NCBI RefSeq assembly: GCF_001693735.1 | Contig: NZ_LWDV01000006.1 | Coordinates: 111,443 to 175,442 of the forward strand | DNA: 64,000 bases | DNA from: Orenia metallireducens | GTDB lineage: Bacteria > Bacillota > Halanaerobiia > Halobacteroidales > Halobacteroidaceae | Reading direction: 5' to 3' | Shown here: piece by piece, positions 1 through 64,000 of the stretch | Numbering within the stretch: the first letter of the stretch is position 1 | Layout: each line of letters opens with the position of its first letter | Made by a program: the position numbers and the translations under genes | Notes under the pieces: model-generated | The model's database searches: none | What the model saw: the letters and a program-made list of their open reading frames with translations, nothing else | What the model was told of the DNA's origin: nothing

Positions 1-18
1 ATCATTTAAGTAGTCCAT
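1..18 (-). CDS. 5' end of a gene leaving the left edge
   Basis: On the minus strand an ATG at 18-16 opens a frame that reads MDYLND and then leaves the window. An AGGAAGG ribosome site lies about 8 bases before it, a normal distance. Six codons are too few to name a product. It follows the M23 peptidase gene on the same strand after about 180 bases, so it could be transcribed from its own promoter in that gap. Confidence 0.4.
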
Positions 19-197
19 AGTGTGCACCTTCCTGTAATTTATTTGTTTTATGGTGATTCAATTATATTACAGTTCGGTCCACTATGGGTATTTTTTATTT
101 AGTTCAATTTTATTTTACAATGAAGCAAGAAATATATTATAACACTTGTGGTAATGAGTAAAACTCCTCTATAGTCACTTTTTACTACTATTCAACC

Positions 198-1235
198 TTA
201 TTTTATATATCTTAACGGATCTACTGCTTCATTATTTATATAAAGTCCAAAATGCAAGTGTGGACCAGTAGTCCTGCCTGTATTGCCAGAAAGTGTGATT
301 ACCTGTCCTGATTTTACCTTCTCTTCCTTTGAAACAAGTAGTTTAGAGTTATGAGCATATAAGCTAACTATTCCATTGCCATGATCAATAGTCACAGTTT
401 TCCCATATCCCTTAATCCAACCTGAATATAAGACTGTCCCCTTATATATCGCCTTAATCTTAGTACCTGTAACAACTGCTAAATCGACTCCTTTATGGAT
501 TATTCTCTTTTTCTTAATAGGATGTTCTCTATAACCAAAATTTGAGGAAACCCTAATTACTGTAGGAGCAATCAAATTATTAAGAATCTCATCTTTGGTT
601 AAGTTCTTAGCTTTATATTGTGACTTTACTATACTGATAGGTATTCTCAAAGCTTCTATCTCTCTAATATCACTAGAGCTTATATCATTAACCCTCTTAA
701 GTACCTCTACAGTGGTATTAAATCTCTTAGCAATCTCATCTAAGCTATCTTCAGGTTTTAAAATATAAGTTATTACTTTATTCAAACTATATTCAGCCAA
801 TTCTTCTAAACCATTTTGAGGTATAATCAATTCCTCGCCTAACTTTAATTTAGAAGAAGTTAATTTATTCAATCTTTTAATCATACCTACACTAATATCA
901 TAATCTCTAGCTATGCTCTTTAAAGTATCACCTATGACTACTTTATGGCTCATGTAACCTGCAAAGTCCTCCAATTTAAAAAAAGTATCTATATCAATCT
1001 CACCAGATGCCCTCAACTTATTTCTCTGCTGGAAGTCCACTAAGGATTTGTAAGTTTGAGAATCAATCTTCCCTGTCAATGCAATATCATATCCTAATAT
1101 CAATAAGTTATATTGCACCCTCTTAATACCTGCTTGATTAGTAACAAAGACTTCACCATTGACCCCTACACTCGTTAAAATAAGTATTATAATAAAATTA
1201 ATTATAGCTATATATAGCCTTCCTTTAGTTAGCAA
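198..1235 (-). CDS. LysM-containing M23 peptidase (murein endopeptidase)
   Basis: Secreted or membrane-anchored zinc endopeptidase that cuts peptidoglycan cross-bridges. The order is a signal/anchor helix (residues 8-26), a short peptidoglycan-binding-1-like helical segment (about 33-90), LysM repeats near 96-140 and 154-198, and an M23 domain (about 225-345). The M23 zinc ligands are visible in HKGVDL (HxxxD) and HLHFG (HxH). The start is a TTG preceded by GGGGAGA at 6-7 bases; no nearby ATG has a better site. It is followed on the same strand by an unknown gene and preceded by rpoN, whose terminator separates the two. Sporulation or cell-separation roles are both possible. Confidence 0.9.
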   Translation of the reverse strand: MLTKGRLYIAIINFIIILILTSVGVNGEVFVTNQAGIKRVQYNLLILGYDIALTGKIDSQTYKSLVDFQQRNKLRASGEIDIDTFFKLEDFAGYMSHKVVIGDTLKSIARDYDISVGMIKRLNKLTSSKLKLGEELIIPQNGLEELAEYSLNKVITYILKPEDSLDEIAKRFNTTVEVLKRVNDISSSDIREIEALRIPISIVKSQYKAKNLTKDEILNNLIAPTVIRVSSNFGYREHPIKKKRIIHKGVDLAVVTGTKIKAIYKGTVLYSGWIKGYGKTVTIDHGNGIVSLYAHNSKLLVSKEEKVKSGQVITLSGNTGRTTGPHLHFGLYINNEAVDPLRYIK

Positions 1236-1324
1236 TTTAATCTCCCCAATCTTTTATAATTTAGCTATTACTAAATATTAAACTATACTAACTCTAAGAT
1301 TAGACAATTCTACCTTGTATCCCT

Positions 1325-1362
1325 CTAAAAAAGGAGATAAAGCTAATTAGCTTTATCTCCTT
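1325..1362 (-). terminator. rpoN intrinsic terminator
   Basis: A perfect inverted repeat (arms beginning AAGGAGATAAAGC) overlaps the rpoN stop codon and is followed on the minus strand by a run of six T. The stop codon lies inside the stem, a compact gene end. Confidence 0.85.
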
Positions 1363-2683
1363 AGTCATAACGTTTTCTCATCTTTGAGGAAGGGATCTTA
1401 AGTTCAGCCCTATACTTTGCTATCGTTCTTCTGGAGATAGATATTCCTTCTTCTCCTAATCTCTCCTTAATCTTTTGATCACTCAAAGGTTTATTCTTAT
1501 TCTCACCTCTGACTATCTCCTTAATCTCTTCCTTTACAGCTACTACTGAAACCCTTCCTCCTTCAGCCTGAAGACCTTTGCTAAAGAAGAACTTTAAAGG
1601 GAATAGACCATAAGGAGTTTGAATGTATTTATTCTTTGTTGCTCTACTCACAGTCGATTCATGGACTTCAACTCTATCAGCAACTTCTTGCATGGTCATT
1701 GGTCTTAAATATTTAATTCCATGGTTTAAAAATTCCAATTGAAAATCGATAATATCTTTGACTATACTATAAATAGTCTGCCTTCGTTGCTCAATACTTT
1801 TAATTAACCATAATGCTGAATTTAATTTCTTCTCCACATATGCTTGATATTCAACATCATTCTTTTTTTCTAATAACTTCTGATAATATTTATTAATCCT
1901 TAAGACTGGAAAGCTCTCTTTATTCATAATAATTTCAAATCTATCACTAACCTTTTTAATAGTAATATCAGGTTCTAAATAATCATTTTCACAATTATTA
2001 ACAAAACTTTCGCGAGGAGTAGTCTTTAAATTTCTAATTAAATCAACTAATTTCTGGACATAGTTAATCTCTAAATTTAAACTTTTAGAAATATCTCTTA
2101 ATTTATTAGCACTTAACTCATCTAGATATTTACTGACAATCTGCTGAGCTAAGATAATATTTCTATCTTGAATTATACCCTTCAATTCCTCTAATTGAAT
2201 ATATAAGAACTCTCTTACTCCTGATGTAGCTACTCCAACCGGTTCTAGACCTTGAATCTTATCTAGTACCCCTTCAATCTTAGCTCTACTGACATTAAAG
2301 TTATCTATAACATTTTGAAAATCATTAAAGAAGCCCGATTCATCAAGGTTGGCAATTATATATTCACCGATCTCTTTCTCTAAATCATCATTAACAACTA
2401 AAGCTAACTGTCCAATTATCTCTTCTTCTAAAGTTAACTCTTCACTGACAAAATTCTCATAATTTATCCCTTCCTTCTGCTCTGAAGGCAAATAACTATT
2501 AGACTGATTACTATAGCTTCCTTCAAGGCTCAATAGAGGATTCTCCATAATCTCTTTCTGTAAGTAATCCTTTAGCTCCAAGGTTGATAACTGTAAGAGT
2601 TCAATTGCCTGCTGTAATTTTGGGATCATTACTAATTGTTGTTCCTGCTTTAAATCAAGATAATGACTTAATTGTGTAATCAT
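1361..2683 (-). CDS. rpoN: RNA polymerase sigma-54 factor RpoN
   Basis: Sigma-54 directs polymerase to -24/-12 promoters opened by AAA+ activators. Region I is visible at the N-terminus (LSHYLDLKQEQQL, then IPKLQQAIELLQLSTLEL). The core-binding domain fills the middle. A helix-turn-helix (MTMQEVADRVEVHESTVSRA) precedes the C-terminal RpoN box SRRTIAKYR. I place the start at the ATG giving MITQLSHYL, which has AAAGGGGG 11 bases upstream and begins just before region I. An upstream in-frame TTG would add 11 residues but has a worse site. No enhancer-binding protein or obvious -24/-12 promoter was noticed in this window, so its regulon lies elsewhere. Confidence 0.95.
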   Translation of the reverse strand: MITQLSHYLDLKQEQQLVMIPKLQQAIELLQLSTLELKDYLQKEIMENPLLSLEGSYSNQSNSYLPSEQKEGINYENFVSEELTLEEEIIGQLALVVNDDLEKEIGEYIIANLDESGFFNDFQNVIDNFNVSRAKIEGVLDKIQGLEPVGVATSGVREFLYIQLEELKGIIQDRNIILAQQIVSKYLDELSANKLRDISKSLNLEINYVQKLVDLIRNLKTTPRESFVNNCENDYLEPDITIKKVSDRFEIIMNKESFPVLRINKYYQKLLEKKNDVEYQAYVEKKLNSALWLIKSIEQRRQTIYSIVKDIIDFQLEFLNHGIKYLRPMTMQEVADRVEVHESTVSRATKNKYIQTPYGLFPLKFFFSKGLQAEGGRVSVVAVKEEIKEIVRGENKNKPLSDQKIKERLGEEGISISRRTIAKYRAELKIPSSKMRKRYD

Positions 2684-2792
2684 TTTTACTTTAGCCCCCT
2701 TTACAGTTATTTTCAAAATTAATTGTTATCCCCCCTACTACATTATATACCCTAGAACTTAAAAAATAAATTTATTTGTTATTTCTTGATGT

Positions 2793-3060
2793 AGATATCA
2801 AACCTTAGAATGAAATTTAAATATGAGGTGTAGTATAGATATTATGACACCTTCAAAATTGAGAATTAAGAATGTAGAATTGAGAATTAAAGAAACAAAT
2901 TCAAAACCTCAGACCTCACCCTAGCCCTCTCCTACCCTAGGAGAGGGAACAAAGAGATTTTATTCCTCTTCTCCTAAGGTAGGAGAAGGGGTTAGGGGAT
3001 GAGGTATAAAACTGGCCCAATATACCCCTATTATATCACTTGCTAAATTTCCATAAAAAT
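2793..3060. repeat. Inverted-end repeat, copy 1
   Basis: Part of the 480-base gap after rpoN. The left end (2838-2855) reads ATATTATGACACCTT, a variant of the family end ATATTRCGACACTTTT. The right end near 3011-3030 is decayed. The core has hairpin arms of the CCTCACCCTAGCCCTCTCC / GGGGTTAGGGGATGAGG type. Outer flanks match those of the copy at 35829. No coding frame is seen. Confidence 0.6.
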
Positions 3061-3105
3061 ATCAAGCATATAAATATAATCACTATCTCTTTGTTCAATG
3101 AAACA

Positions 3106-3155
3106 AAAAATACTATCAAATAACCTTATCTCTTAAGGTTATTGATAGTATTTTT
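3106..3155 (-). terminator. Terminator of the ABC importer operon
   Basis: Long inverted repeat (arms around AATACTATCAA and TTGATAGTATT, with inner TAACCTTA/TAAGGTTA) ending in an A-rich run that is T-rich on the minus strand. It lies 40 bases after the last permease gene. Confidence 0.8.
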
Positions 3156-3194
3156 ATCTAATTTATTAGTTATTTTATTTTCATAATCAATAAT

Positions 3195-4010
3195 CTACTT
3201 CACACTACCTGCAGTAACACTCTTAATAATATGTTTTTGAGCAAAGAAGTAGAAAATTATAACCGGTATGATAGCAAGAACAAGTCCTGCAAGAGCTAAA
3301 TGCCATTGCTTAGTATACTCTCCAAAGAAAAAGAAAATTCTAAGTTGAATAGTATGAGTTTCTGGTCTATTAATAACAAGTGATGGTAATAGGAAATCAT
3401 TCCAAATCCAAACAGCATTTAATATAGCTACCGTCATTGTTATTGGTTTTAATATAGGAAAGATTATATACCAGAAAGTCTGCCAGCTATTACACCCATC
3501 AATAGTAGCTGCTTCATCTAAAGCAGTTGGTATCCCTTTAACAAAGCCATGATAGAGAAAAATTGATAAACTAGAGCCAAAACCTAAATAAATAAACATT
3601 AAACCTGGCATATTTAAGAAGTTTAATTTACCCATAACTCTAATTAAAGGAAGCATTACTGCTTGAAAAGGTATTAACATTGAGCCAATGAACATAAAAA
3701 ATATAAGGTTACTTAGCTTAGATTTAGTTCTCTGTAACATCCATGCAGCCATAGCAGAAAAAATGATTATTAAAACTATACTACCAACTGTTATTAACAT
3801 TGAATTAAAAAATACCTTTAAAAAATCTAATCTCTCCCAAGCCCCTATATAATTATCAAACTTTAGAGTAGATGGCAATGCCAAAGCATCCATAAACAAT
3901 TCTTTTTTAGTCTTAAAGGAATTAACTAGCATTATATAGAAAGGAGATAGGAATAAAAGTCCTGTTAAAATACCTATTATATTTAAGGTAACCTTTTTAT
4001 TTTTATCCAT
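3195..4010 (-). CDS. Carbohydrate ABC importer permease, MalG type
   Basis: Inner-membrane permease of a CUT1-family sugar importer. It has six predicted membrane helices, starting with IIGILTGLLFLSPFYIML. The cytoplasmic EAA loop that docks the ATPase is EAATIDGCNSWQTFWYIIFP. Its start overlaps the stop of the upstream MalF-type gene by one base (TAATG), so the two are translationally coupled. No ATPase gene is in the operon. That is common in Firmicutes, where one MsmK-like ATPase serves several importers. The sugar cannot be read from the sequence. Confidence 0.92.
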   Translation of the reverse strand: MDKNKKVTLNIIGILTGLLFLSPFYIMLVNSFKTKKELFMDALALPSTLKFDNYIGAWERLDFLKVFFNSMLITVGSIVLIIIFSAMAAWMLQRTKSKLSNLIFFMFIGSMLIPFQAVMLPLIRVMGKLNFLNMPGLMFIYLGFGSSLSIFLYHGFVKGIPTALDEAATIDGCNSWQTFWYIIFPILKPITMTVAILNAVWIWNDFLLPSLVINRPETHTIQLRIFFFFGEYTKQWHLALAGLVLAIIPVIIFYFFAQKHIIKSVTAGSVK

Positions 4011-4879
4011 TACATTTCCACCTCACCTTTCTTAGTGAAATAAACTTGAGTTAAAGTAACTCCACCTACAATTAAGAAGAAGATAACAGCTTTTGCCTGA
4101 GCTACACCCATTTCATTAAATTTAAAAGCAGTATTATAGATATCTAAAGCAAGCATCTGAGTAGAATTAGCAGGTCCACCAGCAGTTAATGATAAGTTTT
4201 GATCAAATAATTTAAAAGAATTAGATAAAGTTAAGAATAAACTTACAGTAAAAGCAGGTCTTACAAGAGGAAAGATAATATGCTTAGTTCTTTCCCAAGC
4301 ATTTGCACCATCAATTTGAGAAGCTTCAACTAATTCCTGAGGAATATTTTGAATGGCTGCTATATAAATAACCATCATATAACCTGACATCTGCCATGCC
4401 ATCAAAATAACAAGCCCCCAAAATCCTGTTTCCTGATTAGAAAGCCATCCCATTAACCATCTCTGACCAGTTAATTCTCCTAAAGATGCAAACCCCTTAG
4501 TAAAGATAAAATTCCAAATAAAGCCAAGGATTAATCCACCTATTAAGTTAGGCATAAAGAAGATTGTTCTAAGTAAATTACTAATTTTCATACCTCTAGT
4601 AACTAATATGGCCAAAGAAAAACCTATTAAATTTATTGTTATAACAGATGCTATAGTAAACTTACTAGTAAAGATAAAAGCATCTACAAAACTTTTGTCT
4701 TTGAAAACTTCTACATAGTTTGAGAGTCCTATAAAATTAATCTGCGAACTAATGCCATCCCAATCAGTAAAAGAATAATATATTCCAAAAATCAATGGAA
4801 TAATTACAACCAATGCAAAGGCAAATAAAGATGGTCCGACAAACCCCCAAAACTCTGATTTACTTCTTTTCATATTCAA
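4010..4879 (-). CDS. Carbohydrate ABC importer permease, MalF type
   Basis: Partner permease of the MalG-type protein. A first membrane helix (FVGPSLFAFALVVIIPLIFG) is followed by five more, and the EAA loop is EASQIDGANAWERTKHIIFP. At 289 residues it is the short MalF form without the large periplasmic loop of E. coli MalF. It lies 120 bases after the binding-protein gene, with a hairpin between them that probably lowers permease expression relative to the binding protein. The AGGAGAG ribosome site just before the ATG supports the start. Confidence 0.92.
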   Translation of the reverse strand: MNMKRSKSEFWGFVGPSLFAFALVVIIPLIFGIYYSFTDWDGISSQINFIGLSNYVEVFKDKSFVDAFIFTSKFTIASVITINLIGFSLAILVTRGMKISNLLRTIFFMPNLIGGLILGFIWNFIFTKGFASLGELTGQRWLMGWLSNQETGFWGLVILMAWQMSGYMMVIYIAAIQNIPQELVEASQIDGANAWERTKHIIFPLVRPAFTVSLFLTLSNSFKLFDQNLSLTAGGPANSTQMLALDIYNTAFKFNEMGVAQAKAVIFFLIVGGVTLTQVYFTKKGEVEM

Positions 4880-4939
4880 CTCTCCTTTTAATAGATGATA
4901 AACTTATCTACGATATATGGTTTTATATTCTAATTTTTT

Positions 4940-4973
4940 AATAAAAGAGCCATGACATCATGGCTCTTTTATT
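4940..4973 (-). terminator. Intercistronic hairpin after the binding-protein gene
   Basis: A 16-base-pair stem with a two-base loop (arms AATAAAAGAGCCATGA). It ends in TTTTATT on both strands and lies between the binding-protein and permease genes. Such hairpins typically give partial termination or protect the upstream message, so that binding protein exceeds permease. Confidence 0.7.
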
Positions 4974-4999
4974 ACACACAACTTGATAATGGTTTAAAA

Positions 5000-6307
5000 T
5001 TATTTTCTAGCCTCTGCCCAAGTTGCTTTAGCATTCTCTACTAATTGATTCCAAGTAAGGTCACCAGATAAATAACCTTGAATATCTGCACCTAATCTAT
5101 CCATTCCCCATCCAGTTGGATATCCCATGAATACCCATGGCATTGTTCTACCTTCGTTAGAGTATCTTAAAATATCTTTTGCTAATGGATCCGTTGGTTC
5201 TAAATCTTCTCCTTCATATCCTTTAAATGGAGGGATAAATTTGAAGTCATGAATAATCATCTTTTTACCTTTTTCAGAAGTGTATAACCAGTTTAAGAAG
5301 TCTTTAGCTGCATCTTTAACAGCTTCATTTTTACCGTTATTAATTGCCCAATACATTGGAATTCCTACAGGAATAGAATCTTCTTTAGCATCAGCTAATG
5401 GGATTGGTAATAGACCAGTATTTTTAGCTACCTCTTCATCTATACCTGCAATACTTCCATATGCCCAGTTACCTTGTTGAATAATAGCTACTTGTTCTAA
5501 AGAGAATAACTCTTCAACCTGAGTTGAATAGTCAACAGCATTTAAAGAGCCTTTAGTTCCATCTGGTTTATAACCATAGTCAGCTTGTAAATCTACTAAC
5601 TTTTTCAAAGCATCAGCATATTTAAAATCAATTGTTTTAGCATTGAAAGTTTCAACTACATCAGAAAATTCATTTGCAAAAGCAACATTTGATAAGTGTA
5701 ATCCAGTTACCCAAGTCTCTTTAGCTGGGAATGCTATTACTGCTTTTAATCCTAATTCATCTTTTTTAGCATCTAATTTTTTCACAGCAGCTTGTAAAGC
5801 ATCAAAACTCTTAATAGAGTCAGCATCTATACCTGCTTTTTCAAAGATAGACTTATTGTAGATAAATCCATATCCCTCTTGAGTATATGGCATACCATAA
5901 ATCTTTCCATCTACCATTACAGCCTCTAAAGTACCATTAAATGCTTGATCAACCCATGGTTGATCAGCTAAATCTTCTAACTTCTCTATCCAATCTTGAA
6001 CATCTTGCAAACCACCCACATTCATAATTGCTGGCTCTTGTCCAGATGCAAACTTAGATTTTAAAGCAGCACCATAGTCATCTCCACCACCAACAGTTTG
6101 AACATTGATTTTTACATTAGGATTTTCTTTCATATATTCTGCTACAGCACTTTCTAATGCATCTTTAGCTTCAACTTTAAATTGGAATATATCTACCGTT
6201 ACTTTATCAACAGCTTGCCCAGTTTCCTTAGATCCACAGCCTACTAGCATTAAAGCAGATACAATAAGTAATGATAAGATTAATAATAATTTTCCTTTTG
6301 ACTTCAA
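5000..6307 (-). CDS. Carbohydrate ABC importer substrate-binding lipoprotein
   Basis: Extracytoplasmic solute-binding protein of family 1 (MalE/UgpB-like). A lipoprotein signal ends in the lipobox LVGC and is followed by GSKETG. The rest is a typical two-lobed binding protein of about 410 residues. It delivers a sugar or oligosaccharide to the two permeases downstream. I place the start at a TTG (MKSKGKLLLILSLL) because AGAGGTG lies 6 bases before it. The GTG nine bases upstream is part of that ribosome site itself. The LacI-type repressor gene lies just upstream on the same strand, with operator-like palindromes near both promoters. Confidence 0.92.
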   Translation of the reverse strand: MKSKGKLLLILSLLIVSALMLVGCGSKETGQAVDKVTVDIFQFKVEAKDALESAVAEYMKENPNVKINVQTVGGGDDYGAALKSKFASGQEPAIMNVGGLQDVQDWIEKLEDLADQPWVDQAFNGTLEAVMVDGKIYGMPYTQEGYGFIYNKSIFEKAGIDADSIKSFDALQAAVKKLDAKKDELGLKAVIAFPAKETWVTGLHLSNVAFANEFSDVVETFNAKTIDFKYADALKKLVDLQADYGYKPDGTKGSLNAVDYSTQVEELFSLEQVAIIQQGNWAYGSIAGIDEEVAKNTGLLPIPLADAKEDSIPVGIPMYWAINNGKNEAVKDAAKDFLNWLYTSEKGKKMIIHDFKFIPPFKGYEGEDLEPTDPLAKDILRYSNEGRTMPWVFMGYPTGWGMDRLGADIQGYLSGDLTWNQLVENAKATWAEARK

Positions 6308-6340
6308 AATAATCACCTCTTTATAGTTTTATAAGAAGAA

Positions 6341-6354
6341 TACAAACGGCTGTA
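6341..6354. promoter_or_regulatory. Possible LacI-family operator before the binding-protein gene
   Basis: TACAAACGGCTGTA is an imperfect palindrome around a central CG, in the gap between the regulator gene and the importer genes. It resembles the clearer site at 7518 only loosely. Confidence 0.35.
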
Positions 6355-6396
6355 TAAAGCTGAAAATTTAAAACCTAAAAATATAAACTAATCTAA

Positions 6397-7425
6397 TTAA
6401 TTTATATTCTCTTTTAAAGAAGTAGATTCGCGTTCTATAATCTTATAATCTATGATTTCCTTATTCTCTCTACTTTTTTCTTTAAACATATCAAATAACT
6501 TCTCACACGCCCTCCTACCCAATTCTATAGAATTTATCTCAATAGAGGTTATAGAAGGATTTGCATATTTAGCCAATATAGTATTATTAAAACTAGCTAA
6601 CATTATATCTTCTGGTACTCTGTTCTCACCTTCTTTTAATCTCTTTAGTACACCTAAAGACATTAAATCATCAGCAACTATTATCGCATCAAGGTTATCA
6701 TGCAACTCCATCAATCTAGATGTAAGGTCATAGCCACTCTTTTCAAGGAATCGATCAAATATAAAATAATCTTCCTTAAAAGTAATATTATGCTCCTTTA
6801 AGGCTTTTAGGTAACCTTTATATCTTTCTTTCATAACTACAGAATCTAACTCTCCACCTATAAAAGTTATCTTTTTTCTATCTTTTTTTATCAAAAGTGA
6901 AGTCAAGTCATAAGATGCTTGTTCATTATCATTATCCACTGAAGGTATATCATCGTACTCTAAACAACTTCCTATAAGAACAAAGGGGAATTTATTCTCT
7001 TTTAGAAATTTTATACCCTCATCCTCTTCCTTAGAACGGGTTAAAATTAATCCATCTACCCTTTTTCCTTTAATTATTCTCCTAAGAACATCTACATCAC
7101 TTTCTTCTTTGTGGTTTGTAACTATTAGAATATCAAAAAAATGTTGAGATGCTATCAGGCTTATCCCTTTTAATACTTTCTGAAAGAAAGGATTAATAAA
7201 AATATCTTCCTTATAAGAAGGCATTATCACCCCAATAGTATCAGTCTTATTATTTGCTAGACTTCTAGCTATTGTATTTGGATAATAGTTTAACTCTTCC
7301 ATTATCTTTAAGACCTTCTTTTTAGTTCTATTACTGATTCTAGAATCATTAGATATAACCCTAGACACTGTAGAGGTTGAAACACCTGCTAGCTTGGCAA
7401 CATCTTTCATCGTAATTCCTTCCAA
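6397..7425 (-). CDS. LacI-family transcriptional repressor of the importer operon
   Basis: Sugar-responsive repressor. The N-terminal LacI helix-turn-helix is MKDVAKLAGVSTSTVSRV, followed by the hinge helix (NTIARSLANNKTDTIGV) and a periplasmic-binding-protein-like effector domain of about 280 residues. The start is uncertain between a TTG with AGAGGTG six bases before it (used here) and an ATG five codons later with AAGGA before it. It lies first in the operon, so it probably represses both itself and the importer through the palindrome at 7518. Confidence 0.88.
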   Translation of the reverse strand: MEGITMKDVAKLAGVSTSTVSRVISNDSRISNRTKKKVLKIMEELNYYPNTIARSLANNKTDTIGVIMPSYKEDIFINPFFQKVLKGISLIASQHFFDILIVTNHKEESDVDVLRRIIKGKRVDGLILTRSKEEDEGIKFLKENKFPFVLIGSCLEYDDIPSVDNDNEQASYDLTSLLIKKDRKKITFIGGELDSVVMKERYKGYLKALKEHNITFKEDYFIFDRFLEKSGYDLTSRLMELHDNLDAIIVADDLMSLGVLKRLKEGENRVPEDIMLASFNNTILAKYANPSITSIEINSIELGRRACEKLFDMFKEKSRENKEIIDYKIIERESTSLKENIN

Positions 7426-7517
7426 CTTTATCACCTCTAATAAATAGATAGACCTTAAATAGATGAAGATTTACTATAAAAAGACTTATATAACTTATAT
7501 AATTAATTACTTACTAT

Positions 7518-7535
7518 AATGCAACCGTTTGCATT
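7518..7535. promoter_or_regulatory. LacI-family operator upstream of the repressor gene
   Basis: AATGCAACCGTTTGCATT is a near-perfect palindrome with a central CG, the usual architecture of LacI/CcpA-type operators. It lies about 90 bases before the repressor start. Autoregulation by the adjacent gene is inferred; a CcpA-type role is an alternative. The rest of this 300-base gap is AT-rich with no reading frame. Confidence 0.6.
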
Positions 7536-7680
7536 ACTCTTCTGTAATTATATGTTATCATAAATATTTTTTTCATTCAATAGTTTTTTTATATTTATTA
7601 TGTGATTCTAATTTTAAATACCAGAATCCATAAAATGGATTTTATATAAAATAATCTTTTATCTCCATATAAAATCAATA

Positions 7681-7728
7681 ATAACCATAAAAATAAGAGA
7701 GTCTAGACTCTCTTATTTTTATGGTTAT
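7681..7728 (-). terminator. Terminator after the alanine symporter gene
   Basis: A perfect 48-base palindrome (outer arms ATAACCATAAAAATAAGAG) lies seven bases after the symporter stop. T-rich tails on both strands mean it could work in either direction. Confidence 0.85.
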
Positions 7729-7734
7729 CCAATT

Positions 7735-9117
7735 TTAAGCTACTTCTTCTATATCAATATTTTTAATTTTAGCAAAATAATCTTTAGTAGTTTTAACAAC
7801 TACTCCAGATAGTCCTAGTAAACCAATTAAGTTAGGCAATGCCATTAGACCATTAGCTACATCAGATATAGCCCATACCAAATTTATCTTCATACTAGCT
7901 CCAATAGGGATAATCAATACATATAGCCAGTGATAATACTTAACATATTGATCACCAAATAGATATTTTACTGAACGGTCACCATAATATGACCAAGCAA
8001 TTGCTGTAGAAAAGGCAAAAAAGATAATACTAAAAGCTACAACAAAACCACCAGGTCCAGGCAAACCTAAATTAAATCCTTTAGCTGTCAATTCAGCTCC
8101 AATAAATCCTTGACCTGTGACTTCATCAACTAACTTCCAAGCACCAGTTGTTACAATCACCAATCCTGTCATAGTACAGATAACCAAAGTATCGATAAAT
8201 GGTCCTACCATTGCTACTAAGCCTTCTCGAACCGATTCATTAGTTTTAGCAGCAGCATGAGCCATTGGTGCACTACCTAAACCTGCTTCATTAGAGAAGA
8301 CACCTCGTGCAACACCAAAACGTAAAGCCATTGCTACCGTTCCACCAGCAAATCCTCCTACAGCTGATGTCGGATTGAAAGCAGAATTAATAATGATCCC
8401 AAAAGCTGCTGGCACCTCTTGAATATTAGCTAAGATAACACCCAACGCCCCTAATACATAGATTATAGACATAAAAGGAACTATCTTACTTGCTACTTGA
8501 CCAATTCTCTTAATTCCACCAACAATCACCAACCATACTAATACAGCTAGTACTAGTCCTGTTATTGGTTTAGGAATGCCAAAGTAAGCTGCTACAGGTT
8601 CTGCCACAGAATTTGCCTGTGCCATATTTCCAATACCAAAGGAAGCCAACATTGCAAAAAATGCAAATAATAAGCCTAACCATCGTTGTCCCAATCCCTT
8701 TTCTAAATAATACATTGGTCCACCACTTACTTGCCCCTCATCATCGACTTCTCTATACTTATGACCTAGCAAGCAACTAGCATATTTAGTAGCCATCCCA
8801 AAAAAGGCGGTAATCCACATCCAAAATAATGCTCCAGGACCCCCCATAGCAATAGCAGTACCTACACCAGCAATATTACCAGTTCCAATAGTTGCTGATA
8901 AAGCAGCACTTAAGGCTTCAAAGTGATTGATTTCACCTTCATGCTCTGGGTCATCATAATCACCCTTAAGGATCTTAATAGAATGAGAAAATTTAGTTAA
9001 TTGTAAAAAATTTAATCTTAATGTGATATAAATCCCTGTGCCAACTAACAAACAGATAGCTACTGGTCCCCAAACATAGCCACTTAAAGTATTAAAAAAT
9101 TGTACTAAAGCTTCCAT
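7735..9117 (-). CDS. alsT: Sodium:alanine symporter, AGCS family
   Basis: Inner-membrane secondary transporter that brings in alanine or glycine with sodium. At 460 residues it has the family length. Characteristic segments include ATIGTGNIAGVGTAIAMGGP near residue 75, GGPMYYLEKGLG near 135 and GVARGVFSNEAGLGSAPMAH near 270. The ribosome site GGAG stands 11 bases before the ATG. It lies 53 bases after putP, so the two sodium-coupled amino acid symporters are probably co-transcribed from the promoter at 10695. Sodium-driven uptake fits a saline habitat. Confidence 0.95.
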   Translation of the reverse strand: MEALVQFFNTLSGYVWGPVAICLLVGTGIYITLRLNFLQLTKFSHSIKILKGDYDDPEHEGEINHFEALSAALSATIGTGNIAGVGTAIAMGGPGALFWMWITAFFGMATKYASCLLGHKYREVDDEGQVSGGPMYYLEKGLGQRWLGLLFAFFAMLASFGIGNMAQANSVAEPVAAYFGIPKPITGLVLAVLVWLVIVGGIKRIGQVASKIVPFMSIIYVLGALGVILANIQEVPAAFGIIINSAFNPTSAVGGFAGGTVAMALRFGVARGVFSNEAGLGSAPMAHAAAKTNESVREGLVAMVGPFIDTLVICTMTGLVIVTTGAWKLVDEVTGQGFIGAELTAKGFNLGLPGPGGFVVAFSIIFFAFSTAIAWSYYGDRSVKYLFGDQYVKYYHWLYVLIIPIGASMKINLVWAISDVANGLMALPNLIGLLGLSGVVVKTTKDYFAKIKNIDIEEVA

Positions 9118-9170
9118 CTATCTACTCACTCCTCTCTACTCTCTTATATTCTATTATCTTAAAATCTACC

Positions 9171-10658
9171 TTATGCTTCTATTCCACTCTCTAAAAGCTC
9201 CCCTACCTTTACAACCTCTACTACTTGGTCAAATTCATCTAGGATATCTTGATTATCTTCTGCAAAAAAGAAATTCATCACAATGATTGTCAAAGTATTA
9301 GCAATAAATCCTGGTACTATCTCATACATCTTAGCACCTAAACCAACTTGCTTCCAGATAACTAAGACTATAGTTCCTATAATCATACCTGCTAAAGCAC
9401 TCTTCCAGCTGGTCTTTTTTGAGAATAATGCAAATAAAACTACTGGTCCAAAGGCTGCACCAAAACCTCCCCAAGCATAAGAAACAAGTCCTAATACTGT
9501 ATTATTTGGATTTAAAGCTAAAAATAAAGCTATCACAGAGATAATCAATACACAGATTCTTCCTACGTGCATCAATTCGGCTTCACTAGCATCTTTCTTA
9601 ATAATCTTATCATAGAAATCTTCCGTTAATGTTGAAGATGATACTAACAGCTGTGAATCGATAGTAGACATAATAGCTGATAAAATAGCTGCTAATAATA
9701 CTCCACCAATCCAAGGATTGAATATTTCAGTAATCATCTCTATAAATACACGTTCAGCATCAGCAATCTCTGGGAACATAGGAATAGAGATTAATCCTAC
9801 AATAACTGCTCCCCCTAAAGAGATAAGTACCCAGACAATAGCAATCGTCATCGCTTCTGGTAACTTCTTAATAGATTTAATACTCATAAATCTAGCTAGA
9901 ATATGTGGCTGACCAAAGTAACCTAACCCCCAAGCCATAGTAGAAATAATAACCATCAGCGGTGGGCTATGTTCAGGAATTAAACTTAAAGATATGTTCT
10001 TAGCTGACATCGCTTGGTTAATCGCTTCCATCCCACCAACATGATTATAAGCTAAAATCGGTACTACAGTAATAGCCAAAAACATCAATATCCCTTGGAA
10101 TAGATCGGTCCAGCATACTGCTAAAAATCCTCCTAAAAATGTATAAAGAACTATTACCACAGCACCAACTATTACAGCCACTGTATAGTTAATACTGAAC
10201 ATAGACTCAAATAACTTTCCTGCTGCTACTAGACCTGAAGAAGAATAGATTGTAAAGAATATAAGAGTAATAATTGCAGAAATAATTCTTAATAATCCCG
10301 TTGGATCTTGGAATCTGTCCTCAAAAAAGGAGGCTAAAGTCATCGAATTGGTCTTACCTGTATATACTCTCAATCTAGGGGCTACAAACTTCCAATTTAA
10401 TACTGTCCCGATAAATAGACCAATAGCAATCCAAGACTCCTTACCCCCTCCTAAGTAGACTGCTCCTGGTAATCCCATCAATAACCATCCACTCATATCA
10501 CTAGCTTGAGCAGATAAAGCTGTTACCCAGCTACCCATTCCTCTTCCACCAAGTAAATAATCCTCAATATTGGTAGTCTTCTTATAAAAATAAATACCTA
10601 CTCCCATTAAAAAGATAAAATAAATTATAAAGGTCACTAACGTTTGTATCTCTATCAT
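9171..10658 (-). CDS. putP: Sodium:proline symporter, SSS family
   Basis: Inner-membrane solute:sodium symporter. It has about 13 helices, with the family motifs LGGRGMGSWVTALSAQASDM near residue 36 and SAIMSTIDSQLLVSSSTLTE near 330. Length (495) and sequence best match PutP rather than pantothenate or sugar members. Proline may serve as nutrient or compatible solute. The start ATG has GAGGAG nine bases upstream. No proline dehydrogenase is nearby, so an osmotic or general uptake role is possible. Confidence 0.92.
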   Translation of the reverse strand: MIEIQTLVTFIIYFIFLMGVGIYFYKKTTNIEDYLLGGRGMGSWVTALSAQASDMSGWLLMGLPGAVYLGGGKESWIAIGLFIGTVLNWKFVAPRLRVYTGKTNSMTLASFFEDRFQDPTGLLRIISAIITLIFFTIYSSSGLVAAGKLFESMFSINYTVAVIVGAVVIVLYTFLGGFLAVCWTDLFQGILMFLAITVVPILAYNHVGGMEAINQAMSAKNISLSLIPEHSPPLMVIISTMAWGLGYFGQPHILARFMSIKSIKKLPEAMTIAIVWVLISLGGAVIVGLISIPMFPEIADAERVFIEMITEIFNPWIGGVLLAAILSAIMSTIDSQLLVSSSTLTEDFYDKIIKKDASEAELMHVGRICVLIISVIALFLALNPNNTVLGLVSYAWGGFGAAFGPVVLFALFSKKTSWKSALAGMIIGTIVLVIWKQVGLGAKMYEIVPGFIANTLTIIVMNFFFAEDNQDILDEFDQVVEVVKVGELLESGIEA

Positions 10659-10694
10659 CTACTTACTCCTCTCTCCTCGAAATTATTTTTTACC

Positions 10695-10723
10695 ATCATA
10701 CCACAATTTCTAGCTTTATTCAA
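10695..10723 (-). promoter_or_regulatory. Sigma-A promoter for putP-alsT
   Basis: On the minus strand TTGAAT and TATGAT are separated by 17 bases, and the -10 lies about 35 bases before the putP start codon. Confidence 0.6.
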
Positions 10724-10810
10724 ATAATTTTATATTTATTCACAAGGTTTCTAAGCTATCTCCAATAAAGATATAACAGGTTATTCTAGTAGAAAGAATA
10801 ATTATTTAAT

Positions 10811-10975
10811 AGACAATGCGACACTTCAATAATTAGTAACAAGTGACGAGTAACCAGTAAATATAACTTAAGTTGTGATCTGTTAGCCGTCATTCATTAT
10901 TATTGCTTTGTACCCATTACCCGATAATTTCTATGTTAAGATTTAACTGCCGCAACAAAGATATATCATTAAAGG
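10811..10975. repeat. Inverted-end repeat, copy 2 (AGTAAC core)
   Basis: It occupies most of the 390-base gap between putP and the lipoprotein gene. The left end reads GACAATGCGACACTTC and the right end AACTGCCGCAACA, both variants of the family ends. The core is an inverted repeat built on AGTAACAAGTGACGAGTAAC, which also occurs alone elsewhere in the window. Confidence 0.5.
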
Positions 10976-11049
10976 AATAATCAAACTATAATTAGATATA
11001 ATAAACTAAGTAACCTTATAGAATTAATTACACACAGAAAGGATTGAAG

Positions 11050-11787
11050 ATGAAAAAAAATAATAGTTTAATTTTAATGGCTCTTCTTTTAAATATTTTT
11101 ATCTTCTCTGTAACAGGATGCATGAAATTTAGAGTAAATCTATCCTTAAATAAAGATGGTAGTGGGAATATTGAATATATCCTGGCAACCCCTCCATCAA
11201 TCTATAAACTAATCACAGAAAATCCACAGGAATTGAAGAAAATTAAGGATGCTGCCAAAGAGGCTGGTTATTCCATAAGTAGTTTTAAAAGTAGTGACTA
11301 CCTTGGACTAAGATTAAAACAGAACTTTAATAATATAACTAAAATTAAAAATTCTGTTATATTATTAAAAGCTTTTGAAGATAATGATGATAATAAATCT
11401 CTTTCAAATAAATTATCTGCCCCTAAGATAGCTATAAAAAAATCCTTCTTTCGTATTTATTACACCTATAAACAAGAGATTGATTTGAGTAATTACACTC
11501 TCAATCAAGACAACCCTTTAATAACAGAAATAGACTCATCACTACTTAACAAGATTGATCTAAGAATGAAGTTAACCCTGCCAGCCAAAGTTCTAGAACA
11601 CAATGCAGACCTTATCGATGATCGAGGGAGAACCTTAGTTTGGAATTTTATCCTTGGTAAGAAGAAAGAGATATATCTAAAAGTAGCAGTCTTAAATACC
11701 ATCAATGTTATGAGTACAGGGATTGCTTCCCTTATAACCCTCTTTATTGGAGTTTTAGTCTTCATTAGAAAGATTAGAGTAAAATAA
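11050..11787 (+). CDS. LppM-like lipoprotein with C-terminal membrane anchor
   Basis: A lipoprotein signal ends in the lipobox VTGC. The mature part begins with a strand pattern (KFRVNLSLNKDGSGNIEYIL) resembling LppM/DUF3153 domains. A single membrane helix near the C-terminus (ASLITLFIGVLVFI) is followed by a basic tail (RKIRVK), so the domain would face outward, held at both ends. The ATG is chosen because AAAGGA lies 6 bases before it; a TTG two codons upstream lies too close to that site. Function is unknown. Family placement rests on pattern only. Confidence 0.7.
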   Translation: MKKNNSLILMALLLNIFIFSVTGCMKFRVNLSLNKDGSGNIEYILATPPSIYKLITENPQELKKIKDAAKEAGYSISSFKSSDYLGLRLKQNFNNITKIKNSVILLKAFEDNDDNKSLSNKLSAPKIAIKKSFFRIYYTYKQEIDLSNYTLNQDNPLITEIDSSLLNKIDLRMKLTLPAKVLEHNADLIDDRGRTLVWNFILGKKKEIYLKVAVLNTINVMSTGIASLITLFIGVLVFIRKIRVK

Positions 11788-11814
11788 TTTTATAGCCATT
11801 TTATAAAAAAGTTA

Positions 11815-12200
11815 TCAAAACCTTAGGTTTCACCCCAAGTTCACTTCCTTCAGGATTATAAAGCAACCCCTTCGTGGCAAGGGCAGCCTAGAACAAAAAC
11901 TCCCCGTGGCTCTCTAGAGAATATAGAACAATTCCCTTTCGCACAAAACCAGCCCACTCCCTCAGCAATCAAAATCTATTGGAATTGAAAGATATGGTAC
12001 TTTTAATTCAAAGTTCATGCTGTAACTATAATTTCTTGAGAATGTTTGCTTCGGTCAATCAGAAAGGAAACTAGTAAAGTAAGTGTTTTTTCATACTGGA
12101 CTTTAGTTGAACTTATCCTTTAGGGCTAATTCTTTTTGCCTTTAAAGACTTTAATATTCTAGATTAATGTAAAAAGTGTCGTAATATCCCTAAATTGTAT
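11815..12200. repeat. Inverted-end repeat, copy 3 (shares core with copy 8)
   Basis: It fills most of the 540-base gap after the lipoprotein gene. The right end at 12171-12190 reads AAAAAGTGTCGTAATATCCC. No clear left end is seen. The stretch around 11862-11900 (CCCCTTCGTGGCAAGGGCAG) is the reverse complement of part of the copy at 48200, so the two share a core in opposite orientation. No gene is seen. Confidence 0.5.
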
Positions 12201-12272
12201 CAGTCTTTCTACTCGCACAAAAAATTAGACTAACAACTTCAATTTAGCTTAATCTACTTATCTAATCTAGAA

Positions 12273-12300
12273 TTGACATCCTTTATATAAATGATAGAAT
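12273..12300 (+). promoter_or_regulatory. Sigma-A promoter for the HD hydrolase gene
   Basis: A consensus TTGACA is followed after 16 bases by TAGAAT, and the start codon lies 32 bases further on. Confidence 0.7.
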
Positions 12301-12332
12301 AGGGAAAGATTCTATTATAGAAAGGTGATTTG

Positions 12333-13022
12333 ATGTACTCTAATTTCCTAGATAAAATTAATATTAATTTAAGAAATCATATTGAGAATAATATAATACC
12401 TTTGTATGATAACTTTGATAAAGCCCATAGCAGAAGACATGTCAATATAGTAATTAATAAGTCTCTCCACTTAGCTTCTTTACTTAAAATAAGGTTGGAT
12501 ATTACCTATGCTGCAGCAGCTTATCATGATATTGGGTTGGGCTATTATCCTGGTAATCCTATTAAAAGCCGTAAAGATCATCATAAATATTCACAAATTC
12601 TAGTTAAACAGGATAGAAAGTTAAAAAAGTTATTTAAACCAGAAGAGCTTGAGCTAATCGCTCAAGCTTGCCATGACCATAGAGCATCTTTAAAAGAAGA
12701 ACCCCTTTCTATTTATGGCAAGATTATTGCTGATGCTGATAGAATGGATGGTTTGAAGATTGAAGAGATGATTAGCAGAGCTTGGGAGCATACTGTTTAC
12801 TATAACTCAGAATTGACCTTTGCAGAGAGTTATCAGAATATCTACGAACACTTGAAAGAAAAATATGGTTATAATGGATATGTCTATCAATCATTTTACT
12901 TAAATGAGAGTAAGGAGATGATTGGTAGTAGTATACTTGAATCTCAAGAGATATTAGACTCAGAGGATAGCTTTAATGAGATCTTCTATAGACTTGTTGA
13001 AAATCGGAAAGTAAGCTTTTAA
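12333..13022 (+). CDS. HD-domain phosphohydrolase
   Basis: Cytoplasmic metal-dependent phosphohydrolase of the HD superfamily. The metal-binding pattern is visible as HSRRH near residue 34, AAAYHDIG (the HD pair) near 65, an HH pair near 84, and ADADRMDG near 146. The protein resembles small single-domain HD proteins acting on nucleotides or other phosphoesters, but no substrate can be inferred. The ATG is preferred over an in-frame TTG one codon earlier because of spacing to AAAGGTG. It stands alone behind its own promoter. It is followed by a repeat and then by a convergent operon. Confidence 0.85.
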   Translation: MYSNFLDKININLRNHIENNIIPLYDNFDKAHSRRHVNIVINKSLHLASLLKIRLDITYAAAAYHDIGLGYYPGNPIKSRKDHHKYSQILVKQDRKLKKLFKPEELELIAQACHDHRASLKEEPLSIYGKIIADADRMDGLKIEEMISRAWEHTVYYNSELTFAESYQNIYEHLKEKYGYNGYVYQSFYLNESKEMIGSSILESQEILDSEDSFNEIFYRLVENRKVSF

Positions 13023-13039
13023 AAATTGCTGATAAAATA

Positions 13040-13216
13040 TATAAGGGTGTTGTGACTCTACAGTAAAATTTAAATGTGTCTTAGATATAGATAATGCGCA
13101 TGTCGCAAATCAGGAATCTGGAACCAGTGTTTTTAACTGATTCCTAACTTCTAATTACAGATTCCTAAAACTGTCGTAACATCCCCATTAAGTTTCATTT
13201 TAAATTCACACCTCTA
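13040..13216. repeat. Inverted-end repeat, copy 4
   Basis: A short copy in the convergent gap. The left end is degenerate (ATAATGCGCATGTCGC) and the right end reads AAAACTGTCGTAACATCCCC. The core is a small hairpin built on AATCAGGAATCTGGA and its complement. Outer flanks match other copies. Confidence 0.5.
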
Positions 13217-13231
13217 CAATTATTAGAAGTT

Positions 13232-13256
13232 AAATTAAAGTAATAATAACTTTAAC
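13232..13256 (-). terminator. Weak terminator after the fructokinase gene
   Basis: A seven-base-pair stem (TTAAAGT/ACTTTAA) overlaps the stop codon and is followed on the minus strand by TTTAACTT. It is weak but in the expected place. Confidence 0.35.
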
Positions 13257-14196
13257 CTATTAGCTCTTGAACTTGCTCTAACGTAGGTAAGGCCGACATA
13301 GCACCTTTTTGTGAAGCTGCTAGAGCTCCAGAAATACTAGCAAACTTAATAGTATTATCTAAAAATTCTTTATCTAATTCACTTATCTTCTTGTCTGTCT
13401 TATTTAAGTTATATAAGATACCTGATACAAAAGCATCCCCTGCTCCTGTTGTATCAACAGTTTCTATTTTTATTGCCTCTGTAAAGGTTAGTAGCTCATT
13501 ATAGTAATAATAGGCACCTTTACTTCCAAAGGTTACATAAATTAAAGGAATATCATACTCCTGTTTTAATATTTCAACACCTTTTTCTACATTTACTTCA
13601 CCAGTAATAAATTCTAACTCTTCTTCAGAAATCTTAAGAATATCGGCCTGATCTAACATAGAGATAATTCCTTCTTTAGCTGCTTCACTGCTTTCCCATA
13701 GATTTAGACGTAAGTTAGGATCATAAGAGATTAGCAACCCCTGCTCTTTAGCCTGTTGCACAGCATATTTAGTAGCACTACAAGCTGGCTCATGGATTAA
13801 AGAGATAGAACCAAAGTGTAAGATTTTATTCTCTTTAAATATTTCATCTTTAATTTCTTCTCTTCTCAAAAATATATCAGCACTAGGATTAATATAAAAA
13901 CTGAAACTTCTATCTCCAGCTTCATCTAAAGTAACAAAGGTCAACCCTGTTCTAGCCTGATCTGTTAAGAGCATATTATCTGTATTAACATTATTTATCT
14001 CCAAAGTATCTTTCATAAACCTACCTAATAGATCATCACCAACCTTACCTACAAAGGTCGACTCTGCTCCTAGTCTACTTAAGCCTACTGCCACATTGGC
14101 TGGTGCTCCTCCTGGACTCTTTTGAAATTTCATATTATTATCGTCTAAAGGGGTAAAGTCAATCAACGCTTCTCCTAAAGATATAATTCCTTTCAT
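13252..14196 (-). CDS. Fructokinase, PfkB family (copy in the chemoreceptor operon)
   Basis: ATP-dependent sugar kinase, most likely fructose to fructose-6-phosphate. It begins with GEALIDF, has the PfkB first signature around GGAPANVAVGLSRLG, and the second signature DTTGAGDAF with the catalytic aspartate near residue 255. At 314 residues it is full length. It follows the chemoreceptor gene by 15 bases with AGAGGTG in the gap, so the two are co-transcribed. The kinase at 28185 is roughly three-quarters identical by eye. The neighbouring ABC importer suggests that the imported sugar is fructose or a related ketose, but that is inference. Confidence 0.9.
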   Translation of the reverse strand: MKGIISLGEALIDFTPLDDNNMKFQKSPGGAPANVAVGLSRLGAESTFVGKVGDDLLGRFMKDTLEINNVNTDNMLLTDQARTGLTFVTLDEAGDRSFSFYINPSADIFLRREEIKDEIFKENKILHFGSISLIHEPACSATKYAVQQAKEQGLLISYDPNLRLNLWESSEAAKEGIISMLDQADILKISEEELEFITGEVNVEKGVEILKQEYDIPLIYVTFGSKGAYYYYNELLTFTEAIKIETVDTTGAGDAFVSGILYNLNKTDKKISELDKEFLDNTIKFASISGALAASQKGAMSALPTLEQVQELIG

Positions 14197-14211
14197 TTAT
14201 ATTTCACCTCT

Positions 14212-15822
14212 TTATCTCTTCTTTAATTTTTGGTTGGCAACTATTATATTATTTATCAGTTTTAACTGTTCTTGATATTGAATACTCTGACTATCAATAC
14301 TTGCAAGCAGATCATCATTTAAATTAATTAACTCTTCCATTGTATCCTCTAACTGATTAGTTCTAGCTAAAGTAGACTCTATTTGAGCAGATACCTTACC
14401 ACTACTAGCAGCAATCTCTTGGGTTACCCTATTTATCTGCTTAGTAGAATCTAGTTGCTCTTTAGCAGAACCAATTACCTTACCCATCTTAGTAACCACC
14501 CCTCTTGAGAGGTTATTGATTTCTGAAAAGATATTAATAATACTCATACTATCATTTTCATCTATCATATTAATAATTGCCTGCTGAGATACCTCATCAA
14601 TCTCTTTGATAATACTTTTAACCGAGTTGGTAGCAAGCAAACTCTCATCTGCTAAAATTTTAATTTCATCTGCTACCACAGCAAAGCCCTTACCGTTTTC
14701 CCCTGATCTCGCTGCCTCTATCGATGCATTTAATGCTAATAAATTGGTTTGATCAGTAATCCCCCTAATCTTATCAGATATTTTATCTATCTTAGCAAGA
14801 CTTAATTTAAGTTTTTCCATAATATCAACTGTTTCATAAATTATCTTATTTGCTAAGGTAATTTGATCATCAGCTTCTTCAATAGACTCATATGTCAGCT
14901 GAGCAGCCTCTAAAATCTCCTCAGCTTGAGTATTTAAGGATTTAGCTCCTATTGATACCTCATTAATAGAGCTTGATATCTGAGAAATTGTAAAGAAGAC
15001 TTCTTTATCTGCCTTAATTGAATTTTTAATAATTTGAAAGCTATGATTAATTGTCTGATCAACATTATCTGCTCTATCCTTCATCTTTTGAGCAGAACTA
15101 TTTATCTTATCACCTCTAATAGCAGCCTGAAATGTCTTCTCTTTTATATCATCTGTAACATTAGTAATTCTTTTATTGGATAATATTACCAAAAGAAGAG
15201 ATACCAATAAGCTTATAGTAGTTATAACTATAGCTCTCTTTCTGATGTTAAGAGCACTATCTACAACACTACTCATATTCCTATTCAACTCATCCCAATT
15301 CTCTCTTACAAGAGATGAGTTTTTCTGATTAAATTTAGATATTATTCCTGTTAGCTCTGAAAACAACAGCCTTCTCTCTATGCCATCAACTTCTGACTTT
15401 GATAACTTATTGATTTTATCATCTATTTCAGCAGCTAGATCATCAATCTGATCTAACTCTTTTAAAATAGAATCCTCAGTATTATGCTTTCTAATAGAGT
15501 CTATATCTTTGGAGATGATATCTCCAGTCTCTTTTAAATTAAATATACCTGCCTGCCAACCATATACATTCTTCTCTCTTCTTAACATATTTCTAGTTAT
15601 TCTTTCATTAGACTGAACAACTGGAATTATATTTTTGTCTAAATTTTCAATCTTATTTAAGATTTGATTAGTATTTTCTAAGATTATCATTGCAGCTATC
15701 AATAAAATTATAAATAATCCATAAAATCCCCACTGTATTTGTTTAGCAATAGTTATTCTAGATAATAGCTCTTTAAGTTTACTAAAATATGAGCTGTGGT
15801 TCTCTTTTGAGATAAAGATAAT
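14212..15822 (-). CDS. Methyl-accepting chemotaxis protein with apparent ATT start
   Basis: Membrane chemoreceptor feeding CheA/CheW. The first helix ([17 protein letters not shown]) is intact only if translation starts well upstream of the first in-frame TTG, which lies inside that helix. Forty codons upstream, AAGGAGG stands seven bases before an in-frame ATT, and no ATG, GTG or TTG fits between. From that ATT the order is a 27-residue cytoplasmic tail, helix 1, about 145 residues of periplasmic helical sensor, helix 2 ([17 protein letters not shown]), no recognisable HAMP, then the signalling hairpin with the conserved tip [17 protein letters not shown]. It is followed by fructokinase in one operon and lies next to a sugar importer, so a sugar ligand is likely. 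Confidence 0.85.
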
Positions 15823-15897
15823 ATTTCCCCCTCCTTTACAAGAAGTATCAACACTATAACTTGATACTGTGGAATTAATTAGAAATAAAAGAGTTAT

Positions 15898-15930
15898 AAA
15901 AACAGTCTGTAGAAACTACAGACTGTTTTT
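15898..15930 (-). terminator. Terminator of the ribose-type importer operon
   Basis: A 15-base-pair stem (arms AAAAACAGTCTGTAG) with an AAA loop and U-runs in both directions. It separates the importer operon from the chemoreceptor operon, though read-through is possible. Confidence 0.75.
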
Positions 15931-15991
15931 AAGAATAAAATTTAATATGCATAGAATTTATAAATAATTTATAAATTTCAATATTAAAAAT

Positions 15992-16990
15992 CTATTTTCT
16001 CTTTACAACTCCTGATCTAACAAATACAGCACCTACAATAACTGCCCCTTTTACTACTAGCTGTAGATACGGAGATACATTCAATAGATTCAATCCATTA
16101 TTGATCATTCCGATAATAAAGGCACCAATAAGGGTTCCTATAATTGTACCTCTACCACCCATAATATCAGTTCCTCCAACTACTGTAGCAGCAATGGCAT
16201 CCAATTCCCATCCTTCACCTGCTAGAGGTTGCCCAGAACCTAAGCGAGCAGCTAAGATCAAACCAGCAATTGCTGACATAAATCCTGTAATCATATATAT
16301 CTTCATTTTGATTGCTTTGACACTGATTCCTGAAAGCCTAACTGTCTCTTCATTATCCCCAAGAGCACATACATGGCGACCAAATTTGGTCTTATTTAAT
16401 ACTACACTAGCCACAGCTAAAATAAGAACCATAATCCAAACTGGTACTGGAATTGCTCCTAAATAGCCTCTACCAATAAACTTAAAGCCAGCTGATAATC
16501 CAGCAATGGGACTCCCACCAGTATATAATAAGGCAGCTCCTCTAGCCATTGACATAGTACCTAAGGTCACAATAATTGGTGGTATCTTAGTATTAGAGAT
16601 TACTAAACCATTAAAAACACCAAAAGAGGTTCCTAAAGCCAAACCTAAAATACTGGCCAATACTGGTGACATCCCTGAATTTACAATAAATCCTGCAATT
16701 AATGTTCCTGTAAAGGCTACAATAGAACCAACTGATAGATCAATTCCACCTGTTAAGATTACAAAAGTCATACCAGTTGCAATAATAGCATTTAAAGAGA
16801 CTTGGCGTGCCAAGTTAATCATATTTCTAGATGTGAAAAAATAAGGACTAGCAATCGATAAGGCAATAGATAATAAGATTAAACCGATAACTGCATATAT
16901 CTCAGGCTTATAATAACTATTATTAATTTTTTCGAAGAAGCTATTCTTTTTATCAGATGAACTGATTTTTTGAGTTAATTCTAAATCCAT
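15992..16990 (-). CDS. Sugar ABC importer permease, RbsC/CUT2 type
   Basis: Inner-membrane permease of a ribose/fructose/galactose-type importer. About eight to ten helices; the family motif ILTGGIDLSVGSIVAFTGTL lies near residue 78, and AIAATVVGGTDIMGGRGTIIG near 265 forms the ATPase-docking region. Length 332 is normal. It lies one base after the ATPase gene stop, indicating tight coupling. It works with the binding protein and ATPase upstream. The pseudo-ATPase domain on the neighbouring sensor kinase could in principle dock here. Confidence 0.93.
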   Translation of the reverse strand: MDLELTQKISSSDKKNSFFEKINNSYYKPEIYAVIGLILLSIALSIASPYFFTSRNMINLARQVSLNAIIATGMTFVILTGGIDLSVGSIVAFTGTLIAGFIVNSGMSPVLASILGLALGTSFGVFNGLVISNTKIPPIIVTLGTMSMARGAALLYTGGSPIAGLSAGFKFIGRGYLGAIPVPVWIMVLILAVASVVLNKTKFGRHVCALGDNEETVRLSGISVKAIKMKIYMITGFMSAIAGLILAARLGSGQPLAGEGWELDAIAATVVGGTDIMGGRGTIIGTLIGAFIIGMINNGLNLLNVSPYLQLVVKGAVIVGAVFVRSGVVKRK

Positions 16991-16991
16991 C

Positions 16992-18482
16992 TTAACCTAC
17001 CTCCCCAGCAGCACTCTTCATGATTTTTTCTTGACTCAACTCTGTACGATCATAAACACTACTAATTCTACCTTTATGCATGACTAAGACTCTATCACTC
17101 ATCCCAATAATCTCTGGCAGCTCAGAAGAGATCATAATAATTGATTTTCCTTGCTCAGTCAATTTATTCATCAATTCATAAATCTCATACTTAGCCCCAA
17201 CATCAATACCTCTAGTTGGTTCATCAAAGATTAGGATATTGGAGTTGGTAAACATCCACTTAGCCAAGACGACCTTTTGCTGATTACCACCACTTAAGTT
17301 TCTAGCTAGCATCTCTTGAGAAGGTGTCTTAACCCCTAAGCTTTTAATATACTTCTGTACTTCTCTTCTCTCTTGCCCATTATCAATCAGTATCTTTTTA
17401 GTTATCTTGTCTATCTTAGCTAGGGTGATATTATTCTTAATCGATTGACCTAAGACAACCCCTTGCTGCTTTCTATCCTCTGGTAGCAGACCAATCCCAT
17501 GATCAATACTATCCTTAGGAGACTCTACATTAATCAATTTATCATTAAGATAGATCTCCCCTGTATCCTTAGGATCAGCACCATATAAAGCTCTAACCAG
17601 TTCTGTCCTTCCAGCCCCTACCAAGCCTGCAACTCCTAAAATTTCACCTTTGTGTAAAGAGAAGTTAATATCCTTTAAGACCCCTTCACTAGACAGATTC
17701 TTAACCTCTAATACCTTTTCTCCTGGAGTTACTGTTCTTGGTGGATAACTATTGGTCAAATCCCTGCCAACCATCCAACGAATAATCTGATCTTTGTCAA
17801 TCTTATCTACATCATCAGTAGCTACATGCTCCCCATCACGCAGCACCGTTACCCTATCTCCAATCTCAATCAATTCATCTAGATGATGGGAGATATAGAT
17901 AATAGAAACACCTTTCATCTTTAAGTCATAAATAACTGCAAATAAACGTTCTAACTCTTTAGGTGTTAAAGTTGCTGAAGGCTCATCCATCACAATCAAT
18001 TTGGCTCCAAAAGAGAGTGCTTTAGCAATTTCAACAAACTGTTGTTCAGCAACACTCAACTTATTAACCAAAGCCTTAGGGCTAACCTCTACCCCTAATT
18101 TATCTAATATCTCTTGAGTATTGGCATGCATCTTCTCTTTATCAATCATTCCAAATTTATTAAGTGGTTCTCTACCCATAAATATATTCTCAGCTACACT
18201 CAATACAGAAGCCAGATTAAACTCTTGATAAATTATGCTAATCCCTTCTTGCTGTACCTGTAAAGTACTACTTGTATCTAATGGCTTCCCATTGAATAGT
18301 ATCTCACCTGAATCTCTTTGATAAGCACCTGAAAGAATCTTCATTAATGTAGATTTTCCTGCTCCATTCTCCCCAATCAAACAGTGGATTTCTCCTCTAT
18401 AAATTTCTAGACTAACACTCTTTAGTGCTCTAACACCAAAGAAAGACTTATTGATATTCTTCATCTCTAAAATATTATCCAT
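16992..18482 (-). CDS. Sugar ABC importer ATPase, RbsA/MglA type
   Basis: Tandem nucleotide-binding protein that powers the importer. The first domain has Walker A GENGAGKST, signature LSVAEQQ, Walker B LIVMDEPSAT and switch ISHH. The second has the usual weak Walker A GLVGAGRTE, with signature LSGGNQQ and Walker B ILIFDEPTRG. Such a weak second site is normal for this family. The start is the ATG with AGAGGGG eight bases before it; the GTG three codons earlier overlaps that site. It is the only intact ATPase of the sugar module and gives a direct comparison for the degenerate domain in the sensor kinase. Confidence 0.95.
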   Translation of the reverse strand: MDNILEMKNINKSFFGVRALKSVSLEIYRGEIHCLIGENGAGKSTLMKILSGAYQRDSGEILFNGKPLDTSSTLQVQQEGISIIYQEFNLASVLSVAENIFMGREPLNKFGMIDKEKMHANTQEILDKLGVEVSPKALVNKLSVAEQQFVEIAKALSFGAKLIVMDEPSATLTPKELERLFAVIYDLKMKGVSIIYISHHLDELIEIGDRVTVLRDGEHVATDDVDKIDKDQIIRWMVGRDLTNSYPPRTVTPGEKVLEVKNLSSEGVLKDINFSLHKGEILGVAGLVGAGRTELVRALYGADPKDTGEIYLNDKLINVESPKDSIDHGIGLLPEDRKQQGVVLGQSIKNNITLAKIDKITKKILIDNGQERREVQKYIKSLGVKTPSQEMLARNLSGGNQQKVVLAKWMFTNSNILIFDEPTRGIDVGAKYEIYELMNKLTEQGKSIIMISSELPEIIGMSDRVLVMHKGRISSVYDRTELSQEKIMKSAAGEVG

Positions 18483-18520
18483 AATAGGCACCCCTCTATT
18501 AGAGTTTAAATCTAATAATT

Positions 18521-18550
18521 AGAGTAAGAGTTGTCTTCAACTCTTACTCT
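18521..18550 (-). terminator. Intercistronic hairpin between binding-protein and ATPase genes
   Basis: A 13-base-pair stem (arms AGAGTAAGAGTTG) with a four-base loop lies directly after the binding-protein gene. It has no strong T-run, so message stabilisation or partial termination is more likely than full termination. Confidence 0.6.
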
Positions 18551-18560
18551 ATAAAATATC

Positions 18561-19547
18561 TTACCAACTAAAGCTAGCAGCATTCTCACTAGTGATTAAT
18601 TTTACTGGCACAGGCAATTCATCAGGAACTTCCTTACCATCTAGTAACATTAATCCATATTCAACACCTAATCTTCCAATCTTGGCAGGCTCTTGAGCAG
18701 CAGTTGCAGCCATACCCATTCCAGTTTCATTATTAGCAATTGCTTTAACAGCATTTGGAGCACCATCTACACCCATTACAAAGAATTCATCGGCACGCCC
18801 AGCAGATTGAGCAGCAGCTACTACACCTAAAGCACTTGGGTCATTGATAGCAAATACAGCATCAATTTCTGGTTGAGCCTGTAAGATATTCTCCATAACT
18901 TCCATTGAATCAGCTTTCTTACCATTACCATTCTGTTCTGCAACAACTTCAATTCCCGGATATTTCTTAATAGTTTCCATAAATCCATTATATCTATTTC
19001 TTACAGCAGATACAGGGTTACCATTGATAACAACAACCTTTCCTTTCCCATTCAAACGTTCATTAACATATTCAGCATTAATCACACCAGCTTTATAGTT
19101 ATTAGATGCGATAAAGATATCACGATTACCAATAGAGTCACCATCAACACAGACAACTGGAATTCCAGCCTCTTTAGCAGCAGCAACAATACTTTCTGAT
19201 GCTTCATAATCAACAGGATTTAATAATAATAACTCAATACCTTGAACGATCATATCCTCAACATCAGCCAATTGTTTTGCAGCATCATGCTGACCATTAG
19301 AAACAAGTAAAGTTCCATTTAAATTACCCTCTACCTCTTCTCTAACAGCATCCTCCATAGCTTTAAAGAATGGATTATCAGTGGTCATAAACGTAATTCC
19401 AACCTTGATTCCTTCATGAGGTTTACCAGTTGTATTCGCCTCTTGTTTATCATCTCCACCAAAGATCCACCATGCACCTACATTTACTGTTAAAGCAAAG
19501 ACTAAAGCAATTGCTAAGGTTAATATCATTCCTCTTTTATTAAACAT
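18561..19547 (-). CDS. Sugar ABC importer periplasmic binding protein, RbsB type
   Basis: Periplasmic sugar-binding protein (Peripla_BP_4 fold) of the CUT2 importer. It has a signal sequence (ILTLAIALVFALTVNVGA) without a lipobox and a conserved start of the mature fold (GVTF-like motif KVGITFMTTDNPFFKA). It also shows VDGDSIGNRDIFIASNN and the late ligand-loop motif AVFAINDPSALGVVAA. A free periplasmic form fits a two-membrane Firmicute. It is the first gene of the operon, behind a roughly 900-base leader region with an ANTAR-type element. By position it could also present ligand to the chemoreceptor. Confidence 0.93.
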   Translation of the reverse strand: MFNKRGMILTLAIALVFALTVNVGAWWIFGGDDKQEANTTGKPHEGIKVGITFMTTDNPFFKAMEDAVREEVEGNLNGTLLVSNGQHDAAKQLADVEDMIVQGIELLLLNPVDYEASESIVAAAKEAGIPVVCVDGDSIGNRDIFIASNNYKAGVINAEYVNERLNGKGKVVVINGNPVSAVRNRYNGFMETIKKYPGIEVVAEQNGNGKKADSMEVMENILQAQPEIDAVFAINDPSALGVVAAAQSAGRADEFFVMGVDGAPNAVKAIANNETGMGMAATAAQEPAKIGRLGVEYGLMLLDGKEVPDELPVPVKLITSENAASFSW

Positions 19548-19611
19548 TAATAAATCCCCCCAATTTTAATTAAACTAATAGATTTTTTGATTTTTTAACT
19601 CATTTTATTTA

Positions 19612-19695
19612 GATGGGGCTGCTGCCCCATCCTTATAATAAGAGCCCTTATAGAAGAATCAAAGTTATTGGCTCTGATCAACTTATGATTATTTT
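19612..19695 (-). promoter_or_regulatory. Leader structural unit A (proximal copy)
   Basis: In the RNA, AGAGCC pairs across about 23 bases with GGCTCT, then TTATTATAA, then a second stem (GATGGGGC/GCCCCATC, four-base loop). The binding-protein ribosome site GGGGGG follows about 55 bases later. It is one of two related units in this leader. No matching known riboswitch was recognised. Confidence 0.5.
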
Positions 19696-19774
19696 AATCT
19701 AATAAAATAATCGCTTATAATAATTATTAAATTAACCTATTTTAACTATCCCCCTTTCATTTAATCTCTTTTTA

Positions 19775-19859
19775 AAGGGCTTTAGCCCTCAATTTATAAT
19801 AAGAGTCCTTATTAAAGTAATTAAACTTATGACTCTAATTATCTAAAGCTGATTATTTT
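19775..19859 (-). promoter_or_regulatory. Leader structural unit B (distal copy)
   Basis: It has the same order as unit A: AAATAATCA, a stem AGAGTC/GACTCT, the shared TTATTATAA, then a stem around AGGGCTAAAGCCCT. Twenty bases later comes AAAGGGGG resembling a ribosome site, but no start codon follows, as if the leader and the first bases of a gene had been duplicated. Between units A and B lie about 80 AT-rich bases. Confidence 0.5.
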
Positions 19860-19862
19860 AAA

Positions 19863-19920
19863 TATAATAGCCCATTTATATCAAAATCTTTGGTGATTTT
19901 GATATAAATGGGCTATTATA
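19863..19920. terminator. Large palindrome in the importer leader
   Basis: A stem of about 25 base pairs (outer arms TATAATAGCCCATTTATATC) with a short loop lies between the ANTAR terminator and unit B. It has no strong T-run on either strand. It may be a second weak terminator or an RNA processing site. Confidence 0.45.
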
Positions 19921-20059
19921 GTCAATAATTATTATAAAGGTTATACCCACTTTATTAAATTTTTCTTAGTATTAAAAGCTAAAATTTATTCTTAATTATG
20001 TTCTCTTATATGATTATATATGATTGTTTTATTTATAGATCATATGTTATAAACTTATG

Positions 20060-20256
20060 TAAATAAAAATAGGTGCCCCATACATGCATACATAATTTAA
20101 CGTATACATATATGGGGCACCCATAACCCCTGTAATCTACACCAGCCATAGGTATAGAATCTATATTTTAAATTGTCCATTTATATTCTCTTAAAATAAT
20201 TTTCTTCATACCGACCATGAGTATAAAGAAAAAGTTCTAACTCTCTCTCACTCGAC
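20060..20256 (-). promoter_or_regulatory. ANTAR-type two-hairpin leader with terminator
   Basis: Read on the minus strand. Hairpin 1 (20228-20204) has a nine-base-pair stem with one bulge and the loop AUGGUC. Hairpin 2 (20158-20136) has an eight-base-pair stem and the loop AUGGCU. Both loops have A at position 1 and G at position 4, the ANTAR-recognition pattern. Fourteen bases later a stem GGTGCCCCATA/TATGGGGCACC is followed by TATTTTTATTT, an intrinsic terminator. The element lies between the ANTAR regulator gene and the importer it presumably controls. The linker between the hairpins is about 45 bases, longer than usual, and holds an extra small stem. Overlap between hairpin 2 and the terminator, seen in eut-type elements, is not evident. 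Confidence 0.8.
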
Positions 20257-20262
20257 AAATTC

Positions 20263-20291
20263 ATTATATACTCTCATGCCAAAACAATCAA
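20263..20291 (-). promoter_or_regulatory. Promoter of the ANTAR leader and importer operon
   Basis: TTGATT and TATAAT are separated by 17 bases on the minus strand. The expected start of transcription near 20256 lies 28 bases before hairpin 1, so a transcript stopped at the terminator would be about 195 bases. Confidence 0.75.
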
Positions 20292-20443
20292 GTTCAATCA
20301 AATTCAATCTCAAACAATTATATAGTTTTAACTTCATTATCCTCTGTAAATCTCACCTTTACTTAATTTTGGTTTTTATTAACTGATAATTAACTTTCTA
20401 GAATTATACTGACAATTTACTCTAAGCAGATCAACAAAACCCC

Positions 20444-21031
20444 CTATACATTAAACAGACTATCTGCTTTGATTATCTCTTTAGCTAAGTCTATCATCTT
20501 CTTATTATTATTCCTACTCATCTGCTGTAATTCTTTCATCGCCTCTGCTTCTTTCAATCCTTTTCTATCCATTAAAATCCCCTTTGCCCTCTCGATATAC
20601 TTACGATTCTCTAAGGAGAGTTTAGTATCCTTTAGTTCACTTTCTAACCTCTTAAATTCCTTATATCGAGACATTGCCACCTTGATAGCAGCACTTAAAT
20701 CATTAGCATCAACAGGCTTTACTAAATAGCCAAAAATATCTTCAACACTAGCCTTCTCTATTAACTCTTGATCATGATAGCCACTGACTATTATACTAGG
20801 AATAAATATCTTATTATTAATCCTTCTAATTGCCTCAATCCCATCGACAGAGGGCATATTAATATCCATAATAATTAAATCAGGTCTTTTATCTAAAGCC
20901 AATTTGACCGCTTCTTCGCCATCAGTTGCCTCTCCAACTACTTCATAACCCAGCCCTTCTAAATTGGCTTTTAGCCCCATCAAACATAAATACTCATCTT
21001 CTGCTACTAAAATCTTTAATGGTTCTTGCAT
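20444..21031 (-). CDS. Response regulator with ANTAR RNA-binding output domain
   Basis: Cytoplasmic regulator of the EutV/AmiR-like class. The receiver domain (residues 6-120) has acidic residues EDE, phospho-acceptor LIIMDINMP, the SGYHD threonine/serine position and lysine in LVKP. The ANTAR domain (about 140-190) has the diagnostic RKYIERAKGILMDRKG, EAEAMKELQQMS and the following helix. ANTAR proteins bind paired RNA hairpins and prevent termination. An AGGGGGG site precedes the ATG. The sensor kinase with a HisKA_2 domain lies directly upstream on the same strand, the usual partner type. A target-like RNA lies 190 bases downstream. Confidence 0.95.
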   Translation of the reverse strand: MQEPLKILVAEDEYLCLMGLKANLEGLGYEVVGEATDGEEAVKLALDKRPDLIIMDINMPSVDGIEAIRRINNKIFIPSIIVSGYHDQELIEKASVEDIFGYLVKPVDANDLSAAIKVAMSRYKEFKRLESELKDTKLSLENRKYIERAKGILMDRKGLKEAEAMKELQQMSRNNNKKMIDLAKEIIKADSLFNV

Positions 21032-21141
21032 AAGAGATCCCCCCTCATAAATAATAAATTGAAGATATGTCTTTAATATAATTTTATAACTTATGTCATT
21101 AGAATATTTGATAAAATATAATGATATTAAGACAGTAACCG

Positions 21142-23034
21142 CTAACTTCCTAATGAGATACTTTTAATTGGCAATTTTATTATCACCTTAGTGCCTTGCT
21201 CTAGATTAGAGAATTTAACCTCTCCTTTAAATTCATTTCTAATTATAGAATCAACTGTCGATAATCCCAAACTATTCAGCTTAGCTAAATTAAAGTCTTG
21301 AGGTATACCTACTCCATTATCTTTAATTACTAATAATATTACTTCTTCTAGGCGTTTACATTTAATCTCAAGAGTACCATCCCCCCCATTAGGAAAGGCG
21401 TGTTCCACAGAGTTACTAACCAATTCATTGACGATTAGAGCAATCGAAGATGCCTTATTATAAGCAATAAAGATATCATCCAGCTCTAGATTGACCTCAA
21501 CCTTCTTATCTAAATTGATAAATCTTACAATAATTTTAATTAAAGTCTTAAGATTTGTAATACTTCTACCGAATTTATCTTTAGATAAGATATCATGTAC
21601 AGTAGCTATACTTTTAATCCGTAAGATAATATTATCCAAAATATCATCGATGGACTTATCTGAGTTCTTACTAATAAAAATCTTCTGTAAAGATATTAAA
21701 TTAACTATAGCTTGGAGGTTATTCTTAATCCGATGGTGGCTCTCTTGTAGTAAAGCAGACCTTCCCATTAATCTAGTATCTTCAATAGCCAAGGCAGCTT
21801 GCCGAGCAAAAGCCGATAAATATTTAGCCTCCTCTTCAGAATGTAAATAAAAACCTTCATAAAAGATCTGAATAATTCCTGAAACATGAGACCTAATCAG
21901 AAGTGGAATACAGATAATTGTTCTTACCTTATTGATCTTTTTAAATAGAGAATAAAATTCCTTATCATTAGCATTAGAATAATAAAAATTATCCTCTTTA
22001 GAGATATTTAAAATAGATTTTTTCTTTAATGTAGCTTCTAAATCCTTCTTCAGTTTAAATTCCAAACTATCTATTACTGTACCAGTATTCTCATCAATTA
22101 AATTTATAATACAACCATCGGCATTCATCACCTTACTTACCTCTTTAGCTAGTAATAAGAGCACATCTTTTAATTCATACTCAGAGGTCAAAAACTCAGC
22201 TGCTTTAAAGACAGCATCTAAGATTTCTCGCTCATCGCTTGAGCTAGACTCAGCCTCTCTGTAATTATAATCAACTAACATATTCAAGAGTTTCTGTGGA
22301 GATTTTTTCGCTTCTGCAGCCGATAAAGTTCCTTTAATTCTAGAGTTAGCTAAGATTGAGATTCTATCAGAAATCTTTAAAGCCTCTTCCCAGCTTTTAG
22401 TGATATAAAGGATGCTTCCACCAGACTTTTTATAATTATGTATAATTTCATAGACTTTAGAAGTTGATTCAGAGCCTAGCTTATCGGTCATCTCATTTAT
22501 AATAATTACTTCTGGCTCTTTCAAAAAAACTTTAGCAATAGCTACCAGCTTCTTCTCCTCAGTAGATAGAGTACTTACTTTGGCTTTATGATCTAAGCCA
22601 AAGTTGAAGCTTGTTAAAATATCTTTAGCTCGTTTATTGACCTCCTTCCAGTCGATAAAGTTAAACCACCTTTTAGTTGGATACTTTAAGTCAAAGAGGT
22701 TTTCCGCTATAGAAAAGGAGTTGGTAAGAGGAAATCTCTTTAATAGGAATCCTATTTCAGATAGCTTCTGCTTATGCTCCTCACTTATTACCTTACCTTT
22801 AAAATTTAATTCTCCTTCAACCTCTTCTAATGGAAGTTCAGCAAATATCTCTGCTAAAGATTCTCCTCTAAGGTAAGTAGCAAGGGTCTTAATAAAGAGC
22901 TCACTGATCGACTCATTTTCCACTACTAAACTATGGACCTCTCCATAATTTAAATCTAAATTTATATTCTCGATGCTATAACCTTCTGAATTACTAGAGG
23001 ATAAATTATTAATCTTAAGAATACTTCTATTCAC
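21142..23034 (-). CDS. Sensor histidine kinase fused to a degenerate ABC-ATPase domain
   Basis: Cytosolic, with no membrane helix. Residues 1-245 follow the first nucleotide-binding domain of RbsA: ILKINNLSS, VENESISELFIKTL at the Walker A place, SIAENLFDL after the Q-loop place, LSTEEKKLVAIAK at the signature, EVIIINEMTDKL at Walker B and ILYITKSWEEA at the switch. Walker A is lost, the Walker B Asp is Asn, and the switch His is Lys. A GAF domain (about 260-420) follows, then HisKA_2 with ESHHRIKNNLQAIVNLISLQ, then a HATPase_c domain (NELVSNSVEHAF, DNGVGIP). The GTG start has AGAGGTGG about nine bases before it; a TTG upstream would add 17 unlikely residues. It is upstream of the ANTAR regulator. 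Confidence 0.9.
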   Translation of the reverse strand: MNRSILKINNLSSSNSEGYSIENINLDLNYGEVHSLVVENESISELFIKTLATYLRGESLAEIFAELPLEEVEGELNFKGKVISEEHKQKLSEIGFLLKRFPLTNSFSIAENLFDLKYPTKRWFNFIDWKEVNKRAKDILTSFNFGLDHKAKVSTLSTEEKKLVAIAKVFLKEPEVIIINEMTDKLGSESTSKVYEIIHNYKKSGGSILYITKSWEEALKISDRISILANSRIKGTLSAAEAKKSPQKLLNMLVDYNYREAESSSSDEREILDAVFKAAEFLTSEYELKDVLLLLAKEVSKVMNADGCIINLIDENTGTVIDSLEFKLKKDLEATLKKKSILNISKEDNFYYSNANDKEFYSLFKKINKVRTIICIPLLIRSHVSGIIQIFYEGFYLHSEEEAKYLSAFARQAALAIEDTRLMGRSALLQESHHRIKNNLQAIVNLISLQKIFISKNSDKSIDDILDNIILRIKSIATVHDILSKDKFGRSITNLKTLIKIIVRFINLDKKVEVNLELDDIFIAYNKASSIALIVNELVSNSVEHAFPNGGDGTLEIKCKRLEEVILLVIKDNGVGIPQDFNLAKLNSLGLSTVDSIIRNEFKGEVKFSNLEQGTKVIIKLPIKSISLGS

Positions 23035-23067
23035 TGTGCTGCACCACCTCTTATTATATTTAGCCGA

Positions 23068-23350
23068 GATAATATAGTCAGCCAACTTTAGAATAAACTC
23101 TAAATTAAGGTTAAGTTGGATGACAGTGGATAGGAAAAATTCGTTTGGGTATTTTTTCCCTTCAAGTTTGAAGTTAAACTCTCCGTGATTATAAAGTTTC
23201 TCAAAAATATGAAACTTTATTTCTCCTCACGAAGAGTCTATAAGACTCGTAGGAAGTAACAAGTGATGAGTAACAAATTAGAATCCAAAACATAAAAATA
23301 CTATAAGTTTCACTTTGGACTTGGATATCTATAACATTATAAAACTATAA
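23068..23350. repeat. Inverted-end repeat, copy 5 (diverged)
   Basis: It lies in the 610-base gap before the sensor kinase. Its left flank (CCAACTTTAGAAT) and right flank (ATAAGTTTCACTTTGGA, then TTGGATATCTATAA) match the outer flanks of the copy at 35829, though the inner ends have decayed. The core holds a palindrome CACGAAGAGTCTATAAGACTC and an AGTAACAAGTGATGAG half-unit. The remaining 270 bases to the terminator are AT-rich with no gene. Confidence 0.45.
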
Positions 23351-23620
23351 TTTATGCTTTGCTTAAGGTTAATCTCAAGCTCAGTTTCAATCGAAATTTA
23401 TAGGATAAAATAAATCTATAAAGGGTTAATAAATGATAGGAATGCCTATAAATAAGAAAGGAATTTTCAAATAAATTCTTAGCTATAGAGCTAAGGATAA
23501 ATTTTTTCAAATTTTGGATGGGCAGTTGCTAATTTATAATAATTGTATTATAAAATGAAATAAATGTCAATAAATAGGATTAATTTTATCTGCTACTTCA
23601 AATAATTAACTCTCTTCTTT

Positions 23621-23670
23621 TAAAAACAACAAAACTCTTCTTATTTATTGAAATAATGAAGAGTTTTGTT
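23621..23670 (-). terminator. Terminator of the sucrose operon
   Basis: The stem AACAAAACTCTTC/GAAGAGTTTTGTT continues into an inner TTATTT/AAATAA stem and is followed by a T-run on the minus strand. It lies 27 bases after scrB. Confidence 0.85.
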
Positions 23671-23696
23671 TAATAATTACTAAATTTATTAAATTA

Positions 23697-25178
23697 TCAG
23701 CTAAGCTTCCACTTCTGAATTTTATTAATGAGCACTTTAGCACCTTGAGCAAAAAATTTAATCCTCTTACTATCTTGATCTGGATAGATTCTACTGGAGA
23801 ATACTTCTTGACCATCATTAACAAACATCTCTATAGAAGACTTATCGATAAAGAAGTGTAATTTGAGCCTATCTCGATTCTCTATAAAACAATGGCGTAC
23901 TCCCCCTCCCCCTAATCCAGCCTTGTTTCTATCAAAGGATAAGAGCTTATCTTTTGCCCTATACTTAATTACTGTCTCTTCCTTTCCATCAGCAGAACAC
24001 CTTAGCTTAATACCAAATTCTTCTGCATCTTCCACTTCAAATTCAACAATCAATTCAAGCACATCACCTGAAATTCCCTCTAATTCTAATTCCTGATTGT
24101 TAACCTCAATATCTCTATATTCTAGATAATCTCTCCGTAACTTCTTTAGCTCTTCAACTGGTCTTTGAATCAATCTGTTCTCAGCATTTAATCTTAATTC
24201 TCGTGGGATAGTCATACAGTGAATCCAACCCTGATCCCTTTCAGCATAGTTTTGATCCTCTTCAGGTAATCCCATCCAAGCAATCATAATTCTTCTACCT
24301 TTATTATCTAAGGTGGTCTGAGCAGCATAAAAATCAAAGCCTCTATCTAGCTCTCTAAACTCACCATGGTTCATCCTGCCAGTCTTATAATTCAACTTAC
24401 CTACTAGGTATCCTGCTTGATAGATATTATTATAAAGGTGACCCTGAGGCTCTAATCCCTGTGGTAAAGCAATCAGAACATCCTTGCCATTTAACTCAAA
24501 TAAGTCAGGACATTCCCACATATAACCAAAATCATCAAGATTATTGAGGTTACTTCCAGCCACCTCTCCCACTAAATCCCACTCTTTTAAGTCCATAGAT
24601 TTATATAAGAGGACTCTTCCTTCTAACTTAGTAGTCTGGGTACCAATTACCATATACCAAATTCCATCTTTTTGCCAGACTTTAGGGTCTCTAAAATGCC
24701 TTGTATATCCTTTAGGTTGATTTTCAATTACCGGTCCTAGCTTTTGAAAGTCGACTCCATCCTCTGTTATTGCTAAACATTGATAGGTCTCTCTATTATC
24801 CCATTCATCCTTGACATTACCAGTATAGATAAAGGTCAGAGTACCATCATTATCAACTGCACTTCCTGAATAACAGCCATGGGTTTCATACCATTGACTT
24901 GGAGTAAGAGCTATCGGTAACTCTTCCCAATTTACTAGATCCTCACTCTTATAATGCCCCCAATAGAGCAGCTTATCTGCTGGATAGACTGGATTGAATT
25001 GATAACATAAGTGATACTCCCCATCAAACTGGATAAATCCATTGGGATCATTTAACCAACCTACTGGAGCCATTAAATGATACTTCAACCTATAATAATC
25101 TTTTGCTACTTTCTCTCTATTCTCTTCAATAATTTGATTAGCCTTAGCTAATAGCTTCTCTTTCTTATCTTTACTCAT
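23697..25178 (-). CDS. scrB: Sucrose-6-phosphate hydrolase, GH32
   Basis: Cytoplasmic enzyme that splits sucrose-6-phosphate from the PTS into glucose-6-phosphate and fructose. The GH32 nucleophile motif is WLNDPNG near residue 41. FRDPKV near 162 supplies the transition-state Asp, and MWECPD near 220 supplies the acid/base Glu. A C-terminal beta-sandwich (about 350-493) includes the FFIDKSSIEMFVNDGQE segment. Length 493 is normal. It is the last gene of the operon after scrA, separated by about 250 bases that hold a repeat. The fructose it releases would be used by the fructokinase at the head of the same operon. Confidence 0.95.
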   Translation of the reverse strand: MSKDKKEKLLAKANQIIEENREKVAKDYYRLKYHLMAPVGWLNDPNGFIQFDGEYHLCYQFNPVYPADKLLYWGHYKSEDLVNWEELPIALTPSQWYETHGCYSGSAVDNDGTLTFIYTGNVKDEWDNRETYQCLAITEDGVDFQKLGPVIENQPKGYTRHFRDPKVWQKDGIWYMVIGTQTTKLEGRVLLYKSMDLKEWDLVGEVAGSNLNNLDDFGYMWECPDLFELNGKDVLIALPQGLEPQGHLYNNIYQAGYLVGKLNYKTGRMNHGEFRELDRGFDFYAAQTTLDNKGRRIMIAWMGLPEEDQNYAERDQGWIHCMTIPRELRLNAENRLIQRPVEELKKLRRDYLEYRDIEVNNQELELEGISGDVLELIVEFEVEDAEEFGIKLRCSADGKEETVIKYRAKDKLLSFDRNKAGLGGGGVRHCFIENRDRLKLHFFIDKSSIEMFVNDGQEVFSSRIYPDQDSKRIKFFAQGAKVLINKIQKWKLS

Positions 25179-25195
25179 ATTTCCACCTCTCTATC

Positions 25196-25275
25196 ATCAA
25201 TAATTAGTAACGAGTGATAAGTGATTAGTAAGCAACTTAACTATTAACCTACTCCTCATCATTCATTACTGTAGC
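25196..25275. repeat. AGTAAC-type palindromic element between scrA and scrB
   Basis: An imperfect hairpin with one arm built on AGTAACGAGTGATAAGTGA and the other on CTCCTCATCATTCATTAC. The same core occurs at 10838, 37035 and 58976. It lies inside the sucrose operon, after the scrA terminator-like hairpin. Confidence 0.45.
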
Positions 25276-25392
25276 AATATACTTATTAACTTTAATTCTA
25301 AAATTAAAATTCATTATCACTTGAGCTTAAAGCCAAAATTAAGCAGATTAACTTAATTCCATCCTCAAACTCAAATTCTTAACTTAAATGAT

Positions 25393-25416
25393 AAAGAAGG
25401 GGAAATCCCCTTCTTT
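25393..25416 (-). terminator. Hairpin after scrA
   Basis: A ten-base-pair stem (AAAGAAGGGG/CCCCTTCTTT) with a four-base loop lies nine bases after the scrA stop. scrB has no obvious promoter of its own, so this probably gives partial termination. Confidence 0.65.
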
Positions 25417-25424
25417 AAGTTAAA

Positions 25425-26795
25425 TTATTTTTCATCATTAAATCCTATTACCCAAGTTCCAATGAAAGCTCCACCAAAGGCAATAGCAAATCCGATTAAA
25501 TAGTTAACCAAGTCTCCTTGACCCACAATACTAATAGCTGGAATAGCAGTTAATCCCAATCCAGCAAAGCCTACTTTAGTAAGCACTACATAAGCTCCAC
25601 CCAAAGCACCACCAATAGCCGCTGCAATAAATGGTTTAACGAATCTTAAGTTAATACCAAAGATAGCAGCCTCAGTAATTCCTAACAAGCAGGATGTTGC
25701 AGCAGGTAAAGCAATTGACTTAATTTTAGTACTCTCAGATTTAAAATAAACAGCTAAAGCAGCTCCACCTTGAGCAATATTGGCCATTGACCAGATTGGC
25801 AATAAGAAGTTAATTCCAATCTCTTTATTGGCTAATAAACCAGCTTCGATAGCATGGAAACTGTGGTGAATTCCAGTAATTACAATTGAAGAATATACCC
25901 CACCAAAAATTAGTCCAGCTAAAGGACCAGCTACATCATAAATACCCATTAATGACATAGAGATACCATCACCTATTAATCTCATAGCAGGACCAATTGC
26001 AGCTAAAGAAACAAGTCCAGTAACTAAAATAGTTACAAATGGAGTTACAATAATATCTAAAGCATTAGGTACAACCTTTCTTAAACTTCTTTCAACATAT
26101 CCCATAAACCATACAGCAACTAAGATCGGTAATACAGTACCTTGATAACCAACCATACCAACATTCATACCAAGCACATCAATAGTTTTCTCTATACCGC
26201 CACCTAAAGTCCAAGCATTCTGCAAGGCCGGGTGAATCATAATTCCACCTAACGTAGCAGCCAAGTATGGATTAGCATCAAATTGTTTAGCAGCACTAAA
26301 AGCAATTATTACTGGTAAGAAAATAAATGCTGCATTAGAGAACATATCTAACAGAGTAATTAATCCACTACCTGCGTCTACCCAACCATACGTCTTCATC
26401 ATACCTAACAGACCCATTGATAATCCAGTAGCGACAATCGCAGGAATAATCGGAACAAAAATATTAGATAACAATCTAGCAAAACGTTGAATTGGATTTA
26501 AATTTTTCATTGCAGCTTTTTTAGCTTCACCAGTACTTACCTCAGAAACCCCACCTTCTTTAGTCAACTCTGCATAAACCTTATTTACTGCACCCTGACC
26601 AATAATGATCTGAAACTGCCCTGAATTAATAAAAGCTCCTTTTACTGCAGAGATACTCTCTACCTTATCTTTATCAGCCTTATCATTATCTTTTAATACT
26701 AAACGTAATCTTGTAGCACAATGTGCTGCACTATCAATGTTCTCTTCTCCACCAATAGCTTCTAAAATCTGTTTTGCTATCTCACTATAGTTCAT
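25425..26795 (-). CDS. scrA: Sucrose-specific PTS enzyme IIBC
   Basis: Membrane permease that takes up and phosphorylates sucrose. The IIB domain (residues 1-85) holds the phosphorylated cysteine in HCATRLRLVL, and GAFINSGQFQIIIGQGAV is typical of the glucose-sucrose family. The IIC domain (about 105-456) has about ten helices and the motif TGIHHSFHAIEAGL. No IIA domain is attached, so IIA is supplied by another protein, as is usual for sucrose systems. Context with ScrB, ScrK and a LacI-type regulator supports sucrose over trehalose or beta-glucosides. Confidence 0.93.
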   Translation of the reverse strand: MNYSEIAKQILEAIGGEENIDSAAHCATRLRLVLKDNDKADKDKVESISAVKGAFINSGQFQIIIGQGAVNKVYAELTKEGGVSEVSTGEAKKAAMKNLNPIQRFARLLSNIFVPIIPAIVATGLSMGLLGMMKTYGWVDAGSGLITLLDMFSNAAFIFLPVIIAFSAAKQFDANPYLAATLGGIMIHPALQNAWTLGGGIEKTIDVLGMNVGMVGYQGTVLPILVAVWFMGYVERSLRKVVPNALDIIVTPFVTILVTGLVSLAAIGPAMRLIGDGISMSLMGIYDVAGPLAGLIFGGVYSSIVITGIHHSFHAIEAGLLANKEIGINFLLPIWSMANIAQGGAALAVYFKSESTKIKSIALPAATSCLLGITEAAIFGINLRFVKPFIAAAIGGALGGAYVVLTKVGFAGLGLTAIPAISIVGQGDLVNYLIGFAIAFGGAFIGTWVIGFNDEK

Positions 26796-26928
26796 TTTTT
26801 CTCCTCCTTAGTTAATTCTGTTTTTTTTAATATTAAAAACAACTAAAAATAATAGATAAGAGGAGCTTATAAACTTATATGTTAACCATAACTTATATAA
26901 CATCATTCTTATTATCTCCTCTTTTTAA

Positions 26929-26942
26929 TGAAAGCATTCAAA
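26929..26942. promoter_or_regulatory. Possible CcpA (cre) site before scrA
   Basis: TGAAAGCATTCAAA is an imperfect palindrome near the cre pattern, upstream of scrA. The central CG of good cre sites is missing, so confidence is low. Confidence 0.3.
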
Positions 26943-27040
26943 CAATTACAAAATAATAAAAACTTATATAAGTTATAATCTTATGCAAATTTATAATTTT
27001 AGGAACATCCCCAAAGTTGAAGTTATCTTAGAACAGGTTT

Positions 27041-27054
27041 TGGGAACGTTCCCA
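27041..27054. promoter_or_regulatory. ScrR operator before scrA
   Basis: TGGGAACGTTCCCA is a perfect 14-base palindrome with a central CG, in the 290-base gap between scrR and scrA. The same half-site recurs before scrR. A weaker third copy (AGGAACATCCCC) lies about 35 bases closer to scrA. Confidence 0.8.
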
Positions 27055-27083
27055 GAATTCTAAAAAATATAAGTATAATATAC

Positions 27084-28091
27084 TTATATTTTTTTTACAC
27101 TCTTTCTCTCTACTATATGATAATCTATCAGTAATCTACCTTTAAATTTATCTCCATTGATATACTTTAACAAAATCTTAGAAGCTTCTTCTCCAGCCTT
27201 AAGATGATCATAATCAATGGTAGTCAACTCTGGAGTAATCCAAGAACTTATATCAGAGTTACCAATTCCTACTACAGATATATCTTCTGGAACTTGATAG
27301 CCTTGCTCCTTAAGATATTTAATAGCTCCAATGGCTAAACTATCAGTTACTGCAAATACTGCTGTTGGCAGCTGTTGAGAACTCTCAATTATCTTCTTCA
27401 TCCCCTCATAGCCCGAGCTAATAGAGAAGTCACCTTTATAGAGATATTCTTCTGGTACTTCAAGGCTATTCTCTCTTAAAGCCTCTTTATAACCCTTCTT
27501 TCTTAACTGTCCAACCGCTACATCATACTCTTGAACACCGATATAAGCAATTTGCTGATGCCCATGCTTGATTAGATATTTAACTATATCCTTAGCTGAA
27601 TTAAAGTCATCGTGAATTACACATGGGAAATCAATAACTTCACTGATATCTTGACCTAATACCACTACTGGTAAATTAATCTTACTTAAGGTCTCAAGGT
27701 GCTTTAGTGTAACTTCAGTAGCAAAGAATAGAATTCCACTTACCCTTTTCTCCTTTAATAACTCTAAATATTTAATCTCTTCTTCAGTATCCAATCTAGT
27801 GTTTGTCAATAGAAGATTGTAACCATTATCATACATAATATTACTTATGCCTTCTACTGCTGAAGAGATAGTACTTGTATTAATCCTAGGTACTATAACT
27901 CCAATACTATTGGTACTATTTTTCTTTAAATCCTTTGCTATAGAGTTAGGAATATATCCTGTTTCTTCTATTACCTGCTGAACCTTCTTTCTAGCTTTAT
28001 CACTAACATGTTCTGCATCATTAATCACTCTTGAAACAGTAGATTTAGAAACACCAGCTAGTTTAGCTATCTCTTTAATAGTTAGCCCCAT
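27084..28091 (-). CDS. scrR: LacI-family repressor of sucrose genes
   Basis: DNA-binding repressor released by a sugar such as fructose or fructose phosphate. The helix-turn-helix is TIKEIAKLAGVSKSTVSRV, followed by the hinge (NSIAKDLKKNSTNSIGV) and an effector domain. I place the start at the ATG giving MGLTIKEIAKLAG, with AAGAGG nine bases before it. A TTG 12 codons earlier would translate through the operator sequence and is unlikely. It lies between scrK and scrA, with matching operators on both sides, which implies autoregulation. Confidence 0.92.
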   Translation of the reverse strand: MGLTIKEIAKLAGVSKSTVSRVINDAEHVSDKARKKVQQVIEETGYIPNSIAKDLKKNSTNSIGVIVPRINTSTISSAVEGISNIMYDNGYNLLLTNTRLDTEEEIKYLELLKEKRVSGILFFATEVTLKHLETLSKINLPVVVLGQDISEVIDFPCVIHDDFNSAKDIVKYLIKHGHQQIAYIGVQEYDVAVGQLRKKGYKEALRENSLEVPEEYLYKGDFSISSGYEGMKKIIESSQQLPTAVFAVTDSLAIGAIKYLKEQGYQVPEDISVVGIGNSDISSWITPELTTIDYDHLKAGEEASKILLKYINGDKFKGRLLIDYHIVERKSVKKI

Positions 28092-28111
28092 ATCATTAAA
28101 CCTCTTTTCGT

Positions 28112-28127
28112 TTGGGAACGATCCCAA
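28112..28127. promoter_or_regulatory. ScrR operator before scrR
   Basis: TTGGGAACGATCCCAA is a 16-base near-perfect palindrome that shares the TGGGAACG half-site with the operator at 27041. It lies about 20 bases before the scrR start, where bound protein would block initiation or elongation from scrK. Confidence 0.8.
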
Positions 28128-28184
28128 AACTTCTTATAAAAATTATACCTCAAATTAATTTAAAAGTCAACATTTCAAACAAAA

Positions 28185-29129
28185 TTATTTTAATCTCTCT
28201 TTAACTTGCTCCAAGGTAGGTAGAGCCGACATAGCCCCTTTTTGTGAAGCTGCTAAAGCTCCAGAGATACTAGCAAATCTAGTAGTACTATTTAAAAATT
28301 CCTTGTCCAATTCACTTATCTCTTTATCTGTTTTATTCAAATTATATAAAATTCCTGAGACAAAAGCATCGCCTGCTCCTGTAGTATCCACAGTCTCTAC
28401 TTTAATAGCAGGTACAAATTCTAATTCATCTTTGTAGTAATAATAAGACCCTTTACTACCAAAGGTAACATAAATTAATGGAATATTATATTCTTCTTTT
28501 AATTGCTTAACTCCAAACTCCACATCATCCCTTCCAGTAATGAACTCTAACTCTTCATCAGAAATCTTAAGTATATCAGCCTCACCTAACATAGAAACAA
28601 TACCTGCTTTTGCACTTTCTGCATCAGCCCAGAGATTTAACCTTAGGTTAGGGTCATAAGATATTATCATCCTATTCTCTTTAGCCTGTTGCACAGCATA
28701 TTTAGTAGCACTTCGTGCAGGTTCATGAATTAAAGATATAGAACCAAAGTGTAAAATCTTATGCTCTTTAAATATCTCAGGGTCAATATCATCTTGGCTC
28801 AAGAAAGTATCAGCACTAGGGTTGATATAAAAGCTAAAGCTCCTCTCACCACTCTTATCTAAAGTCACAAAGACTAGACCTGTTCTAGCTTCATCAGTCA
28901 AAAGCATAGAGTCAGTATTGACACCCTTCTCATCTAAAGTCTCTTTTAGAAAATCACCTAATACATCATTTCCTACCTTACCCACAAAGGTTGCTTTTGC
29001 TCCTAATTTGCTAAGACCTACTGCCACATTGGCTGGAGCTCCCCCTGGATTCTTCTTAAAACTCATATTATTTTCATCCAAAGGTATAAAATCAATCAAT
29101 GCCTCTCCTAATGTTATAATCCCTTTCAT
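28185..29129 (-). CDS. scrK: Fructokinase, PfkB family (sucrose operon)
   Basis: Phosphorylates the fructose released by ScrB to fructose-6-phosphate. GEALIDF opens the fold, GGAPANVAVGLSKLG is the first signature region and DTTGAGDAF the second. At 314 residues it matches the paralogue at 13252 in length and in most residues, including an identical SGILYNLNKTDK stretch and a nearly identical C-terminus. The start is the ATG with AGAGGTG six bases before it. It is first in the sucrose operon and is followed by scrR. Confidence 0.93.
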   Translation of the reverse strand: MKGIITLGEALIDFIPLDENNMSFKKNPGGAPANVAVGLSKLGAKATFVGKVGNDVLGDFLKETLDEKGVNTDSMLLTDEARTGLVFVTLDKSGERSFSFYINPSADTFLSQDDIDPEIFKEHKILHFGSISLIHEPARSATKYAVQQAKENRMIISYDPNLRLNLWADAESAKAGIVSMLGEADILKISDEELEFITGRDDVEFGVKQLKEEYNIPLIYVTFGSKGSYYYYKDELEFVPAIKVETVDTTGAGDAFVSGILYNLNKTDKEISELDKEFLNSTTRFASISGALAASQKGAMSALPTLEQVKERLK

Positions 29130-29382
29130 TGAATACACCTCTTTTTATCATATTTTTTATAGTTTATCCACCTGTTGTTAGTGGTATTACTAAATTCAGT
29201 AATGGATAAAAATATAGAAGCTAGAAAAAGATTAAATTATAATTTAATCTATAATTAACTTAGAAAGTTCCTCTTTTCCTAGCTAATGACTCCTTAGCAT
29301 TAACACCCCGTTTAAAAGACATATGTTTTGGCAACTATTATATAGATTAGATTAATCTTTGTCAAATTTATCTCTAAAAAAG

Positions 29383-29808
29383 CTACTCATTCCATAATGT
29401 TAGACCTGTAGTTTCATCGTAAACTCTTTCTAATGGCTCTCCTTGATATTCTTCTATTATAAATTCACAGGCAAATACCATTGTCCCTTCAGCTAAATGT
29501 CCTCCAAAAAGATTACCTTCATCATCACCCAAAGATATATGAGCATGAATCATTACTTCTTCATCTTTGATAGAAATATTCCCCAACAGATTGACAATCT
29601 CTAAATGCTTTTCAAATTCTTTAGCTTGATATACCTGCTCATCCTGATTATAATAAGATATCTTAGCTCTCTGCACAGCTCCAATTGCAGAAATTTTTCC
29701 TACTTTAATCCCTTTCCCTTTAACTATACTAGTCAACTCCTTTAATAAATCATCTCCTGTATATAGACGCCCTTGATAGATATTTTTGATATTGTATTCC
29801 TTCAACAT
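29383..29808 (-). CDS. PPC/DUF296-domain protein
   Basis: A 141-residue single-domain protein. The PPC/DUF296 fold shows in GKISAIGAVQRAKISYY and in the conserved run HAHISLGDDEGNLFGGHL, where the histidines could bind a metal. Bacterial members are trimeric and of unknown function; the plant relatives are AT-hook DNA-binding proteins, but no AT-hook is present here. It stands alone between the sucrose and glycogen operons on the same strand. It is preceded by a gap of about 250 bases holding only the glg terminator. Confidence 0.85.
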   Translation of the reverse strand: MLKEYNIKNIYQGRLYTGDDLLKELTSIVKGKGIKVGKISAIGAVQRAKISYYNQDEQVYQAKEFEKHLEIVNLLGNISIKDEEVMIHAHISLGDDEGNLFGGHLAEGTMVFACEFIIEEYQGEPLERVYDETTGLTLWNE

Positions 29809-29926
29809 TTATCTAATTACCCCCTCGATTTTAGTTAATTAAATTAAAATATCCCTTTTATTGCCTCTACTATATAATTATTATTGGATAAATTAACTTT
29901 TTTAATAGAATAACAAAAATGAATAG

Positions 29927-29957
29927 GGCTACTAACTATAAAAAATAGTTAGTAGCC
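29927..29957 (-). terminator. Terminator of the glycogen operon
   Basis: A 13-base-pair stem (arms GGCTACTAACTAT) with a short A-rich loop. It lies about 105 bases after glgC and is followed on the minus strand by CTATTCATTTTTG. Confidence 0.65.
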
Positions 29958-30062
29958 AATCATTAATTTATAAATATTCCCCTAAGGCACTTACTTAGCC
30001 TAGAAAACTCCCAAAATTCAATAGCTTCCATAACTAAAATTACTAACAGGTCTTCCACTTAT

Positions 30063-31352
30063 TTATCTAGCCAAACCCATCAAATCCGCTTTCTCTCTAC
30101 CTTTTATTGACCTAACAGTACTACCACTAGGTACATGCTTTCCTTCAAAGTCATCTTCTGAAACTTTCGATAACACTCTACAATTACGTCCAATCTGAGT
30201 ATTATCTGGTATTCTAGCTTCTTTTCCTATTACATTCAATCCATTGTCTAACAATTCTGGCTTTTCATCATTAGGAGTCATATCATTACCAAAACCAACA
30301 TGAGAGTTAACACCAATTACTGTATCTTTATCAATTATACATTTAGAGACTATAGAGTTTTTCTTTACTACAGTATTATTTAGAATAACTGAATCTCTAA
30401 CCACTGCCCCTTCTTCTATTACTACCCCAGGAGAAAGAACAGAATTTTCTACTACACCATTAATTATACAACCATTTGAAACTAAACTCTTTATTGCTTG
30501 ACCCTTTTCACCAAATTTAACTGGCGGCTTCTCTTCACTTCTAGTGTGTAAATTCCAATTAGAATCATACAGGTTTAATTCTGGTAAAGGATCTGTTAAA
30601 GCTAAGTTCGCTTCCCACAGTGCTTTAAGAGTACCAACATCTCTCCAATATCCACCATACTCATAAGCAAAAACCTTATTATTATCAATCATTTCTGGAA
30701 TAATATGATGTCCAAAATCAGAATTTTCTTGATCACAAAAAGCTTCTAACTTTTCAATTAAAACATCAGCTGTAAATACATAGATCCCCATTGAAGCTAA
30801 ATTACTTGGTGGATTTTCTGGCTTTTCAACAAAGTCTATAATCTGCATATTATCATTTGGCTCTAAAATTCCAAATTGATGAGCATCTTCCCAAGCTACT
30901 CTTTGCGTAGCAATAGTTAAATCAGCTCCTTTTTCTATATGCTGAAAGATCATCTCATCATAATTCATCTTATAAACATGGTCACCAGAAAGGATAATTA
31001 CATATTTAGGATTATTTCTCTTAATATAAGAGAGATTTTGATAAACGGCATGAGCAGTTCCCTTGTACCAACCACCCTGCTTTCCAGTATAGGGCTGTAG
31101 TATAGTTACACCACCTATCCTTCTATCCAAATCCCATGGCTTTCCAATACCTATATGGTCATTTAATGATAATGGCAAATATTGGGTTAGAACACCTACA
31201 TTAAAAATTCCTGAATTAACACAGTTACTTAAGGCAAAATCTATTAATCTAAACTTTCCAGCAAAAGGAACACTCGGCTTTGCTCTATGCTCAGATAGAA
31301 TATCAAGTCTTGTTCCTCTACCACCTGCTAAAACTAACGCTAATGTCTTCAT
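30063..31352 (-). CDS. glgC: Glucose-1-phosphate adenylyltransferase
   Basis: Makes ADP-glucose for glycogen. The nucleotidyltransferase motif is LALVLAGGRGTRL at the N-terminus, followed by KPSVPFAGKFRLIDFALSN. GHHIIPEMI and YWRDVGT form the sugar-phosphate site. The C-terminal left-handed beta-helix (about 290-430) shows its hexapeptide repeats. Length is normal at about 430 residues. The ATG is used here; a TTG one codon earlier is equally close to the GGGGGG site. It is third in the glgA-phosphoglucomutase-glgC run. No glgD, glgB or glgP is present. Confidence 0.94.
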   Translation of the reverse strand: MKTLALVLAGGRGTRLDILSEHRAKPSVPFAGKFRLIDFALSNCVNSGIFNVGVLTQYLPLSLNDHIGIGKPWDLDRRIGGVTILQPYTGKQGGWYKGTAHAVYQNLSYIKRNNPKYVIILSGDHVYKMNYDEMIFQHIEKGADLTIATQRVAWEDAHQFGILEPNDNMQIIDFVEKPENPPSNLASMGIYVFTADVLIEKLEAFCDQENSDFGHHIIPEMIDNNKVFAYEYGGYWRDVGTLKALWEANLALTDPLPELNLYDSNWNLHTRSEEKPPVKFGEKGQAIKSLVSNGCIINGVVENSVLSPGVVIEEGAVVRDSVILNNTVVKKNSIVSKCIIDKDTVIGVNSHVGFGNDMTPNDEKPELLDNGLNVIGKEARIPDNTQIGRNCRVLSKVSEDDFEGKHVPSGSTVRSIKGREKADLMGLAR

Positions 31353-31536
31353 CAAATAATCCCCCCCTAGTTTATCTTAATAATTTGAAAGTTAATATAA
31401 TTATTTATAAATTTAACTCTAAACAAATATACTTTATTTCTTCTAAATTACCACCTTCCTATAGTCATCTAACTTTTGAATAAAATTTAAAGTAAAGTCA
31501 AATTGTTTAATGATAAAATAATTATAAATAAGTATA

Positions 31537-33255
31537 TTAATCAATTAGCTCCATTACAGCCTCTTTTAATTTAGCCAATTTATCATCTGCTGCTTGATTG
31601 CTATCTACTCTAACAGAGAAGTAGAACTTAACCTTTGGCTCTGTTCCAGATGGTCTAACTGTTACTAAGCTATCATCTTCTAATAAGAATTGTAATACAT
31701 TAGATTCTGGTAAATCGATAGTTTTTTCTTCTCCATTAACCACATCATATTCCTTACTTACTAAGTAATCCTTGATAACTACTACCTTCTGTCCATTAAT
31801 CTCTTCTGGACTATCTTCTCTTAAAGATTTAAGTAGGTCAGCAATCTTCTCTTTTCCTTCTTTTCCTGGCATAGTAATTGCTTCCAAATCAGCTTTATAA
31901 TAACCATACTCTTCATACATTCTCATTAGCTCTTCATAGATTGAGCTCTTTTTAGATTTATAGTAAGCCGCCATCTCTGCAATTAACATAGTAGCTACTA
32001 TCGCATCCTTATCACGAGCATGAATTCCATATAAGTATCCATAGCTTTCTTCAAATCCAAAGATATACTCTTTATCATACTTACCTTCTTCAAACTCTTT
32101 AATCTTTTCACCAATATATTTAAATCCAGTTAATGTATCCATTACATCAAGACCATACTTCTTAGCAATCGGCTTGATCATCTCTGTAGTTACAACAGTT
32201 TTAATGACTACACCATTCTCAGGCACCTCTTCTAAAGAGTTTACAATATACTCAGTCAATAGGATTCCAACTTGATTTCCATTTAAGAATACCCATTCTC
32301 CCTTAGTATCCTTAACAGCAATACCTACACGATCTGCATCAGGATCAGTTGCCATAATCAACTCTGCACCCTTCTTTTCAGCCAATTCAATCCCTAAATC
32401 AAATACTGCTGGCTCCTCTGGATTAGGATAAGATACTGTAGAGAAGTCAGGATCAGGCTTCTCTTGCTCTGCTACTACATGAAGATTCTTAAAGCCTAAT
32501 TCATCTAAAACTCTCTGTACAGGCATATTTCCTGTTCCATGTAATGGTGTATAAACAATATGTAAGTCATCAGCTACCTCTTTGATAACCTTAGGATTTA
32601 AAGATAAATCCTTTAAAGTCTTGATATACTTATCATCCATTTCAGGAGCGATAATCTCAAATAAACCTGCTTGACGAGCCTCTTCTTCAGAGACAGTCTT
32701 AACATTATCAAAGCTATCAATAGCATTAACCTCTCCGATAATCCCTTTATCATGGGGTGGCACAACTTGGGCTCCATCTTCCCAGTATACTTTATAACCA
32801 TTGTACTCTGGCGGATTATGGCTTGCTGTTATCATAATCCCTGCAGTAGCTTTTAGCTCTCTAACTGCAAAAGATAACTCTGGAGTAGGTCGTAAATCAT
32901 CAAAAAGATAGGCTTTGATTCCATTTGCTGCTAAGACCAAAGCTGCCTCTACTGAAAACTCCCTTGATTTATGTCTAGAATCATGGGAAATAACTACACC
33001 TTTAGATTTATCACCATTCTTCTCAATATAGTTAGCCAAACCTTGAGTAGCTTTTCTAATAGTATACTTATTGATTCTATTAGTACCTGCTCCAATAATA
33101 CCTCTTAAACCACCAGTCCCAAAATCTAAGCTGGTATAAAATCTCTCCTCAATCTCCTTCTCATTGCCAGCTATTGACTTTAACTCTTCTTTTGTCTGCT
33201 GATCAAAATAATCATCTTTTAGCCATTTATTATAATTATCCTTATAATTTATCAT
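31537..33255 (-). CDS. pgcA: Alpha-phosphoglucomutase / phosphohexomutase
   Basis: Interconverts glucose-6-phosphate and glucose-1-phosphate. The active-site serine lies in GIMITASHNPPEYNGYK near residue 140, the metal-binding loop is MATDPDADRVG near 305, the sugar-binding loop GFEESYGYL lies near 400, and the phosphate-binding loop VRPSGTEPKVKFY lies near the end. At 572 residues it is the large PgcA/ManB type. It starts 22 bases after the glgA stop with an AGGAGGG site, so it is coupled to glycogen synthesis and supplies the substrate for GlgC. Confidence 0.94.
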   Translation of the reverse strand: MINYKDNYNKWLKDDYFDQQTKEELKSIAGNEKEIEERFYTSLDFGTGGLRGIIGAGTNRINKYTIRKATQGLANYIEKNGDKSKGVVISHDSRHKSREFSVEAALVLAANGIKAYLFDDLRPTPELSFAVRELKATAGIMITASHNPPEYNGYKVYWEDGAQVVPPHDKGIIGEVNAIDSFDNVKTVSEEEARQAGLFEIIAPEMDDKYIKTLKDLSLNPKVIKEVADDLHIVYTPLHGTGNMPVQRVLDELGFKNLHVVAEQEKPDPDFSTVSYPNPEEPAVFDLGIELAEKKGAELIMATDPDADRVGIAVKDTKGEWVFLNGNQVGILLTEYIVNSLEEVPENGVVIKTVVTTEMIKPIAKKYGLDVMDTLTGFKYIGEKIKEFEEGKYDKEYIFGFEESYGYLYGIHARDKDAIVATMLIAEMAAYYKSKKSSIYEELMRMYEEYGYYKADLEAITMPGKEGKEKIADLLKSLREDSPEEINGQKVVVIKDYLVSKEYDVVNGEEKTIDLPESNVLQFLLEDDSLVTVRPSGTEPKVKFYFSVRVDSNQAADDKLAKLKEAVMELID

Positions 33256-33277
33256 ATTTACCCTCCTCTAATTTTAA

Positions 33278-34729
33278 TTAATCTCTTTTATCCACTAGCT
33301 TGAAATATAATTTTACATACTCTTTTGCTGAACTCTCCCAGCTAAAATCACTTTCCATTGCTCTTTTGACCAATTTAGTCCATATCTCTTTCTGCTGATA
33401 AAAGCTGATTGCCCTCTTAATCGTATATAACATATCCTGAGCATCATAATATGTAAAGCTGAACCCATTTCCTTCTCCAGTTGCCTCATTATAGGATTGA
33501 ATAGTATCATTTAAGCCCCCAGTCTCCCTAACAATAGGTATAGTACCATATCTTAAGCTAAATAACTGACTTAAGCCACAAGGCTCATATTTTGATGGCA
33601 TTAAGAAGATATCACTGCCTGCATATATCTTCTGGGCTAAAGTAGCATCATATTTAATGTTAGCAGATACCTTGTGAGGATAACGCCTTGCTATCTGTCT
33701 AAAAAGTTTTTCATATTGATTATTTCCAGTACCTAATATAATCAGTTGGACCTCTTCTGCCATAAATTCATCAATAATACTAGTAATCAAATCTAATCCT
33801 TTTTGGTCTACTAGCCTTGAAATCAAACCAATCACAGGAATATCAGCAACTTGGGGTAATCCCAACTCTTCTTGTAACCTTCTTTTATTCTCATACTTTC
33901 CTGTTAAATCTTCACTACTATAATTAGCATAAATTCTATCATCGGTCTCAGGGTTATTGTCTTTATAACTGATTCCATTAACAATACCATACAAATCATC
34001 ACCATTCATTCTCATTACATAGTCTAATCCTTCACCAAATTCAGCAGTTTTAATCTCCTCAGCATAGGTCTTACTTACTGTAGTGATCATATCTGACATT
34101 TCAATTCCCATCTTCATATAATTAACACAATCATCATGGCAGACTACTCCCCAATTCCAATATTTATAAGGTAGTCCTAAAGTATCCTCAAGAATCTCTT
34201 TACCAAAAACACCTTGATAACGTAGATTATGAATTGTATAGACAGTCTTAATATCTTTATAAAAATCATAAATCTGATAATCTTCTTTTAACATAATGCT
34301 CAAAGGACCTGTCTGCCAATCATTACAATGAATAATATCTGGTTTAAAGTCTACCTTTGGTAGCATCTCTAAAACCGCCCGACAAAAATAAGCAAACTGT
34401 ACATGCTTATCATCATTTTCATATAAGGTCGGTCGATCAAAATAACTCTTATTGTCTATAAAATAATTTATTATTCCATCCCTCTCTAATTTATTGACTC
34501 CTACATAGTCATCTCTCCAAACAACTCTTGTTCTAAAATAGAGTACAGGCTCTAATTGGCTTAGGTATTTACTATCTATCTTGCTATATTGAGGCATAAC
34601 CACTCTTACATCATGCCCTAATTCTTTAATAGCTTGTGGTAAAGAACCTACTACATCAGCAAGACCACCTGTTTTAGCAAAGGGAGCTACCTCTGAAGAT
34701 ACGAATAATACTTTTAATTTTTCTGTCAC
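33278..34729 (-). CDS. glgA: Glycogen synthase (ADP-glucose)
   Basis: GT5 glycosyltransferase that extends alpha-1,4-glucan from ADP-glucose. The N-terminal ADP-glucose motif is PFAKTGGLADVVGSLP. In the C-terminal lobe EPCGLSQLFSLRYGTIPIV carries the catalytic glutamate, followed by the conserved RETGGLNDT. Length 483 is normal. The start is a GTG with GGAGGAA before it. It is the first gene of the glycogen operon. The upstream 1.1 kb is gene-free. Glycogen is often accumulated before sporulation, which would fit the organism. Confidence 0.95.
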   Translation of the reverse strand: MTEKLKVLFVSSEVAPFAKTGGLADVVGSLPQAIKELGHDVRVVMPQYSKIDSKYLSQLEPVLYFRTRVVWRDDYVGVNKLERDGIINYFIDNKSYFDRPTLYENDDKHVQFAYFCRAVLEMLPKVDFKPDIIHCNDWQTGPLSIMLKEDYQIYDFYKDIKTVYTIHNLRYQGVFGKEILEDTLGLPYKYWNWGVVCHDDCVNYMKMGIEMSDMITTVSKTYAEEIKTAEFGEGLDYVMRMNGDDLYGIVNGISYKDNNPETDDRIYANYSSEDLTGKYENKRRLQEELGLPQVADIPVIGLISRLVDQKGLDLITSIIDEFMAEEVQLIILGTGNNQYEKLFRQIARRYPHKVSANIKYDATLAQKIYAGSDIFLMPSKYEPCGLSQLFSLRYGTIPIVRETGGLNDTIQSYNEATGEGNGFSFTYYDAQDMLYTIKRAISFYQQKEIWTKLVKRAMESDFSWESSAKEYVKLYFKLVDKRD

Positions 34730-35828
34730 TATAATTCCTCCTTAATTAAGCTAGCATAATAGAAAAAACTATAAAGTAAAACCTATGATGATTTAACTTT
34801 CCTTGATTAATTTTAGGTTATTATACCCTTAAATTGATTTTTTTTCCTGATGAGGTTCAATAAAAAGAATTTCCACATATTGATTCATAATTAAAAATTT
34901 GGCGATACTCTTTAACTTGATAATTTTATTAAACAAGTAATTTAAATATCAAAAACAGAAGAATCTATGCAAAAATTCTCGATAACATTTTATTAATATT
35001 AATAAGATGTTATTCTTATAATTATTATAATTTTACTTAACAGAATATCAATCTTTTAATCATCTAGAAGATGAAGGATGTAAAATCTCAAATCAAATTC
35101 ATAATTTTAATTAAAAATTTTAAAATTATAAAAATAATTAATAATACAAAATCTTTTTCTTTGGAGTTAATAGATTGGTCTTTTAAATAAAAGTTCATAG
35201 GTAATAACTTTGATTAATTTACGTCCTGAGGAAGGTGTTACCGGAGAAGTCTCTTTGTGTGCATCAAGGACGCTCTATTAGGGGTCTAGTGTATAAGAAA
35301 ACTAATAGAATTCTTATAGATTAAAGCTAATAGCTATAATTACTATATTGAACTTATTAAATAAAACAGACTATTATTAACTTATACCATTCCCTAATAA
35401 TCATTATAGGTTATGTACTTAAAAATATAATTATAAGCCAGTAGTATAATACTAGCCTATTTTATTAAATAAAATCTATTTATGGATATTATAACAAAAT
35501 CTACTTTCTCTTTCAAGCTTTTTCTCTTTTGTTGAGGAAAAAAATATACTTATTCCTTGAAGTCCTATCGACTGAGATTTATCCACTTTAATTATTATAA
35601 AATTAAATACTTATCGTAGATTACAATAAAAAATTACCAAACAAAGATATTAGACAATAAATTATTATAGATCAATAAATTATCCTTCTACTTTAAAAGT
35701 ATATCGATAATTATGCTCAACAACTATTAACTTTATATTAATATAATGTAAAATTTAATTTAATTTTATAACAAAGTAATTAATCGTAAATATAATCTGG
35801 TTATCATCATTCTCGAACAACTTAAATT
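34730..35828. other. Gene-free AT-rich gap before glgA
   Basis: No reading frame with a ribosome site, no tRNA and no terminator was recognised in this 1.1-kb stretch. The only striking part is a less AT-rich island at about 35220-35290, listed separately. Confidence 0.6.
35222..35272. ncRNA. Possible small structured RNA, strand unknown
   Basis: In otherwise AT-rich DNA, this segment is closed by the stem CGTCCT/AGGACG. Inside it holds GGTGTTACC and GAGAAGTCTC mini-hairpins. I do not recognise a known RNA family. It could equally be a repeat remnant. Confidence 0.2.
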
Positions 35829-36128
35829 ATAGTCATCAAACTTTAGAATTAAATTCAAATATGACGCTATATATAGATATTACGACACTTTTATAGTTAA
35901 AAATCAAGTTCAAGACCTCACACCTCACCCCTTAATCCCCCTACGAGTAATACAGTTCAATTACTCTTCGTACACAACCAGTCTCTCCTTGACTAATGAG
36001 AGGGGAAACCCTTTCTCTTTTACTTTTCTCCCTTCTCCTAAGAGTAGGAGAAGGGTTGGGGATGAGGTGTGAAAAGTGTCGCAATATACCCATTAAGTTT
36101 TACTTTAAAATTGGATACCTATAAAATA
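35829..36128. repeat. Inverted-end repeat, copy 6
   Basis: One of the clearest copies. The left end reads ATATTACGACACTTTT (about 35877) and the right end AAAAGTGTCGCAATAT (about 36072). The core is a long hairpin with arms of the type CACACCTCACCCCTTAATCC and its complement, enclosing a small palindrome CTACGAGTAAT/ATTACTCTTCGTA. It is nearly identical to the copy at 37444. Confidence 0.75.
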
Positions 36129-36146
36129 GGATAAAGACCCTATTTA

Positions 36147-36932
36147 CTATAATAACTTGATCATACTCGCCATTCTCCCAGTCTTACCCTGATCTCGCCG
36201 ATAAGAGAAAAATAGCTCTGAATTGCAACAAGTACATAACTCACTTTGGATAATATTCTTAGGTTTTATCCCTATCTCTTCTAACTGAATTTGATTGGCT
36301 AAAGGCATATTTAATCTCCAGCGACCCTCTCCATCCTCTTCAATAAGTTCTTGCCAATTTTTAAAATTCTCTTTTAATGGCTCCACAACTCTAGAATCTA
36401 CTTGGTAACAACACTGACCAATAGCAGGACCAATCCCAACTAAGACATCCCGTGGATTCGTTTGATATACTTCTTTCATCTTTAGAATAGTCTTTTGTGC
36501 TATCTTTAGTACTGTACCTTTCCATCCTGCATGGGCCAAACCGATAGCTTGTTTGACTGGATCTAAGATTAAAATCGGAGTACAATCAGCATAATAAGAT
36601 GTCAATAAGATTTCAGGCTCATTAGTAATTAATGCATCAGTATCCTCAATAGCACTCTCATAATCTAAAGCACCCTTCCCTTTATCTTGGGCACTAACTA
36701 CCCTAATCTGATCGCTATGTATCTGCTTTCCTGCTACCAATTCTTTAGAATTATAGGTTAATATCTCCGAAATCAATCTCCTATTCTCCAATATATCTCC
36801 CTTTTTATCAGCAACATGAAGCCCCAAATTCAATTGGGCATACTCCTCTTGGCTAACCCCACCTATCTTAGTAGTAAATAGATGTTCCACTAAACCAGTC
36901 GCTTCAAACTCTTCAATAATATAATATTTCAA
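36147..36932 (-). CDS. pgeF: Laccase-fold purine nucleosidase / peptidoglycan editing factor
   Basis: YfiH/PgeF family copper- or zinc-binding protein, linked to purine nucleoside cleavage and to correct cell-wall precursors. The metal ligands are visible in GKQIHSDQ (first His), YADCTPI (Cys) and LAHAGWKGT (His), with GPAIGQCCYQVD further on. Length 261 is typical. The start is a TTG with only a weak GGA site, so it may be off by a few codons. It is flanked by two nearly identical repeats together with gerW. Confidence 0.88.
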   Translation of the reverse strand: MKYYIIEEFEATGLVEHLFTTKIGGVSQEEYAQLNLGLHVADKKGDILENRRLISEILTYNSKELVAGKQIHSDQIRVVSAQDKGKGALDYESAIEDTDALITNEPEILLTSYYADCTPILILDPVKQAIGLAHAGWKGTVLKIAQKTILKMKEVYQTNPRDVLVGIGPAIGQCCYQVDSRVVEPLKENFKNWQELIEEDGEGRWRLNMPLANQIQLEEIGIKPKNIIQSELCTCCNSELFFSYRRDQGKTGRMASMIKLL

Positions 36933-37098
36933 TCCAGATTTCTCTTTTAACTTAAAAATTTCAATCTACCCCTTTCTTTATAAAAATATTTAATATGGTT
37001 TAACATTAAAGATAATTAGTTCTATCTATATTCAGGCAGTAACAAATATGATGTGTAATAAGTTAGAAAATTTTTTAATCCTTAACTGCCACCTGTTA

Positions 37099-37425
37099 CT
37101 AAATCACCTCAATATTCTCCTCCTCTTTTAATTCATCTAAAGTCCCAAGTATCCTAGGAAGCCTCTCTTTAATTTTATCAAAAGAGTAATTATCTACAAG
37201 GGGTAATAGGGAAACCTCTTTATCTTGGTTGATTATAATCAAAGCCTTAGGATTTAAATAAGCCCCACCTCCACCACTCTTACTACTTCCTATTCCAAAA
37301 CCTATCATAGTATCAATTATTGGAATAAAGGTCATACCATCTATCTGATAAGGTGCCCCAATAATCTCATAATTCTTTATCATATCCTCTAACTTGCTTA
37401 AAGTCTCTTTCTGCTTTGAAAACAT
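37099..37425 (-). CDS. gerW: GerW/YtfJ-family spore protein
   Basis: Small protein of the sporulation YtfJ family, needed for germination responses in Bacillus. The diagnostic region is GFGIGSSKSGGGGAYLNPKALIII, rich in glycine, followed by the strand KEVSLLPL. At 108 residues it is slightly short, missing part of the N-terminus of longer members. It is probably made in the forespore, but no clear SigF/SigG promoter was identified. The gene end overlaps an AGTAAC-type palindrome (37035-37105). Confidence 0.85.
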   Translation of the reverse strand: MFSKQKETLSKLEDMIKNYEIIGAPYQIDGMTFIPIIDTMIGFGIGSSKSGGGGAYLNPKALIIINQDKEVSLLPLVDNYSFDKIKERLPRILGTLDELKEEENIEVI

Positions 37426-37443
37426 TCTTCTTTTCCCCCTTAC

Positions 37444-37750
37444 TATTTATAAGTTTCCATCTTAAAATAAAGTTTAAACAACCGATACAATTAATAGATA
37501 TTACGACACTTTTATAGTTAAAAATCAAGTTCAAAACCTCACACTTCACCCCTTAATCCCCCTACGAGTAATACAGTTCAATTACTCTTCGTACACAACC
37601 AGTCTCTCCTTAACTAATGAGAGGGGAAACCCTTTCTCTTTTACTTTTCTCCCTTCTCCTAAGAGTAGGAGAAGGGTTGAAGATGAGGTGTGAAAAGTGT
37701 CGCAATATACCCATTAACTTCTACTATCTATTTAGATTAAATTTGAACAT
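37444..37750. repeat. Inverted-end repeat, copy 7 (near twin of copy 6)
   Basis: The left end ATATTACGACACTTTT (about 37498) and right end AAAAGTGTCGCAATAT (about 37694) enclose a core that differs from copy 6 at only a handful of bases. Pairs this similar suggest recent movement or gene conversion. Confidence 0.75.
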
Positions 37751-37822
37751 ACATAAATATTATTCTACTCTAGTTCAATTTATTTATGAGAAGTATATAA
37801 AAAAAGCAATATCTCTTGCACT

Positions 37823-37957
37823 TTAATCTAATGAATTGATTTTATCCCTCCAACCATTGAATAATTCATCTTTACTCATTCTATCAGCTAGATATTCTAT
37901 AAAGTCATTAGAGAAAAATCTATATAAAATATAATCAGTATCTTTATCTAGCTCAAC
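37823..37957 (-). pseudogene. Possible 44-codon gene remnant
   Basis: A minus-strand frame reads a protein-like sequence (DYILYRFFSNDFIEYLADRM, then SKDELFNGW) and ends in a stop. It begins after a stop at a GTT with no usual start codon, although AGGTGAT lies just before. It may be the tail of a lost gene. No family was recognised. Confidence 0.3.
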
Positions 37958-38060
37958 TTATCACCTATTACTTTCCATTTTTATCTATATTATATTAGTC
38001 TTAGTTTAGAGAATAAACTAATTTAAGGTTGGATAAATTATATTATTAGGAGGGGATTTA

Positions 38061-38237
38061 ATGGGTAAAAAGCTAGAATTTAATAAAGATAAGATGGAAG
38101 TTGCTAAAGAGATGGCAGATATCCAATCAAAAAGAGTTCTAGAAAAGGTAGATGCCTTTGAAATGAATGAGCATCGTAAAGACCCTAAAGGTGTTCCTCC
38201 TGTTCAAAGAAATGATTTAAAAATTGGCACTAAATAA
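38061..38237 (+). CDS. Small hydrophilic protein, 58 residues
   Basis: A strong AGGAGGGG site lies six bases before the ATG, and a strong terminator overlaps the stop, so this is a real monocistronic gene despite its size. The protein is lysine-rich and highly charged (begins MGKKLEFNKDKMEVAKEMAD, ends PPVQRNDLKIGTK) and lacks a membrane helix. It could be a spore-associated small protein, since gerW is nearby, but no family was recognised. It stands alone between the repeat region and a convergent two-component pair. Confidence 0.75.
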   Translation: MGKKLEFNKDKMEVAKEMADIQSKRVLEKVDAFEMNEHRKDPKGVPPVQRNDLKIGTK

Positions 38238-38277
38238 AGAAAGTCGGGCTCTAAAAAGAGCCCGACTTTCTTTATTT
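38232..38277. terminator. Bidirectional terminator after the 58-residue gene
   Basis: A 20-base-pair stem (inner arms AAGTCGGGCTC/GAGCCCGACTT) with a six-base loop and A/T tails on both sides. It serves the small gene and possibly the convergent kinase. Confidence 0.9.
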
Positions 38278-38328
38278 AAATCTATTTAATATATATAAAG
38301 TAGAAATCTACTTAAATTAAAGTCTTGA

Positions 38329-40134
38329 TTATAAGGTTACAATAAACTCACTTCCTACCCCCTCTTTACTATCAACATCGACCTCTCCTTCTAATCCCTC
38401 AACAATCTCCTTAACTATCGCTAACCCTAAACCAGTCCCTTCTTCTTCAGGAGTTCTAGCCCTATCAACTTGATGAAATCTCTCCCAGATATAAGGTAAT
38501 TCAGATTTTGAAATACCGATACCATTATCAATTACTCTAAGCTTAATTCTATCTTCATCCTCTACTTTAATTTTAATCTTTCCATCTTTAGGTGTGAATT
38601 TTATAGCATTACTCAATAAATTAACTAATACCTCTTCTAACTTATCTTGATCACTCTTTATTATTAATTCTGGATTACCTTCTACACTGACGTTTCTATC
38701 CTCTAACTTTCTCTCTAGATTTCTGACCACTTTATTGACTAAATCTAACAGCTTAAACTTCTCTAAATTAAATTCAATCTGTCCAGACTGTAACCGGGCT
38801 AAATTTAAAATTTCTTGCACAAGTCTAGTCATCCGATTGGTCTCAGATAATACCCTTGTTAAATATTCACTCTGTAATTGTACTTCATCAACAATTCCAT
38901 CTAAGATAGCCTCTAAATAACCACGAATTGCTGTTAATGGTGTCTTCAATTCATGGGATACATTAGCAACAAATAGTCTTCTCATCTCATCTAGCTTTCT
39001 AACTTCAGTAACATCTCTAACCAAGATTATAATTCCCCACAGCTTGCTATTTCTCTCTCTGATAGGAGCTGCATGGGCTACAATAATCTTATCATCCCAA
39101 GAGAATTCCTCTTTTAGCTCCTGTTCTGTTATTAAGACCTCATCTATTAATCCCATTAATTTTTGATTAACAAATCCAATAAAACTTTTACCAATAATCT
39201 CTTCATTCATTTCAAAAATCTCTTTAAATCTAGGGTTAGCCAAAAGAATCTTCTTATCACTACCAACACCTAAAACTCCTTCTGCCATGCTTGTGAGCAT
39301 CTCATGCATTCTCTGCTTTTCTCTACTTAACTCTTCTATATTTGCTTCTAATTTATTTGATAGATAATTAAAGCTCTTTCCTAACTCACCAATCTCATCC
39401 TTTGGTAGATTATCTATCTGAACCTGATAATCTCCTCTAGCCATCTTCTGTGCCTGCCGCTTCATCTCTAATATAGGGCGAGTAATCCCTTTTGAGATAA
39501 AGTAACCCAAAATTAATGCCAATAAGACAGCTATCAGAGTTACTCGTAAGGTTAAATTTCTCACCTTAATTACTGTCTCCTGTAAGCCACTTAGCGGAGA
39601 GATTAAAAACAAAGCCATCCTCTTATTAGAAGTATATAAAGGAATTCCAACACCAATAATCGGTTGCTTTAACATCTCTATTTCTCCACGAAAGCTTGTC
39701 CGTTTACCAGATAAGACCTTCTCCAACTCTTCTTGAAAGTTCATAATTCTTTTGGACATATCTTTACTTAAATTTGGGTGCATCCTATTATGCATCATCG
39801 GTCCATGCATTCTATTCATCCCAGGCCTTCTCATCATCCCTCTCATTTGCATACCTTGATTGATTATCTCACCCTCTTGGTCAATTACTATCAAACTAGT
39901 ATCAAGTAACTTCTCTAAACTACCTAAGAAGTTATCAACTTTATTATAATGATTATAATCACCTTGTTTGATTAACCTAACAGCCATCTCCCCTTTTCTT
40001 AAAAGCTCTATCTCCTTTGCTTTAAAGAAATAATCCTCTAAATAATTGGGAAGAATAATAAGAAGAGACAATAAAATCAGCACTGGAATTAATAGATAAC
40101 TCCCCATAATCTTACTAAAGAGGTTATTGAACAT
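38329..40134 (-). CDS. Membrane sensor histidine kinase (PhoR/WalK type)
   Basis: Two membrane helices (about residues 11-31 and 190-210) flank an extracytoplasmic sensor loop of about 155 residues with a methionine/arginine/histidine-rich stretch near 105-125 (GMMRRPGMNRMHGPMMHNRM). Then come HAMP, PAS, HisKA with the phospho-acceptor in VSHELKTPLTAIRGY, and HATPase_c (NLLSNAIKFTP, DNGIGI, GTGLGLAI). The ATG overlaps the end of the regulator gene by 11 bases and has GAGGTG seven bases before it. A Met/His-rich loop suggests metal sensing, for example copper, but this is inference. Confidence 0.9.
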   Translation of the reverse strand: MFNNLFSKIMGSYLLIPVLILLSLLIILPNYLEDYFFKAKEIELLRKGEMAVRLIKQGDYNHYNKVDNFLGSLEKLLDTSLIVIDQEGEIINQGMQMRGMMRRPGMNRMHGPMMHNRMHPNLSKDMSKRIMNFQEELEKVLSGKRTSFRGEIEMLKQPIIGVGIPLYTSNKRMALFLISPLSGLQETVIKVRNLTLRVTLIAVLLALILGYFISKGITRPILEMKRQAQKMARGDYQVQIDNLPKDEIGELGKSFNYLSNKLEANIEELSREKQRMHEMLTSMAEGVLGVGSDKKILLANPRFKEIFEMNEEIIGKSFIGFVNQKLMGLIDEVLITEQELKEEFSWDDKIIVAHAAPIRERNSKLWGIIILVRDVTEVRKLDEMRRLFVANVSHELKTPLTAIRGYLEAILDGIVDEVQLQSEYLTRVLSETNRMTRLVQEILNLARLQSGQIEFNLEKFKLLDLVNKVVRNLERKLEDRNVSVEGNPELIIKSDQDKLEEVLVNLLSNAIKFTPKDGKIKIKVEDEDRIKLRVIDNGIGISKSELPYIWERFHQVDRARTPEEEGTGLGLAIVKEIVEGLEGEVDVDSKEGVGSEFIVTL

Positions 40135-40816
40135 CTTCTTGCACCTCAAATTTATAGCCAACTCCCCAAACAGTCTTGATATAACCTAATTTTAACTTAT
40201 CTCTTAACCAATTAATATGGACATCTACAGTTCTCATATCACCATAATAGTCTATCCCCCAAACTCTATCACATAACTGCTCTCTTTCAAAGACTTGTTT
40301 AGGGTGCTTAGCTAAGAGTAATAATAGCTGATACTCTTTTGGTGATAAATCTATCACACTTCCATCTACTTCTACCCGTCTCTCCTTGGAATCGATAATC
40401 AATCTAGGATAAGAGATTAATTCATCTACATCTTTTGTCTTCTTAGTTTTTGATACTCTCTTTAAGATGACCTTAACTCTAGCCAATACTTCTCGTGGAC
40501 TAAAGGGTTTAGTCACATAATCATCTGCTCCAATCTCTAAACCTAAAATCCGGTCAAACTCCTCCTCTTTAGCCGACAATAAGATAATAGGAATATCATT
40601 ATCTTTTCTTAAAATCTTTACTACTTCAAGACCATCTATCTTAGGCATCATAATATCTAGAATAACCAAATCAGGATTAGCTTCTTCTACTTTCGAAATT
40701 GCCTCTTCACCATCTTTGGCAATTAATACATTAAACTTTTCCTTTTTTAGGTATAGACTTAGAATCTCAAGCACATTCTTATCATCATCGACGATTAAAA
40801 TCCTTTTATCCTCCAT
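40124..40816 (-). CDS. OmpR/PhoP-family response regulator
   Basis: Receiver domain (residues 5-118) with DDD, phospho-acceptor LVILDIMMP and KPF lysine. It is followed by a winged helix (about 130-228) with the typical LSPKEYQLLLLLAKHP and VDVHINWLRDKL recognition helix. It acts with the overlapping downstream kinase gene. Phosphorylation is expected to drive binding to direct repeats at target promoters, which cannot be identified here. The AGGTGAA site precedes the ATG. The divergent HAD phosphatase starts 230 bases upstream on the other strand. Confidence 0.93.
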   Translation of the reverse strand: MEDKRILIVDDDKNVLEILSLYLKKEKFNVLIAKDGEEAISKVEEANPDLVILDIMMPKIDGLEVVKILRKDNDIPIILLSAKEEEFDRILGLEIGADDYVTKPFSPREVLARVKVILKRVSKTKKTKDVDELISYPRLIIDSKERRVEVDGSVIDLSPKEYQLLLLLAKHPKQVFEREQLCDRVWGIDYYGDMRTVDVHINWLRDKLKLGYIKTVWGVGYKFEVQEDVQ

Positions 40817-41052
40817 CTATATTCACCTCACATTGAGTTTCAGTTTGAAATTGAACTTAAGTATGAGTTTAAATAATTAAGCTCTTACTTATACTTAAAC
40901 TTATTACCAGTATATCATATATATATTAAGAAAATATTAAGAATAAAGCTAAGTATAAGTTTTATTTTCAGCTAAATTAAATAATTTACTACTCATATTA
41001 AAATAAGAAGAGAACTAAATATTATACAAGAAAGAAAAAAGGAGTGATAATA

Positions 41053-41574
41053 TTGAATAAAGCTGTATTTTTAGACCGTGATGGCGTTATCAACCGTTAT
41101 GATTCACCTGTTAATAAACCAGAAGATTTAGAGCTATACCCTTGGACTGCTAAGGCAATCAAAAGATTAAATAAAAAAGGGTACAAGGTCTTTGTAGTTA
41201 CAAATCAAGGTGGCATCGAGTGTGGTTACTTTAGTGAGGCTGATTTAAGTGAGATTCATCAGCATTTAGTAGCTACTTTAAAAGAGGAAGATGCCCATAT
41301 CGATGATATAGAATATTGCCCTCACTTCAATTCAGAATGTGAGTGCCGTAAGCCTAAACCAGGGATGATAATGAAATTAGCAGATAAATATGACATCAAT
41401 CTAGGAAACTCCTTTATGGTAGGTGACCGCAACTCCGATATAGAGGCTGGTAATAAAGCAGGTTGTAGAACTATCAAATTAGGTAGTAAGTACCCAGCTG
41501 CCGATTATTCTGTAGAAAACCTAGAAGATGCAGTAGAGATTATAGTCAATGCTCAAGAATTGATTTATATTTAA
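41053..41574 (+). CDS. gmhB: HAD phosphatase, GmhB/HisB-N type
   Basis: D-glycero-D-manno-heptose-1,7-bisphosphate 7-phosphatase-like enzyme of the HAD superfamily. Motif I is FLDRDGVIN, motif II VTNQGG, and the last motif VGDRNSDIEAGNKAG. The zinc loop of this family is visible as CPHFNSECECRKPKPG. At 173 residues length fits. I use the TTG start with AAAGGAG eight bases upstream; the GTG three codons earlier is inside that site. A heptose pathway would fit a two-membrane cell, but no other heptose gene is present, so a generic sugar-phosphate or histidinol-phosphate role is possible. Confidence 0.85.
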   Translation: MNKAVFLDRDGVINRYDSPVNKPEDLELYPWTAKAIKRLNKKGYKVFVVTNQGGIECGYFSEADLSEIHQHLVATLKEEDAHIDDIEYCPHFNSECECRKPKPGMIMKLADKYDINLGNSFMVGDRNSDIEAGNKAGCRTIKLGSKYPAADYSVENLEDAVEIIVNAQELIYI

Positions 41575-41588
41575 GTTTAAGTCTAAAT

Positions 41589-41632
41589 ATAAGTCTGAGT
41601 AATTGATTTATTTCAGTCAAACTCAGACTTAT
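41589..41632. terminator. Terminator between convergent gmhB and pdxR
   Basis: A 12-base-pair stem (ATAAGTCTGAGT/ACTCAGACTTAT) with a 20-base loop that can fold further. It can serve both genes. Confidence 0.6.
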
Positions 41633-41646
41633 ACATAAATTAATTC

Positions 41647-43134
41647 TTAAACTAAAGGCATTATACTATTATCCCAGCGATAATTCTCTTCATCCAACTC
41701 TGTTTGTATCAGCTTAGCTAACTTCTTTATTCCTAGCTCTATCTCTTCAATGGTAACTGCTGCAATACTCAATCTAACTCTATTCTCCTGCTTCTGACTA
41801 TAGTAAAAGACCTCTCCAGGGGCAATATTAATTCCCTTCTTCAAAGCCTTTTGATGTAACTTTTTACCTGAAATACTCTCAGGTAACTCCAACCAGAGGT
41901 TAAGACCACCTGCTGGAGTAGTGAATTTGACCCTTTGAGGCAGATATTTGTGTAAGGATTTCACCATAGCCTCATATCTCTGCTGATAGGTCTGCTTTAA
42001 TTTACTAATCTGCTCTTCCCAAATCTCTTCTCTAAAGTATAAATCAAGTACCCTTTGCACCAGACCATCTGTAAAGATATCTGACATATACTTTGATAAG
42101 AGAATATCATTAAAATATCGTTCTGGAATGATTAAGAAGGCCAATCTCAAGCCTGGCATGAAGATTTTAGAGAAACTTTTAATATAAATAACTCTACTTT
42201 CAGTATCTAAAGATTTCAAAGATGAATTATTATTCTTACCATAATTCAAGTCACTTAAGCAGTCATCCTCTATGATTAAGAGGTCATGTTCTTTAGCCAG
42301 CTCCAATATCCTCTCTTTCTTCTCTTTAGAGTAACTATACCCTGTTGGATTCTGATAATTTGGCATTAAATAAAGAAATTTTGGCTTCTCCTTAGCCAAC
42401 TCAGCTTCCAAAGCTTTAATATCTATCCCATCTTCTCCCATAGGGATATCAACAATATTAGCACGTCTAGATTTAAAGACAGAGATTGCTCCAGGATAGG
42501 TTGGTCTCTCTACAAAGACAGTATCACCATAATCTAAAAAGGTCTTAGCTAGAATATCAATCCCCTGCTGGGCACCTGAGACAATCTGAATCTCATCAAT
42601 CTTACTCTCTATATTGTAACTTTTAATATACTCACTGATTGATTGGCGTAAAGGTAGATAGCCTTGACTCTTTTGATAGCCAAAGGCATAACCCCTATCT
42701 CTATCTAAGACTTTATTTAAGAGTCTCTTAAAAGGTGCAATAGGGAATAAATCAGGAGTAGGTGCAGCTGTAGCAAAATTAATCACCCTATCCCCCTCTT
42801 CTACCCCTTTTCTATCTTCAACAAACTTTGTATCCTCATCGATATATACCTCTTCATCAAGATAAACATCTTCTCTATCCCCAACAAGATTTTTAGCTGA
42901 AACAAAGGTTCCACTTCCCACCTTCTTATAGACCAAATTTTCTTCTTCTAATAAATTATAAGCATTTACAATAGTTACATTATTAACCCCTAAACTCTTT
43001 GATAGTTTTCTGATAGGTGGTAACTTGGTATGCTCCTTTAATTTCCCAGCTTCAATCAATCCTCTTAACTGAATATATAACTGGATATAAAGATGTTTAG
43101 AAGAAGATTTATCTAATTGTATCGATTCAATCAT
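41647..43134 (-). CDS. pdxR: MocR-family regulator of vitamin B6 synthesis
   Basis: An N-terminal GntR winged helix (residues 12-80; LPPIRKLSKSLGVNNVTIVN) is fused to a fold-type I aminotransferase-like domain (about 120-490). That domain carries the PLP-binding lysine region YIKSFSKIFMPGLRLAF and NYQNPTGYSYS. PdxR proteins sense pyridoxal phosphate and control pdxST. It is divergent from pdxS, with promoter and inverted GGGTACAAT sites between. The assignment rests on domain order plus this context, since MocR proteins as a class are hard to separate. Confidence 0.92.
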   Translation of the reverse strand: MIESIQLDKSSSKHLYIQLYIQLRGLIEAGKLKEHTKLPPIRKLSKSLGVNNVTIVNAYNLLEEENLVYKKVGSGTFVSAKNLVGDREDVYLDEEVYIDEDTKFVEDRKGVEEGDRVINFATAAPTPDLFPIAPFKRLLNKVLDRDRGYAFGYQKSQGYLPLRQSISEYIKSYNIESKIDEIQIVSGAQQGIDILAKTFLDYGDTVFVERPTYPGAISVFKSRRANIVDIPMGEDGIDIKALEAELAKEKPKFLYLMPNYQNPTGYSYSKEKKERILELAKEHDLLIIEDDCLSDLNYGKNNNSSLKSLDTESRVIYIKSFSKIFMPGLRLAFLIIPERYFNDILLSKYMSDIFTDGLVQRVLDLYFREEIWEEQISKLKQTYQQRYEAMVKSLHKYLPQRVKFTTPAGGLNLWLELPESISGKKLHQKALKKGINIAPGEVFYYSQKQENRVRLSIAAVTIEEIELGIKKLAKLIQTELDEENYRWDNSIMPLV

Positions 43135-43191
43135 TATAATCCCCCTTACTTAATTGACAGTTATAAATTATCAATTTTCTTTGTACCCCAC

Positions 43192-43221
43192 TTGACAATA
43201 CAATTTAATTAATTATATAAT
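43192..43221 (+). promoter_or_regulatory. pdxST promoter
   Basis: TTGACA and TATAAT are separated by 18 bases. The AT-rich stretch also offers a -10 on the opposite strand for pdxR. Confidence 0.65.
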
Positions 43222-43227
43222 AATTCG

Positions 43228-43262
43228 TGGGTACAATACCAGTTTTTATGGAATTGTACCCA
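43228..43262. promoter_or_regulatory. PdxR operator
   Basis: The inverted arms TGGGTACAAT and ATTGTACCCA lie just downstream of the expected start of pdxST transcription. A third half-site, TTGTACCCCAC at 43181, precedes the -35. Several half-sites of this kind are typical for MocR regulators. Confidence 0.65.
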
Positions 43263-43304
43263 TACAATCATTATATATTAAATTAAAAGAAGAGTAAAGA
43301 GTTA

Positions 43305-43440
43305 AAAATCAGTGAGTAGTGAAGAAAGAATAGTAAGCAGTAAAATGATTAGTCTCTTAGTCCCCCCTTGGGTCCTGCTGGCTATTTGTAGAAAAGAAAG
43401 TTCTCTTCCTAGCTTCTCACTATTTACTCTTTCTAAACAA
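43305..43440. repeat. Imperfect inverted repeat in the pdxS leader
   Basis: One arm runs through GAGTAAAGAG and CAGTGAGTAGTGAAG, the other through CTTCTCACTATTTACTC. Between them is an unpaired stretch with CCCCCCTTGGGTCC. It resembles the small mobile palindromes of this window more than a riboswitch, but it will be part of the pdxS message. Confidence 0.35.
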
Positions 43441-43469
43441 CTGTTGAATTTAAAAAGGAGATGATAAAT

Positions 43470-44348
43470 ATGAATGAAAGATATGGATTAAACAAGAACT
43501 TAGCACAGATGTTAAAGGGTGGAGTAATCATGGATGTAACTACTCCAGAGGAGGCAAAAATTGCAGAGGAGGCTGGAGCAGTTGCTGTTATGGCATTAGA
43601 GAGAGTTCCTGCTGATATCCGTAAAGAAGGTGGAGTAGCAAGAGCTTCTGACCCAGCAATGATTAAGGGAATTCTGGAAGCAGTTTCTATCCCTGTTATG
43701 GCTAAAGCAAGAATTGGACACTTTGTAGAAGCACAAGTCTTAGAGGCTTTAGGTGTAGATTACATAGATGAGAGTGAAGTATTGACCCCTGCCGATGAGG
43801 ATAACCATATAGATAAGAGCTTATTTGAAGTACCTTTTGTCTGTGGTGCTACTAACTTAGGTGAAGCATTACGCCGTATCGGTGAAGGTGCCAGTATGAT
43901 TAGAACCAAAGGTGAAGCTGGTACAGGTAATGTTGTCGAAGCTGTGAGGCATATGAGAACAATGAACTCTCAAATCAGAAGATTAACTACTATGGATAGC
44001 CATGAATTGATGGCTGCTGCTAAAGAGTTAAGAGCACCCTTTGATTTAGTTAAGTATGTAGCTGACCATGGTAAACTCCCTGTAGTTAACTTTGCTGCTG
44101 GTGGAGTGGCTACTCCTGCTGATGCAGCCTTAATGATGCAATTAGGTTGTGATGGTGTATTTGTAGGTTCAGGTATCTTCAAATCAGGAGACCCTGCTAA
44201 GAGAGCTAGAGCAATCGTAAAAGCTACTGCTCACTATGATGACCCTAAGATTATTGCTGAAGTATCAGAAAATATCGGTGAAGCAATGGTAGGAATTAAT
44301 ATCAGTACATTAGGTGATAATGAAAAATTAGCTCATCGAGGATGGTAG
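43470..44348 (+). CDS. pdxS: Pyridoxal 5'-phosphate synthase subunit PdxS
   Basis: Forms PLP from ribose-5-phosphate, glyceraldehyde-3-phosphate and ammonia supplied by PdxT. It has the very conserved [40 protein letters not shown] and [10 protein letters not shown]. The Schiff-base lysines lie in MAKARIG and RTKGEAG. At 292 residues it is full length. The start is the ATG nine bases after GGAG; the ATG three codons earlier touches that site. Controlled with pdxT by PdxR. Confidence 0.97.
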
Positions 44349-44430
44349 AGCTCAGTTTACAGTTAGAACCTAAAAAAATCTTTTGATTGTTTTTCTATCA
44401 ACTGTCAACCGTACACTGTAAACTAATAAA
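44349..44430. repeat. Small inverted repeat between pdxS and pdxT
   Basis: The arms CAGTTTACAGTTA and CACTGTAAACTAAT enclose about 50 bases. The same ACAGTT/AACTGT arms occur in the cores of the inverted-end repeats at 48265 and 63270, so this is probably a shared mobile palindrome inserted within the operon. Confidence 0.5.
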
Positions 44431-44446
44431 AAAGGGTGGTATAACT

Positions 44447-45049
44447 ATGCTTAAAATTGGTGTCTTATCTTTGCAAGGTGGGGTAGCTGAACATCTTGAG
44501 GTGTTAAATCAAATTCCTGATGTCTTCCCCTTAAGTGTTAAGAAAAAAGAGGATTTTGTAGATTTAGATGGTTTAATCCTACCAGGTGGTGAGAGTACTA
44601 CTTTAGGAAAGCTACTAACTATCTTTGATTTGAAGGATACAATTATAGATTTAGCCAAAAGAGGCCTACCGATCTGGGGAACCTGTGCTGGAATGATATT
44701 ACTGGCTAAAGAGATTGATGGTGAAGATAGTCATTTAAATCTAATGGATATTAGTGTTAAACGGAATGGTTATGGTAATCAATTGGCTAGCTTTAAGACT
44801 ATGAAGCTAATTCCTAAGATTTCAGATGCAGAGATTCCTCTAGTCTTCATTAGAGCACCTTATATCAATCAAGTTACTAATGATGTTGAAGTATTGCTAG
44901 AATTGGATAATAAGATTGTAGCTGTAGAGCAAGATAATCTACTTGCTACCTCCTTCCACCCGGAACTAGCTGAAGATTTAAGGGTACATGAGTACTTTAT
45001 AAATAAAGTCAGAAAATCTATAGAAGATAGCTTAAAGATGGCTAAATAA
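44447..45049 (+). CDS. pdxT: Pyridoxal 5'-phosphate synthase glutaminase PdxT
   Basis: Class I glutaminase that feeds ammonia to PdxS. IGVLSLQGGVAEH opens the protein, LPGGESTTLGKLL forms the oxyanion site, the nucleophile cysteine lies in WGTCAGMILLA, and the His-Glu pair in SFHPELAED. At 200 residues length is normal. The chosen ATG has AAAGGGTGG seven to eight bases before it; longer in-frame starts would run through the repeat. It follows pdxS with about 100 bases between. Confidence 0.96.
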   Translation: MLKIGVLSLQGGVAEHLEVLNQIPDVFPLSVKKKEDFVDLDGLILPGGESTTLGKLLTIFDLKDTIIDLAKRGLPIWGTCAGMILLAKEIDGEDSHLNLMDISVKRNGYGNQLASFKTMKLIPKISDAEIPLVFIRAPYINQVTNDVEVLLELDNKIVAVEQDNLLATSFHPELAEDLRVHEYFINKVRKSIEDSLKMAK

Positions 45050-45060
45050 TTTAACACCTA

Positions 45061-45096
45061 TAAAATAGGAAGAGTGAAATCCCTCTTCCTATTTTA
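45061..45096. terminator. Bidirectional terminator between pdxT and the M16 operon
   Basis: A 14-base-pair stem (TAAAATAGGAAGAG and its complement) with an eight-base loop. It overlaps the stop of the convergent peptidase gene. Confidence 0.85.
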
Positions 45097-46627
45097 TCTC
45101 TACAACCTCTACATTAATACCCTGTTCTTCAAACTGAGCTAAAATATCCTCTTTCTTTCCTACAATCACTGTCAAGAACCTTTTAGGATAGGTATACTTA
45201 GCGAAGACCTCTTGAGCCTTACTGGCACTTAGGTGATTATACTCCTCTATCACCTTGTTGATATAATCAGCATCTCTATCTTGTAGTTCAACATTATAGA
45301 TAACTCTATTTATAACATTTAACTTAGATTTATATGATTTAGGGTAAAAGGCATTATAGAGATTGATAATCTTAAATAATTCACCTTCCTTTATCTTCTT
45401 CTCCCCACTTTTAATCAAAGTCATCTCCTCTTTAATCGCCTCTATCGCCTGATAGGTATTTTCAGGCTTTACCTCTGTACTGATATAATAGACTCCCCCT
45501 AATTGATTATAAGTGTCATTTGCATAAATTCCATAAACGAAACCCTTCTCAGTACGGAGATTATCCATTAATCTACTCTCAAAATCCCCTCCACCATAGA
45601 CACGATTAGCCATGGTAAGAGCAATTCTATTCTCAAAGCTATTATCAAAGAAGTTATATCCCATCTTAATTTTGGCTTGAGTAGCATCAGGCTTATTGAC
45701 TAAAATGACTTTACCATAATTCTCCCTCTCCATCTTAACTAATGGATTTTTAATCTCAACTTCAATATCCTGATACTTACTCTCCTTTTCTTCTTTTACC
45801 TGCTTATCTTTAGTAGAGTCTTGTCTTTCTTCCTCCTCTACCATACCCCAGTCATTAAAGTACTCTTGAAGCATCTTCTCCATCTTCTTAGTATCTATAT
45901 CACCTACAACAGCAAAGATGGTATTACTAGGAGATATATTCTTGTCATAAAAACTCTGCAGACTCTCAGGAGTGATATTTGAAAGAGCAGCTATATTCAA
46001 GTCAATATTATCATCAAAAGAGTATGGATGGTTATTATAAATGTTCTTATAAAAATACATATCCAGTAAAGAACCCTCTTGGGTCTTGGCTTGAGCTAAA
46101 CTCCTATACACTTCCTGCTTTACCCTAGTGAAATGATTGGCATTAAACTTTGGATTTTTGAAAATTTCTGCCATTAAAGAGATTAGCTCCTTAGTATCTG
46201 TACTTAAAGCACTACCTCCAAAGCTGAGATAATCATTCTCTACTCCAAACCCAAAATCGATTCCATTGATATCCTTATAATTAGCCAATTCCTTTTCATT
46301 GAAATGCTTAGTCCCAGTATTCATCATCTCAACCATAAAGGAGCTAATTCCTGCTAATTCTTTAACTTCTTGCCTTCTTCCTCCATTGATATAACCCTTA
46401 ATCTCAACAATAGGCAGCTGGTGGTCTTCTACTAGATAAACAATGAGACCATTCTCATACTTTACCCGTTTATACTCAGGAATATCTATGTGAGGAACCT
46501 TATTCTTATTGACTGCTAACTTCTCAAAAAGCTCTTTATTGTATTCCACTTCTGCAAAAACAGCTTCACTATAAGCTACTTGGAAGACAACTAGTAACAG
46601 CATTATACCTATAATCAACTTTTTCAC
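45089..46627 (-). CDS. M16-family peptidase-like protein lacking the zinc motif
   Basis: Exported M16 fold protein with a signal peptide (LIIGIMLLLVVFQVAYSEAVFA). The segment that should hold HxxEH reads AGISSFMVEMMNTGTKHF, so the zinc ligands are missing. The usual second M16 lobe with GVYYISTEVKPENTYQAIE and YGIYAN is present. Such inactive subunits pair with an active partner in two-subunit M16 enzymes. The active one is encoded 32 bases upstream. The start is a GTG with AGGAGG before it. It probably acts in the periplasm on peptides. Confidence 0.88.
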   Translation of the reverse strand: MKKLIIGIMLLLVVFQVAYSEAVFAEVEYNKELFEKLAVNKNKVPHIDIPEYKRVKYENGLIVYLVEDHQLPIVEIKGYINGGRRQEVKELAGISSFMVEMMNTGTKHFNEKELANYKDINGIDFGFGVENDYLSFGGSALSTDTKELISLMAEIFKNPKFNANHFTRVKQEVYRSLAQAKTQEGSLLDMYFYKNIYNNHPYSFDDNIDLNIAALSNITPESLQSFYDKNISPSNTIFAVVGDIDTKKMEKMLQEYFNDWGMVEEEERQDSTKDKQVKEEKESKYQDIEVEIKNPLVKMERENYGKVILVNKPDATQAKIKMGYNFFDNSFENRIALTMANRVYGGGDFESRLMDNLRTEKGFVYGIYANDTYNQLGGVYYISTEVKPENTYQAIEAIKEEMTLIKSGEKKIKEGELFKIINLYNAFYPKSYKSKLNVINRVIYNVELQDRDADYINKVIEEYNHLSASKAQEVFAKYTYPKRFLTVIVGKKEDILAQFEEQGINVEVVEIK

Positions 46628-46659
46628 TAAACTAACCTCCTTCTAATTAAATCTATCCT

Positions 46660-48006
46660 TTAATTCTTAGGTAAGATATACCCGATAGTTCTATTATCCC
46701 TTACAAAATATTTTTGGGCTACTCTGATAACATCCTTGGTAGTTAAGTTCTTTAAGCGCTGAATATTCTTCTGATATAGGGTTGGATCATCATAACGGAC
46801 AACACTTGTTGCCACAGTATCAGCTGCAGCAGAGATATCTTTTTGACTGAAGATCAGATCTTTTAATACTCTCTTCTTGACTATCTCTAGCTCACTCTGT
46901 TTAACACCTTGCTCTATTAACTTCTCTAACTCTTGATCAAAGTTATATCGTACATCATAGACCATACCCTCTGACATCGGTACAGTATATAATAAAGCAT
47001 AGCCTGGCTTACGCAATCCCACCGTAAATCCTCCAGCGTCTAAAATCATCCTCTTCTTCTTCTGTAACTCTGTCTTCACTCTAGAGGTAGAGTTATTGAC
47101 TAAGATATCAAGTAAAGCATTAATTGCTACTATATCAGGGTGATTACCTTCAGGTATCTTATATAACATAGCTATAATCGGTACTTGAGTTACCTTCTTT
47201 ACTCTGATAACTCTTTCTGCTTTCTGTTTAGGCTCAATAACCTCTAGCCTCTTAATCTCTTGAGGTTGATAGCTACCATAATATTTTTTGGCTAAAGTAT
47301 ATACCTCTTGAGGATCAACATCACCTGATACAACCATTACTGCATTATTTGGAGCATAATATCTAGTATAGTAATCTCGGATATCCTCCACTGTTATATT
47401 ATCAAGATCTTCCATCCAACCAATGATTTGATGATGTAAAGAAGACTCTTGAAAAGCTTCAGCCTGTATCTTTTCTAAAGAAGAAGTGAATATATTGTTC
47501 TCTACCCTCATTCTTCTCTCTTGTTTGACAACTTCTCTTTCTCGATTAAACTCTTCAGGATCAACCTTCAGATTTCTCATCCTATCGGCTTCAATCGCCA
47601 TTGCCAATTCTAATTTTGCCGATGGAACCTCTTCATAATAAGTGGTGTAATCATAATAAGTTCCAGCATTATTGCTGCCACCTACAGATTTAATCAACTG
47701 ATGAACCTGTTCTTTGGCAAGCCCCTCTGTCCCCAAGAACATAGTATGCTCTAATAGATGGGAAATCCCTGAAATCCCTTCTGGCTCATCAATTGAACCT
47801 ACCTTATACCAGATAGAAAACTTGACTAAAGGAATCTTATGGTCTTCAAATACATAAATCTCTAATCCATTGTCCAATTTAAAATGGGAATAATCTAACT
47901 TTGGAATAAAGAGCTCTTTTTGATTTACTTGATGAGCATATATTGAATTTACTCCAAAGAGAATTAATAGTAATGATAGTAACATAATCTTAAAAGTCTT
48001 TCTCAT
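46660..48006 (-). CDS. M16-family zinc metallopeptidase (active subunit)
   Basis: Exported peptidase with a signal sequence (IMLLSLLLILFGVNSIYA). The inverted zinc motif is HLLEH in SGISHLLEHTMFLGT, with the downstream glutamate in the AIEADRMRNL region. The second lobe contains AAADTVATSVVRYD. At 448 residues it is a PqqL/processing-peptidase-like half-size enzyme. It pairs with the inactive subunit downstream. Upstream, an AAAACACA/TGTGTTTT hairpin (48062-48091) lies before the start; its role is unclear. Confidence 0.93.
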   Translation of the reverse strand: MRKTFKIMLLSLLLILFGVNSIYAHQVNQKELFIPKLDYSHFKLDNGLEIYVFEDHKIPLVKFSIWYKVGSIDEPEGISGISHLLEHTMFLGTEGLAKEQVHQLIKSVGGSNNAGTYYDYTTYYEEVPSAKLELAMAIEADRMRNLKVDPEEFNREREVVKQERRMRVENNIFTSSLEKIQAEAFQESSLHHQIIGWMEDLDNITVEDIRDYYTRYYAPNNAVMVVSGDVDPQEVYTLAKKYYGSYQPQEIKRLEVIEPKQKAERVIRVKKVTQVPIIAMLYKIPEGNHPDIVAINALLDILVNNSTSRVKTELQKKKRMILDAGGFTVGLRKPGYALLYTVPMSEGMVYDVRYNFDQELEKLIEQGVKQSELEIVKKRVLKDLIFSQKDISAAADTVATSVVRYDDPTLYQKNIQRLKNLTTKDVIRVAQKYFVRDNRTIGYILPKN

Positions 48007-48199
48007 CTAATCTTCCTCCTTTATATCTATAATTGATTAGCCTTTAATATTGTTATTATAAAAAACACACCTTTAAAATAAGATGTGTTTTAAGTATATC
48101 ACTTTTATAATGAAGTTAACTTTTCACACCGATATTAGAACTAGAGCAATTAAAAAATTATATAAATTATTTCATTATAATATATATTCAACAGAATAT

Positions 48200-48700
48200 G
48201 TATTTATCCTCTAAGTTGGCTATAAAAACCTATACATTATATAGATATTACGATACTTTTACTTTAGTGTACAGTTGTCTGTTGACAGTTAAGGTTTTTA
48301 AAGTCGAAAAAATTCCTGTTTGAACGAAGCAAGAATTGAGCTAGATCTTTAGAGTTTAATAAAAATTTAATTAAAGAACCTAATTAATGAGAATAGCTAT
48401 TATTTTGATTGCTGAGTGAGTGGGCTTTGCCACGAAGGGTTCTAAGAATGAACCCGTAGGTATATTTCTTTCTAGACCGGGCTTCTTTTGCCACGAAGAG
48501 TTTTGGTTCTGGGCTGCCCTTGCCACGAAGGGGTTGCTTTATAACCCCAAAGGTAAAACTCGTAGGTTTGGTTCCTTTTGGGGCAATGCCAAAAGAAACT
48601 CGCCCTTAGACGAAACCTAAGAATTTTGTCTACTTTTTAAAAAGTAAAAGTGTCGCAACATACCCATTAACCTATAGTCTCTAGATTTAAAGATAATCAA
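48200..48700. repeat. Inverted-end repeat, copy 8 (large core)
   Basis: It occupies much of the gap between the M16 operon and the tiny membrane genes. The left end reads ATATTACGATACTTTT and the right end AAAAGTGTCGCAACATACCC. The core holds GTACAGTTG-type arms and a GC-richer block with repeated TTGCCACGAAG units, also found inverted in copy 3. A 66-codon open frame on the plus strand here is repeat sequence, not a gene. Confidence 0.65.
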
Positions 48701-48730
48701 CATAACAATTTCCTAAAATATACAAAAAAT

Positions 48731-48760
48731 AAAAAAACAGGGGAATCCCCCTGTTTTTTA
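48731..48760 (-). terminator. Terminator after tiny membrane gene a
   Basis: The stem AAAAAACAGGGG/CCCCTGTTTTTT ends in T-rich sequence on the minus strand, just after the last of the four tiny genes. Confidence 0.85.
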
Positions 48761-48767
48761 TTATATC

Positions 48768-48857
48768 TTAATATCCAAAGTCTCCACCTAATAATAATAA
48801 GATTAATACTAAGAAGATTACAAATGCACCATTCTCATCATATCCATAGTCACCCAT
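48768..48857 (-). CDS. YjcZ-like tiny membrane protein a
   Basis: A 29-residue protein (MGDYGYDENGAFVIFLVLIL, then LLLGGDFGY). An acidic, aromatic N-terminus is followed by a single hydrophobic helix and a short GGDFGY tail. GAGGAGG stands about ten bases before the ATG. It fits the YjcZ/tiny-TM sporulation protein type known from Bacillus coats and membranes. Two residues differ from copy c at 49081. It forms the second gene of a pair with gene b, and a strong terminator follows. Confidence 0.85.
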   Translation of the reverse strand: MGDYGYDENGAFVIFLVLILLLLGGDFGY

Positions 48858-48910
48858 TAGGATAAAACCTCCTCAATTTGATTATAGAGATGGAAATAAT
48901 TTAAAAATGA

Positions 48911-48985
48911 TTATTCATAAGTACCTAACAATAACAAAATTAAGATTAAGAAGACTACAAATGCATAATTGTTATCATCAGTCAT
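48911..48985 (-). CDS. YjcZ-like tiny membrane protein b
   Basis: A 24-residue protein (MTDDNNYAFVVFLILILLLL, then GTYE). It has an acidic start, one hydrophobic helix and a very short tail, with GGAGG eight bases before the ATG. First gene of the pair b-a, directly behind a SigK-like promoter. Similar to gene d but with a shifted N-terminus. Confidence 0.85.
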   Translation of the reverse strand: MTDDNNYAFVVFLILILLLLGTYE

Positions 48986-49016
48986 CTTCTCTACCTCCTT
49001 CTTTCTAATCACACTT

Positions 49017-49045
49017 TATACTATGCTTTGAGAAGGAATTTCGTT
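49017..49045 (-). promoter_or_regulatory. SigK-like promoter of pair b-a
   Basis: On the minus strand AACG is followed after 16 bases by CATAGTATA, matching the mother-cell SigK pattern (mACm, 16, CATAnnnTA). The spacing is identical to that before pair d-c. Confidence 0.65.
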
Positions 49046-49052
49046 AGTAATA

Positions 49053-49080
49053 GAAAACAGGGGACAAAGCCTCTGTTTTC
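49053..49080 (-). terminator. Terminator after tiny membrane gene c
   Basis: The stem GAAAACAGGGG/CCTCTGTTTTC lies directly after the gene stop. It resembles the terminator after gene a, supporting duplication of the whole unit. Confidence 0.7.
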
Positions 49081-49170
49081 TTAATATCCGAAGTCCCCAC
49101 CTAATAATAGTAAGATTAAGATTAGAAATATTACAAATGCTCCATTATCATCATATCCATAGTCACCCAT
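49081..49170 (-). CDS. YjcZ-like tiny membrane protein c
   Basis: A 29-residue protein (MGDYGYDDNGAFVIFLILIL, then LLLGGDFGY), the near twin of gene a. AGGAGG stands about ten bases before the ATG. Second gene of the first pair; its own terminator precedes the promoter of the next pair. Confidence 0.85.
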   Translation of the reverse strand: MGDYGYDDNGAFVIFLILILLLLGGDFGY

Positions 49171-49231
49171 TAGGATAAAACCTCCTTATATTAGTTTTAT
49201 TACAAAGAATGAATTGAATTAAAAATACCTA

Positions 49232-49303
49232 TTAATAAGTACCTAACAATAATAAGATTAAGATTAAGAAAACTACAAATACATAATTATCATCATGAGG
49301 CAT
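49232..49303 (-). CDS. YjcZ-like tiny membrane protein d
   Basis: A 23-residue protein (MPHDDNYVFVVFLILILLLL, then GTY). It has a charged, aromatic N-terminus and one hydrophobic helix, with GGGAGGGG eight bases before the ATG. First gene of the pair d-c behind a SigK-like promoter. It corresponds to gene b. Confidence 0.85.
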   Translation of the reverse strand: MPHDDNYVFVVFLILILLLLGTY

Positions 49304-49335
49304 CTTCTTCCCCTCCCTTCTTGCTAATTTCAATT

Positions 49336-49364
49336 TATATTATGTACTTCCCATCAAAATCGTT
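49336..49364 (-). promoter_or_regulatory. SigK-like promoter of pair d-c
   Basis: AACG, 16 bases, then CATAATATA on the minus strand, about 35 bases before gene d. The match to the SigK pattern in both pairs makes chance less likely. Confidence 0.65.
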
Positions 49365-49551
49365 ACAAAAATACCTTATCAGATATAAAACTTCTATTAC
49401 GTGAGTAGTGACGAGTAAATAATAAGAAAACGATTCATTTGTTATTCGTATGATTTTGTAAAATATATAAATACATCCACGAATTTACAAATTATATGTT
49501 GAAACTTAATTAATAGAATAAACTCTTTTACTAAATTGTATATATCAATAG

Positions 49552-49589
49552 AAAGACCCCTGACAAGTTGAAACTTATCAGGGGTCTTT
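49552..49589 (-). terminator. Terminator after the pyruvate oxidase-like gene
   Basis: An AAAGACCCCTGA/TCAGGGGTCTTT stem extended by an inner AAGTT/AACTT, with T-rich ends, lies 15 bases after the stop. Confidence 0.85.
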
Positions 49590-49603
49590 GATATCCATTA
49601 TAA

Positions 49604-51238
49604 TTATACTAATTCAATTACCTTTCTTGACTCTAGCTTAGTTCCTGTAGGTATTGGGTCTGCTGTTGCTACATCTATTAATATAGTCTCTGTTATATCT
49701 TGATTCTGATTTAAGATATAATCCAGCTCTTTAACACTCTCTGCCCTCATCCCTCTAATACCACAGACCTCTGCCAATTTTATAAAATCAGGGTTACTCA
49801 AGTTAACCTCTTCCCGCTCCAAGTTAGCTGAAAGCATCTTGTTTCTTTCCATAGCTAATAATCCATTATTCATCACAATTATCCTAATTGGAAGATTATA
49901 TCTTCTAGCTGTCAAAAGCTCAGCTAAGACCATTCCTATTCCCCCATCACCGATAATACAAGTAACAGGCTTTTCAGGATAGTTTATCTTAGCTGCTAAT
50001 GCTGCTGGTAGAGCAAAGCCCATCGTCCTCCACTTTCCTGAAATTAGAACTTCTTCACATCTCTTATTGAAGTATTTGCCAAACCAGACTACATTATCTC
50101 CAGAATCAAGGGTAATAATCTCATTCTCACCAATATTATTAGAAATCGCCTTGATAATCTCTTTAGGGCATATCCCTTCTTCATTATTCTCATATTCTGT
50201 TGATAATTTATCTATTAATTGCTGTCTAGTACCTTCTATCTTCTCTCTCCACTCTTGATTATTCTTAGCAGAGACCTTCTCTAATAATAATTCCAATGAG
50301 CTTCTTATCTCACCTAAGACTCCTACTTCTACTGGATGGTTCATCCCAATATTTTCTTTTATAGCATCAAATTGTATCACTCTAGGGTTTCGTGGTACAC
50401 TATCCATCGGCCACCAAGTAGCTCCTAAGATAATAATTAAATCTGACTCTTTTAATAGGTTATCAGCTTTCTCATTTCCTGCATGACCTAAACCACCTAA
50501 AAATAATGGTTGATCATATTCAACCATTCCTTTAGCTGCTAGGGTGCTGATCAACCCTCCATTAATCTTATTAGCAAACTCTAATAACTCTTCTCTACAA
50601 CCTTTAACACCTCGACCATATAATATTACTGGTCGTTGAGCTTGATTTATCAGCTCTACTGATTGGTTAATCAACTCATCATCAGGCAATCTCACCTCAT
50701 CCAAATGGGGTAGATAATCACGGGCTTGAGCGTTGGTCTCTTTATCCCACATATCCATAGGAACTATTAAATGGCTGACCCCACCTTCAACTAGCGCTTT
50801 AGTCATTGCCTTGACCATTAAATCTACTATCGATTCAGGATTAGTGACCATAGCAGAGTAGACAGTCAGAGAGTCGGTGATATTCATCTGCTTGATAAAT
50901 TGTTCATAATTTGTACCCATATTCCAGCTCTCTACCTGCCCTGTGATTAAGAGCATAGGTGTTCTATCACTATAAGCATCGGCAACACCATTGAGAATAT
51001 TTACACTACCTGGTCCGCCATCGGCTAGACAAACTGATAGCTGCCCTTTTAACTTGGACTCAGCTGAGGCCATCAATCCTGCTGCACTCTCATGCTTGGT
51101 GGTATAAAGTTTAATCGGAGAATCTTTTAGCTCTGAGAAGAACTTTAAAATGGTATCCCCTGCATAGCCATAGATATGTTCAACCCCCCATTTGTTTAGC
51201 TGTTCTATTATTACTTTACTTAGTTTCTGCTTAGACAT
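49604..51238 (-). CDS. Thiamine-diphosphate enzyme, pyruvate oxidase-like
   Basis: Cytoplasmic TPP-dependent decarboxylase/oxidase of the PoxB/acetolactate synthase family. The N-terminal pyrimidine-binding domain has the catalytic glutamate in TTKHESAAGLMASAE. The central domain is FAD- or nucleotide-binding-like (about 185-330). The C-terminal domain carries the TPP motif from GDGGIG to MNN near residue 425-455. At 544 residues it is slightly shorter than PoxB. Closest by eye is pyruvate oxidase, but acetolactate-type activity is possible. It is monocistronic behind AGGAGTG. In an anaerobe an oxygen-using role would be surprising. Confidence 0.8.
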   Translation of the reverse strand: MSKQKLSKVIIEQLNKWGVEHIYGYAGDTILKFFSELKDSPIKLYTTKHESAAGLMASAESKLKGQLSVCLADGGPGSVNILNGVADAYSDRTPMLLITGQVESWNMGTNYEQFIKQMNITDSLTVYSAMVTNPESIVDLMVKAMTKALVEGGVSHLIVPMDMWDKETNAQARDYLPHLDEVRLPDDELINQSVELINQAQRPVILYGRGVKGCREELLEFANKINGGLISTLAAKGMVEYDQPLFLGGLGHAGNEKADNLLKESDLIIILGATWWPMDSVPRNPRVIQFDAIKENIGMNHPVEVGVLGEIRSSLELLLEKVSAKNNQEWREKIEGTRQQLIDKLSTEYENNEEGICPKEIIKAISNNIGENEIITLDSGDNVVWFGKYFNKRCEEVLISGKWRTMGFALPAALAAKINYPEKPVTCIIGDGGIGMVLAELLTARRYNLPIRIIVMNNGLLAMERNKMLSANLEREEVNLSNPDFIKLAEVCGIRGMRAESVKELDYILNQNQDITETILIDVATADPIPTGTKLESRKVIELV

Positions 51239-51552
51239 ATAAACACTCCTTTTATTAAAGATATCAATATTATAGTTTCCTGAATGGGGAGGATTTATTA
51301 TTCTTAATTTTTAAGAATATTAGTACAGGTTTCGCCTGTCGGCGAGTTACCTTTTTTCTATAGATAAAAAAGTAATCAAAAAATCACTACAAGCAGAAAA
51401 AACACTAGTACTGTTTATTGAGGTATTTATAATTCACTAAATTTTGTGCTTAACATGATAATTTGAAATTCAATTGGTATACCATTTACTTTTCCAAAAG
51501 CTCAAAAAATTATGCTTATTTAAGCATGATTTTTTATAAATTTATTCAAGCT
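51239..51552. other. Gap before the pyruvate oxidase-like gene
   Basis: AT-rich, with no reading frame. It contains a short palindromic patch (TTTCGCCTGTCGGCGAG). Nothing else was recognised. Confidence 0.5.
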
Positions 51553-52146
51553 TTAAAACTCCTTCGCAACCTTTTTAGCCTCTTCAATTGAAGCTGCTAC
51601 TGACTTCTCTAACTCTTTTCCTTGTAAAACATTAGTAAGTTCTGTAGCAACTGTGCTAAAGTCTGTGATTCCCATAAAGCCTAAGATTGTTCTTAGATAG
51701 CGTTCTCCCATCTCAAAATCTTGGGCGGGACCTTCGCTGTACTTACCACCTCTTGCTACCAAATATGTTACCTTCTTGTCTTTAAGTAATCCAGCTGGAC
51801 CCTCTTCTGTATATTTGAAGGTAATCCCAGCTACTACTAAATAATCAATATATACCTTCAAAATAGCTGGAATGCTCAAATTCCACATTGGAGCAGCAAT
51901 GATATACTTATCGGCACTAGCAAACTCCTTGACATATCTTCTAACATCACTATCTTCCTTGGTGAATAACTCTTCTATCATCTCTGCAGTTAAAGGCTTG
52001 ATATCTTCTTGATATAAATCTAAGGTAGTAATTTCATCTTTAGGATTAGCCTTCTTATACTCTTCTAAAAAAGCTTCCGACATCTTAAAGGTATAAGAAT
52101 CGTCCTCAGTTTTTGGGTTTGCCTTAATATACAATACTTTTGACAT
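51553..52146 (-). CDS. azoR: FMN-dependent NADH:quinone/azo oxidoreductase
   Basis: Flavodoxin-fold enzyme that reduces quinones or azo compounds with NADH. The FMN-binding N-terminus is VLYIKANPKTEDDSYTFKMS, the second FMN loop AAPMWNLSIPAILKVYIDYL, and the third ARGGKYSEGPAQDFEMGERY. At 197 residues length is right. The start is the ATG with AAAGGAAG eight bases before it; an upstream ATG would add 17 basic residues and has no site. A decayed pirin gene lies just upstream. Pirins and azoreductases both handle redox or quinone-type compounds, so they may once have been co-transcribed. Confidence 0.9.
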   Translation of the reverse strand: MSKVLYIKANPKTEDDSYTFKMSEAFLEEYKKANPKDEITTLDLYQEDIKPLTAEMIEELFTKEDSDVRRYVKEFASADKYIIAAPMWNLSIPAILKVYIDYLVVAGITFKYTEEGPAGLLKDKKVTYLVARGGKYSEGPAQDFEMGERYLRTILGFMGITDFSTVATELTNVLQGKELEKSVAASIEEAKKVAKEF

Positions 52147-52260
52147 TTTATCATCTTCCTTTCTTGATTTAAATAATCTCTTTAGAATTTTAACCATATT
52201 TTCATTTCACTCTCTTATTTATTATCTCATTACTATATTAAATCTATTAACATAAACTCT

Positions 52261-52440
52261 GCTTTACTTTGGCGATGAGGATGTACCCCAAAGCCTTCAC
52301 CAGGTTAAACAATATCATCATTAAATACCAAATTGCTGATTATCTGGGTTAAAATATTCGGCAAAAGAGAAGCTGAATCTACATCTAACCAACCCTTATC
52401 GCCTCTATAGCGTTCTCCCGATGGGATGATTTCAAGTATC
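52261..52440 (-). pseudogene. Pirin gene remnant
   Basis: On the minus strand three frame-shifted pieces read in order IIPSGERYRGDKGWLDVDS, FSFAEYFNPDNQQFG and PGEGFGVHPHR. They match the N-terminal 60 residues of pirins (RADHGWLD, FSFADYYDP, and the metal-binding GxHPHRxME). At least two frameshifts and an in-frame stop are needed, and nothing homologous follows the HPHR motif, so the rest is deleted. The gap on both sides is AT-rich. Confidence 0.75.
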
Positions 52441-52753
52441 TATCTACACCCCCTACAATTGTCAAGAAAATAACTAAGTTAAATATTTAACTATAAAATG
52501 AAATTATGATAGTAAAGATTTAAAAAGTTTGTACTAGTCTTTGTAATAATATTAAAAATTATATTAGAGGAAATTAACGAACTAATAACTTTCCTAACCT
52601 CCACTTAAAACAAAAATTATATACTTCGGATAAAGATAGTAAGGAAAGACAAAACTAAAGGTGTATTATAAACTTAACATATTTACAGGTGATTTAATGG
52701 AAAATGGCAATTATCACCATTTTAATGTTAAATTTACTATCTATGAATAAAGA

Positions 52754-53296
52754 ATGGTTATTGCAGCTAGCCTTACACCCGCTCATTGGTTTCTAATAAT
52801 TCCTAATCTCTCACTGATATTCAAACCATATTTTACAGATAATAAAAGAACTATTAGAGCAAGTTTATTAGGTAATTTAGTGGTACAAATTATGATAGTC
52901 ATACTATTTATCAGTGCTTTAACTACATTAGGTGTCGATTTAACTTCTGCCTTAAAATTTCCTTTTTATACCTTAAGTGCTCTATCTTTAACAGGTTTAG
53001 AGACAATCATCTTTGTAGCTTGGATGACAGGAGTTATTCTTGAAGTTGGAATTTTTTATTTAGCATCTTTAGAATTAATCTCATCTTTATTTGAGTTAAA
53101 AGATTATAGAACATTAGTTATTCCCTTCTTTATTGCTACTACTTCTGTGGGGCTATTTCAAAGTGGAATTCCAGCCGTTTTTAAACATATAGGCTATATG
53201 GTTCCAATTAATGTATTATTATTAGAAATCCCCTTTCTAACAATAGTTATCTTAATTTATCTAATTGGAAATAAAAAAGATAAATCATGTAAATAA
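52754..53296 (+). pseudogene. Truncated GerAB/spore-permease-type protein
   Basis: A 180-residue membrane protein with about five helices. It matches the C-terminal half of GerAB-type germinant-receptor subunits (about 365 residues): LIFKPYFTDNKRTIRASLLG, then a long helix, a FPFYTLSALSL segment and GLETIIFVAWMTGVILEVGI. No ribosome site precedes the ATG. Upstream, another frame encodes a hydrophobic stretch (MAIITILMLNLLSM) that may be decayed N-terminal sequence. It is probably a remnant, but a shortened working protein cannot be excluded. It opens the spore-associated cluster. Confidence 0.6.
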
Positions 53297-53386
53297 TAAA
53301 AATTAATGACAACCTCTAAATCTAAAAATATTGACTATCTTCATTAAAATTATTCCTTTAAATTATCTATAGAAAGGAGAATATAA

Positions 53387-54118
53387 TTGAATGAAACACT
53401 TGTAGTGATTATTAGAGGGCTAATCGGTTTATTTACTCTCTTAATTTATACTCGTATCCTTGGCAAACACCAGATTAGCCAACTTACTTACTTTGATTAT
53501 ATCATAGGTATTGTAATTGGTTCTATTGCAGCTACCCTCACTACTGATTTAGACAGTCGTACTTGGACACAATGGGTTGGTTTAACTACTTGGGCAGTTA
53601 CTGGCTTTATCTTAGAATGGAGTACATTAAAATCAAGAAAAATCTCTAAATATCTTGAAGGAGAGCCAACTATAGTGATTATGAATGGTAAGATAATGGA
53701 AAACAACTTATCTAGAATGAAATATAAGGTGGATGATCTTCTAGCCCAATTACGTAATAAAAAGATTTTCAACCCTTCTACAGTTGAATTTGCTATCCTC
53801 GAGAAAAATGGAAAATTATCGATTCTGAAGAAGTCTCAATATCAAAACTTAACACCTAAGGATATGAATCTTCCAACTAATTACAAAGGTTTAAGCGTAG
53901 AGCTGATTTATGATGGTATAGTTATTGAACAGAATCTTAAGCAAGTCAATCTTGATCACAATTGGTTAACCTCTCAATTGAGAAAGCACGGAATCAATAA
54001 TATTTCTGAAGTAGTTTTAGTAACTTTAGATACCTCTGGTAAGCTATATATAGATACTAAATCTGATAATAACCTTGAAGTACCAATAGACTTAAGTGAT
54101 TATCCTGGATCAAATTAA
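53387..54118 (+). CDS. DUF421/YetF-family membrane protein 1
   Basis: Three N-terminal membrane helices (residues 5-25, 35-52 and 60-79) with the conserved RILGKHQISQLTYFDYIIGI, followed by a cytoplasmic YetF domain in two halves. The first half includes PTIVIMNGKIMENNLSRMK, VDDLLAQLRNK and FAILEKNGKLSILKK; the second half repeats the pattern. YetF-type proteins occur in SpoVA-2mob operons linked to spore heat resistance and germination. The start is a TTG seven bases after AAAGGAG. It is followed within a few bases by a DUF4363 gene, and a paralogue lies at 55455. Confidence 0.9.
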   Translation: MNETLVVIIRGLIGLFTLLIYTRILGKHQISQLTYFDYIIGIVIGSIAATLTTDLDSRTWTQWVGLTTWAVTGFILEWSTLKSRKISKYLEGEPTIVIMNGKIMENNLSRMKYKVDDLLAQLRNKKIFNPSTVEFAILEKNGKLSILKKSQYQNLTPKDMNLPTNYKGLSVELIYDGIVIEQNLKQVNLDHNWLTSQLRKHGINNISEVVLVTLDTSGKLYIDTKSDNNLEVPIDLSDYPGSN

Positions 54119-54130
54119 GGAGTGAGCCTA

Positions 54131-54481
54131 ATGAGTAAATTTATTAGCTACTTAATTCCTATACTCACCTTAGCTATCTTTATTCTGCTAATGAATTCAA
54201 CCCCATACTTAAAGCCAGATGATATAAATAGAGATTTAAATAACCTAGAGAAGAATATAGATGTTGCTAATTGGAAAGAATCTCAAATAGATATTAAAGA
54301 AATAAAGAGTAATTTTAGAAGAACAGTCTCACTGATACAGTTCTTTGTAGAAAAAGATGATATAAATAATTTAACTAATAATCTAGCTAGATTAGAAAGC
54401 TCAATCAAATCTAAGAATAAAAGCTCTGCCCTACTAGAAGTAGGTGAAGCGCGCCAACGCTGGGATACCATAGGAGAATAA
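54131..54481 (+). CDS. DUF4363 protein 1
   Basis: A 116-residue protein with one N-terminal membrane helix (YLIPILTLAIFILLM) and a helical outer domain (NNLEKNIDVANWKESQID, then RQRWDTIGE). DUF4363 proteins commonly accompany DUF421 genes in sporulating clostridia. The ATG is nine bases after AAGGAG. It starts 12 bases after the DUF421 stop and is thus co-transcribed. The domain is probably outside the membrane and may pair with the DUF421 helices, but its role is unknown. Confidence 0.85.
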   Translation: MSKFISYLIPILTLAIFILLMNSTPYLKPDDINRDLNNLEKNIDVANWKESQIDIKEIKSNFRRTVSLIQFFVEKDDINNLTNNLARLESSIKSKNKSSALLEVGEARQRWDTIGE

Positions 54482-54590
54482 TATTTCACTATTAATGAAT
54501 CTAATATATTAGATAAGATAGATATTAAGATACTACCTAAATCAAAAACTTAACCAATCCACTAAAATCTATAATTAAGAGGTGATTTAA

Positions 54591-54797
54591 TTGACAGTAA
54601 AAACTAAAATGGAAGAGACAATTACAAGTGCAGAATCTGTCTTAGCAAACTTAAAAACCTTTGCTTTAGAGACTCAAAACCCAGAGGCTAAGCAAATGTT
54701 CAAATCTTTAGCCAAATCTCAGCAAGGAATTACAGATACTCTAAACTCTAGATTAGAGTTTATTAAGAATGAAGAACCTCAATTTAGAGGTCAATAA
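54591..54797 (+). CDS. DUF1657 protein
   Basis: A 68-residue soluble helical protein (MTVKTKMEETITSAESVLAN, QTQNPEA-like middle, ending NSRLEFIKNEEPQFRGQ) of the DUF1657 family. Members occur in SpoVA-2mob operons of spore formers, usually twice per operon; here there is one. The start is a TTG with GAGGTG six bases before it. A perfect palindrome (54822-54857) follows the gene and probably ends the transcript or marks a partial stop before the second DUF4363-DUF421 pair. Confidence 0.88.
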   Translation: MTVKTKMEETITSAESVLANLKTFALETQNPEAKQMFKSLAKSQQGITDTLNSRLEFIKNEEPQFRGQ

Positions 54798-54821
54798 ATT
54801 GTAGCTAAGATATACAGATTA

Positions 54822-54857
54822 TATAAATCTAGTGATATTAATATCACTAGATTTATA
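54822..54857. terminator. Palindrome after the DUF1657 gene
   Basis: A perfect 36-base palindrome (arm TATAAATCTAGTGATATT) ending in TTTATATTT on the plus strand. Confidence 0.75.
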
Positions 54858-54941
54858 TTTGCTAGATATAGTCTTCATAACCTATATTATATAAACTAAA
54901 TCGAAGCATCTTAAAATAATAGCTATTTTTAGGAGGTATCT

Positions 54942-55313
54942 ATGAGAAATAAATTAATAGATGTAATCTTACTATCATTCATTATAATTTCATTACTTGG
55001 ATACTTTATATTAAGTAATCAAGTTTTTGAAGATGATTCTCTAAGGGATAAATTCCAACTTGTAGAAGGATACATAATAAGTGAAGATTGGGATAAGGCT
55101 AAGGAGTTAAGTATAAATATTAAATTTAGTTGGGATAAGCAGAAGCCTTGGATTATGTTAAACTTTGCCGAAGCTGAGTTCTCAAATTTTGAAATCACAC
55201 TAAATCAAATTATAGGTGGAGTTATAGCAAAGGATACAGCAACAGCACTATCTAATACTTTAGTAGCCAAAGATATGTGGGAGAACTTTAAAAGAGTAGT
55301 CCCAGAGCCTTAA
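54942..55313 (+). CDS. DUF4363 protein 2
   Basis: A 123-residue relative of the protein at 54131. One N-terminal helix (VILLSFIIISLLGYFIL) is followed by helical outer segments (KELSINIKFSWDKQKPW, LSNTLVAKDMWENFKRV). TAGGAGG precedes the ATG. It forms the second DUF4363-DUF421 pair, in the opposite order to the first, so the cluster is roughly symmetric around the DUF1657 gene. Confidence 0.85.
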   Translation: MRNKLIDVILLSFIIISLLGYFILSNQVFEDDSLRDKFQLVEGYIISEDWDKAKELSINIKFSWDKQKPWIMLNFAEAEFSNFEITLNQIIGGVIAKDTATALSNTLVAKDMWENFKRVVPEP

Positions 55314-55454
55314 ATAAAACAGTCAAGCTGCACGGAGGAACAGTTATTTTTCCAACTTATATTATAAGTCTAGAAAGAATTATCTTAAAAATCAATAACT
55401 ATCTTAAAAATTTTAAAACAAATGATTTAAATATATTATACGAGGAGGATTAAG

Positions 55455-56147
55455 ATGGAAATATTAGTTTATATTATTCGTTGTATTATGATGCTAATAG
55501 TAACTTGGACTGGAATAAGAATCATTGGTAAGAAATCTCTTGCTGAAACTACTTCCTATGATTTAGCTGCAATTTTAGTCTTAGCTAATATCGCAGCAGA
55601 GCCATTGGTCTATAAAGTGACTTCTAAAGCCACCTTAGGTATTATAACAGTAGTTATTACTACAGCCATAATTGGTCTCTTATCGCTAAATAAATTCTTG
55701 TACAACCTCGATACTAATCCTATCTTACTTATCGCTGATGGTAAGATTATAAAAAAGAATCTAAAGAAGATTAGAATGAATATCCCTCTACTTATGTCTG
55801 AACTTAGGATCAAGGGTTATCAGAATATCTCAGATGTGGAATTTGCGATCGTTGAACCAAATGGTAAATTATCTGTTATACCAAAATCAACTGCTAGACC
55901 AATACAGCCTACAGATTTAGCAATAGCAACAAGTCCAACACAATTAAGCTTCCCTTTAATTATTGATGGTCAGTTAAATAAGAAGAACTGGTCCTATCTT
56001 AATAAAGATGAGAGTTGGCTTAAGCAGCAATTACAGGCCTTTGGCATAGATAAAATTGAAGATGTATTATTAGCACAAATAGACTCCACAGGTCAAATAC
56101 ATATCTATCCCCAAAAGAAGGAGATCAAAATCCCAGAGATAGTTTAA
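55455..56147 (+). CDS. DUF421/YetF-family membrane protein 2
   Basis: A 230-residue paralogue of the protein at 53387. It has three N-terminal helices (IIRCIMMLIVTWTGIRIIG, then LAAILVLANIAAEPLVYKV, then ITVVITTAIIGLLSL) and the two-part cytoplasmic domain (PILLIADGKIIKKNLKKIR, VEFAIVEPNGKLSVIPK). GAGGAGG precedes the ATG. Substantial divergence from the first copy implies old duplication and separate roles. Confidence 0.9.
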   Translation: MEILVYIIRCIMMLIVTWTGIRIIGKKSLAETTSYDLAAILVLANIAAEPLVYKVTSKATLGIITVVITTAIIGLLSLNKFLYNLDTNPILLIADGKIIKKNLKKIRMNIPLLMSELRIKGYQNISDVEFAIVEPNGKLSVIPKSTARPIQPTDLAIATSPTQLSFPLIIDGQLNKKNWSYLNKDESWLKQQLQAFGIDKIEDVLLAQIDSTGQIHIYPQKKEIKIPEIV

Positions 56148-56245
56148 AGTAGGTATTTAGAAGATTAGTAATGAGTGTAAAAATCTTATATCTTCACACC
56201 CACTACTTAACCTTCAAACATAGGAGAAATTCACAATTAAATTTT

Positions 56246-56490
56246 TCATATTTTAAACAAATATCTTGATTTTAATCATATATTAGCCATATAAATTATG
56301 CTTTCTCTAAAATACTTCCCTACGAGTCTTACAGACTCTTCGTGATAGAAAAATTCCCGACCGAATTTTCTCATTTTAAACTACATCTTGATTTTAATCA
56401 TATATTAGCCATATAAATTATGCTTTCTCTAAAATACTTCCCTACGAGTCTTACAGACTCTTCGTGATAGAAAAATTCCCGACCGAATTT
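56246..56490. repeat. Two tandem copies of a 122-base repeat
   Basis: The two units differ at only a few bases near the start of each. Each ends in a hairpin CTACGAGTCTTACAGACTC followed by TTCGTGATAG, then CCCGACCGAATTTT. Related hairpins lie at 23215, 35940, 37560 and 63340. The second unit abuts the stop of the minus-strand gene at 56498. It fills the 350-base gap after the DUF421 gene; the rest has nothing recognisable. Confidence 0.85.
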
Positions 56491-56497
56491 TTCCTAT

Positions 56498-56896
56498 CTA
56501 CTTGTCCTTCATCTTCTCTTTTAGTCTTGCATCAGCAGCCTTAGCTATATCCTTAATCCCATCCCTTCCTATATCAAAATCCTCAGTTTCAGCAGCTGGA
56601 GAACCCATCAGAACCTGGTCGCTAAAACGACCTACTTGTTGAGCCACATCCTCCTTGAAATTACTCCACTCACCTTCAACCTCAACTTCAGGAAAGTTAA
56701 AGCCCTCACCATTCTCCTGAAGGCTGATAAAGTCCTTCTTATGGGTAGCCTTATCATATACTTCACCCATTAAACTACCATTATTGGCTCTGGCTCCTCT
56801 AGATTCATTAACCTTAATTTCACCATTAGTCTCTTCTCTTATCTCTGCTTTCTCAGGTATAGACTCTCTTCTATCTGCCTTGTTTATATCTACCAT
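56498..56896 (-). CDS. Hydrophilic protein of unknown family, 132 residues
   Basis: I do not recognise the family. The protein is soluble, acidic, charge-rich and probably partly disordered at the N-terminus (NKADRRESIPEKAEIREETN). The middle has GSLMGEVYDKATHKKDF and the C-terminus AADARLKEKMKDK. TAGGAGGTG precedes the ATG. It is the only minus-strand gene in the spore-associated stretch. A coat or spore role is a guess from context only. Confidence 0.75.
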   Translation of the reverse strand: MVDINKADRRESIPEKAEIREETNGEIKVNESRGARANNGSLMGEVYDKATHKKDFISLQENGEGFNFPEVEVEGEWSNFKEDVAQQVGRFSDQVLMGSPAAETEDFDIGRDGIKDIAKAADARLKEKMKDK

Positions 56897-57106
56897 AAGA
56901 GCACCTCCTAATACTAGTTTGCAACTAAAGTTTAAAATAATGCTAGGACTTTTTGTTAATTATGATTATCTAAATTTAAATATAAAATAATATTTCCATT
57001 CCATAATAATGTTAAGTGAGTAATTCCATCTGTACATTTATTCCAATAAATTACATTATAATATAAATCATTAACAGAGAAACTATTTAAGAATGGAGGT
57101 GAACAG

Positions 57107-57460
57107 ATGAACTCTACAACCAAAGCACTAATTCTTAAGTTTCTTATGACCTTTGTCTTTGCTGCTATCTCATTCACTTTTATAGCTGATAATACCTTGG
57201 GATGGAGCTTAATAGTAGCAATATTAGTAACAGCTCTAAATTATTTATTAGGTGATTTGTTAGTCCTTCCTAACTTTGGAAATATCACTGCTTCTATAGG
57301 TGATGGAGTAATGGGTGCCTTAACTGCTTATCTTCTTGATATAATCTCTAGAAATTTTGGTACTACCTTATTTACTCTAAGCCTTTTTGCTATCTTAATA
57401 GTAGTTGGTGAATATTTCTTCCATCAATATTTGCTTAACAACAAAAAAGTGTCTCCATGA
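57107..57460 (+). CDS. DUF2512 membrane protein (YndM-like)
   Basis: A 117-residue protein with four membrane helices, the first LILKFLMTFVFAAISFTFIA. The family motif TALNYLLGDLLVLPNFGNI is followed by ASIGDGVMGALTAYLL. DUF2512 proteins are found in spore-forming Firmicutes. GGAGGTG precedes the ATG. It lies 76 bases before the CotF-like gene and may be co-transcribed with it. Confidence 0.85.
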   Translation: MNSTTKALILKFLMTFVFAAISFTFIADNTLGWSLIVAILVTALNYLLGDLLVLPNFGNITASIGDGVMGALTAYLLDIISRNFGTTLFTLSLFAILIVVGEYFFHQYLLNNKKVSP

Positions 57461-57536
57461 ATATTTTAATAGTTTATGGGTCAGTATAATTTACGTATTA
57501 AGCAGTGATAATTTTAATTAAAAGGAGATGAATTAT

Positions 57537-58139
57537 ATGAACAAAGAATATGGTGCACATGAGATTATGGAAATGCATGAGGTTTTAACTGACACAATAA
57601 ATGGAATCAACCAATTTGAACTATATCGTCCTCACGTAAAAGACTCCCAATTAGGTTCAATCTTAGACAATCAAATTCAATTTATGATTAAGGAGTATAA
57701 TAATATGGTTCAAGCCATGAATCAACGTGGAATGAATCAGAGGTTACCATACAATAATCAAATGAATTCTAATCCAAAATATGGTTTAAGAAATCCTCAA
57801 CCAGAAAGTCCAAATACTTCTATCAATCAACTTAATGATAGAGATATAGCAAGTGGTATGTTAAGTTGTCATAAATCCTCTGCAATAATGAGAACTATAG
57901 GAGCATTAGAATGTGCTGACCCTCAATTAAGAAAGATGGTACAACAAGGAAGCATGAACTGTATGGATCAAGCCTATGAAGTATGGCAATTTATGAATGA
58001 AAGAGGGTTTTATCAAGTTCCTACTTTAAAGGATACTACAACTGATACAATGGTTCATTCTTATACACCAGCTAATATGAATAATAATATGAATATGCAA
58101 TTACAACCACAAGCACAAGCACAACCTACTATGCAGTAA
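57537..58139 (+). CDS. CotF-family spore coat protein
   Basis: A 200-residue coat protein. The ferritin-like CotF fold shows in MEMHEVLTDTINGINQFELY and, after a Met/Asn/Pro-rich linker, in DRDIASGMLSCHKSSAIMRT and ECADPQLRKMV. The C-terminus is low complexity, rich in Met, Asn and Gln. The ATG nine bases after AAAAGGAG is used; the one three codons earlier is too close. A terminator follows. It is likely made in the mother cell late in sporulation. Confidence 0.88.
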   Translation: MNKEYGAHEIMEMHEVLTDTINGINQFELYRPHVKDSQLGSILDNQIQFMIKEYNNMVQAMNQRGMNQRLPYNNQMNSNPKYGLRNPQPESPNTSINQLNDRDIASGMLSCHKSSAIMRTIGALECADPQLRKMVQQGSMNCMDQAYEVWQFMNERGFYQVPTLKDTTTDTMVHSYTPANMNNNMNMQLQPQAQAQPTMQ

Positions 58140-58141
58140 TC

Positions 58142-58179
58142 TTAAGAAACCACTTGCTTATAAGCGAGTGGTTTCTTAA
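58142..58179. terminator. Terminator after the CotF-like gene
   Basis: The stem TTAAGAAACCACT/AGTGGTTTCTTAA with an inner GCTTATAAGC extension and a weak T-tail. The gene behind has its own ribosome site. Confidence 0.75.
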
Positions 58180-58254
58180 ATCCTTATTTTTCTAATATCA
58201 ATCTTATAGTCGACTCAAATACTAAAATTAAAATATTTATGAGGAGTTGAACCT

Positions 58255-58968
58255 ATGTTTAAACACGATAAACAACTATTGCACGATGTAAAAGTAGATC
58301 AACCTAACCCTACTTATGCTGCTATGTTACAAGAACAATTAGGAGGACCTAATGGGGAGCTAAAGGCTGGACTGCAATATTTTGCTCAAAGCTTTAGGAT
58401 TCAAGATCCTGAAATTAAAGATTTATTTTTAGATATAGCTACTGAAGAGTTCAGTCATGCAGAGATGGTGGCTCAAACTATTAACCTGTTAAATGGTCAT
58501 GATGTAGCCAATACTCCTGACACTGTTGGGCAGATAGAATCCCAAGTCTTAGGTGGTCTATCTCCCATGTTAGCAAATGCTTCTGGAGAACCCTTCACTG
58601 CTAATTATGTAAATGTTACTGGTGATATTATTGCTGACATTCTCTCGGATATTGCTGCTGAACAGAGAGCTAAAGTAGTCTATGAGTACTTACATCGCCA
58701 GATAGATGACCACGGGGTTAGAGAGACTATTGATTTCTTATTAAATCGGGAAGAAGCCCATAATGCCCTATTTAGAGAAGCCTTAAATAAGCTACAACAG
58801 AAACCAGAATATTCTAATTATGACTTTGGAGTTACTGAGGATTCTAAGCTATACTTCGATCTATCTACACCAGGTAGATATTTTGCTAATCCTAATCCAA
58901 CTGCTCCAAGCTTTGATAATCCACGTAAAATGGAAAAAAGTACTCAAACCCTGCAACCAGTTCAATAA
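58255..58968 (+). CDS. Manganese catalase-like spore coat protein (CotJC-like)
   Basis: Ferritin-like di-metal protein. Ligands are visible as GELKAGLQYF (Glu), ATEEFSHAEM (Glu and His), DIAAEQRAKVVYE (Glu) and NREEAHNALF (Glu and His), the manganese catalase arrangement. At 237 residues it is shorter than stand-alone catalases and lies near CotJC. Catalase activity would protect the spore against peroxide. It follows the CotF-like gene, as coat genes often cluster. A palindromic repeat separates it from the convergent channel gene. Confidence 0.92.
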   Translation: MFKHDKQLLHDVKVDQPNPTYAAMLQEQLGGPNGELKAGLQYFAQSFRIQDPEIKDLFLDIATEEFSHAEMVAQTINLLNGHDVANTPDTVGQIESQVLGGLSPMLANASGEPFTANYVNVTGDIIADILSDIAAEQRAKVVYEYLHRQIDDHGVRETIDFLLNREEAHNALFREALNKLQQKPEYSNYDFGVTEDSKLYFDLSTPGRYFANPNPTAPSFDNPRKMEKSTQTLQPVQ

Positions 58969-58975
58969 ATAAAGA

Positions 58976-59042
58976 CAATAACAAGTAACAAGTGATGGAA
59001 AGAGATTTTTGCTCGTTATTCATCACTTGTTACTCGTTACTA
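58976..59042. repeat. AGTAAC-type palindrome between convergent genes
   Basis: An inverted repeat with arms AGTAACAAGTGATG and CATCACTTGTTACT enclosing about 20 bases. It could act as a terminator for both neighbours. The same arms occur at 10838, 25196 and 37035. Confidence 0.6.
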
Positions 59043-59047
59043 AATTA

Positions 59048-59881
59048 TCATTCCTCCTCTTCAGTTGAAGAAGATAACTTCATATCTAGATAAGCATCGA
59101 TAATTCTTTTAAGCTCCTTTACTTCCTTTGCTGATAAATCCTCAATATTATTTAGTTGTTCTATTACAAATTTAAGATTACTATTATCCCCTTTTCTCCG
59201 TTCCTCATTTGAAAAGAAGGTTGATAAAGTACTTGTAATCATTCCTATTAATGAAATTCCCACAATCATAATCAAGGCTGCAATCATTCTTCCCTCAATA
59301 GTCTTGGGGGCAATATCTCCATAACCTACCGTTGTGGCAGTAACTAAACTCCACCATAAAGCATCTTCAAAGCTTCTATTCTCAAATTTATGGACACCTA
59401 CTGCTCCTAGAAAGATTACTACAACTGTAAAGATCAACATATAATTGAGCCCATTGGTCTGTATAAACCTATGAAACCCTTTAATCGACCTACGAACAAA
59501 GATAAATATCCTAGCAACTCTAAAAACCTTAGTTATGTAAAACAACTGCGTTAAACTCAACAACCTGGATACTCTAGCTATTCTAAATAGCCTAAAAGCC
59601 TTATCAAAGGGAATAAAGGCAATTATATCTAATAGATTATTTAAGATATAATCTAGTCTTTCACCACTTTTAACATGGGCTAATCGTGAGCAGAACTCTA
59701 AAGCAAAGACGATACAGATAAAGAAATCTATATTTGAAAATAAATCTTCTGTCTTAGCAGAAAGATTAAAAAAACTTTCTGCAGTTAACATCCCTATTGC
59801 CAAGACAGCTAAAATTAACATAAATATTTCAGTATACTTCTCTAATCTTTGATTATCGAATTTATTATAAGAGTTGAACAT
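59048..59881 (-). CDS. Voltage-gated potassium channel, six helices
   Basis: Inner-membrane Kv-type channel. A cytoplasmic start is followed by S1-S3 helices, an S4 with regular arginines (FRLFRIARVSRLLSL, then KVFRVARIFIFVRR), S5, the selectivity filter TTVGYGDIAP, and S6 (IAALIMIVGISLIGMITSTL). A short C-terminal coiled segment of about 55 residues replaces any RCK domain. At 277 residues it is a compact KvAP-like channel. Potassium control would matter for a halophile. It is preceded by AGGTGAA. Confidence 0.93.
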   Translation of the reverse strand: MFNSYNKFDNQRLEKYTEIFMLILAVLAIGMLTAESFFNLSAKTEDLFSNIDFFICIVFALEFCSRLAHVKSGERLDYILNNLLDIIAFIPFDKAFRLFRIARVSRLLSLTQLFYITKVFRVARIFIFVRRSIKGFHRFIQTNGLNYMLIFTVVVIFLGAVGVHKFENRSFEDALWWSLVTATTVGYGDIAPKTIEGRMIAALIMIVGISLIGMITSTLSTFFSNEERRKGDNSNLKFVIEQLNNIEDLSAKEVKELKRIIDAYLDMKLSSSTEEEE

Positions 59882-59981
59882 TTAATTTTATTCACCTCTA
59901 TTCTATTCTTGACTAAATAAACAGAGATTACCCATAATTTTTTCTTTTTAATGAATGATGTAATGTAGCTATATTAAGGAC

Positions 59982-60010
59982 AAAAGACTGCAACCTCTAA
60001 CTTAGGCTAC
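59982..60010 (-). terminator. Terminator after the Fur-family gene
   Basis: On the minus strand a ten-base-pair RNA stem (GACUGUAGCC/GGUUGCAGUC, with some G-U pairs) is followed by TTTTGTCC. It is strand-specific. Confidence 0.65.
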
Positions 60011-60018
60011 AGTCTCAC

Positions 60019-60441
60019 TTAATATTTTTTACAACTTGGGCATAATCCATATATCTTCATTCTATGGTCTATGATAGTATACCCTGTGTCATCCTTCAAT
60101 TTTCTCTCAAACTCCTTTAAAGGACAATCTAAAGGGAGTATATCATCACATTCTATACAGATTAAATGATGATGATGATGCCCATCAATCAATTCAAACT
60201 TCTGTTCATTCCCTTTTAAATTTAATGACCTAACAATATTATCATCTTTGAAGGAATTTAAGTTCCTATATACCGTGGACAATCTTAGCTTAGGATACTC
60301 TTCTTTCAATTTAGCAAATATATCTTGAGCAGATAAAGGTCTGCTACTATCAAGTAATACACCTATAATAATCTCTCTCTGTCTAGTCCATCTAATTCCT
60401 TTATCCTTTAATTTTTGCTCCCAAAGTTCTAATTTTCCCAT
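60019..60441 (-). CDS. zur: Fur-family regulator, probably Zur
   Basis: Metal-dependent repressor. The winged helix contains RWTRQREIIIGVLLDSSRPL and LRLSTVYRNLNSF. The regulatory site is HHHHHLICIEC, and two CxxC pairs (CIEC, CPSC) hold structural zinc. At 140 residues length is normal. Its place directly after znuABC and the 7-1-7 boxes before znuA favours zinc over iron or peroxide sensing. It lies 44 bases after znuB and is probably in the same operon, giving feedback control. Confidence 0.88.
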   Translation of the reverse strand: MGKLELWEQKLKDKGIRWTRQREIIIGVLLDSSRPLSAQDIFAKLKEEYPKLRLSTVYRNLNSFKDDNIVRSLNLKGNEQKFELIDGHHHHHLICIECDDILPLDCPLKEFERKLKDDTGYTIIDHRMKIYGLCPSCKKY

Positions 60442-60485
60442 ACTCCTCCCCCATTTTAGAAATTTAATGATTACTAAACATTTAC

Positions 60486-61319
60486 TTAAAATCCTACTTC
60501 AGACCTTCTAGATAGAAAGCTATTAAACTTCTTATATATAATAGCCCCAATTAGGTAAAGAACACTAGCTACAATAATCGTACCTCCAGAGGCTAAATCA
60601 TAATAGAAGGATATAAATAACCCCGTATTAACTGATAAAATACTAAAAATAACACTATATATAATAGTCTCTTTAAAACTTTTAGCTAACTGTAAACTCC
60701 CTGCTACAGGCAGAGTAATCAATGATGAAACTAACAATCCCCCAATAATCCTCATCGATAAAGAGACAGTAATTGAAACAAGTACCATAAAAAGTATATT
60801 CAGCACCTTTACTGGTACCCCTGCTAACTTAGCATCACTCTCATTAAAGGCTAAGAAGAAAAAACCATAATAGAAATACAATACAACCCCTATAATAACC
60901 ACTGCTAAAGAAATAACAGTCAATACATCTTGCTTAGTAACCATTGAAATACTACCAAATAAATAGCTAAAAATTCCTGAATTATTATTAGATAAGCTAA
61001 TTAGAATAGTAGCTAACCCCAAGCCCGTGGCTAAAATAATTGATAATGATAATTCAGCATAATCCTTGTAGTCTTTACGTAACTTTTCAATTCCTACAGC
61101 AGCTAAAACTGAAACAGCTAAAGCAGTATAGATAGGATAAATACCAAAAATCATCCCAATTGCTACACCAGTTAATGCTACATGGGATAAAGTATTACCA
61201 ATTAAAGATAATCTTTTTAATACCAAAAAAACACCAATCAAAGGGCAGATAACTGCTATAACATTTCCTACAATAAAAGCACGCTGCATAAAAGAATAAG
61301 TAAATATATCTAACAACAC
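60486..61319 (-). CDS. znuB: Zinc ABC importer permease
   Basis: Inner-membrane permease of the ABC-3 (TroC/ZnuB) family with about eight helices. Characteristic are AFIVGNVIAVICPLIGVFLV, SLIGNTLSHVALTGVAIG and the late IGGLLVSSLITLPVAGSLQL. Length 277 is typical. The start overlaps znuC by ten bases, so it is translationally coupled. It works with ZnuA and ZnuC. A manganese role is possible by sequence alone, but the His-rich ZnuA points to zinc. Confidence 0.94.
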   Translation of the reverse strand: MLLDIFTYSFMQRAFIVGNVIAVICPLIGVFLVLKRLSLIGNTLSHVALTGVAIGMIFGIYPIYTALAVSVLAAVGIEKLRKDYKDYAELSLSIILATGLGLATILISLSNNNSGIFSYLFGSISMVTKQDVLTVISLAVVIIGVVLYFYYGFFFLAFNESDAKLAGVPVKVLNILFMVLVSITVSLSMRIIGGLLVSSLITLPVAGSLQLAKSFKETIIYSVIFSILSVNTGLFISFYYDLASGGTIIVASVLYLIGAIIYKKFNSFLSRRSEVGF

Positions 61320-62083
61320 CTACTATTCACCCCCTGATGTTCATGCTTTGGTACCAATGATTTATTATCTCCCTTTATCTGATTTAAATAGTTAATATAA
61401 TCAAACTCTTCAGCCTGATGTACGAAGATACTATTGTTTCCAAAGCAGAAGATCTTATTAGCCTGATCACTAATCACATAAATATCATGAGAGATCATCA
61501 CTATAGTAATTCCTAGCTCCCCATTCAATTTAGCCAATAATTTATAGAATTCATCTTGAGACTTAGCATCTACTCCCACTAAAGGTTCATCTAAAAAGAT
61601 TATTTCTGGATTGCTAATTAAGGTTCTAGCAATAAATACCCGTTGCTGCTGCCCACCAGATAGCTCTCCAATCTTTCGATACTTATAATCAAACATATCG
61701 ACTAATTTTAGAACTTTATCTATTCTCTGCTCTAACTTCTTAGTCAGTATTTTAAACCATCCCATCTCCTGATATAAGGCTGCCCCAATAATCTCCTTGA
61801 CCGTAGCTGGAAAGCTGGAATTAAAATCTCTCACCTTCTGTGAAATATAGCCAACCTTGTCCCACTCTTTAAAGTTCTTAATTGCTTTACCCAATAGCTT
61901 AACCTGACCACTACTTGCTTTTAAATCACCTATTAATAACTTCAATAATGTACTCTTCCCAGATCCATTAGGACCAATAAAGGCGATAAAATCGCCTTTA
62001 TTGATAGTTAAATTAATATCCTTCAATACATAATCATCCTCATAACTAAAGGATAGATTCTCCACCTCAATTATCTCTTTCAT
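61310..62083 (-). CDS. znuC: Zinc ABC importer ATPase
   Basis: ABC ATPase driving metal uptake. Walker A is GPNGSGKSTLLK, the Q-loop GYISQKVRD, signature LSGGQQQR, Walker B IIFLDEPLVGVD and switch ISHD. All key residues are intact. At 257 residues it is full length. It starts two bases after the znuA stop and overlaps znuB at its end. It is the central gene of the importer operon. Confidence 0.95.
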   Translation of the reverse strand: MKEIIEVENLSFSYEDDYVLKDINLTINKGDFIAFIGPNGSGKSTLLKLLIGDLKASSGQVKLLGKAIKNFKEWDKVGYISQKVRDFNSSFPATVKEIIGAALYQEMGWFKILTKKLEQRIDKVLKLVDMFDYKYRKIGELSGGQQQRVFIARTLISNPEIIFLDEPLVGVDAKSQDEFYKLLAKLNGELGITIVMISHDIYVISDQANKIFCFGNNSIFVHQAEEFDYINYLNQIKGDNKSLVPKHEHQGVNSRCC

Positions 62084-62084
62084 C

Positions 62085-63065
62085 TTAATCCACCAAAGCC
62101 TTTCTTAAACTAGATAAGTTCTGCTTCATAATAGAAATATAATCCTCACCCTTATCTTGCTCTTCTTTAGTCAAGCCTGCAATTGGATTGAGAGTTAGCA
62201 CCTCCAAGTCAGCCTCTTGTGCCAACACTTGTGCTGTTTTAGGATTGACTAAGGTCTCCATAAAGATATACTTTATACCATGTTCTTGAGCCTCTTTCGT
62301 TAATTTAGCCAAATCTTTTGGACTAGGTTCCTGATGAGGAGAAACTCCAGAGACAGCTAACTGTTCTAGTCCATATCTAGCTGCCAAATATCCAAAGGAG
62401 GCATGAGATACTAGGATATAATTCTGCTTTTTATTAGCTAAAATATCATTATAATCTTGATCAAGACTCTCAATCTTATCAGTAAAATTAGTAAAATTTT
62501 GATTATAAAGCTCTTTATTATCAGAATCTAATGCAATAAACTCTTCTTTCATTACTCTAGCAATATCAATCATATTAATTGGATTTAACCAAATATGAGG
62601 GTCATACTCACCATGATTATGCTTATAATTATGTTCTTCATCATGACTATGTTCTACTTCATGACCATGTTCTACTTCATGACCATGTTCTTCAAATTTT
62701 AACAACCTTATATAGTCACTAACTTTAACGGTTTTAACACCTTCGTTTTTTAAATTAGTTACCACCTTATCAGCCCAAGGTTCTAACCCTAGTCCATTAT
62801 AGAAGAAGATATCAGATCTCTCTAAATCAGCCAATTTACGAGGAGAAGGTTCATAACTATGTACCTCAGCACCATTAGGAATCACTAATTTAGCCTCTAT
62901 CTTCTCTCCCCCAATCTGATTAGCTATATAATATAAAGGGTAAAAACTAGTATACACCTTTAACTTCTGCTCAACAATTTGATTTTCAACCTGCTGCTGT
63001 CCTTGACTACAACCAGATACTATTAAAGAAACAACCATCAAAACTAATAATAAACTTTTTTTCAT
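62085..63065 (-). CDS. znuA: Zinc-binding lipoprotein of the metal importer
   Basis: Cluster 9 metal-binding protein. The lipobox is VSGC. After the first ligand (GAEVHSYEPSP) comes a histidine-rich acidic loop near residues 129-155 (HGHEVEHGHEVEHSHDEEH) made of short near-repeats, then the ligand motif DPHIWLNP, SHASFGYLAARYG and the final METLVNPKTAQ. The His-rich loop is the mark of zinc rather than manganese binders. The AGGTG site lies just before the ATG. Two Zur-type boxes flank its promoter. Confidence 0.95.
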   Translation of the reverse strand: MKKSLLLVLMVVSLIVSGCSQGQQQVENQIVEQKLKVYTSFYPLYYIANQIGGEKIEAKLVIPNGAEVHSYEPSPRKLADLERSDIFFYNGLGLEPWADKVVTNLKNEGVKTVKVSDYIRLLKFEEHGHEVEHGHEVEHSHDEEHNYKHNHGEYDPHIWLNPINMIDIARVMKEEFIALDSDNKELYNQNFTNFTDKIESLDQDYNDILANKKQNYILVSHASFGYLAARYGLEQLAVSGVSPHQEPSPKDLAKLTKEAQEHGIKYIFMETLVNPKTAQVLAQEADLEVLTLNPIAGLTKEEQDKGEDYISIMKQNLSSLRKALVD

Positions 63066-63086
63066 TCTAACACCTCCGTTTGTTTT

Positions 63087-63101
63087 TGCAAACTATTTGC
63101 A
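63087..63101. promoter_or_regulatory. Zur box 1 (over the transcription start of znuA)
   Basis: TGCAAACTATTTGCA, a 7-1-7 inverted repeat with one mismatch, lies just downstream of the -10. Fur-family repressors bind this geometry. Confidence 0.65.
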
Positions 63102-63113
63102 TTTGGCAAGTTA

Positions 63114-63142
63114 ATAATAACAGATATCAATAAATCTGTCAA
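63114..63142 (-). promoter_or_regulatory. znuACB-zur promoter
   Basis: TTGACA, 17 bases, then TATTAT on the minus strand, about 50 bases before the znuA start. It is flanked by the two boxes. Confidence 0.8.
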
Positions 63143-63158
63143 TGGCTCCCTTTATTTT

Positions 63159-63175
63159 ATGCAAATGATTTGCAT
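63159..63175. promoter_or_regulatory. Zur box 2 (upstream of the -35)
   Basis: ATGCAAATGATTTGCAT is a perfect palindrome around one central base. Together with box 1 it brackets the promoter. Confidence 0.75.
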
Positions 63176-63215
63176 TAAATACCTGTATCAATCTTGCCCA
63201 TTATATTAATCTTGT

Positions 63216-63440
63216 AATAAGTTAAAGATACTAGTGCTTAATGGGGATATTGCGACACTTCCTTCGAGTTGACAGTTGACAGTGAACAGTTTACAGTTAA
63301 AGAACTAAAAGTATTGATTTAAAGGGTTTGAACTTAACTGTCATTACGAGTCTGAAAATACGACTCTTCATGTGAACCACCGTCAACTGTTAACTGTACA
63401 CTGATATAAAAAGTGTCGCAATATCAGTCTATTCTCTCAT
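63216..63440. repeat. Inverted-end repeat, copy 9
   Basis: The left end GATATTGCGACACTTCC and the right end AAAAAGTGTCGCAATATC are well conserved. The core has two nested inverted repeats: GTTGACAGTTGACAGT with GTCAACTGTTAACTGTAC, and an inner TTACGAGTCTGAAA/ACGACTCTTCATG palindrome. It fills the middle of the 560-base gap upstream of znuA. The remainder has no gene. Confidence 0.7.
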
Positions 63441-63537
63441 TCTTCTATAATGGTAAATTATAGAAGAAATTTTGATGCAATATAATCAAATAGCCTTGAT
63501 TATATTTCCCATATCAGTAAATTCAATTCAAAAATCA

Positions 63538-63566
63538 AAAGAAAAAGAGCCTAATATCATAGGCTC
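63538..63566 (-). terminator. Terminator after the DUF3793 gene
   Basis: The stem GAGCCTA/TAGGCTC with a six-base loop is followed on the minus strand by CTTTTTC and TTTTG. A second possible stem (GAAGTCATTTAA and its complement) spans the gene end. Confidence 0.7.
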
Positions 63567-63630
63567 CAGCTAACTGATAAAATTAGAAGTCATTTAAGAC
63601 TTTTAGCTCTTACAAACACCTACATACCCT

Positions 63631-64000
63631 TTAAATGACTTCATAAAATTCTTTAGTATCTTCAACATTATCCAATCGCTCTTTAACATAATCTCTAGCT
63701 TGCTCAAACCTCTTCTGCTGTAATTGTGAGACCCTTTCATTTCCATAAAATCTCCATTCTCCCCAATCACTTACATCTAGATTCAAATAACCCATAAATC
63801 CTAATACATCCTTTAAGGGATAGCCAAAAAAGACTCCGATTTCATGAGGAAACTCTTCACTCTCCAATCTTTCCTTCAAATGTTCCAGATATTTATCTAA
63901 ATTATAGTTCTTTGGATAACCAATCTCTCTCAAAAATTTTAGATTATGTTTATTTCTAAGATGTCTATCTAAAGAAGAACGATGATAAAACAAGACCTTT
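63631..64000 (-). CDS. DUF3793 protein, cut by the right edge
   Basis: The C-terminal part of a DUF3793-family protein. The conserved core is FPHEIGVFFGYPLKDVLGFM, preceded by VLFYHRSSLDRHL and FLREIGYPKNY, which match the middle of the family; the C-terminus has WRFYGNERVSQLQQKRF. The frame stays open to the window edge and the first 50-90 residues lie outside; a TTG at 63993 is not a credible start. Function is unknown. Members are frequent in anaerobic Firmicutes. Confidence 0.8.
   Translation of the reverse strand, partial: KVLFYHRSSLDRHLRNKHNLKFLREIGYPKNYNLDKYLEHLKERLESEEFPHEIGVFFGYPLKDVLGFMGYLNLDVSDWGEWRFYGNERVSQLQQKRFEQARDYVKERLDNVEDTKEFYEVI

Follow-up and report, generated by a model that had tools for sequence, protein, structure and literature searches.

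A histidine kinase with a decayed sugar-importer ATPase domain, its ANTAR partner and a CUT2 importer operon in Orenia metallireducens

Examination of a 64,000-nucleotide stretch of the Orenia metallireducens genome (contig NZ_LWDV01000006.1, positions 111,443 to 175,442; hereafter the window) revealed, on its minus strand and in this order, a sensor histidine kinase gene, a receiver-ANTAR gene, a structured leader and the importer genes rbsB, rbsA and rbsC. In window coordinates, the features are:

21142-23034, minus strand: sensor histidine kinase, 630 amino acids, GTG start (open reading frame and Pfam)
22270-23034, minus strand: CUT2/RbsA-like pseudo-NBD, kinase residues 1-255 (Pfam ABC_tran, NCBIfam, fold comparison)
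21781-22173, minus strand: GAF domain, kinase residues 288-418 (Pfam GAF_3, 3.7e-9)
21553-21744, minus strand: HisKA_2 phospho-acceptor domain, kinase residues 431-494 (Pfam, 3.1e-12)
21163-21450, minus strand: HATPase_c domain, kinase residues 529-624 (Pfam, 2.2e-12)
20444-21031, minus strand: receiver-ANTAR response regulator (Pfam Response_reg 8.9e-26, ANTAR 3.5e-18)
20263-20291, minus strand: sigma-70-type promoter-like site, TTGATT-17-TATAAT (consensus match only)
20204-20228, minus strand: extra P1-type hairpin, loop CAUGGUC (leader folding and comparison)
20136-20158, minus strand: P1 hairpin, loop UAUGGCU (covariation)
20114-20130, minus strand: P2 hairpin, loop UAUGGGU, mutually exclusive with the terminator (covariation, folding)
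20072-20124, minus strand: intrinsic terminator, 20061-20124 with its U tract (folding)
18561-19547, minus strand: rbsB, RbsB-like sugar-binding protein (Pfam/NCBIfam)
16992-18491, minus strand: rbsA, RbsA-like double ATPase (Pfam/NCBIfam)
15992-16990, minus strand: rbsC, RbsC-like permease (Pfam/NCBIfam)

The kinase gene may alternatively start upstream, at a TTG at 23085. The rbsBAC genes form one operon of the CUT2 type (binding protein, fused double ATPase and BPD_transp_2 permease), and about 525 nt separate the terminator from rbsB. Both this importer and the receiver-ANTAR protein agree with a first-pass annotation of the window made from the sequence and its open reading frames. That annotation had also placed a promoter, two AUGG-loop hairpins and a terminator in the leader; the promoter-like site and the terminator stand, but the hairpins number three. 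Genes for a methyl-accepting chemotaxis protein and for a fructokinase follow downstream of rbsC (13252-15702), and a sucrose-6-phosphate hydrolase, a sucrose PTS, a LacI-type regulator and a second fructokinase lie upstream of the kinase (23697-29138), neighbours hinting that the importer carries fructose or a related sugar.

The four kinase domains each exceeded their Pfam cut-offs, and the best NCBIfam matches of the N-terminus were the CUT2 ATPases YtfR/AlsA/XylG/RbsA, which bears out the proposed joining of an RbsA-like domain to GAF, HisKA_2 and HATPase_c. The HisKA_2 and HATPase_c core is complete, with the HHRIKNNLQ box of HisKA_2 invariant among the aligned kinases, and homologues within the genus show 95% and 73% identity. 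A hydropathy search for membrane segments in 18 kinases found none in any of them, the top 19-residue value being 1.78 in the kinase against 2.6-3.0 in RbsC. In the AlphaFold model, whose pLDDT averages 77 overall and is higher in the N-domain, residues 3-255 are predicted to form a complete NBD (Z 24.2, rmsd 2.5, 230 residues matched).

Every catalytic ABC motif had been described as altered. Indeed, Walker A reads VENESISEL in the window, its intact form being lost, the Q-loop Gln is a Lys, Walker B reads IINEM with Asp replaced by Asn, and the switch His is a Lys; the catalytic Glu, however, is retained, and the signature, LSTEEKK in the kinase, is also non-canonical in NBD1 of RbsA itself (LSVAEQQ). 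Comparison of the kinase NBDs with the linked RbsA NBD1s gave consensus matches of 0.43 for Walker A, 0.39 for the Q-loop, 0.17 for the Walker B Asp, 0.06 for the switch His and 1.00 for the catalytic Glu, which, present in all 18 kinases compared, is the sole catalytic feature kept throughout. The segment following the Q-loop, LSVAENIF, matched at 0.62 in the kinases and 0.68 in RbsA, and the remainder of the domain at 0.26 and 0.61, respectively. In ABC importers, this segment lines the groove that receives the coupling helix of the permease. The kinase NBDs also possess newly conserved residues, such as Trp215.

Walker A is intact in seven relatives (L046, L047, L048, L049, L054, L159 and L160). 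L054 is canonical in Walker A, Q-loop, Walker B and switch His. In L159 and L160, Walker A and the Asp of Walker B persist, but the switch His is gone, as is the Q-loop Gln in L159. Most Halanaerobiia kinases retain the P-loop Lys, with the Asp of Walker B replaced by His, Asn or Tyr and the switch His by Lys or a similar residue. Walker A is absent from the window's genus, Bacillaceae and gut Clostridia, where the system and its CUT2 linkage are still present. As read from these motifs, catalytic decay is graded rather than a family-wide death, and the family would offer a naturally graded set of ABC domains on the way from motor to adaptor, with motifs that range from almost intact to completely decayed. 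In a tree including the linked RbsA NBD1 and NBD2, the kinase NBDs formed one group beside the CUT2 NBDs (support 85), which suggests that they descend from one CUT2-related lineage through a single fusion event. In the NBD tree, the kinases of the window's genus, itself within the Halanaerobiia, cluster with those of Bacillaceae (support 93); no such affinity is clear for the RbsA of the genus, a hint that the sensor part was transferred horizontally.

The fusion kinase was found in 13 of the 59 genomes of the window's class and in 8 of 398 genomes sampled evenly over the phylum. Carriers include Halanaerobium congolense, Halalkalibacter, Mesobacillus, Gracilibacillus and Fredinandcohnia, as well as Christensenella, Claveliimonas, Faecalicatena and Butyricicoccus. 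The first-pass annotation had proposed looking in other genomes for linkage of such fusions to CUT2 importers and ANTAR regulators, its absence being one of the results that would speak against the idea, and a count of neighbours by BLAST against the window proteins, in 32 kinase loci from Halanaerobiia, Bacilli and Clostridia, found this linkage. A regulator that matches the ANTAR protein of the window adjoins the kinase in 30 of the 32, the others being L066, at a contig end, and L045, whose kinase is truncated and runs into what remains of an rbsA. Of the 30 loci that could be evaluated, 29 have CUT2 importer genes within the flanking sequence retrieved (L047 and L066, at contig edges, were left out; the flank of L076 contained none). 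Most Halanaerobiia, Halalkalibacter and L059 have the order kinase, ANTAR gene, importer. In Mesobacillus, Gracilibacillus and Fredinandcohnia the ANTAR gene and the importer form a unit from which the kinase gene diverges, in gut Clostridia the ANTAR gene precedes the kinase, and in Christensenella the importer comes first, with the RNA element in front of it and apart from the ANTAR gene. Since several different orders occur, the linkage is, on the evidence of the gene maps, more than shared gene order.

Genome G030 has three kinase loci, two of them intact and each provided with its own ANTAR gene and importer. In the third (L045, 10184-11488), the kinase is truncated in HisKA_2 and joined to a fragment of rbsA NBD2, followed by dehydrogenase-like sequence; these are the remains, left by a deletion, of an earlier kinase-importer locus. 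The kinase gene of genome G016 (L042, 8066-9919) contains one in-frame TAG between its parts, which may reflect a pseudogene, a sequencing error or read-through.

The leaders repeat the same plan across loci: hairpins P1 and P2, separated by a short linker and followed by a terminator. In 19 leaders, 92% of P1/P2 pairs were standard against 75.7 in shuffles, 43 pair cells were changed on both sides against 12.0, and the covariation score was 0.62 against 0.28, all slid registers collapsing. The hairpin loops are 7 nt long (N-A-N-G-R-N-N), with an invariant A and, two bases on, an invariant G. A covariance model trained on nine leaders, eight of them from Halanaerobiia and one from a different class, recovered the held-out leaders L055, L056, L058, L060 and L062 from Bacilli and L059, L064 and L099 from Clostridia, L064 and L099 weakly (E 0.15-0.21); 733 kb of control loci gave two weak matches. 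Shuffles and control loci together rule out a chance origin of the motif. An Rfam scan of the window gave no match.

A scan of the window's genome with the model yielded one strong site, the rbsB leader (E 1.9e-8). A second site (E 0.05) was rejected as a target, as it lies antisense inside an alpha-amylase-like coding gene. The 5' arm of the terminator takes up the 3' arm of P2 in 23 of 23 folded leaders, and in the window the P2 loop as well, making hairpin and terminator mutually exclusive. With a folding energy of -41.6 kcal/mol in the window against -7.3 for P2 alone, the terminator is far more stable, so that the default state would be to stop. The receiver-ANTAR gene is the only ANTAR gene of the genome. 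Together, the sole ANTAR gene, its sole convincing RNA target, the covarying hairpins, the overlapping terminators and the conserved linkage lend strong support to control of the importer at the RNA level by the kinase/ANTAR pair, as had been suggested, and we consider ANTAR antitermination of the importer highly probable.

In L059, another pair of hairpins of the ANTAR type precedes the kinase gene (6872-6918), suggesting kinase autoregulation in that locus. In a Caldilineae genome, a match to the RNA model (L123, 7177-7221, 23.8 bits) near a GAF-HisKA_2 kinase may represent another ANTAR target.

Control by an ANTAR two-component pair is known from EutW/EutV of Enterococcus faecalis (PMC3369931, PMC8934654). 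The window system resembles it in combining a histidine kinase with a receiver-ANTAR regulator, and in the paired hairpins of the target-operon leader, with conserved loop A and G, the second hairpin overlapping an intrinsic terminator. In contrast to EutW/EutV, the input here is a CUT2-derived ABC domain with a GAF domain and the target a sugar importer; unlike the A1/G4 hexaloops of EutV targets, the loops are of the seven-nucleotide type described above, hexaloop position 4 being G in the window and most loci and A in some. Actinobacterial ANTAR-target RNAs have been associated with genes for ABC and sugar transporters (PMC8164766), a likeness in association with sugar transport; in the passages covered, only few of these RNAs stand upstream of a terminator, unlike the leaders described here, and a kinase with a transporter-derived domain was not found. 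The BceAB-BceS system, in which the transporter serves as sensor for the kinase (PMC7828314, PMC10314905), is similar in function only, that is, in the proposed role of the transporter and in a kinase devoid of its own extracellular sensing domain. BceS is a membrane kinase without an ABC domain whereas the window kinase is soluble and has one, BceAB is an antimicrobial-peptide resistance transporter, and the Bce response regulator activates a promoter rather than acting by antitermination. The CUT2 importers RbsABC, XylFGH and AlsABC represent the source family of both the pseudo-NBD and the regulated operon, but unlike CUT2 ATPases the kinase has a single NBD, decayed in its catalytic motifs and fused to signalling domains. 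The first-pass annotation knew of no transporter-derived ATPase as the input of an ANTAR pathway; likewise, the open-access literature searched described neither an ABC-domain kinase nor a CUT2-ANTAR system, which is weak evidence of absence. It is thus the input domain, and not the ANTAR control, for which no description was found.

Outside the window's genus, the linked binding proteins share only 14-38% identity with that of the window, and the other linked operons variously encode an alcohol dehydrogenase with an FGGY kinase, transketolase halves, glycyl-radical enzymes, DUF5107 proteins or an AnmK-like kinase. Such diversity of binding proteins and catabolic genes makes a fixed sugar ligand for the kinase unlikely; with a conserved kinase standing beside importers of different substrates, the simplest reading is that it senses the importer rather than a single sugar. 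We propose, with a confidence marginally above even, a cytoplasmic two-component system by which a CUT2 importer controls its own expression through docking and ANTAR antitermination. The kinase would contact the importer through its RbsA-derived domain, likeliest in the RbsC groove that accepts the RbsA ATPase domains, the two pseudo-NBDs of a kinase dimer being offered to the permease dimer. Sugar-loaded RbsB or transport would alter RbsC, and the change would be relayed through GAF to the HisKA_2/HATPase core. As in the known families, the kinase would then phosphorylate the neighbouring receiver-ANTAR protein, which would dimerise and, as the sequence supports, bind P1/P2 in the rbsB leader; with P2 held, the overlapping terminator would be blocked and RNA polymerase would read into rbsBAC.

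Whether it displaced the true ATPase or sat alongside it, a pseudo-ATPase docked on the CUT2 permease would make RbsB and the permease the transmembrane sugar receptor of the ANTAR switch and the kinase one adaptor for varied importers across Bacillota. Such docking is to us an evenly balanced proposition. It is favoured by the missing membrane segment, the full NBD fold, the lineage beside CUT2 NBDs, the diverse substrates, the loss of the nucleotide site in some lineages and the near-RbsA conservation of LSVAENIF. That segment may, however, be kept for purely structural reasons, and the catalytic Glu in 18 of 18 kinases with an intact Walker A in several relatives suits a nucleotide role. 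Locus L076, with its flank devoid of CUT2 genes, likewise counts against the proposal. A search of solved structures with RbsC gave no match at E 0.001. A mirror-tree analysis of 18 loci, in which the divergence of the NBD followed that of the permease more than the kinase core accounts for (r 0.32, p 0.0006; GAF 0.08), was discounted as support for docking, since the contrast disappeared (0.33 against 0.40) in the 14 loci remaining after the four most distant were left out.

GAF domains often bind small ligands, and among the homologues mean identity is higher for the GAF domain (0.42) than for the NBD (0.32), as might be expected if it sensed an intracellular metabolite of sugar catabolism, with a vestigial or structural ABC domain and the same output arm. 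We hold this rather unlikely: despite motif loss, an NBD-alignable region persists in all full-length homologues, its fold is complete in the model of the window kinase, and the catabolic genes and binding proteins linked to the kinases are highly varied. Shared ancestry with CUT2 NBDs would also suit an ABC domain that heterodimerises with an RbsA domain or competes with RbsA for RbsC, thereby sensing RbsA occupancy or damping transport, and the partial correlation of the NBD with the RbsA domains (0.39 and 0.45) is at least that with RbsC. That correlation is not robust, and the decayed elements, Walker A and signature, are those of the ATP sandwich, so that such a partnership appears distinctly improbable. 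Least probable, at a slim chance, is a nucleotide or energy-charge sensor, in which ATP bound without effective hydrolysis gates the kinase: the universal Glu and the seven relatives with intact Walker A would fit, but the system and its linkage persist in lineages that have lost Walker A.

If the docking proposal is true, a kinase that borrows the motor domain of the importer would have made a receptor of the transporter with no need of a membrane sensor of its own, and sugar-importer genes of Bacillota would be placed under ANTAR antitermination. The Bacillaceae carriers make the system testable in genetically easy hosts.

The region between the ANTAR terminator and rbsB (19613-19916) contains further structures. 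A second strong hairpin, of 20 bp, lies at 19867-19916, and two tandem modules, at 19802-19836 and 19641-19675, have covarying 6-bp stems (AGAGUC/GACUCU and AGAGCC/GGCUCU). A search of the genome with one module returned these two as the only clear copies, and Rfam gave no match. Counterpart stems occur in the leader of L041 (AGGGCC/GGGCUCU and AGAAUC/GAUUCU), and in both the window and L041 the modules present a conserved loop followed by a GC hairpin.
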